This document shows positions 1 through 24,681 of a stretch of 24,681 nt of DNA, in pieces; the stretch's first letter is position 1; each line of letters begins with the position of its first letter. Origin of the DNA: a virus. The stretch covers positions 1 through 24,681 of the IMG/VR virus record IMGVR_UViG_3300033149_002972; one strand, written 5' to 3'. The notes under the pieces were generated by a model. It made no database searches and was not told the DNA's origin. It worked only from the letters and a program-made list of their open reading frames with translations. Both the position numbers and the translations under genes were made by a program.

Positions 1-108
1 ATCCGCGACCTAAAGAAATCCGGCATCAGCGTTACCCGTGGCGAGTGCTTCGCCATCGTGGTGCATCTTGAGAAGCGACTTGACGAGAGAGCGAAGGCGA
101 AGCGATGA
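1..108 (+). CDS. 3' end of small hypothetical protein (partial)
   Basis: An open frame runs from the first base of the window to TGA at 106-108, so only the last 35 residues are visible. The fragment is charged and helix-like, ending in a Lys/Arg-rich tail (KRLDERAKAKR). Its stop overlaps the next start as ATGA (105-108), the usual sign of translational coupling, so it belongs to the same plus-strand operon as the next small genes. No family is recognised. It probably belongs to the early or accessory part of the phage, since the late genes are all on the other strand (inference). Confidence 0.6.
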   Translation: MRDLKKSGISVTRGECFAIVVHLEKRLDERAKAKR

Positions 109-320
109 ATTGTGAACACGACCCGCTAGGAGACTGCGACGGGCTGCCGATGTCGCTGACGGAAAGGAAGTTCCACCGAGACAAGGACGGCGCGTTCACG
201 GGGAACATGTTTTCGATTGGGGCATGCTCAAAGTGCGGCGCTCCAATCGTTCTTATCGAGGATATTGGGATACGAATATCCGTGTACCGTGGCGGGTGTC
301 TTGCGGGTGAGCGCAAATGA
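105..320 (+). CDS. Small Cys-rich hypothetical protein (71 aa)
   Basis: A 71-residue protein starting at ATG 105, coupled to the upstream gene by an ATGA overlap and to the downstream gene by another (317-320). It contains four Cys in its first 45 residues (C3, C11, C41, C44), the last two in a CSKC (CxxC) pair, so a small zinc-binding fold is possible but not shown. No signal peptide or membrane segment is visible. The family is not recognised; phage early regions commonly hold such small zinc-ribbon-like proteins. The coupled neighbours and protein-like composition support it being real. Confidence 0.6.
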   Translation: MNCEHDPLGDCDGLPMSLTERKFHRDKDGAFTGNMFSIGACSKCGAPIVLIEDIGIRISVYRGGCLAGERK

Positions 321-541
321 CGCTAGAAGACCTTATGCTCCAAGACCTGATGATTCGGGTCCTCCCCGGGGACCCTCCAATTCGAGTCGAGTCCGTAACA
401 GAGCTCGACCGCGACGGCGAACCCTGCTGGCTCATCGAGGGCCACTGGCATCGCGTGCCGCTCCACGGCGGATCGTGTGTCCAGCGAGAGCGCTACGTCG
501 TCCCGATGGCGTGCGCGCACATGGTGGAGCGGGTGGCGTGA
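317..541 (+). CDS. Small hypothetical protein (74 aa)
   Basis: A 74-residue acidic protein starting with ATG in an ATGA overlap with the preceding gene. It has an amphipathic N-terminus (MTLEDLMLQDLMIRVLPGD) and a central part that looks beta-rich, with residues such as DGEPCWLIEGHWHRVPL. It has two Cys in the second half but no clear metal site. No known domain is recognised. Its TGA stop (539-541) forms a GTGA overlap with a possible next reading frame starting at GTG 538, continuing the coupled-gene pattern. Confidence 0.6.
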   Translation: MTLEDLMLQDLMIRVLPGDPPIRVESVTELDRDGEPCWLIEGHWHRVPLHGGSCVQRERYVVPMACAHMVERVA

Positions 542-780
542 GAAGCTTTACGCTCAAATAGCCCCAGTCCGGAAAGGACTTCTTCTATGCATCGAAACGC
601 GTGGACGGCGAGTTGTGGGGATACCGGGCCGAACTCACCGAAGAGTGCGACGCGGCTTGGCACGAGTCCGAGTTTCTGCGGCAACTAGCGCAGAAGCGCG
701 ACGACGACCCCTGGATAGACTGCCCGTGCCCCGGTACCAAGGGGTGCGAGAAGTGCGAGCAGGTGACGCCGCAGGACTGA
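538..780 (+). pseudogene. Small Cys-rich ORF interrupted by in-frame amber codon
   Basis: A frame opens at GTG 538, coupled by GTGA to the previous gene like its neighbours, but meets TAG at 559-561 after seven codons. The same frame then stays open for 72 codons to TGA 778-780 with very protein-like content (for example KDFFYASKRVDGELWGY). It ends in a cysteine cluster, CPCPGTKGCEKC, that resembles a zinc-binding knuckle. A single C-to-T change (CAG to TAG) would explain the stop. Alternatives are a functional protein initiated at GTG 601 (59 aa), amber suppression, or a sequencing error. TAG terminates several other genes here, so general recoding is unlikely. No family is recognised. Confidence 0.45.
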
Positions 781-821
781 GCGGCTACCATGTCGCCGCG
801 CTCATCGAGTGTGGAGAGTCT

Positions 822-868
822 GGCCGGGTGTCAGTGGCGGAATCCTCCGCAGCTGGCCCGGCCTTTTT
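822..868 (+). terminator. Rho-independent terminator closing the small-gene operon
   Basis: A 7-bp GC-only stem (GGCCGGG at 822-828 pairing with CCCGGCC at 857-863) encloses a second 5-bp stem (GCGGA 837-841 with TCCGC 846-850) and is followed directly by TTTTT (864-868). It lies 41 bases after the last plus-strand stop and just before the 3' end of the minus-strand gene at 873. It should therefore terminate the plus-strand operon. Read on minus, the hairpin has no following U-run. Confidence 0.75.
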
Positions 869-872
869 ACGT

Positions 873-983
873 CTACCGAGCGAAGACGCTAATCACCCAC
901 AAGATGAACAGCACGATCGAGATGCTGAATCCGCCGGTAGCCCTCACGTGATCGCTGGACATGGCGGATTCGAACTTGGTCAT
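873..983 (-). CDS. 36-aa single-span membrane protein, possible holin-like
   Basis: This short frame runs from ATG 983 to TAG 873. The first ~18 residues are polar (MTKFESAMSSDHVRATGG). They are followed by a strongly hydrophobic segment, ISIVLFILWVISVF (residues about 21-34), and a terminal AR, so the product looks like a one-span inner-membrane peptide. It lies 32 bases downstream of another membrane protein gene and opposite an endolysin, which suggests a lysis role, but small phage membrane proteins have many functions. No good ribosome binding site is seen; the second ATG (codon 8) is an alternative start. The terminator hairpin at 822-868 lies immediately downstream. Confidence 0.45.
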   Translation of the reverse strand: MTKFESAMSSDHVRATGGFSISIVLFILWVISVFAR

Positions 984-1015
984 AGGCTGAGTGTACGGGT
1001 GAATTTAGGGTGATG

Positions 1016-1345
1016 TCACTTGGTGAATGTGTCGCTGCCCGCGTGCGGTCGCCGCCGCGGCAAGTCACGTACATCGGAGTCCTCTGCGGACTCCTTTCCG
1101 CGCCTGAAGTCGTCCCTTCGCCTTAGCTTGTCTGTGACGTGCGCCACCTTTGCTACATCGTCCTGCAGCCTCTCGATGTCAGAGCCCAACCCCTTGATAT
1201 CACTTTCCCTCTCTGACTTTTCCTTCTCAACGGATGCGTCCGTTTTTGTGAGGCGAACCACGAGCGCCCAGTAGGCGCCCGCCACCGCCACGACGACCAT
1301 CCCGGCCGCAATGATTGCGTCAAACACGCTTAGGGCGTTCCCCAT
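1016..1345 (-). CDS. Membrane-anchored coiled-coil protein, lysis-associated (holin/spanin-like)
   Basis: A 109-residue protein. Residues ~8-31 form one hydrophobic span (AIIAAGMVVVAVAGAYWALVV). Residues ~34-76 are a charged heptad-type coiled coil (SERESDIKGLGSDIERLQDD), and the tail is Arg-rich. This architecture fits an i-spanin (Rz-like), an XhlA/hemolysin-type lysis accessory protein or DUF2730-type phage proteins; the sequence alone does not decide. It is transcribed divergently from the amidase at 1384 and is followed on the same strand by a second tiny membrane protein, giving a compact lysis-like cluster. There is no Shine-Dalgarno before ATG 1345. A TAGAAT lying 6 bases upstream could make it leaderless. 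Confidence 0.6.
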   Translation of the reverse strand: MGNALSVFDAIIAAGMVVVAVAGAYWALVVRLTKTDASVEKEKSERESDIKGLGSDIERLQDDVAKVAHVTDKLRRRDDFRRGKESAEDSDVRDLPRRRPHAGSDTFTK

Positions 1346-1351
1346 AGGAGA

Positions 1352-1357
1352 ATTCTA
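1352..1357 (-). promoter_or_regulatory. Possible -10 element (TAGAAT) for the minus lysis genes
   Basis: On the minus strand TAGAAT sits 6 bases before ATG 1345. The hexamer 17 bases further upstream is TTTCGC, a poor -35. If used, transcription would start at or next to the ATG, giving a leaderless mRNA, which would fit the missing ribosome binding site. The host sigma factor is unknown, so this is tentative. Confidence 0.2.
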
Positions 1358-1383
1358 GACGTAAACGAGACCACGCGAAACTG

Positions 1384-2289
1384 GTGAAAAAAGTAGTACG
1401 AAGATCGCGCATCGCGCATCGTGCATCGTGTACAATCAGCCCCGTGTTTGGCACTAGGTGGAATCTGGTCGATCTACTTGGCTTCTTCGCTCGGTTCAAA
1501 ACCGCCCACGAGTCCGCGGAACCGCCACCCAAGAAAGCCGACGAGATGGCCGAGGGCTCTCCGGAGTTCCGCGTGCACTGGATCGACTGGCGCAAGAAGG
1601 TCAAGACCAAGAGCCGCGGAAAGCGCAAGGGCGTCCGGAAGTGGCCGAAGATCAAGGGAATCACGCTTCACCAGACAGCGGTCAACATCACCGACCCTGA
1701 GAACTGCCTGAACATTCCCGTACACGGCTTGGTGATGGACGGGGGGCCGGATGGCGAGGATGCGACGATTGTCCTGATCCACGACCCGACCGACTACATG
1801 TACCACGGCAACGGGTTCAACCGCGCCGACATCGGCATTGAGGTTAGTTGTCGCGCGGCCGGCATCGAGGATGACCCCGGCACTGAGAAGGATGAGAGCA
1901 GGTGGACCCTATGGCTCCCGAGCTCACTACGCGGCAAGGGCGACCCGCGCGAACATGCGTCAGAGGCCACCGATTCCGAGCTCGAAGCCTGCCGCCGTCT
2001 CATTCGGTATTACACCGAACAGGCCCAAGAGAACGGCGGGGAGATCGAGTTCATCCACGCCCATCGCCAGGCCACCAAAAACCGCGTCAGCGACCCAGGC
2101 TCTCGCATCTGGAACGCTTGCGGCGAATGGGCACGCGGGGCACTCGGCCTCAAGGTGGGCCCGGCTGACTTCAAAATCTCGGATGGCAAGGCGCTGCCCG
2201 ACGCGTGGACCGGCCGGCCGAACGGTATTCGGTACAACTGGAAACGCGACGGGCGCATTGCACCCAGCGATGTCGATACGGACGCCTAG
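1384..2289 (+). CDS. Endolysin, N-acetylmuramoyl-L-alanine amidase (Amidase_2/PGRP-type)
   Basis: The longest frame gives 301 residues from GTG 1384. The catalytic domain spans about residues 60-250. A zinc-ligand motif ITLHQTAV (H96) follows the first strand, IGIEVSC (151-156) is a core strand, and HAHRQATKNRVSDPGSRIW (225-243) supplies the second histidine and the Asp of the SDPG motif. These match amidases that cut the amide between muramic acid and the stem peptide. The last 50 residues show no recognised wall-binding domain. The start is uncertain: residues 1-20 are encoded by a 7-bp tandem repeat, and GTG 1444 or ATG 1546 are alternatives. There is no signal peptide, so holin-dependent release is likely. 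The gene is alone on plus among minus genes, and its TAG overlaps the portal stop. Confidence 0.82.
   Translation: MKKVVRRSRIAHRASCTISPVFGTRWNLVDLLGFFARFKTAHESAEPPPKKADEMAEGSPEFRVHWIDWRKKVKTKSRGKRKGVRKWPKIKGITLHQTAVNITDPENCLNIPVHGLVMDGGPDGEDATIVLIHDPTDYMYHGNGFNRADIGIEVSCRAAGIEDDPGTEKDESRWTLWLPSSLRGKGDPREHASEATDSELEACRRLIRYYTEQAQENGGEIEFIHAHRQATKNRVSDPGSRIWNACGEWARGALGLKVGPADFKISDGKALPDAWTGRPNGIRYNWKRDGRIAPSDVDTDA
1406..1433 (+). repeat. Four tandem 7-bp repeats at the endolysin 5' end
   Basis: Units are CGCGCAT (1406-1412), CGCGCAT (1413-1419), CGTGCAT (1420-1426) and CGTGTAC (1427-1433). The first three are identical apart from one base and the fourth is degenerate. They lie in the divergent region, in or just upstream of the endolysin coding start, and run directly into TACAAT. 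They could be an operator or a slippage-prone tract. Confidence 0.5.
1431..1436 (+). promoter_or_regulatory. Possible -10 element (TACAAT) for the endolysin
   Basis: TACAAT matches five of six bases of the sigma-70 -10 consensus and lies 7 bases before GTG 1444, an in-frame alternative start. No -35 consensus is seen 17 bases upstream; the space is filled by the 7-bp repeats. If active, the protein would begin at GTG 1444 on a leaderless transcript. Tentative. Confidence 0.2.
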
Positions 2290-4808
2290 ACCACAAGCAC
2301 GAAGTTCTCGGCCGCCCTCATGGCCGGCGCATCCGCGATGAACCCAGGCCAACACCTGCAATTGATGGGCTCACCGGGAAGCGCGCCGCCTAGTGTGGGA
2401 GCGCCCGCGGCCCATGTGAAGACCTGATTTTCGATCTCCTCATGCTCTGGGCGAACATCGGCGTCCCCCTGCGTGATCCACCGAAACGTGTCCACGCCTG
2501 CAGCGCCTGCGCGAATTCGGTTTAGGTCAAGGTTCAGCGTGCCCGTCTGGTCGTCCGCGATGAGTCGCGCGTGAGCGGGGAGATGAACCACGAGTTCTCC
2601 AACGCTGCTCGGGACACCCGTCGCGGCGAATGACTTGGCGGCCTTCGCAGCCGCTTCGTCTGGGTCTTGGCCTGCGATCTCACGTGCGAGCCAGATTCCC
2701 AGGCCTGCGGCCACACCGCTGCGGAGTTTGCCCATGAACTCGACGTTTCGGTCCACAAACTCGCCCTCGGCCTCGATGGCTTCTTCGTTGACCACGACTG
2801 CGACCTCGACCGCCTCGCCATCCGCGTCGGATTCGATGGCCTCGATGCTGGTCGCGCCCTCGGTTGACCCCGCCCCGGGCCTGTCGGTTCCGGTGATGGC
2901 TACGCCAAGGGTCGCGGCGAGTCCCGCGAAGAACTCGTCTGCATGCCCATCGCTCACGATGTCAGCCGTCTTAGCTGCATCCTTCGCGATGTCAGTGTCC
3001 GTGTAGCCGCGATTGACTCCCGCCTGTACCTGGCCGATGGCCTTCGTGATGCGTGCTTCGTTGCCCGAGCGGATGGCCGGGATGAGATGCCGGCGGACCT
3101 GGACCATCGCCACTGCGTTGAGTTGCTGGTACTGCTTGCCGAGCGCAGTTGCGGCCTTCTCAGGAAACGGCTGCGTTAGAGGGTTTTTTTTTGACGGAGC
3201 CCGGTCCGCGTGCGCATCTTCGCTCGTTACCTCTCGGCGCCCGAGCTCCATGACCTCGGATAGGCTGACCTGTCGACGGCTGCCGAATTGCCAAAACGGG
3301 AGGTTCCCGAGTTGCATCTGCCTGGTGAGCGTACGTGTGGCAACGCCGAGGCGCTTGGCGGCCTCCCGCACGTCCACTACGTCGTCAGGGACGGGCTTCT
3401 GCGACGGCTCGGCCGCGTCGGGTGCTGGGTCGATGTCCGAGACCGCAGCGAGCGCCCCGGAGCCCCCAGGAGGGGAGCCTGTCATCACGGGCGCGGCCGG
3501 AAGCGGCACTTCGACCGTCGCATCCTTGATCGTTCCCTCGTCCTCAAGCCGCGTGCGAATCTCGGAAACGCTCATCGAGGCCATCGAGAAGTAGATTTGA
3601 TCGGCCTGAGCGTTTGTGAGCCGCGTCTGGGCCATCTCCTGGTCGTTCGGCTGCCAAAGCGGATTCCATTCGACCTGCCACTCGGACGGGATGTCCATGT
3701 CCGGGTTGCGTCGCGCGCGGCCGGCGAGGATGATTTCTAGCAGTCGGTTGATCACCGGAGTGAGAACGAGCCGCTGTTTGGCGTGAACGTGGTCATACCA
3801 ACTGCGAATTTCGCTGTCAGCGCTTGCTCCGAGCCCTGACGGCTGCTCGCCTAGGATGACCGTTCGCGGCATGTCCGTTGCGCGTACCAGCGCGTCGACA
3901 AACTTGGCCACGAGTTTCTCTAGCCCGGTCACGTCCCGCTTCATCTCCCCGGCGGAGTCATTCTTGTCCATCGCCAGGATATGAAGGTTGTCCATCGTCA
4001 TCCGGATGGTCTCGATCATCCGTTCCAACTGCTGTTTGCCCTTGGCGGACCCGAGCAGCTGATCTCGGAAGCCATCAAACTGCATCAATGGAACGCTGAT
4101 GTTGTGCGCGATGCTGCGGCTGTACCCCATGACCTCGCCAAGCTGCTGCAGTTGGGTTGCGACTCGCTGAAGCACACTTGGGCCCCAGCCGTTGTTCCGG
4201 ATGAGGAACGAAGGCGGGACCTTGACGCCATCGATGCGAATCACGCGCGTGTGGTGAACCTTGCGCGTCTTCATCTTTCCGACCGTCGGCGTGATCTCGT
4301 AGTGGATGGGCTTGCGGAAGGACGCGGAACCGAGTCCGGAGCCGAGGCGAGAAGGCTGCGCGAAAGTCGACTCGACCACCTGCAGGCCTGAAAACCCGCG
4401 GATATTCTTCATGTCCAGCGGCTTGTCGTAGGTCCGGCCGTCGTTGATCGCCATCACGATAAGAGACCCGCCCATCAGGCGAGCCCATCGCCAGCCGTCC
4501 GCGACCGAGTTGAGTGCATCGAGGTCTTCGAGCTCGCTCATCACGCCGTTCCAGTTGAAGTCCCGATCCTCGCCCGTGAGTGCGAATCCTTCGCGCGTGG
4601 CGTCGTCAGGAAGTCGGTCGATGATGCGCGACGCGAGCGCGTCCTGCTCATACCAACTCGCCAACTCTTCGGGCCCGAGCCGCGGCATACGCTGGAAGAA
4701 TGTTCCGCTCGACTTGTCCGGGGGGCCTCCGAATCCGGTGACCACGTTCGCGTAGCCATCCGGGCGGATAGCCGCGGAGCTGTTGTTGTCCTTCTTTTCG
4801 TCCGTCAT
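2286..4808 (-). CDS. Portal - HTH - Mu gpF-like head morphogenesis fusion protein (840 aa)
   Basis: Three parts are visible. Residues ~30-430 are a DUF1073-type portal (YEQDALASRIIDRLPDD; GEQPSGLGASADSEIRSWYD), the ring through which DNA enters the capsid. After a Pro/Ala-rich linker, residues ~478-522 read as an excisionase/MerR-type helix-turn-helix (DVREAAKRLGVATRTLTRQ, then LPFWQFGSRRQVSLSEV). Residues ~555-840 end in a Mu gpF signature (FRWITQGDADVRPEHEEI ... GEPINCRCWPGF; H789, C817, C819), a minor head or ejection protein. Typical DUF1073 portals are about 450-500 residues, so this is much longer than usual. Codons 539-542 contain an A9 run (3184-3192) from which slippage either way would end translation within about a dozen codons. 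The stop shares CTAG with the endolysin stop. The portal and gpF calls are firm; the HTH role is unknown. Confidence 0.88.
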   Translation of the reverse strand: MTDEKKDNNSSAAIRPDGYANVVTGFGGPPDKSSGTFFQRMPRLGPEELASWYEQDALASRIIDRLPDDATREGFALTGEDRDFNWNGVMSELEDLDALNSVADGWRWARLMGGSLIVMAINDGRTYDKPLDMKNIRGFSGLQVVESTFAQPSRLGSGLGSASFRKPIHYEITPTVGKMKTRKVHHTRVIRIDGVKVPPSFLIRNNGWGPSVLQRVATQLQQLGEVMGYSRSIAHNISVPLMQFDGFRDQLLGSAKGKQQLERMIETIRMTMDNLHILAMDKNDSAGEMKRDVTGLEKLVAKFVDALVRATDMPRTVILGEQPSGLGASADSEIRSWYDHVHAKQRLVLTPVINRLLEIILAGRARRNPDMDIPSEWQVEWNPLWQPNDQEMAQTRLTNAQADQIYFSMASMSVSEIRTRLEDEGTIKDATVEVPLPAAPVMTGSPPGGSGALAAVSDIDPAPDAAEPSQKPVPDDVVDVREAAKRLGVATRTLTRQMQLGNLPFWQFGSRRQVSLSEVMELGRREVTSEDAHADRAPSKKNPLTQPFPEKAATALGKQYQQLNAVAMVQVRRHLIPAIRSGNEARITKAIGQVQAGVNRGYTDTDIAKDAAKTADIVSDGHADEFFAGLAATLGVAITGTDRPGAGSTEGATSIEAIESDADGEAVEVAVVVNEEAIEAEGEFVDRNVEFMGKLRSGVAAGLGIWLAREIAGQDPDEAAAKAAKSFAATGVPSSVGELVVHLPAHARLIADDQTGTLNLDLNRIRAGAAGVDTFRWITQGDADVRPEHEEIENQVFTWAAGAPTLGGALPGEPINCRCWPGFIADAPAMRAAENFVLVV
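3184..3192 (-). other. A9 homopolymer (slippage-prone) in the portal fusion linker
   Basis: The minus strand reads TC followed by nine A and then CCC. The 840-residue product needs exactly nine. With ten A the frame reads SKKKPSNAAVS then TGA; with eight it reads SKKTL then TAA. Either slip yields a portal-HTH protein of roughly 543-549 residues lacking the gpF-like part. The run sits precisely in the linker between the HTH and gpF-like regions. Confidence 0.6.
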
Positions 4809-4856
4809 TAGATCGGTCTTTCGTTGAGCGCTCGCTAAGCGATGCGCGTTTGGTCT

Positions 4857-6170
4857 CTACATGTAGGCGAGGATGCTCCCCACCCGGTCCTCATCGTCCA
4901 GCATCGTTTCGGTGAGCCCCCAAACGAGTGCGTCCATTCTGTCAGGGGACGGCAGCCCAGGCTGCCACCCGGTCATCTGGTGCTCAAGCTTCTCTAGTCC
5001 CTTGGTGCCCACATGGTGAACCCGGCCAAGTTCGTATAGTGCCGCCACCGGCTCCGCGCGCAGGACTTTGCCGCGTGTCGCACGAACTGACTTGTAGCTA
5101 ATGTCTCGGTTCACGGCCCGAATCACCGACTCCACCATATCGCCGCCATTATTAATTTCAGCGCAAATGCAGTCGGCCTCATAGAAGCGATAGAGCTGCA
5201 CGGCCCTGGACGCCCACTGCTCCGGCGTGCCCTTCATGGTGGCGTCTTCGAGCACGTAGCCGTGATCGTCTTCATCGACTCCGACCACGACGATTCCGGT
5301 CTCGTCGCTGTCTTCGTTCGATGTTGCGGCCGGGTCAATGGCCACGACGATGCGCTTCAGGTCTGGCTCTTCGCTGACCCGGTTGGCGTGGATGTTGTCG
5401 AGGTTCCAGAGGAAGGCCTCGGAGTCCTCAAGGATTTCGCCATAGAGCTCCTGTAGGCCGCGCCGCGTGCCCTCGAAGTTTCGGCGCAGCGCTTCTTTCA
5501 CCTTCTCTTGCAGGTGGACGTTATCGTATGTCGATGCGCGCGTGACCACTGTGTCTTCAAGCGCCTCAAGGTCGCGCAGGAACTTCCGCGGCTTTGGCGT
5601 ACTCGTGATGATGCAGCGGGCCCAGCCAATGCGAAGCGCGGGCTCGATTATTTCCCAGTACATCTCTTCGGGCTTCGGCCAGGCCATGATTTCATCAGCC
5701 CAGACGAGCGCAGCGTTCAGGCCGCGGCCGGTGTCGGGCCTGTCCGCTGAGACCACGCGAGCTCGGACTCCATTTGGCCACGTCAGAATTCCATTCCCGG
5801 GCTCCCAGATGGGGCGGAAGCTTGGCTTCGCAGTCGCCAGGATTCCCGAGCCCGGGTCTTCAATCATCGTGTATCGCACGTTGTTGAAGGTCTTGGCCAC
5901 TAGGCCAATCTCACCTCGTCTGATTTTAGAGCGGTCCTCAGCAATGTGATTCACCCACTTGGCGCCGCCATAGGTCTTGCCCCCGCCTCGGCCAACGCGC
6001 ATGTTCCATCGTCGCCAGTCCCCGTCCGGCATCTGCTGGTGATTGAGCGCCCATAGGGGCCAATGGTCGATGATGGCTTGCGCCTCTTCATGCTTCAGCG
6101 AGCGCGCGAAGCTTGCAATCTTGGCCGGGCTGAGCCGTCCGAGTTGCTCGATGATTTGCGGGCTAGTCAT
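4857..6170 (-). CDS. terL: Terminase large subunit (DNA packaging ATPase/nuclease)
   Basis: A 437-residue packaging motor that pumps phage DNA into the prohead through the portal and cuts it. The N-terminal ATPase shows Walker A GRGGGKT (60-66), Walker B LVWADE (155-160) and the coupling motif TSTPKP (189-194). The C-terminal RNase H-like nuclease shows acidic residues in VVAIDPA (D279), CAEINNGGDM (E338) and DRMDALVWG (D413). Order, spacing and length are normal for Terminase_6-type subunits and nothing looks broken. ATG 6170 overlaps the small-subunit stop by 8 bases. The portal fusion follows after 48 bases with no terminator, so packaging genes are expressed together at the end of the late transcript. 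Confidence 0.95.
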   Translation of the reverse strand: MTSPQIIEQLGRLSPAKIASFARSLKHEEAQAIIDHWPLWALNHQQMPDGDWRRWNMRVGRGGGKTYGGAKWVNHIAEDRSKIRRGEIGLVAKTFNNVRYTMIEDPGSGILATAKPSFRPIWEPGNGILTWPNGVRARVVSADRPDTGRGLNAALVWADEIMAWPKPEEMYWEIIEPALRIGWARCIITSTPKPRKFLRDLEALEDTVVTRASTYDNVHLQEKVKEALRRNFEGTRRGLQELYGEILEDSEAFLWNLDNIHANRVSEEPDLKRIVVAIDPAATSNEDSDETGIVVVGVDEDDHGYVLEDATMKGTPEQWASRAVQLYRFYEADCICAEINNGGDMVESVIRAVNRDISYKSVRATRGKVLRAEPVAALYELGRVHHVGTKGLEKLEHQMTGWQPGLPSPDRMDALVWGLTETMLDDEDRVGSILAYM

Positions 6171-6645
6171 CTTCGGGCTCGCCCTTCCCCTCCGGGAGGA
6201 ACGCGCTAAGCTTCTCGATGAGAACCTGATTTGGGTCGACCTTCACATCCTCGCCGGTGTCATCGTCAACCGCGTTCGGGCTCTTGGAATAGAGCTTTCC
6301 GTATCTCCGGTAGAGATACTCCATCTTGATCTTGATGGGCGTCTCATCGCTCATCACGTCCTCGATGATGTCCGAATGATTCCGACACTCGGCTTGGTCG
6401 AGCGCCTTCACGAGCTCCATCTTCAGCGTGATTTTCTCACGGTCCCCACGGGTGTACTCGCGCCACTCCGTTCTTCCCCGGTAAAGCCATGATTTCCATG
6501 TCTCCTGCGGGATGCCCAGGCGCCCGCGCGCCACGTATCGGAAGTTGCCCTTTCCTACGATTCGAGCCGCTTCCTCGATTATCTTAGGGGTCAGGGTGAG
6601 CGCGTTGCGCTCTGCTTTGCGGCCGTCTGTCTTGGCTTTGGCCAC
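6163..6645 (-). CDS. terS: Terminase small subunit (DNA recognition)
   Basis: A protein of about 160 residues from GTG 6645, just after the tail-fibre stop at 6648. A longer start at ATG 6687 would intrude into the fibre gene and has no ribosome binding site. The N-terminal part is basic, with a helix-turn-helix typical of small terminases (GKGNFRYVARGRLGIPQETW followed by KSWLYRGR). The middle is a charged helical oligomerisation-type region, and the tail is acidic (GKGEPEDD) as is common for large-subunit contacts. It recognises the packaging site and loads the motor. The 8-bp overlap with terL and the matching architecture make the call good, although small terminases are divergent. Confidence 0.8.
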   Translation of the reverse strand: MAKAKTDGRKAERNALTLTPKIIEEAARIVGKGNFRYVARGRLGIPQETWKSWLYRGRTEWREYTRGDREKITLKMELVKALDQAECRNHSDIIEDVMSDETPIKIKMEYLYRRYGKLYSKSPNAVDDDTGEDVKVDPNQVLIEKLSAFLPEGKGEPEDD

Positions 6646-6647
6646 GG

Positions 6648-8030
6648 TTAGAATACGCCCTTCACGCTGAGCATCCCGTCCACCCATTCGACGCCAGCGG
6701 GTGCGCCTGTTCCGTACGCAGCAAATGCAACGTCGAACGTGCGAGGCCCACTGGCCGGCAGCGAGTACCTAGCCCTAAAGGTGATCGTCTTTTCGTACGC
6801 GTTCGGGCGCGCGCCGACAGGCGGGTTGGTCACGTTCGTGTTCGTGCTTGCCAGGTAGATTTCACTCGTCTTAATCACGGTCCCCCCTGCTGTCTGATCC
6901 TGGAACTCAATCTCGAACGTCGTGAGTACGTCATTGATGTTCCGAACCGATGCGGTGAACTCCAACTCAACATCTCCAGCAAACTTCGGGTCGTTTGGAG
7001 TGCCCAGGCTGATCGAGTGCTTGACCGTCATCGGAGCCGTGTTCTGGCTTCCCGATAGCCCGTCGACGCTGTTCGCAACGAAACCGTACTGACTGTCATG
7101 CATGCTGCGCCACTGCGACCCGCGGCGGAATCTAAGCAGCCCGGTCCCGAGGTTCGGGTACATGTCGCCATCTAGACCTGAGCTCGGGTCCGCGTCCTGA
7201 GGCACCATGCGGAACGCCGCCCGGACAGGTGTCGTCGTATCGCCCTCTGCAACTACGCCATAGGCATCGATCGAGCGACCCCACACCCCGGCCGTGCTGT
7301 TGCCGAAGCCAAAAACGCCCACTTGGGTCTCGTCCGTTGGGCTTCCGCCTGCGAAAGAGTTAGTTCCGGCGACGCCACGGCCTCCCACGCTCCGGGTGTC
7401 GCCCCATACGCCAAAGCTTCCAACTGCGACGGCGGCCTGGCCATACACCCCTGCGAAGGTGGCCGCGTCGGTCTTGCCGTGCACGCCGTGGTTACCCGTG
7501 GACTCGGCATCGACTGCCGCAGCCGTGGTCGAGTCGGCGTCAATGCATACGCCGCCAGCCTGTGCATCCGCATTGATGCACGCTCCCGAGCCTGCGTTGA
7601 CCGCGTTCACGGTATCCGAAGCTCCGTTGTTCGTCGCTGTGATCGCGGAGTGATTCGCGGCAATGACAGCCATCGCCTGTGGCGTTGCGTGGTTCGATGA
7701 GTCGATCGTTATGACCGGACCGACCGCGGCCACCGTCGCGCCGAGCGTCGAGTATGCGATTCGCACTCGGCCCGAACTGTCAGTCTCAACAACGTGGGCA
7801 TCTAGAGCCGCCAAATTCGAACCGAAGCTCAGCCACTCGACCCATGTCGAATACGCGTTGAATTCAAAGTTCGCATAGTCGGCTACGATCCCGGTCTCAG
7901 GTGTGAACCCAACGCCTGTATTCGTCGGTGCCTGAACCTTCGTGGGCGAGCCGGCCCAAACATCGGGCCCGGCTGGATAGTTTACAGTCTGCGCCCAGAT
8001 GGGCGGGTTTCCGGTTGGTCTGGTTGCCAT
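6648..8030 (-). CDS. Tail fibre / receptor-binding protein with beta-repeat region
   Basis: A 460-residue protein. The N-terminus (NPPIWAQTVNYPAGPDVW) and residues to ~75 look like the virion-attachment domain of phage appendages. Residues ~130-265 are repetitive, with glycine turns GVHG, GVYG, GVWG, GVFG and GVWG, expected to form a beta-helix or trimeric fibre shaft. Residues ~300-460 form a globular beta-rich tip (for example FEIEFQDQTAGGTVIKTSEI) that could bind the receptor. No chaperone or lyase motif is seen. It follows the last baseplate gene, the usual place for a fibre, and has the best ribosome binding site in the area. The role is inferred from architecture and position. Confidence 0.75.
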   Translation of the reverse strand: MATRPTGNPPIWAQTVNYPAGPDVWAGSPTKVQAPTNTGVGFTPETGIVADYANFEFNAYSTWVEWLSFGSNLAALDAHVVETDSSGRVRIAYSTLGATVAAVGPVITIDSSNHATPQAMAVIAANHSAITATNNGASDTVNAVNAGSGACINADAQAGGVCIDADSTTAAAVDAESTGNHGVHGKTDAATFAGVYGQAAVAVGSFGVWGDTRSVGGRGVAGTNSFAGGSPTDETQVGVFGFGNSTAGVWGRSIDAYGVVAEGDTTTPVRAAFRMVPQDADPSSGLDGDMYPNLGTGLLRFRRGSQWRSMHDSQYGFVANSVDGLSGSQNTAPMTVKHSISLGTPNDPKFAGDVELEFTASVRNINDVLTTFEIEFQDQTAGGTVIKTSEIYLASTNTNVTNPPVGARPNAYEKTITFRARYSLPASGPRTFDVAFAAYGTGAPAGVEWVDGMLSVKGVF

Positions 8031-8037
8031 TGTATTT

Positions 8038-8042
8038 CTCCT
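8038..8042 (-). promoter_or_regulatory. Strong ribosome binding site of tail fibre gene
   Basis: On the minus strand AGGAG lies 7 bases before ATG 8030 and partly overlaps the TAG stop (8041-8043) of the preceding gene. It decides the start of the tail fibre gene and suggests high expression with translational coupling. Confidence 0.65.
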
Positions 8043-8730
8043 AGCAGGATTCTGTGGTCAGAACTCCGGACCAAAGCCCGGGATTCACGGTTGCGCCGCC
8101 GGACCATCCCCATTGCGCCGTGTTTGTCGTTGCGCCGCCTGACCATCCCCAAAGATTGTCACCGGGCGGGACGATGACGAAGAACCCGAGCACACCGGCA
8201 TAGATGGCGCGGCACAAGAGCCGGAACAGAACTGCGAACTCGGGACCGGTCAGGCTTGCGGGAATGTCGAGTTGGAACGAATAGGGTGGGAGCGCCGTGT
8301 ACAGAATTGGGCCGCCGCCGGCCCCGATGAAGGTGCGCACCATCGAGAGAATCTGGTTCACGCTTCCCGTCCAGTCCCCGTCCGTCTGCCCCATCAGGAT
8401 CGTCGCCTGCATCTTGAGCAGTTTCCGATAGAACTCGTCGTCCGTGAAACCCGAGCGCGGCAGGTCGATCACTGCCCCGATGACGTCCAGTTGCACGCCT
8501 ACGGCGGTGTCCAGGTTGAACGCGTCCGCGACATCTTCGGCCACGTCATCGAAGTCGCCAAACGGCTGCGCGACGATGCACATGAAGTCGCGGAAGTTTC
8601 GATTCCCGACCGTCGAATCCATCTGAGACAGGATTCGCGTCTGCACGAAGGCGCAGATTTCGCTGTCCCCATCGACGCCCCAGAAGGCATCGGGTAGCCC
8701 CCACGGTGAGTCTAGTCCCCATAGCGACAT
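8041..8730 (-). CDS. Baseplate protein, DUF2612 / tail protein I-like
   Basis: A 229-residue protein. Its core (VGVQLDVIGAVIDLPRSGF, then DDEFYRKLLKMQATI, residues ~77-110) matches the DUF2612-type baseplate family, in the position of Mu gp48/P2 gpI. It links the J-like wedge protein to the tail fibre. Both ends are Trp/Gly-rich: the start has LWGLDSPWGLPDAFWGVDG, and the C-terminus carries a duplicated WGWSGGAT (194-201 and 207-214). ATG 8730 overlaps the previous stop as TAATG. Neighbours on both sides agree with the assignment. Confidence 0.8.
   Translation of the reverse strand: MSLWGLDSPWGLPDAFWGVDGDSEICAFVQTRILSQMDSTVGNRNFRDFMCIVAQPFGDFDDVAEDVADAFNLDTAVGVQLDVIGAVIDLPRSGFTDDEFYRKLLKMQATILMGQTDGDWTGSVNQILSMVRTFIGAGGGPILYTALPPYSFQLDIPASLTGPEFAVLFRLLCRAIYAGVLGFFVIVPPGDNLWGWSGGATTNTAQWGWSGGATVNPGLWSGVLTTESC
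8090..8151 (-). repeat. 23-bp direct repeat encoding WGWSGGAT motif
   Basis: Two 23-bp copies (8090-8112 and 8129-8151) differ by one base and are 39 bp (13 codons) apart, so the repeat is in frame. It encodes the duplicated WGWSGGAT at the C-terminus of the DUF2612-like baseplate protein. The near-identical DNA points to a recent duplication. Confidence 0.7.
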
Positions 8731-10043
8731 TAGTATTGAACCCCGTCGATCTCGATGCGGATGTTTCCGGTGTCATAGTCCGGCTTTTGCCGGATGGTGA
8801 TGGGCGCGGTGAGCGACGCGATAGGGAAGGCCGGCTGCGTCAGGCTCACGCCCACGACGGCCGTAGCGACTCCGCTTACTTCGCCATCGAGAATCAGGCT
8901 CTGGATTACGCCGGACGTGTCCAGCGCCCGAGCGTCGCGGCCCAGCGATACGAACGATCCGGTGAGAGATTCCGCAGTAGTGGTGCGAATCAGGTCGGCC
9001 ATCTGCTGTGGGTCTTCTGGGACCACCGGCCCGTCGTCGTTGTTTGTGAACAGGGTCAGCGTGATATCAATGAAGATGTCCACCTGCTCCACGACGTCGA
9101 ACAGGATTGGCCCCTGAGCCTGCCCCTCGACATCGGTGACGCTGATGACGGACACCACGCCGTAATCGGTCCCATACGATTCGCCGCCGGCACCTGTGGC
9201 CGAGAAGATGGCGTCAGCGATGTCCTGCGCGAGCGGCTCGATGGGTCCTGCCACTTGCGGAACGGGCAGGGGCGGGTCGGTCTCCACGACCACATTGAAG
9301 GCCTTGAATGGGATTCCGTCCGAGTCAGTCGGGTTCACGGATGGGTTGTGGTAGGTGCGAACGTCCGTTACCTGGCCGTTCTCGGTGTCCACCTTCGAGA
9401 CGACGCCCGAGATGGCGAGAAGCGGACCGATGTTCTGCGAATAGAGCTCGTTCTGACGGCGGCGCCTAAAGTCCTCATCGCTCTCTTCGTTCTGCCCGAG
9501 CGTGGCATCGTCCGATGGGTTCGTGTACGCGGTGACGTTCGGGGTGACCGTGACGATCGACCAAGTGGTTCCCGAGTTGGCCTGAAGCGGTCCGGTGTCG
9601 ACGGCCTGCAAGGTGGCCGCGACAAGCTCCGGATAGGGTCCGCCCGTGTCTGAGTACGGGCCGCCGATGGCTTGCCATGTGGTCTGCGTTCCGACGTTCA
9701 GGACAAGTCCGCCGTTGGCAAAGGTGCCTGCGCCGCTGAAGGTTAGAAAGCCCTCCACGACGGACTGTGTGGCGCCCCTGCGCACGGAGCCAGTCAGCGC
9801 GGCGAGCGCGTTTAGGGCTACGCCTGCAGCACTGTTTGGGTCGAAGCGGCGATACACCGCAAGCAGTTCGGCCTGGTTGAGCGCAGAAATCTCCGCGGTG
9901 ATGTTCAACCATTGACCCATCAGCGAACTGATGCTGACGTTTGTGTTGGTCCCGAAAGTGGCCTGCACCTGATTGGCAAGGCCGTCGAAGATCTCCGACT
10001 GGGTTTCGGTGCTGAGACCTGCTGCTGTGAGTGCGAACGTCAT
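8730..10043 (-). CDS. Baseplate J-like wedge protein (Mu gp47 type)
   Basis: A 437-residue wedge protein that forms the peripheral baseplate ring and transmits fibre binding to the sheath. Features of the family are the start (LSTETQSEIFDGLANQVQA), a long N-terminal helix region with NITAEISALNQAELLAVY (residues ~48-65), the segment GAATQSVVEGFLTFSGAGTF-like beta entry near 95, the conserved ESDEDFRRRRQNEL (~187-200), and a C-terminal region ending VSLTQPAFPIASLTAPITI. Length is normal. The gene is preceded by the gp25-like gene and followed by the DUF2612-like gene, the standard order of contractile-tail baseplates. Confidence 0.9.
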   Translation of the reverse strand: MTFALTAAGLSTETQSEIFDGLANQVQATFGTNTNVSISSLMGQWLNITAEISALNQAELLAVYRRFDPNSAAGVALNALAALTGSVRRGATQSVVEGFLTFSGAGTFANGGLVLNVGTQTTWQAIGGPYSDTGGPYPELVAATLQAVDTGPLQANSGTTWSIVTVTPNVTAYTNPSDDATLGQNEESDEDFRRRRQNELYSQNIGPLLAISGVVSKVDTENGQVTDVRTYHNPSVNPTDSDGIPFKAFNVVVETDPPLPVPQVAGPIEPLAQDIADAIFSATGAGGESYGTDYGVVSVISVTDVEGQAQGPILFDVVEQVDIFIDITLTLFTNNDDGPVVPEDPQQMADLIRTTTAESLTGSFVSLGRDARALDTSGVIQSLILDGEVSGVATAVVGVSLTQPAFPIASLTAPITIRQKPDYDTGNIRIEIDGVQY

Positions 10044-10046
10044 TGT

Positions 10047-10418
10047 CTAGGTCTCCGTGTCTTGGCCTGGTGTGATGCTAACCGAAAAGTCCACGTTGCC
10101 CTCGATGGTCTGCGCGTTTCCGGTGACGGTCAGAACGCGGGTGAGCGGGTCGAGTTGGACGGCGAGCTCTGCACCGGTAACGCCTGGCGTGTTCTCGACG
10201 GCATCGGTCAGGATGAACTGGACCGAATCGAGCGGGGTCGACTTCACAAAGATGATTTGGATGTACGGAACGACGGCAGACTGGTCGTAAACCGTCTCTC
10301 CCAAGAAGGTCTTGAGCCTCATCTCGATGTGCTGCTTGATCGCTTCTTGGCCCGTGATGAACACGAGTTCTCCGTTATTGAACACCATGTCGTTGTCGAC
10401 GTTTTGAAAGTCCGCCAT
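10047..10418 (-). CDS. Baseplate wedge protein, gp25-like (GPW_gp25)
   Basis: A 123-residue protein of the gpW/gp25 type, which connects the sheath's first ring to the wedge. The stretch GQEAIKQHIEMRLKTFLGET (residues ~23-42) with following YDQSAVVPY is the typical helix plus EPR-like loop region, and the C-terminal half is a beta sheet with LDPLTRVLTVTGNAQT. It starts at ATG 10418 in a TAATG overlap with the spike gene and precedes the J-like gene by 3 bases. Despite old names for this family there is no sign of lysozyme activity. Confidence 0.85.
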   Translation of the reverse strand: MADFQNVDNDMVFNNGELVFITGQEAIKQHIEMRLKTFLGETVYDQSAVVPYIQIIFVKSTPLDSVQFILTDAVENTPGVTGAELAVQLDPLTRVLTVTGNAQTIEGNVDFSVSITPGQDTET

Positions 10419-11131
10419 TACTCAGCCTGCACTTTCGCTGATGCAGTCGTGATAACTCCGAAGCCTTCGGGCGGAGGAACGACGACGCCCAGGCTGCTCA
10501 GGGCAGAATTCACCGCTAGGATCCACTCAATCATGGAGTCTACTGCTCCCACCGCATCGGTTTCCCTGGCAACCCCTAGCGACGCCAAGCGCCCAAGTTT
10601 CACACCATCGATCTCGGGCCCTTCCAACACGGCTGCGGTCTGGTCAGTGGGCGGGGCGATGGGGTTCGTGTCCGGGTGTAGCCCCGGGTGGAACACTGCG
10701 TCTCCGCGGTTGTGCGTCCAGTTGTCGATAGGGTCGACGGGAATCCCGAGCTTGCGCCACTCCGCGAGGCTTCGATCTTGGATGATGAGTTCGCCTGTGT
10801 CGCCAATATTCAGGGGCAGCGTCAGGTAGGCCGCGTTCGTGCGCCTCCACGAGACCGGGACGTTTGTCAGCAGGACGGGCGGCTGCGTGATAGTCGAGCC
10901 CGCGCCTTGAGCCTTGGCCGGGTTGCGCGTCACCGTCAACTGCTGGACGAGAACCGAGCACAACTGCGTCGCCGCGTCATACCCGAGCGGCTGAGCGTCG
11001 CTTGGGGCGATGGCTCCGACCGTCGATGTCCGCATGGTCACACGCAAATTGCGTCCGATCGCCTGGAACAAGTCCGCCAATTGCGGGTTCTGCCGCAGGT
11101 CGTAGACTCCGGTTCGCTGTTCGTTGCCCAT
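10418..11131 (-). CDS. Baseplate central spike (Gp138/Mu gp45-like)
   Basis: A 237-residue protein with the Gp138 N-terminal-type layout. A helical start (LADLFQAIGRNLRVTMRTST) is followed by an OB-fold-like domain (QLCSVLVQQLTVTRN; PPVLLTNVPVSWRR) with the diagnostic LNIGDTGELIIQDRSLAEW (~111-130). The C-terminal part carries a short beta region and a proline-rich end (VVVPPPEGFGVIT). It forms the trimeric tip that pierces the outer membrane on contraction. No fused lysozyme and no obvious HxH iron-binding apex are visible, so the tip may be simpler than in P2 or phi92. Its position between hub and gp25-like genes is standard. Confidence 0.82.
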   Translation of the reverse strand: MGNEQRTGVYDLRQNPQLADLFQAIGRNLRVTMRTSTVGAIAPSDAQPLGYDAATQLCSVLVQQLTVTRNPAKAQGAGSTITQPPVLLTNVPVSWRRTNAAYLTLPLNIGDTGELIIQDRSLAEWRKLGIPVDPIDNWTHNRGDAVFHPGLHPDTNPIAPPTDQTAAVLEGPEIDGVKLGRLASLGVARETDAVGAVDSMIEWILAVNSALSSLGVVVPPPEGFGVITTASAKVQAE

Positions 11132-12057
11132 TAGATCACGCTTAGTGGCCTCGCCACGCCTGACATGAGGTTATCGCTTCGGGTGTTGCCGTCAAACCGG
11201 ACGGATTCAACGCGCATGACCGGCTGACCCGCGGGCTTGCCGAAGCGGTCTTGGATGGTGACGGGTACGCCCGGCATGATGGATGGATTGGCGAGAGAGT
11301 CGAAGCTCACGGAGCCGTTGTCTTCCTCGGTGAAGCTTAGGAGGCCCGTACTTGGGCTCACGAGCTCTGGAAGAGTACCGGCGGCGATGCTGAGTTGCCC
11401 GCGGCTGTATACGACGATTAGACCGTTTGGCCCGTAGCCCCACGAGTACCCATCGCCCAAGCCCGAAACGATGTCGTCAAAGGTCTCCTTGGCGGACTGT
11501 CCGGATGGGTCGAAGCCGCCGATGGTCCGAAGTCCGTTTGGCGATGTTGTCACCGCGGCCGTCACCTGCTCGACATCGAGGAACCGAGGGGGGCTGAAGC
11601 GGGACGCGAGCAGCGATAGTAGGTCCGTGACCAAGACCTGGGCCATCTGGGTCGGTAGAGTCTGAGCGTCGCGATTCGACTGCAACCCGTCGCCAAACTC
11701 GATTTGTGTCACGACGTCCGGGTCTTCGTACAGCTTGGCCTGGAGTTTCCAAATCTGCGCCTTCATCATCGAGAAGGTCAGGGCGTCCCAGCCGATCGAC
11801 ACTTCGACATTGCCGATTGCCGAGAACCCCTGTGAGGCCTTGACGATGCTCTGGATAATGCCCTGCTGCGCCTTGCCTAGATTGTAGATTCGCAGCGTGC
11901 CCTGGTCCGCCTGCGTCGATAGCTGCCGCTCGATGTTCCACTCCATGTAAAGCCCCGTCCCGTCCGAGTTCTCCACGTCGAAGCTAATCGCCCCGGAGAA
12001 ATCGCTCACCGTCACCTTCGCGGCAATGTTCAGGTAGAAGGGAAACACGGTGGGCAT
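11131..12057 (-). CDS. Baseplate hub protein (gp27/gp44-like)
   Basis: A 308-residue hub protein that adapts the sixfold tube to the threefold spike. The N-terminus is beta-rich (FYLNIAAKVTVSDFSGAISF). Conserved-looking features are the tube-like segment WNIERQLSTQADQGTLRIYN (~39-58), the SIGWDALTFSMMKAQIWKL strand-turn (~87-105) and the C-terminal SFTEEDNGSVSFDSLANPSI. The family is divergent, so the call rests largely on the order plug-hub-spike and on size, which match simple contractile tails such as those of Mu and Pam3. ATG 12057 lies 3 bases after the plug gene stop. Confidence 0.78.
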   Translation of the reverse strand: MPTVFPFYLNIAAKVTVSDFSGAISFDVENSDGTGLYMEWNIERQLSTQADQGTLRIYNLGKAQQGIIQSIVKASQGFSAIGNVEVSIGWDALTFSMMKAQIWKLQAKLYEDPDVVTQIEFGDGLQSNRDAQTLPTQMAQVLVTDLLSLLASRFSPPRFLDVEQVTAAVTTSPNGLRTIGGFDPSGQSAKETFDDIVSGLGDGYSWGYGPNGLIVVYSRGQLSIAAGTLPELVSPSTGLLSFTEEDNGSVSFDSLANPSIMPGVPVTIQDRFGKPAGQPVMRVESVRFDGNTRSDNLMSGVARPLSVI

Positions 12058-12060
12058 GGC

Positions 12061-12444
12061 TTAGCTTTCGTCCGCGTAAACGTGGTCGCTGCTCACATAT
12101 CGAAGTTGGTGGGTGTCGTTCTGAAACGAGTTGACCGTGGGGTCAAAGCCCGGCGAGTCGCCCTCGGCGCGTAGGTCTTCACAATACAGAATCCCGGGCG
12201 GAATCACCGTGATGCCAAGGCTGCGATAGGGGAAGAACAGGTCCAGGCCGACAGCCAAGCCAAGGCCCGCGACCACCGGCTCAAAGTTCACCGTCGTGAT
12301 ATCGAAGAACCACGAGTTGTCGGGCTTGTTCGTGTAGAAGCGGAGCCCCACCTGGACGCCCTCAAGGAAGACCGTGTAAGCGAAGTTGGACGAGAACCCG
12401 ACTTCAGGGTCTCCCGTCTGTACTGGCAGATCGACAATGCTCAT
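12061..12444 (-). CDS. Baseplate plug protein (Pam3 gp18-like)
   Basis: A 127-residue protein resembling the plug proteins of Pam3-type baseplates: an N-terminal beta region (FAYTVFLEGVQVGLRFYTNK), then NSWFFDITTVNFEPVVAGLG and the closing pattern LFFPYRSLGITVIPPGILYC (~89-108). Such proteins sit in the tube-hub channel and hold the tape measure C-terminus. It overlaps the Dit-like gene by ATGA (12441-12444) and precedes the hub gene. Family similarity is judged from pattern and position. Confidence 0.7.
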   Translation of the reverse strand: MSIVDLPVQTGDPEVGFSSNFAYTVFLEGVQVGLRFYTNKPDNSWFFDITTVNFEPVVAGLGLAVGLDLFFPYRSLGITVIPPGILYCEDLRAEGDSPGFDPTVNSFQNDTHQLRYVSSDHVYADES

Positions 12445-13106
12445 CGCGGGGCCGCTCCGATTACGCCTGGCGTGGCGGGGTTTGAGTTAGCGGGGGCTCC
12501 GGACACATTGCCGCCGCCCGTCTGCGTTCCATTGCCTGGCAACTGCGCATCGTAGTCAGGCTGCGCCGTGCTTTGACCTGGGCTCAGGATGCGCGCCTCG
12601 ACGCATGTGATTGTGACCTCGGTGTTTGGGCCCAAGTCTGGTGACCACGGGCGCGAGATGCTCTCGATGAAGCATTGAGCCATCGAGAACCGAGGCGTGA
12701 CCACGGACACCGGCTCCATCCGGTTCGCGATGGTCTCTAGGTTTTTGATGCGAACGAGGTCGAAGCGCACGAACGCGCCGCCGGCTGTCGCTGGAGTGGG
12801 TACGGGCTGCGCAATCTGAAGCGTCGAGGCCATCACCCCGGTGATTGAGATGCGCTGGAGCTCTCGATGGACGTTGCTTGTCGCGTTCGAGAAGTCCTGC
12901 AGGCTGTTCTGGGTCACCGTGTAGTTCAGCGAGATGTCTTCGCTGTCGATCAAGTCCATCGTCACTCGCAGGGGAGTGATGCCTGGGATCAAGTCGATGA
13001 GCGGCTCGATGGGCACTTGGAAGCCGGTCGCTTTGGACAGCCGGTAGATGCTGGCCGTCTGGACCATTTTGATACCCGATAGGGCGAGTGGAATTCCTGT
13101 TCCCAT
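12441..13106 (-). CDS. Dit-like baseplate/tail protein
   Basis: A 221-residue protein placed between tape measure and plug. It has a beta-rich body with VTMDLIDSEDISLNYTVTQN (~48-67) and NVHRELQRISITGVMA (~78-93), the latter typical of Dit-like N-terminal domains that cut across tail tube-like folds, then QCFIESISRPWSPDLGPNTEV (~144-163). The last ~45 residues are Gly/Asn/Pro-rich and probably disordered (NGTQTGGGNVSGAPANSNP). It likely forms the first ring beneath the tube. The start is coupled to the tape measure stop as TAATG. Confidence 0.7.
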   Translation of the reverse strand: MGTGIPLALSGIKMVQTASIYRLSKATGFQVPIEPLIDLIPGITPLRVTMDLIDSEDISLNYTVTQNSLQDFSNATSNVHRELQRISITGVMASTLQIAQPVPTPATAGGAFVRFDLVRIKNLETIANRMEPVSVVTPRFSMAQCFIESISRPWSPDLGPNTEVTITCVEARILSPGQSTAQPDYDAQLPGNGTQTGGGNVSGAPANSNPATPGVIGAAPR

Positions 13107-14845
13107 TATCTGATCACCGATTGAGGAATGGATTGCGCAGCGCGGGCGACGCCCTTTTCAAACTCGCCGCGAATGGCCTTGGCTGATTCTCGGCCCGATG
13201 CCATCGGGTCGCCGCCGCGGAAGTTCTGCGTGATCTGGAAGTTGAAGAAGTCGATGGCGACCGTGGGCTTGATTGCCTTCGAACTCGGCGTCTTGCGCGA
13301 GAGCTGCTGAATCACCTGCTTGAGTTGCTTTGGGTCCGCCGTTCCGGTGCGGATCGCTATCAGCGACTCTGCCAGCGTCACATCGCTCTCAGGCTCTTTG
13401 GCTGCTGCGGCTGACTTGCCCCTGCCGCGACCGCCTCCGCCCCGCTTGGGGCGCTCCAGGGCCTTCTCTTCGGTGGTCTTACCGAGGATGACATCGCTCA
13501 CCATCTTGTCAGCGCGTCGACCGGTTACCCCACGCTCGGCAAGTTGCTCCCGAACGCGCGCGCCGGCCCGCTGACGCTCCGCGAATGACCGCTGGAAAGT
13601 GCCGCTTCGGTCTTCTGCGGCCTTTCTCACTTCTGCGCGCTGGCGATTGTTCTCCTCGATGAACTTGTTTGTGCGCTCGACGCCTGCCGTTGCCGCATCC
13701 GTGGCCTCTCCGAGTTCCTTGCGTCGGTTCCGAAGCCGCGCTGCGCGCTCCTCGGTCTCGGAGAGTTCGTCGTTCATGTCTCCAAACTGGCTGACAAGCC
13801 CTGCGACCACAGAAATCAGGCCGCCGATCGCTAGGCCAATCGCGCTGACTGGTCCAAGCGCGCCGGCCATCGCCAACTTGAACGCAACGACCGCCGTAGT
13901 CGCAAGACCCATCGCGGGGCCTACGCCTCCCATGATTTCGATGAAGCCCTTGATCGCGTCCACAACGAATCCGATCCCGGACACGAAGGCCTTGAGGATC
14001 GGGATGGCTCCCTTGATGAAGCCCTTGATGTCCTCGGCAATGACGCCCTTGTTTGCGACGGCCCAGTCTTTGAACCCGTCAATCATCTCCTTGATGAGCG
14101 GTGCGAGGTCCGTAGCGATGTCGCTTGCGAACCCGCCGAAGGTCGCCTTGAGCCGAGTGATTGAATCCTGAAACTCGGCCGCCTGCTCTAGCGCGGGTCC
14201 GCCGATGACTGCGCCAAGGGACTCGGCCTCATCGCCTAGGGCCTTGATGCCCGCGGACCCCTCGGCAAGAAGGGTCGCCATCTTGGGGCCGGCGCGTGAG
14301 CCAAAGATAAGCGAAGACGCTGCGGTCTTCTCTTGCTCCGTGCCCAGCCGGTTCATCGCGTCCGAAAAGACGCCGAGCTGTTTCTCGAATGGCAGGTCTT
14401 GGACGTCCTCAAGGCGAAGCCCGAGCAGTTCCAGGCCCTCGACAAGCGGTCCGGTGCCCTTGGTCTTGGCATCGTTGAGACCGCGAGCGACGGTGCGCGA
14501 TGCGACCTCGATCTGCTTGATGTTCGTGCCCGAGATTTGCGCCGCGAATGCGAGCTTCTGATACTCGTCTGTCCCGAGGCCTGCGACCTTGGCGGACTTG
14601 ATAATCTCGTCGTTGGCAGACGTTACGCTGTCAACCGCTTTGAAGATGCCGACCGCTGCCGCGACTGCTGCCGCTCCGACCGCTGCGAAAGCCTTAGCGC
14701 CCGCAACTCCGAACTCACGGAGGGATGTGCTGCCTTCCTCGCCAACTTCCTCGGCCGCATCGGCTACGCCCGAAAGCTCCTTCTCGGCCTCGGTTGCGCC
14801 AGTGACATTGACACCCAGCGAAATCAGAAGTTCTGCGATCGTCAT
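13106..14845 (-). CDS. Tape measure protein
   Basis: A 579-residue protein that sets tail length and passes into the host at infection. It is rich in Ala/Gly and helical. Visible parts are a hydrophobic stretch at ~48-70 (AGAKAFAAVGAAAVAAAVGIF), a TMP core (DEIIKSAKVAGLGTDEYQKL, ~79-98), a large hydrophobic region ~278-354 that could span membranes, a charged coiled coil ~357-440, and a basic Gly/Arg tract near 475. At about 0.15 nm per residue it predicts a tail of roughly 85-90 nm, short for a myovirus. It follows the chaperone pair, as normal, with GAGGGG upstream of ATG 14845 as a ribosome binding site. Confidence 0.9.
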   Translation of the reverse strand: MTIAELLISLGVNVTGATEAEKELSGVADAAEEVGEEGSTSLREFGVAGAKAFAAVGAAAVAAAVGIFKAVDSVTSANDEIIKSAKVAGLGTDEYQKLAFAAQISGTNIKQIEVASRTVARGLNDAKTKGTGPLVEGLELLGLRLEDVQDLPFEKQLGVFSDAMNRLGTEQEKTAASSLIFGSRAGPKMATLLAEGSAGIKALGDEAESLGAVIGGPALEQAAEFQDSITRLKATFGGFASDIATDLAPLIKEMIDGFKDWAVANKGVIAEDIKGFIKGAIPILKAFVSGIGFVVDAIKGFIEIMGGVGPAMGLATTAVVAFKLAMAGALGPVSAIGLAIGGLISVVAGLVSQFGDMNDELSETEERAARLRNRRKELGEATDAATAGVERTNKFIEENNRQRAEVRKAAEDRSGTFQRSFAERQRAGARVREQLAERGVTGRRADKMVSDVILGKTTEEKALERPKRGGGGRGRGKSAAAAKEPESDVTLAESLIAIRTGTADPKQLKQVIQQLSRKTPSSKAIKPTVAIDFFNFQITQNFRGGDPMASGRESAKAIRGEFEKGVARAAQSIPQSVIR

Positions 14846-14863
14846 GGCTCGCCCCTCAGACGG

Positions 14864-15130
14864 CTAGTAGCCGCCGACCTTTCTCTGGTGCTCCGCATTG
14901 TGCATCTCGGCATGCTTCCACGAGTCGTGAACGTCGTTGAGTTCCACAAGGTCCATGAACTGGTCGAGTGGAATCTCGGTGCAGAGCTTGTGATAGAGCA
15001 TTCCGTCGATGCCCCGGCCGTTCTCGCACACGCGATAGACTAGCCAATGGACATTCTTCGGGGAGATGCCTCGGCGCGGTCCGCTTGCCCGCTCGAAAGG
15101 GGTCCACTCCTTGAGTGGCTCCCGAACTAG
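14864..15130 (-). CDS. Tail assembly chaperone, frameshifted C-terminal part (T-like)
   Basis: This frame encodes 88 residues (from LVREPLKEWTPF to EHQRKVGGY) in the -1 frame relative to the upstream chaperone. It has no convincing start of its own; the only in-frame candidate, GTG 15160, lies inside the previous gene without a ribosome binding site. Content is protein-like (NVHWLVYRVCENG; PLDQFMDLVELNDVHDSWKH). It lies between the chaperone and the tape measure gene, exactly where lambda-type G/GT pairs place the T part. A slippery GGGGCCC and hairpin support production as a 231-residue fusion, with the T part recruiting the tape measure protein. The continuous frame extends to 15160. Confidence 0.72.
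   Translation of the reverse strand, partial: LVREPLKEWTPFERASGPRRGISPKNVHWLVYRVCENGRGIDGMLYHKLCTEIPLDQFMDLVELNDVHDSWKHAEMHNAEHQRKVGGY
15100..15123 (-). promoter_or_regulatory. Frameshift-stimulating hairpin
   Basis: Minus-strand mRNA forms a perfect 6-bp stem CCACTC/GAGTGG (15104-15109 with 15113-15118) closed by a 3-base AAG loop. It can extend through a small internal loop by GGG/CCC (15121-15123 with 15100-15102). It begins 6 bases downstream of the GGGGCCC slippery candidate, the spacing typical of -1 frameshift stimulators. Confidence 0.6.
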
Positions 15131-15558
15131 GGCCCCACGAAAGACGCACGCGCCACCCACACAGCTACGCGCATCAGGTGCATGTAGCGGCCTTGGAAGT
15201 GATCGTCAAAGTGGTCGTAGGCGCTGCCTGTGACCTCGTTCGAACCGATCTTGATTTTGTCGCACTTCGTGTATCGAAGCAGGTCTTTGATCACGAGCAG
15301 GCCGTCGTTCTCAGCCGCCCGCGAGGCGATGTTCCCCAGCATGGGGGCCAATAGTGACGCCTCGCCTGCCAGAGATTTGCTTGGGTCGGTGGCTGCTCCG
15401 ATGACGACGGCCAAGCCGGTCTCGCCTAGCAGGTCCCCGAGTTTAGCCATGAGGATCAGGCCATCCGTGGTGGGGAAGAGTTGGGTCGTGTAGGTGATGC
15501 CGTCGATAGATTTCGACTGCTTTGGGGTGCTTACTTCGTTCATGTTCTTGGCTTTCAC
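15127..15558 (-). CDS. Tail assembly chaperone (G-like, zero-frame product)
   Basis: A 143-residue protein between the tail tubes and the tape measure. The pattern DGITYTTQLFPTTDGLILMAKLGDLLGETG (split here as residues ~19-34 and ~35-48) is typical of phage tail assembly chaperones, which coat the tape measure protein before tube polymerisation. The middle is helical and Ala-rich, and the C-terminus is YMHLMRVAVWVARASFVGP. It starts at GTG 15558 in a GTGA overlap with the tube gene; ATG 15543 is an alternative. Translation stops at TAG 15127-15129, directly after the slippery GGGGCCC, so a minority of ribosomes should continue in the -1 frame. Confidence 0.78.
   Translation of the reverse strand: MKAKNMNEVSTPKQSKSIDGITYTTQLFPTTDGLILMAKLGDLLGETGLAVVIGAATDPSKSLAGEASLLAPMLGNIASRAAENDGLLVIKDLLRYTKCDKIKIGSNEVTGSAYDHFDDHFQGRYMHLMRVAVWVARASFVGP
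15130..15136 (-). promoter_or_regulatory. -1 ribosomal frameshift slippery site candidate
   Basis: The zero-frame codons GTG GGG CCC are followed by TAG. On a -1 slip GGG re-pairs perfectly and CCC re-pairs with GCC (first-position mismatch), so the heptamer G-GGG-CCC is a near-canonical site just before the stop. Reading continues as CTA GTT CGG into the T-like frame. The hairpin lies 6 bases downstream. Confidence 0.55.
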
Positions 15559-15995
15559 GAGCCGACCGCGTTGCGATCGGAAAAGTTGGGTGTGTGTTCA
15601 ACGGACGTGAACCCGAAGGTCCACGTGATTTCGACGGATGACGTTGCGCGCTGTTCGTCGGGCTCGGTCGTGATGTACGCGTTTGTAAACACGAAGACTT
15701 CGCCCGTGTTCAGGTCCCGCATCACGAGCGGCCCCTGCACGCTGCGCGTCAGTCGGTCGGTCGCCGCTAGCGCGATGAGGCGCTGATGGGTCTTTGACTC
15801 GGTATTGATGAGGATGTCGAGCTCGCCAGAGCGGTCGGGATTGAAGAGACGAATGGTGCCGCCTACACCATTCGATCGCTGCGTCCAGGTGGGCACCTTG
15901 CGGCGCGGCACCAGGAACGAGCCCTCTGCGAACCCTTCTTCGAGGCCGATGAACTGCCAACTGGCAACGACCTCCTCTGACGAATACTGCCTCAC
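15555..15995 (-). CDS. Tail tube protein paralogue 2 (DUF3277/KPP10-like)
   Basis: A 146-residue protein sharing a full-length pattern with the next gene upstream: M-R/K-QYS at the start, GG.IR..NPDRSG in the first third, SK.HQRL.ALA centrally, TGE...NA.I, and E.TWTFGF near the end. These fit the DUF3277/KPP10-type tail tube family. It starts at GTG 15995 in a TAGTG overlap with the first tube gene and lacks its own good ribosome binding site, so it is probably made in smaller amounts. It may form a tube initiator or terminal ring rather than the bulk tube (inference). Confidence 0.75.
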   Translation of the reverse strand: MRQYSSEEVVASWQFIGLEEGFAEGSFLVPRRKVPTWTQRSNGVGGTIRLFNPDRSGELDILINTESKTHQRLIALAATDRLTRSVQGPLVMRDLNTGEVFVFTNAYITTEPDEQRATSSVEITWTFGFTSVEHTPNFSDRNAVGS

Positions 15996-16432
15996 TAGTT
16001 ACCCACGAGGTTTTGGTCGACGCTGGTTTTGGTCGTGCGCTCTTCGAATCCAAACACCCAGGTAAACTCGGACTCCTCTGTGGCGCGCGCCTCATCAGCG
16101 AGCGTCTCGATGAACGCGTTTTTCCAGGTGATTTGCTCACCGCTGGTGTTGTCCGTCAGGACCATCGCACCAACGATGTCGAGGTTTACGTCGTCCTGCT
16201 CGGCCAGCGTGTACAACTGCTGGTGAAGCTTCGAGGTCTGGTTGACCACGATGCTAACGGTTCCGCTGTCGTCGGGGTTCTTTGAGCGGATGAGCTCACC
16301 CCGTCCGCTGGTCTTCTTTGCCCAGCGCGGTGCGGTTCGGGCCTCTTGGATGGGCGTTCCGGCGACGATGCCCTCTTTGAAGTCGAGGTCCTGCCAGGCC
16401 AGTTCGCATTGATCGAGACTGTATTGCTTCAT
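15995..16432 (-). CDS. Tail tube protein paralogue 1 (major tube candidate; DUF3277/KPP10-like)
   Basis: A 145-residue tube protein in the usual place directly after the sheath. It has WAKKTSGRGELIRSKNPDDSG (~37-57, split by family as a beta hairpin), NQTSKLHQQLYTLAEQD (~64-80) and EFTWVFGF (~124-131). These proteins stack as hexameric rings to form the inner tail tube. ATG 16432 is preceded by AAGGAG at good spacing, stronger than that of its downstream paralogue, so this is the better candidate for the abundant tube subunit. Confidence 0.8.
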   Translation of the reverse strand: MKQYSLDQCELAWQDLDFKEGIVAGTPIQEARTAPRWAKKTSGRGELIRSKNPDDSGTVSIVVNQTSKLHQQLYTLAEQDDVNLDIVGAMVLTDNTSGEQITWKNAFIETLADEARATEESEFTWVFGFEERTTKTSVDQNLVGN

Positions 16433-16440
16433 TGTCTTTT

Positions 16441-16446
16441 CTCCTT
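16441..16446 (-). promoter_or_regulatory. Strong ribosome binding site of tail tube gene
   Basis: The minus strand reads AAGGAG followed by 8 bases and ATG 16432. It lies in the 20-base gap after the sheath stop and fits a high-copy structural gene. Confidence 0.65.
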
Positions 16447-16452
16447 GTCAGC

Positions 16453-17988
16453 CTAGAAACTCAGGTTGAGGGTCACGACGACAGACTGAATCGCGCCGGC
16501 CAGGGTTGCTGTTGCGCTCATGGTGAGCTCGCGCGACTGCTTCACGGCATCCGACACGTTGCGAGCGTCAGGGGCTGTGATGACCGGTGGCGTGTCCTCG
16601 CTGAGATGGCTGTTCGTCACACCTGCATCAAGCACGCCTTGCCAGGTGGTAACGAACTGATTGATGCCGCCGTTGGTGTATGGAATCTTCGTGGGAGTTC
16701 CGACCAAGAGCGATAAGAAGGCCTCGGTCGAGCGCTTCACGAGCCAATCGATCGTCGTGGTGACATCGATGAACCGAGGAACGCCCGCAGCCATCGTGCC
16801 TTGGCTCGTGAACGTCAGTTCGCCGGCATCGGTGAAAATGTTGCCGTTGTCCGCGTAGATGTTCGTGGCCTGGGTCGGGGTCATGTTGTCGCCCGAGACG
16901 CCAGAGAGTTGCTTGTTCGTCCAGACGCCTGCGCCGCCCGGGACATCGAGATTGAACCCGAGCCCGCGCGACAGCCAGGCCCCGTCAAGGTAGCCATCGC
17001 TTCCCGTGCTCGTCGCGTGGTAGATGCCAGCGGTTCGCACGTATCCGAGGTCCTTGAGCGACTCCATGACGTTACCGGCCGCACCGGTGAGCACGTCAGC
17101 ATCGGCGCTCTGCGCGATGAAAATCTTCTCGCGCGCCTCGGTCCATGCCGCCACTTCGAGAATGTCCGCCTTCACACGGCTCTCGATGGAGTGGCCATAC
17201 CAGTCCTTGGAGACGCCGTTGACCTGCTGATAGGTCTCGATCGCGTCCATCGTGGCCGTCCAGGTCGCGTCATTCGTCGCGCTCTCAACAAAGCCTTGGT
17301 CGTACACGGGCAAAACCGCGTAGTTGCCGTCGCTGACCGCGCGCACGTAGAAGAGTTCAGGTCCGCCGTTGAGCGCAAGCGCTGCCCAGTCGCCCGGGAC
17401 TGTCCAGGTTACGACCTGGTTGTCAGCCACCGCGGCAGTGAAACCGGTCGTCCCATCGACAACGCCTGCGAGCGCGGACCATGCGGCCCCGTCCCAGTAT
17501 TCCCACGTCACCGCGCCGACAGTGCCGGCCGTTCCGTTGAGAGAGTCGAGGCTGATTTGCCCGAACGTCGCGGGGTAGCCGATGGCCGCGTAGTTTCCAG
17601 CGGCATCTACAGCCGGGAGCACGTCCCAGTCTGCGTTTCCTGGACCGTTGAACTCGTCGGTCTGCTCGACAAAGGTGGCTGGGCTCGTGACTTGCCAGAC
17701 TTGGCCAGCCATCGCGCCGTTCGTTCCGATGCGGCGGCCAACTAGGAATTGGTCAACGCCGCTGCCCTGCGCAAACGTCGCAGTCGCGTCCGCGTAAATC
17801 TCAGGCGTGGCCGTCGATGTGAAGCCCGCGGCGGTAACCTCGGAGAGGCTGAAATACGGCCCTGCGATTCGGTCAGTAGTGACGGAGTGTTCGAAGACGC
17901 CCATTGCCCGGCCGAAGCCGAACTTGGCCGCAACGCCTCCGGTTAGGTTGACATTGACGGTTACGAAAGTTGTGATGGGTGCTCCCAC
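16453..17988 (-). CDS. Tail sheath protein (DUF3383-type)
   Basis: A 511-residue contractile sheath subunit. The N-terminus (TTFVTVNVNLTGGVAAKFGF) and the segments RIAGPYFSLSEVTAAGF (~40-57), QFLVGRRIG (~80-88) and the C-terminal half (WLSRGLGFNLDVPGGAGVW; PTQATNIYADNGNIFTDAG) match DUF3383 sheaths of KPP10/Pam3-type phages. The last residues (AGAIQSVVVTLNLSF) would form the strand that links neighbouring subunits. Length is in the normal range. It starts at GTG 17988 with AAGGAAAA just upstream, and sits between the neck terminator and tube genes. Confidence 0.9.
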   Translation of the reverse strand: MGAPITTFVTVNVNLTGGVAAKFGFGRAMGVFEHSVTTDRIAGPYFSLSEVTAAGFTSTATPEIYADATATFAQGSGVDQFLVGRRIGTNGAMAGQVWQVTSPATFVEQTDEFNGPGNADWDVLPAVDAAGNYAAIGYPATFGQISLDSLNGTAGTVGAVTWEYWDGAAWSALAGVVDGTTGFTAAVADNQVVTWTVPGDWAALALNGGPELFYVRAVSDGNYAVLPVYDQGFVESATNDATWTATMDAIETYQQVNGVSKDWYGHSIESRVKADILEVAAWTEAREKIFIAQSADADVLTGAAGNVMESLKDLGYVRTAGIYHATSTGSDGYLDGAWLSRGLGFNLDVPGGAGVWTNKQLSGVSGDNMTPTQATNIYADNGNIFTDAGELTFTSQGTMAAGVPRFIDVTTTIDWLVKRSTEAFLSLLVGTPTKIPYTNGGINQFVTTWQGVLDAGVTNSHLSEDTPPVITAPDARNVSDAVKQSRELTMSATATLAGAIQSVVVTLNLSF

Positions 17989-18013
17989 TGGTCTTTTCCT
18001 TGAGTTTGGGTGT

Positions 18014-18877
18014 TTACGGCGCTGTCACCGTGAAGGTCTCTGTTGCAATGACGGTCCCGGGTGGGCACTCGCCATAAATCGTGGCGTTGATCGTTTCGAT
18101 GTGGTCGACCGGCCGGGTGATCGCTGAACGCATTGCCATCTGAACATCCATACTGTACCGCGACTCCCAGTTTGCACCGGCAATGGCGCTAATGTCTACA
18201 CATGGCCCTTTGTCCCACACGCCGATGCCAAACACGCTTAGATCGGCCGAATAGCCGGGGTCTTCGAAGATGCTCTGAATTTTGGCAATCATCGCCGCCG
18301 CGCCTGCGCGCAGGGTTCTGTTCTTGGCAAAGCACTGAATTCCGACCGTGATGGTCCGGGTTCCCTGCGTCAGTGAAGCGGCATTGCCCGAGACGGTCTG
18401 GCTGATGGCGGCCAATTCTCCGAGAATCTCTAGCGACCAGATGGCCCCGAATGAGTCTGGGGTGATGACGAGTTCAGTCGATCCAGCGCCGTCTGCCGCT
18501 GACCAAGGGTCGTTTGAGTTCTCGTTTAGCGCGATAACGAACGCGTCCCGAATGTCCTCATCGGTGATAACCCCGTCCGCGTCAACGAAATAGTCGATGC
18601 AGTTCACCGAAATCACATCGCGCACACCTGCGGTCGCACCGGTGACGTCGATGGTGATCGAGTCAAACGGCAGGATTGTCGTGGCGCGCGCGTGGTTCTG
18701 ATTGAAGTAGCCGGGCCCGTTGGGGACCGTGAGTACGACGAGCTCGGCCTCTAGCGACTCGTACACCGCTTGGCCTAGGCCCCATGTCACGCTCGTCGTC
18801 GGGCCCATCGCGTCCGAAACGACGGAAAACAGCCCCTGTTGGAACCTGTCGAGTCTGAGTGGTGCTTGGAGTGGCAT
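18014..18877 (-). CDS. Neck/tail terminator protein (LIC_12616/gp12-like)
   Basis: A 287-residue protein with the phage neck terminator look: IQCFAKNRTLRAGAAAMIAKIQSIFEDPGY (~181-210, read as helix plus loop), then VFGIGVWDKGPCVDISAI and ESRYSMDVQMAMRSAITRPVDHIETI (~240-265), a conserved closing helix-strand. Such proteins cap the tail tube and join it to the head connector. It is larger than a typical ~150-180-residue terminator: residues ~65-165 form an additional beta-rich segment, DSITIDVTGATAGVRDVISV onwards. It starts at ATG 18877 as TAATG with the stopper gene and precedes the sheath gene. Confidence 0.75.
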   Translation of the reverse strand: MPLQAPLRLDRFQQGLFSVVSDAMGPTTSVTWGLGQAVYESLEAELVVLTVPNGPGYFNQNHARATTILPFDSITIDVTGATAGVRDVISVNCIDYFVDADGVITDEDIRDAFVIALNENSNDPWSAADGAGSTELVITPDSFGAIWSLEILGELAAISQTVSGNAASLTQGTRTITVGIQCFAKNRTLRAGAAAMIAKIQSIFEDPGYSADLSVFGIGVWDKGPCVDISAIAGANWESRYSMDVQMAMRSAITRPVDHIETINATIYGECPPGTVIATETFTVTAP

Positions 18878-19263
18878 TATGGCGCCGTCCCCTGTACGTC
18901 CTGAAGGGTAGCTGTGGAGACGTACACGCCGCCCTGAAGATCGTAGTCCAGCGCCTGAGTCACGCGCCAGAGTCGGCCCTGATAGGCCACGTGATCTGTG
19001 GCAAAGCCTCCATCTGCGACATAGAGCCGGACCTTGGTATAGACGCGTATGGCCTCGCCGTTCCCGTCCGCGCCGAGTGCTTGCTCAAGGTCGCGGCCGG
19101 TCAGATTGTGGGCGGACGCAGGGTCGACGTTGAACACCGACTCGGCCGATGGCTGCCAATCTCCGTACACATCCTGAGTCGGCGCAGCTCTGCGATGCAC
19201 GTTGATCCCGCCCGGGATCGCGCAGTCATCGATAAGCGTGCCGACTGGGATGGGAAGACTCAT
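18877..19263 (-). CDS. Head-tail connector stopper-like protein
   Basis: A 128-residue protein just before the neck terminator gene. Its pattern, with an early loop (CAIPGGINVHRRAAPTQDVY), a central TKVRLYVADGG and AYQGRLWRVTQALDYDLQGG then a strand YVSTATLQ at the end, is like small beta-barrel head completion (stopper) proteins, where WRVTQ.. is the typical buried strand. It would close the portal channel after packaging. Family assignment is by shape and position rather than a clear motif. ATG 19263 lies 3 bases after the preceding stop. Confidence 0.55.
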   Translation of the reverse strand: MSLPIPVGTLIDDCAIPGGINVHRRAAPTQDVYGDWQPSAESVFNVDPASAHNLTGRDLEQALGADGNGEAIRVYTKVRLYVADGGFATDHVAYQGRLWRVTQALDYDLQGGVYVSTATLQDVQGTAP

Positions 19264-19266
19264 GGG

Positions 19267-19800
19267 TTAGGACTCTTCGAAGATGAGGTCAATGCGCGAT
19301 TGGCCTGGAGTGGTGCCGCCCGCATCATATTCGATGTTGATTTTGTCGCCGGCGTTGGCAGACCACGGCCCGACCGCTGTCCGGCTGAAGGATGTCGCTG
19401 CCGGCGTGGTGAATGTCCCCGTGTCGACGTCCGCAATCCAGATTCTCCACGTCTGGCCCGTGTTCCCGGTCTGAAGCATCAAGTTTGCGAATGTGATGTC
19501 ACCGTCGAACGGCGCAAGAATCGTCGTCTCCTCGTCTCTCGACCCGAAGACCACACCGCCCGATGCTGGAGAAACTGCGTCCGGATACTGATTCGTCCCC
19601 GAGATGAAGCCACCCCATGACAGCATCTGCTTCGCGCCGCCGCCCCCTCCAACCGCAGACCACACGCCGCCCTTCCATGTGTAGGCCGTGCCGTCGCTGG
19701 CGAGGCTGCAAAAGTCGCCTGGGCGCACGCCTTGTGCCGCTCCGAAACTATCGCGCTCGGTCGAGTCTACGAATACCCAAGCCCCTGCTTTGCGTGCCAT
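19267..19800 (-). CDS. Putative virion appendage/decoration protein (177 aa)
   Basis: The N-terminal ~50 residues (WVFVDSTERDSFGAAQGVRPG then GTAYTWKGGVWSAV) resemble the small beta domains used by tail fibres and other virion adhesins for attachment. A GGGGG linker follows, and residues ~60-177 are a beta-sandwich-like domain (APFDGDITFANLMLQTGN; AGDKINIEYDAGG). This is an appendage architecture placed among connector genes. No enzyme motif is visible. It is preceded without a gap by the 441-residue gene, whose end reads TAG followed directly by ATG 19800. It could bind the capsid surface or a host glycan; neither is shown. Confidence 0.55.
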   Translation of the reverse strand: MARKAGAWVFVDSTERDSFGAAQGVRPGDFCSLASDGTAYTWKGGVWSAVGGGGGAKQMLSWGGFISGTNQYPDAVSPASGGVVFGSRDEETTILAPFDGDITFANLMLQTGNTGQTWRIWIADVDTGTFTTPAATSFSRTAVGPWSANAGDKINIEYDAGGTTPGQSRIDLIFEES

Positions 19801-21126
19801 CTATGCGATCTCCTGTTCCGAAACTGACGTTGTGATCTTGGCGAAGACGTCAACGGTTCGTCCGATGTTCGCTCCCTCGTTCACCTTGAGATAAATCTCA
19901 CGAAGCGGCCCAGTGACGTCAACGCCAAACGAGATTTGGCCAACTCCGCTGCCGTCCATGTGATGGGTGGCGATGATCGAGTCCCCGCCGCTGCTCAACT
20001 CCCACTCCTGCTCGAGCGTGAACGGGTAGAGGTCGGTGGTCGCAATCGACCCTCCGGAAATGCGAGCTTGCCCCGTGGCCCGAACGGTCACCCGCCCGGC
20101 GATCGATGAGATTGCGCTGTGCTGATATAGGTAGGCGCCCACGTTCACCAGGGCACTCAGGCCTCCCGATGCAAACGACACATCCCGAGACTGGTCTGCC
20201 GGCGCCTTCACCTTGGGCGAGCTCGTCCCGAACTGAACTTCGTCTCCGTCAGTGATCTGCGGATTATTGCTGCTCGTGGTCCGGTCGACTGCGAGCTCAG
20301 ATGGCCAGCCCGTGGCGCCGCCGCCAGAACTGACATTTGCCTCGGCCTGGAGCACCCAGCGGTCCTGAGCTCCGCCGACGCCCTTCCACGTGAAGATTGC
20401 TCCTGCCCCAAGCGTGCCGGGCAAGAAGAACAGGCCCGTTCCAGGCGGCCCCGCATCTGCTCCCGTCTGCGGGTCGACAATCACATTGGCGGCCGGGACG
20501 ATGACCGCGACCGCGGAAATTGGGTTTCCCTGCTGCAGCCTGAACGAGAACTCGGCGCCCTCCTGGGCCGCTGTCAGCGCAGTCACATCCGGGGCAGTGA
20601 GCGTGAGAATGTCTCCGCCTACCGGTGGGCCTGAGTCGTTGAAGTTGATTCGCTCGTCGGGAGAAATCGTGTATGTAAACGCGCCTGGCACGCCTCCGAA
20701 TGCGGGTGATGGCGTCTCGCGCAGGCGCGGGGCCAGTGCCCAGTCAACCGCAAGCGTGATGTCGTCAGTCGAGAGGCCAATCAGCACAGACGAATCGGGA
20801 CTGATGAAGCTGTAGAATTCCAGGTCGACCCCGGTCTTCTGCTTGAATGCGCCTTGGCCTGCTCCGACGTTGCTAGCCGTGTTCGCCTCACCAGAGCCGC
20901 CGAGTGCCACCTGCCGAATGTACGGGTAGGCGGCCTGGATAAAGTCGTCTACGCCATTGCTGAGCAGTTCACCGGCGTACTCGAAGACCTGGGTCGCTGC
21001 GGCCGGCTGATTGTCGACCTTCTCGGTCCCGAATACGTCCGCGTAGGTTCCGTCGCTGACTGGTGTGGCCAGGAACGTAGCCAGCGTCTCGCCGGCAAAA
21101 TCAAAAATGTTTACTGGATTGGCCAT
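19801..21126 (-). CDS. Unrecognised beta-rich virion protein (441 aa)
   Basis: A 441-residue protein, the largest of an accessory cluster. The start (NPVNIFDFAGETLATFLATP) is followed by a beta-rich body with many Gly, Ser, Thr and Asn. The middle contains AIFTWKGVGGAQDRWVLQAE and a GGG linker, echoing the YTWKG...GGGG module of the next gene. The C-terminal ~150 residues look like a second beta domain (SDIDD absent; YLYQHSAISSIAGRVTVRAT, LREIYLKVNEGANIG). There is no signal peptide or membrane span. It is likely a capsid- or neck-attached structural protein, based on position inside the late operon and composition only. Confidence 0.5.
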   Translation of the reverse strand: MANPVNIFDFAGETLATFLATPVSDGTYADVFGTEKVDNQPAAATQVFEYAGELLSNGVDDFIQAAYPYIRQVALGGSGEANTASNVGAGQGAFKQKTGVDLEFYSFISPDSSVLIGLSTDDITLAVDWALAPRLRETPSPAFGGVPGAFTYTISPDERINFNDSGPPVGGDILTLTAPDVTALTAAQEGAEFSFRLQQGNPISAVAVIVPAANVIVDPQTGADAGPPGTGLFFLPGTLGAGAIFTWKGVGGAQDRWVLQAEANVSSGGGATGWPSELAVDRTTSSNNPQITDGDEVQFGTSSPKVKAPADQSRDVSFASGGLSALVNVGAYLYQHSAISSIAGRVTVRATGQARISGGSIATTDLYPFTLEQEWELSSGGDSIIATHHMDGSGVGQISFGVDVTGPLREIYLKVNEGANIGRTVDVFAKITTSVSEQEIA

Positions 21127-21130
21127 GATG

Positions 21131-21733
21131 CTAGCTCGGAGGCCATGCCTGAACAGCGGAACGGCCCGCGGCCATCACGATCGGGTCTCCGGACCCGGGC
21201 TCGACGGCCTCGGCTTCCCAGTCAACCTGAAGCGCGCGCATGGAGCCGACGCCCTCGGTATAGTGAGCAGTGAACACGAGCGCGTCGGTGCGCCGATCGA
21301 ATGTGATGGGCCGGATGTTGCCCGAGAAGTCGATGGGCCAAGACCAGGGCTGGCTGTCATCGTAGACAAAGCTATCCGTGCATTGCTGGTAGTAGTAGCC
21401 GGTGGTGGGCGAGCCCTTGTGGTACTTCCAGAAGCGGATGAGCGCGGACTCTCCTGCGCCCGCTGGGGCCTCCGTGCGAATCGTCAGCCTGCGCAGCGCG
21501 ACGGTCTGGAAGCGGTCGTCAGCGGCGAGGCATAGCCCCTGCTGCCCGAGCATGAACGAATCGGCACCAACTCCGCCGTCGCCAATTTGCACGGCCGGGT
21601 TGTCCACAAAGTAACGATCCCCGAGGTCAACCATCATCAGGCGGGAGCCGATGAACCCATCGGTCGGAACTCGGTCGTTCACAGTGGTCTGATCCCACAG
21701 TCGTTCAGGGAGGGTTTTGTCTTGATTGGCCAT
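21131..21733 (-). CDS. Hypothetical virion protein (200 aa)
   Basis: A 200-residue protein starting at ATG 21733 (MANQDKTLPERLW), overlapping the previous stop as TAATG. A longer frame beginning at 21856 would lie inside the upstream gene, so it was not used. Composition is aromatic and beta-rich, with RFWKYHKGSPTTGYYYQQC and PWSWPIDFSGNIRPITFDRR in the middle, and the C-terminus (VDWEAEAVEPGSGDP) is acidic. No known domain is recognised. Position in the accessory block suggests a structural or decoration role (inference). Confidence 0.55.
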   Translation of the reverse strand: MANQDKTLPERLWDQTTVNDRVPTDGFIGSRLMMVDLGDRYFVDNPAVQIGDGGVGADSFMLGQQGLCLAADDRFQTVALRRLTIRTEAPAGAGESALIRFWKYHKGSPTTGYYYQQCTDSFVYDDSQPWSWPIDFSGNIRPITFDRRTDALVFTAHYTEGVGSMRALQVDWEAEAVEPGSGDPIVMAAGRSAVQAWPPS

Positions 21734-22011
21734 TATAGTTCCGTCGTTTCGAGTGTCCCGTCGTCCTTCACGGAAAGATTCCAGGCCGTCCCGTCTGGTG
21801 ATTTGAGCACAAATGTTGGTACATCGGTGGCTGGGTCCGCCTCTACAAAGTGCCACCCGAGGTGGGTCATGCGCTCGTCAAGGTCGGCCGACCATAGAGC
21901 GTCAACTTCCATGTCTATAACCAGGGCGCACAGTCCTCCGCCATCGACAGACGCCTCGACATGGGACAGCACATCTTCGATGTCAAACTCAGTGCAGTAT
22001 CTGCGAATCAC
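21733..22011 (-). CDS. Small acidic hypothetical protein (92 aa)
   Basis: A 92-residue acidic protein from GTG 22011 (GTGA overlap with the preceding stop). It reads as alternating helices and strands (EFDIEDVLSHVEASVDGGGL; DERMTHLGWHFVEADP; TFVLKSPDGTAWNLSVKDDG). Unlike its neighbours it looks like a compact alpha/beta cytoplasmic protein rather than a virion beta-sandwich, so it could be a small assembly or regulatory factor. No family is recognised. It is tightly coupled on both sides. Confidence 0.5.
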   Translation of the reverse strand: MIRRYCTEFDIEDVLSHVEASVDGGGLCALVIDMEVDALWSADLDERMTHLGWHFVEADPATDVPTFVLKSPDGTAWNLSVKDDGTLETTEL

Positions 22012-22478
22012 GCGGCCCCCGTCCTGATGAATGCACGAACTTCGCGAGGGCTGGTACCAACTCCCGCTGCACGCGTGACGCTCACAGTGATCTCGTTTCC
22101 GGGAACGACTGCGATGGGCGAACCCGGCGTGAACGTCGACGTCCCCGCAAACGTGGATGGCTCCGTGATGACCATAACTGTGTCGGACTCATCAATCCGC
22201 ACCGTATAGGTGATGTCGTTCCCGTTCCCGTTCCCCGTCTCAACGGCGATCGTGAAGGATGTAAGCAAGGCTTCAGCCTGGGTGATCACGCCAAACTCGA
22301 CCGTTCGAGCTGTTCCGTTATCATAGAATGGGGTCAAAAAGCGGGTCGTTGCGTTGGCCCCGATTGCTTGGTCACCGAAGCTAATCGGCAGGACGCCGGC
22401 GGCTGACCCAGGCGCGACCCCTCCGCTCGTGGCGCCCCATGCCTGGCTAAGCCAAGACTCGCTTCGTGAACACGTCAT
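22008..22478 (-). CDS. Beta-sandwich-like virion decoration protein candidate (156 aa)
   Basis: A 156-residue protein from ATG 22478 (TGATG overlap with the previous stop). After a short Ser/Gly/Ala-rich leader it is rich in Thr, Val, Gly and Asn with alternating strands: TRFLTPFYDNGTARTVEFGV, SFTIAVETGNGNGNDITYTV, then PGSPIAVVPGNEITVSVTRA and VRAFIRTGAA. The layout (strand after a proline, a central TxxVxI strand, a late PGNEI/AGDKI-type turn) parallels the genes at 19267-19800 and 23031-23456. A jelly-roll capsid or tail decoration protein is the best guess. No catalytic motif is seen. Confidence 0.5.
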   Translation of the reverse strand: MTCSRSESWLSQAWGATSGGVAPGSAAGVLPISFGDQAIGANATTRFLTPFYDNGTARTVEFGVITQAEALLTSFTIAVETGNGNGNDITYTVRIDESDTVMVITEPSTFAGTSTFTPGSPIAVVPGNEITVSVTRAAGVGTSPREVRAFIRTGAA

Positions 22479-22930
22479 CAGAATTCTCGAATGTAGATGC
22501 GAGCTCGATCGGCTCCGCCTGCGAATGTGAGCGCCGCCACGCGCAACGAGAAGATGGCCTCACGCCATCCGCCAAGTGTAATCACCTGCAGGCTGTCGAC
22601 GTCCGTGACGACATCGCCTCCGACCACAGCAAAGGGCTGCGTAGCTGGGTCGTTTGTCCCGGGCGGGATGGCGCCGACCTCGATTGGCTGCGGGTCCCAT
22701 GTTCCACCGGGTATGATTTCCGTGGGTGCCGACGCTGCGTAGAAGGCCAGAAAGAATCGGATGCCCTGAAACTCGTGCGGCCCGGGCGGCGGTGTTCCCA
22801 ACAGAAGGTCGTCGTCGGGTCGCGCCTGATTGGCCACCCAATCGCCATCGGCGGCCGTGATGTCATCGCGAAGAATTCGCCACTGCCCTTCCGGGTCGTT
22901 GGCATTATACTTGAGTGGAGTTTGGCTCAT
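22478..22930 (-). CDS. Hypothetical virion protein (150 aa)
   Basis: A 150-residue protein from ATG 22930 with AAGGAA at good spacing upstream, after the only sizeable gap in this block (22931-23030). It is acidic and beta-rich: RFFLAFYAASAPTEIIPGGT in the middle and a closing WREAIFSLRVAALTF ... GGADRARIYIREF, which looks like the edge strands of a beta-sandwich. No recognised domain. Its own ribosome binding site suggests independent initiation of the accessory gene set 22930-19267. The role is inferred from context as structural. Confidence 0.5.
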   Translation of the reverse strand: MSQTPLKYNANDPEGQWRILRDDITAADGDWVANQARPDDDLLLGTPPPGPHEFQGIRFFLAFYAASAPTEIIPGGTWDPQPIEVGAIPPGTNDPATQPFAVVGGDVVTDVDSLQVITLGGWREAIFSLRVAALTFAGGADRARIYIREF

Positions 22931-22968
22931 CGGTCAATTCCTTGTTTCGGTGATGGGTGAAACTAGGG

Positions 22969-23034
22969 TTAGTTCCGACTACATGGTACTGCAACAGCGT
23001 TGCGCGGTGCGCCCGAAAACCCTTGGCCCATCAT
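22969..23034 (-). CDS. Doubtful 21-aa peptide in intergenic gap
   Basis: ATG 23034 overlaps the preceding TGA as ATGA and opens 21 codons (GFSGAPRNAVAV within) to TAA 22969. The APRNAVAV pattern recalls the start of small phage head or spike-base proteins, so this may be a remnant of one. A 5-bp hairpin (22991-22995/22999-23003) lies inside. No other support; the 100-base gap may simply be a leader for the next gene. Confidence 0.2.
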   Translation of the reverse strand: MMGQGFSGAPRNAVAVPCSRN

Positions 23035-23456
23035 GCTGTCCACCATACGACTCCGGTTGTGAAGTCAGGTGATGAGCCTGCGGTCGCCGCGTACTCAATG
23101 GCGACGCCTTCCATGTCTGCGGCTGCAACGGACACGTCGAATCCCTGGCTCTTGTTTCCTGCTAGGACCTTGAATGTGGCGACCGATGCCCCGCCCACTA
23201 AGAGGCTAAAGTCCACGTCGCTGGTGTCGTTGGTGCGAAATATGGTGACCCGAGTGAGCGTGCCGGCCTGCGGCATGAAGTGCTCTGCGCCGTCGAGCCC
23301 GGAGTAGGTTCCCTGATTGCTCACGCCGTTCGTGCGCATCTTGTTCCCGAGCGTGGTCAGCGAGCCTCCGTAGAACAGGCCGGATGGCGTGCCCGCGCCG
23401 CCGGGGCCCGAGGATGGTGAGGGCGCGCCCCAGGGGTCGGCGGTCCATGTCCCCAC
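23031..23456 (-). CDS. Beta-sandwich-like virion decoration protein candidate (141 aa)
   Basis: A 141-residue protein starting at GTG 23456, where TAGTG joins it to the previous stop, the same junction type as between the two tube genes. The longer frame to 23513 would overlap the upstream gene and was not used. The N-terminal ~35 residues are Gly/Pro/Ser-rich (PSPSSGPGGAGTPSG). The rest is a beta domain: HFMPQAGTLTRVTIFRTN, FSLLVGGASVATFKVLAG, FDVSVAAADMEGVAIEYA. It resembles head-fibre or carbohydrate-binding jelly-rolls in layout. Function is inferred only. Confidence 0.5.
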   Translation of the reverse strand: MGTWTADPWGAPSPSSGPGGAGTPSGLFYGGSLTTLGNKMRTNGVSNQGTYSGLDGAEHFMPQAGTLTRVTIFRTNDTSDVDFSLLVGGASVATFKVLAGNKSQGFDVSVAAADMEGVAIEYAATAGSSPDFTTGVVWWTA

Positions 23457-24007
23457 TAGAGCTGCCCCTGCCTGATGATTGGCCCAAGTGCGCTGCCGCT
23501 GCGAACGGCCCAACTAATTGATTCCTGCATAAGGCCTATGTCCAGAAGCGGCTGGTCGTGCCCCTTCTTAGCGATGGTCGATTCTGCGTTAGGTATGGCC
23601 CAACGTTGGCTGCCGTCTATCTGCGCAGACATGTTCTCGGCCATGATGCGACCGAGCTCAAACAGCGCGTCTTCTGCGGTCATCCGGAGCGCGACGACTG
23701 CACCGAACAGGCGCGCGGCGTCATCGCTGAGAAGGTTGCGATTGGCGCTGACCGACCTGCGCATGAAGGGCCGCTCGGGCGCGTTCGATGTGCCGAACTC
23801 GTTGAACATGGCGACGGTGGCCACATTGACCTCACCGTCTTCGTAAACCGTGAGCGCCGATTGTCCCTGGAATCCGACCGTTAGCGATAGACCCTGCAGT
23901 TTCCTTAGTTGCTTGGCAATCTTCGACGCGCCGGTGTCCTTGTAGGTCACCTGGGCGTTCTCGGACGATTTGATCCGCCCGAGTTTGGCTAGAGCAGTGG
24001 TTACCAT
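23456..24007 (-). CDS. Tail completion / HK97 gp10-like protein
   Basis: A 183-residue protein starting at ATG 24007, with AGGGGG 8-9 bases upstream, overlapping the previous TAA as ATGGTAA. Motifs of the HK97 gp10/virion morphogenesis family are clear: VATVAMFNEFGTSNAPERPFM (AxxNEFGT...PxRPF, ~58-78) and the C-terminal PNAESTIAKKGHDQPLLDIG then LMQESISWAV. These proteins act at the head-tail joint. The N-terminal helix is basic (ASKIAKQLRKLQGLSLTVGF). It directly follows the DUF4054-like gene, a frequent pair in such phages. Confidence 0.8.
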   Translation of the reverse strand: MVTTALAKLGRIKSSENAQVTYKDTGASKIAKQLRKLQGLSLTVGFQGQSALTVYEDGEVNVATVAMFNEFGTSNAPERPFMRRSVSANRNLLSDDAARLFGAVVALRMTAEDALFELGRIMAENMSAQIDGSQRWAIPNAESTIAKKGHDQPLLDIGLMQESISWAVRSGSALGPIIRQGQL

Positions 24008-24681
24008 CGGCCGCGCCCCCTGCCCCAATAGGACCCAGGCCAAACACGAGGAAGTCCGGTTCCCACGACCGGTGTGACGAAGATGGTGTCACGCAGGGCT
24101 AGGTACATGCGGCCCCACTTGGTCGAGGCCAGTGCCGCGTCGCTTGAGTCGAACGTCGGCGTGGCGTATCCGATCGAGATTTTGTCGATCTTCTTGGATG
24201 AGACAGCGCCGCCCTCCCCGCCGCCCGCGCCGCTTTGCACGGACAGGAAGTGGCCGGTGAGATAGATGTGTCCGCAGCTCGCCTTGACGCCCCAGCGACA
24301 CAGGTTGATCTGCGAGCATGCGCACTCCAGCGCGAACTGAACCGTGGCGTCTCCGCCTTCGAGTGTCGATGCCGAGAGAACAAGTGAGGCCGGGTCTGAG
24401 CTCGCCATCGGGAGCATCGACCCCGGGCCGGTGGTCTTCGATGTCATCGTGACCACGCCTGACAGGGCGTAGGCATCGACAAGCGCGGAGCCTGCCAGGG
24501 CCCCGGCTAGGTTCGTGGCTGTGATGTCGACCGTCCCCCCAATCGCGAAGTCTGTGCCAGCCGTGTAGACCTCGGCCACAGGAGGGCTTGCGTGCGGGTT
24601 GACGATCGTAAAGGTGTCGCCCGGCGCAGGTTGCACGGCCACCGTTACGGTTCCGGTGCTCTTCGGTCCCGTGTACAGGAA
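24001..24681 (-). CDS. Head completion adaptor, DUF4054-like, with extra N-terminal domain (partial)
   Basis: The frame stays open to the window edge (FLYTGPKSTGTVTVAV before GTG 24642), so the true start is outside; 226 residues are visible. The N-terminal part is a beta domain of the type GDTFTIVNPHASPPVAEVYT / GTDFAIGGTVDITATNLAGA, often appended to virion proteins. From about the CACSQINLCRWG region on, the protein matches the DUF4054-type connector: CGHIYLTGHFLSVQSG, a Gly-rich loop, DKISIGYATPTFDSS and MYLALRDTIFVTPVVGTGLP. It binds below the portal ring. It is upstream of and overlaps the HK97 gp10-like gene. Confidence 0.72.
   Translation of the reverse strand, partial: FLYTGPKSTGTVTVAVQPAPGDTFTIVNPHASPPVAEVYTAGTDFAIGGTVDITATNLAGALAGSALVDAYALSGVVTMTSKTTGPGSMLPMASSDPASLVLSASTLEGGDATVQFALECACSQINLCRWGVKASCGHIYLTGHFLSVQSGAGGGEGGAVSSKKIDKISIGYATPTFDSSDAALASTKWGRMYLALRDTIFVTPVVGTGLPRVWPGSYWGRGRGRW

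Follow-up and report, generated by a model that had tools for sequence, protein, structure and literature searches.

The gene analysed here encodes the portal protein of an uncultured, contractile-tailed phage of the E217/Pam3-like kind; its portal core is followed, in one open frame, by an excisionase/MerR-type winged helix-turn-helix (HTH) domain and a MuF/gpF-like domain. A run of nine A residues (A9) stands exactly between the latter two and is the only homopolymer of at least 7 bases in the window, i.e., the whole stretch of 24,681 nucleotides that was analysed (IMG/VR record IMGVR_UViG_3300033149_002972). Judging from the sequence, this run is a predicted slippage site that probably lets one gene give both a short and a long portal subunit. 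The preceding sequence-only reading had claimed an 840-residue frame without naming its strand and had placed portal, HTH and gpF-like domains in one polypeptide; the frame exists on the minus strand (Table 1), with the plus strand across 2286-4808 full of stops, and the three-part composition is upheld by Pfam/NCBIfam matches and by the same architecture in other phages.

Table 1 Features of the fused portal gene and of the neighbouring terminase genes in the window
Feature	Position	Strand	Evidence
Fused portal - winged HTH - MuF/gpF-like gene, 840 aa (P0001)	2286..4808	(-)	840-codon open frame
Portal core, residues 48-405, Phage_portal_3/DUF1073, phrog_146	3594..4667	(-)	Pfam E 3.7e-75; phrog_146 E 1.2e-98
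Pro/Ala/Asp-rich linker, residues 431-473, pI 4.1	3390..3518	(-)	
Excisionase/MerR-type winged HTH, residues 474-522	3243..3389	(-)	TIGR01764, HTH_17, AlphaFold, Foldseek
A9 on the coding strand, S539-K540-K541-N542 (TCA AAA AAA AAC), predicted slippage site at the HTH/MuF junction	3184..3192	(-)	
TAA ending the product after minus one A (543 aa) or plus two (544 aa)	3176..3178	(-)	
TGA ending the product after plus one A (549 aa) or minus two (548 aa)	3160..3162	(-)	
MuF/gpF (SPP1 gp7-like) region, residues 549-840	2289..3164	(-)	Pfam match 746-819 (2352-2573)
Terminase large subunit, directly upstream of the fused gene	4857..6170	(-)	Pfam Terminase_6N + 6C
Terminase small subunit (TerS), phrog_4102	6163..6687	(-)	E 7.3e-5

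The portal core scored 253 bits against Phage_portal_3 (PF06381; curated cut-off 33.8), covering positions 2-357 of the 357 in the profile, and a profile of the window protein matches the solved portals of Pam3, E217 and Pa193; the neck and tail genes near the portal gene are likewise E217/Pam3-like. The DUF1073/Phage_portal_3 portals of these phages (gp19 in E217 and Pa193) have the same core and a C-terminal tail past the barrel. The E217 barrel points into the head, and the tail past it is without density in E217 and Pa193, whose 765-aa portals were modelled only up to residue 528. The HTH, which had been described as lying inside the portal ring, is rather located in the C-terminal tail after the ring fold, behind a linker (residues 431-473) that is probably flexible.

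The excisionase/MerR-type assignment made from the letters is confirmed by profile and structure comparisons. The TIGR01764 “excise” model of NCBIfam was matched at 32.7 bits by the isolated domain and at 31.6 bits by the full protein, passing the curated cut-off of 28.8, and HTH_17 (PF12728) matched residues 479-521 (E 6.4e-5, 23.6 bits), just below the gathering score of 27 in the window and above it in four homologues (L098, 38.4 bits; L104, 32.7; L116, 29.1; L103, 28.4). AlphaFold modelled the domain as E-H-H-E-E-H with a core pLDDT of about 91, a winged-helix fold, while a model of the full-length protein, for which no alignment was used, gave no usable information (pLDDT 35). The nearest Foldseek structures were Pukovnik Xis, RacA and BldC; 4j2n was matched with TM 0.74 by target length and probability 1.00, at a best E of only 0.012. 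The domain shares with the excisionase/BldC/MerR proteins (TIGR01764, PF12728) their profile, their beta-alpha-alpha-beta-beta-alpha fold, a basic wing and an equivalent of Arg30, whereas the known proteins are small soluble regulators or recombination factors and the window HTH is tethered to a portal subunit. In the alignment, R30, T27 and T29 of BldC correspond to R496, T493 and T495, and its wing residues H46 and R47 to R511 and R512. The basic wing is kept in 15 of 15 domains (R, K or H at position 46, plus R or K at 47 or 48), but the position of the base-reading Arg30 is R or K in only 9 of them, so the putative DNA binding may be unspecific. Among cultured phages, the only tblastn matches to the window HTH region were excisionase/regulator-like or unrelated, with E about 1 or weaker.

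The MuF part scores lower in the window than in its homologues: Phage_Mu_F (PF04233) matched residues 746-819 with E 7.7e-6 and 27.1 bits, just below the 29.6 cut-off, and TIGR01641 gave 29.2 bits against a cut-off of 39.65. In L098 (PF04233, 75 bits), L013 (PF04233, 51.3 bits) and L174 (TIGR01641, 63.9 bits) the domain was matched above the cut-offs and over its full length. The minor head proteins SPP1 gp7 and Mu gpF resemble the window protein in the C-terminal domain and in its place beside the portal; they are normally separate proteins, targeted by the portal to the head interior, whereas the window MuF lies inside the portal polypeptide. SPP1 gp7 is present in few copies, and without it only about 25% of virions are infectious (PMC6316719). 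That portal and gpF-like genes are usually separate, as had been remarked, is supported.

The architecture recurs. A contig from a separate metagenome (L001, 99% identical) has the same open frame up to residue 763, where the contig ends; L013 (55%) and L174 (= L175) carry the same fusion, and L098 carries one of independent evolutionary origin. Together these four exclude chance and a single-assembly error, and an assembly artefact, which had been named as a possible source of the fusion, is ruled out. A survey of portals for the same insert, as proposed earlier, found an HTH after the portal core in 15 distinct portals (in L115 by a match to a custom-built profile only), with MuF a separate gene in most of them. 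Between the window and L013, the HTH (67% identity, dN 0.28) is, on these sequence measures, conserved to the same degree as the portal core (70%, dN 0.26), while identity is 26-56% in the linkers (56% for residues 418-473) and 45% in MuF. Moreover, HTH and portal are co-inherited (Mantel r 0.54, p 0.0002). The suggestion of a captured domain stands in the form of capture followed by inheritance. Many sister phages are without the HTH, L109 among them, despite a portal core 81% identical to that of L103. A scan of a genome collection returned only L092 (46%, no HTH, Proteobacteria MAG) and L093 (29%, Bacteroidetes MAG); the annotated cultured relatives inspected had Acb1, NUDIX, a coiled coil or nothing in place of a tail HTH or MuF fusion, and with the L121 portal as a query no full-length HTH-bearing portal was found among the matches listed. 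The recurrence of the HTH and the A9 run joining it to the gpF domain were both absent from the sequence-only reading.

Reading in frame through A9 gives 840 aa, and a slip of one or two bases either way gives 543-549 aa with portal and HTH only. The same A9 is found in L001, and the corresponding junction has A10 in L098 and A9 in its sister L104. In L104 the MuF is out of frame and has no ATG, GTG or TTG from the upstream stop to a GTG within the conserved domain, and so is readable only via a +1 A slip or a -1 shift. At the level of sequence, the window, L098 and L104 thus each show either early stops in the two alternative frames or a downstream ORF that cannot otherwise be reached. In the non-redundant loci with GC above 0.5, 4 of 4 A/T runs of at least 9 bases fell in portal tails, which make up 7% of the bases; this comparison was made post hoc, after the enrichment had been noticed, and the number of independent runs is nearer 3 than 4 because L098 and L104 are homologous. 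The 3' and 5' flanks of most runs fold no better than shuffles, with no stimulatory RNA structure consistent among them; one 60-nt slice of the window formed a hairpin, but this was dropped, since a longer slice folded differently. The dnaX gene of Thermus thermophilus likewise has one open frame over a homopolymer of 9 bases, with both other frames soon closed by stops, and gives long and short products (PMC5009743), whereas two-product expression in the window is predicted from sequence; a further precedent of slippage is described in PMC3711429. No precedent of dnaX-like slippage on a portal-MuF pair was found, and in a search of the open-access literature neither HTH-bearing portals nor a portal-MuF slippage site turned up.

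The reading that we favour, and consider somewhat probable, is that of an E217/Pam3-like portal with a winged HTH and MuF tail, in which slippage on A9 gives mixed products and the tails bind DNA in the head. RNA polymerase would slip on A9 as it does on the Thermus dnaX run, yielding a mixture of portal-HTH (about 545 aa) and portal-HTH-MuF (840 aa), so that a 12-subunit ring would hold many HTH domains and fewer MuF domains. The portal tails would be directed into the head, where the HTHs would bind duplex phage DNA beside the portal mouth and MuF would aid the start of DNA delivery, like SPP1 gp7. The closest working mode would be a tethered Xis/BldC-like DNA-binding head on the portal combined with dnaX-like two-product expression.

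A plain constitutive fusion, with HTH and MuF on all twelve subunits and A9 incidental, is unlikely, though the likeliest of the alternatives. In the genome the reading frame continues unbroken across MuF, and the L013 and L174 fusions lack an A run, so fusion in this clade does not require slippage; in each of these two, GAGG lies 5 nt ahead of an internal ATG, which could be a source of free MuF or be incidental. Against it, these GC-rich genomes have practically no other runs of such length, AAA makes up only 21% of the Lys codons of the window genes, and the run is kept at the same junction in L098 and L104 though the frame differs. It is very improbable that A9 is a homopolymer sequencing or assembly error hiding a true portal-HTH gene whose MuF lies in a different frame: indels are common in homopolymers and the genes are split in this way in L104, but the independent L001 contig has the same run and the L013 and L174 fusions have none, and even if the error were real the slippage model would still stand. 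Just as improbable is a decayed or functionless captured HTH, for which its absence from close relatives such as L109 speaks, since the domain is conserved like the portal core, keeps its basic wing throughout and is co-inherited with the portal.

A packaging role, in which the portal HTH recognises pac/cos or aids TerS/TerL DNA loading, is considered improbable. The HTH is of the same fold class as the winged HTH of lambda-type small terminases, Foldseek rank 16 (7lwr) is titled a viral DNA-packaging motor, and the solved winged-HTH relatives bind DNA. However, the C-termini of homologous portals face the head interior, on the side opposite the terminase, TerS homologues are found in HTH-bearing and HTH-less phages alike, and a search of the window for a binding-site array turned up no candidate, just three tandem repeats, all short and weak. 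Docking of the small terminase or binding of the packaging site, both proposed earlier, is thus less likely, and substitution of the HTH for a lost TerS is unlikely as well; by this analysis, contact of the HTH with DNA in the head interior fits better. Equally doubtful is that the HTH acts, as cargo or regulator, on the host or on phage transcription, in the manner of Acb1 or NUDIX on other DUF1073 portals. The portal tail is indeed a slot for varied domains, and portal or MuF fusions to effector domains are described in parts of PMC5512222 and PMC9503650; but the HTH is covalently joined to the portal, no cleavage site is evident, and HTHs are absent from the effector passages of those two papers. 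The domains in the passages of PMC5512222 are enzymes thought to be injected, whereas the window has a putative DNA-binding domain between portal and MuF.

Portal rings are usually regarded as twelve identical subunits, and we know of no explanation for how the head receives the right small number of MuF proteins. What is new here is the A9 run exactly at the HTH/MuF junction, with a predicted two-product portal gene. If true, a slippery run switching a portal accessory domain would be a simple counting mechanism that predicts mixed rings, and a lumen-side DNA-binding domain on the portal would offer a handle on the holding and release of the packaged DNA end. More tentatively, tailed phages of this group may use transcriptional slippage at an A9/A10 run in the portal tail to control how many accessory domains their 12-subunit portal carries, with the excisionase-type winged HTH of the tail as a DNA tether in the capsid. 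An A run is also found in two HTH-less portals, L133 and L134 (74% mutually identical), before a different C-terminal module, and such runs may therefore be a general route to mixed portal rings.

The 840-residue protein was confirmed as a one-frame fusion of portal, helix-turn-helix (HTH) and gpF-like (MuF) domains, as the sequence-only reading had claimed, by Pfam matches to Phage_portal_3 (residues 48–405, 3.7e-75), HTH_17 (479–521, 6.4e-5) and Phage_Mu_F (746–819, 7.7e-6), with which PHROGs was in accord (phrog_146, portal; phrog_66, “excisionase and transcriptional regulator”, at residues 460–557; phrog_324, head morphogenesis). The HTH call was also upheld, since the domain scored above the NCBI curated cut-off of TIGR01764 and was predicted by AlphaFold, from a 10-row HTH alignment, to be a winged helix with a core pLDDT of ~91. 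An assembly artefact as the cause of the fusion was ruled out by homologous loci collected for comparison: L001, a contig of another metagenome, stays open in this frame and is 99% identical to the window portal up to residue 763, and the same polypeptide is encoded by L013 (55% identical) and L174 (= L175), as well as by L098 (46%), which falls on a different branch of the portal tree.

The terminase genes TerS and TerL lie directly upstream of the portal gene, in the order tail, TerS, TerL, portal, and the neck and tail genes resemble those of E217/Pam3-type contractile-tailed phages (DUF3383, neck terminator, DUF4054 and, weakly, the E217 collar). No capsid gene was recognised within the 24,681 bases, and the record is probably a fragment. 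An amidase-like gene (1384–2289, plus strand) is convergent with the portal gene, its end overlapping the portal stop by a few bases.

Features of the window portal gene and of homologous portal loci
Feature	Position	Strand	Remark
Portal-HTH-MuF gene	2286–4808	minus	840 aa open frame
A9 run, HTH/MuF junction	3184–3192	minus	TCA AAA AAA AAC
HTH segment, clean presence/absence between sister portals	L103:2853–3090 vs L109:4767–4791
A9/A10 in HTH-less portal tails	L133:4772, L134:4106		module after run ~45 aa, lysine-rich

The top Foldseek matches of the HTH model were mycobacteriophage Pukovnik Xis, RacA-DNA, RdfS and BldC-DNA, with probabilities of 0.99–1.00 and a best E of 0.012, modest because the domain has only about 50 residues. 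BldC was also matched in a profile search (6.5e-5), and its DNA contacts (PMC5859096) Arg30, Thr27 and Thr29 are kept in the window HTH as R496, T493 and T495, together with two basic wing residues, R511 and R512. Wing position 46 is basic in 15/15 HTH domains, a second basic residue occurs at 47 or 48 in all 15, and 9/15 have R or K at the base-reading position 30. When the window is compared with L013, the HTH and the portal core prove to have changed at similarly slow rates (dN 0.28 and 0.26), and the linkers and MuF diverge much faster than the HTH. No earlier report of a portal HTH was found in the open-access literature.

Profile comparison links the window portal to the solved portals of Pam3, E217 and Pa193, and residues 529–765 of the Pa193 portal gave no density (PMC11042391); homology to these structures would place both the HTH and MuF within the head, on a tail that is flexible. 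This location argues against the terminase docking from outside that had been offered as one role of the HTH, and replacement of TerS by the HTH was ruled out because TerS is kept in HTH-bearing phages. A lumenal role, in which HTHs on flexible linkers would contact DNA at the portal mouth, is more likely than one in packaging or with the terminase.

Among the loci collected, an excisionase-type HTH follows the portal core in 15 distinct portals (the window clade, L013, L174, L017, L098, L103, L104, L115, L116, L119, L121, L157, L164, L200 and L218). MuF is fused in the window, L013, L174 and L098, and is the next, separate gene in most HTH-portal loci with enough downstream sequence; the two genes are separate in the annotated cultured relatives examined, as had been expected of such phages. 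On a 39-row portal tree, built before L164, L174, L200 and L218 were found, the HTH requires five gains/losses, at least three of them forced by well-supported branches, and the portal-MuF fusion two. L103 and L109 are sister portals that share 81% identity in the core; where L103 has an HTH segment of 237 bases, L109 has ~24 bases. HTH similarity correlates with portal similarity (Mantel r 0.54, p 0.0002), a pattern that favours inheritance with losses over repeated capture.

The A9 run, met during a search for an internal MuF start, is the sole homopolymer of ≥7 bases in the window (61% GC) and is also present in L001. If one or two A's are added or dropped, a stop follows after 543–549 aa, leaving portal-HTH. 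At this junction L098 carries A10 (801 aa in frame, 526–530 aa after a slip), whereas its sister L104 has A9 with an in-frame stop at 530 aa, also portal-HTH, and one A more gives a 797-aa fusion; thus, the run is conserved while the frame is not. The L104 MuF frame contains no ATG, GTG or TTG from the upstream stop to a GTG 44 codons in, within the conserved domain. In the HTH-less L133 and L134 (74% identical), A9 and A10 precede a short C-terminal module, which would be lost after a slip, and a run of the same kind was seen in the L128 portal tail. When the non-redundant loci were restricted to GC >0.5, 4/4 A/T runs of ≥9 fell within portal tails, which make up 7% of the bases (p 2.4e-5), and each of the four is an A run on the coding strand; at all GC, 6/12 fell there (p 7e-5). 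These tests were post hoc, done after the first case was seen, and L098/L104 are not independent.

A or T runs of 9 cause efficient slippage in bacteria, by which Thermus dnaX yields two products from one frame (PMC5009743, PMC3711429); the window portal gene has exactly the same layout, with slippage predicted to yield its two products. The two products would equally result from a −1 ribosomal shift, and the lack of a consistent stimulatory RNA structure around the runs mildly favours polymerase slippage. L013 and L174, which have no A run, carry at the HTH end an internal ATG preceded by GAGG at a distance of five bases, a possible alternative to the slippery run. No earlier report of a portal-MuF slippage junction was found in the open-access literature. 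The model MuF protein, SPP1 gp7, is a low-copy protein that the portal brings into the head; of the virions without it, only about 25% are infectious (PMC6316719). MuF on every subunit of a twelve-fold portal would upset such a low ratio, which a slippery run between HTH and MuF, giving mixed rings, would restore.

Other modules occur in portal tails of cultured relatives, namely Acb1 in Erebus, RHph_N17 and Pam3, and NUDIX in FP_Brigit and again in several uncultured phages; effector domains on portals and MuF proteins have already been described (PMC5512222, PMC9503650). In the survey, anti-CBASS Acb1 was fused to the DUF1073 portal C-terminus in L003, L004 and L009, Pam3 with its solved portal structure being among them, and NUDIX was common in such tails (L005, L031, L044, L046, L073, L084). 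DUF5872 was seen in the L060 portal C-terminus, and the MuF protein L008:4395–5870 (MW202455) bears a C-terminal ADP-ribosyltransferase domain.
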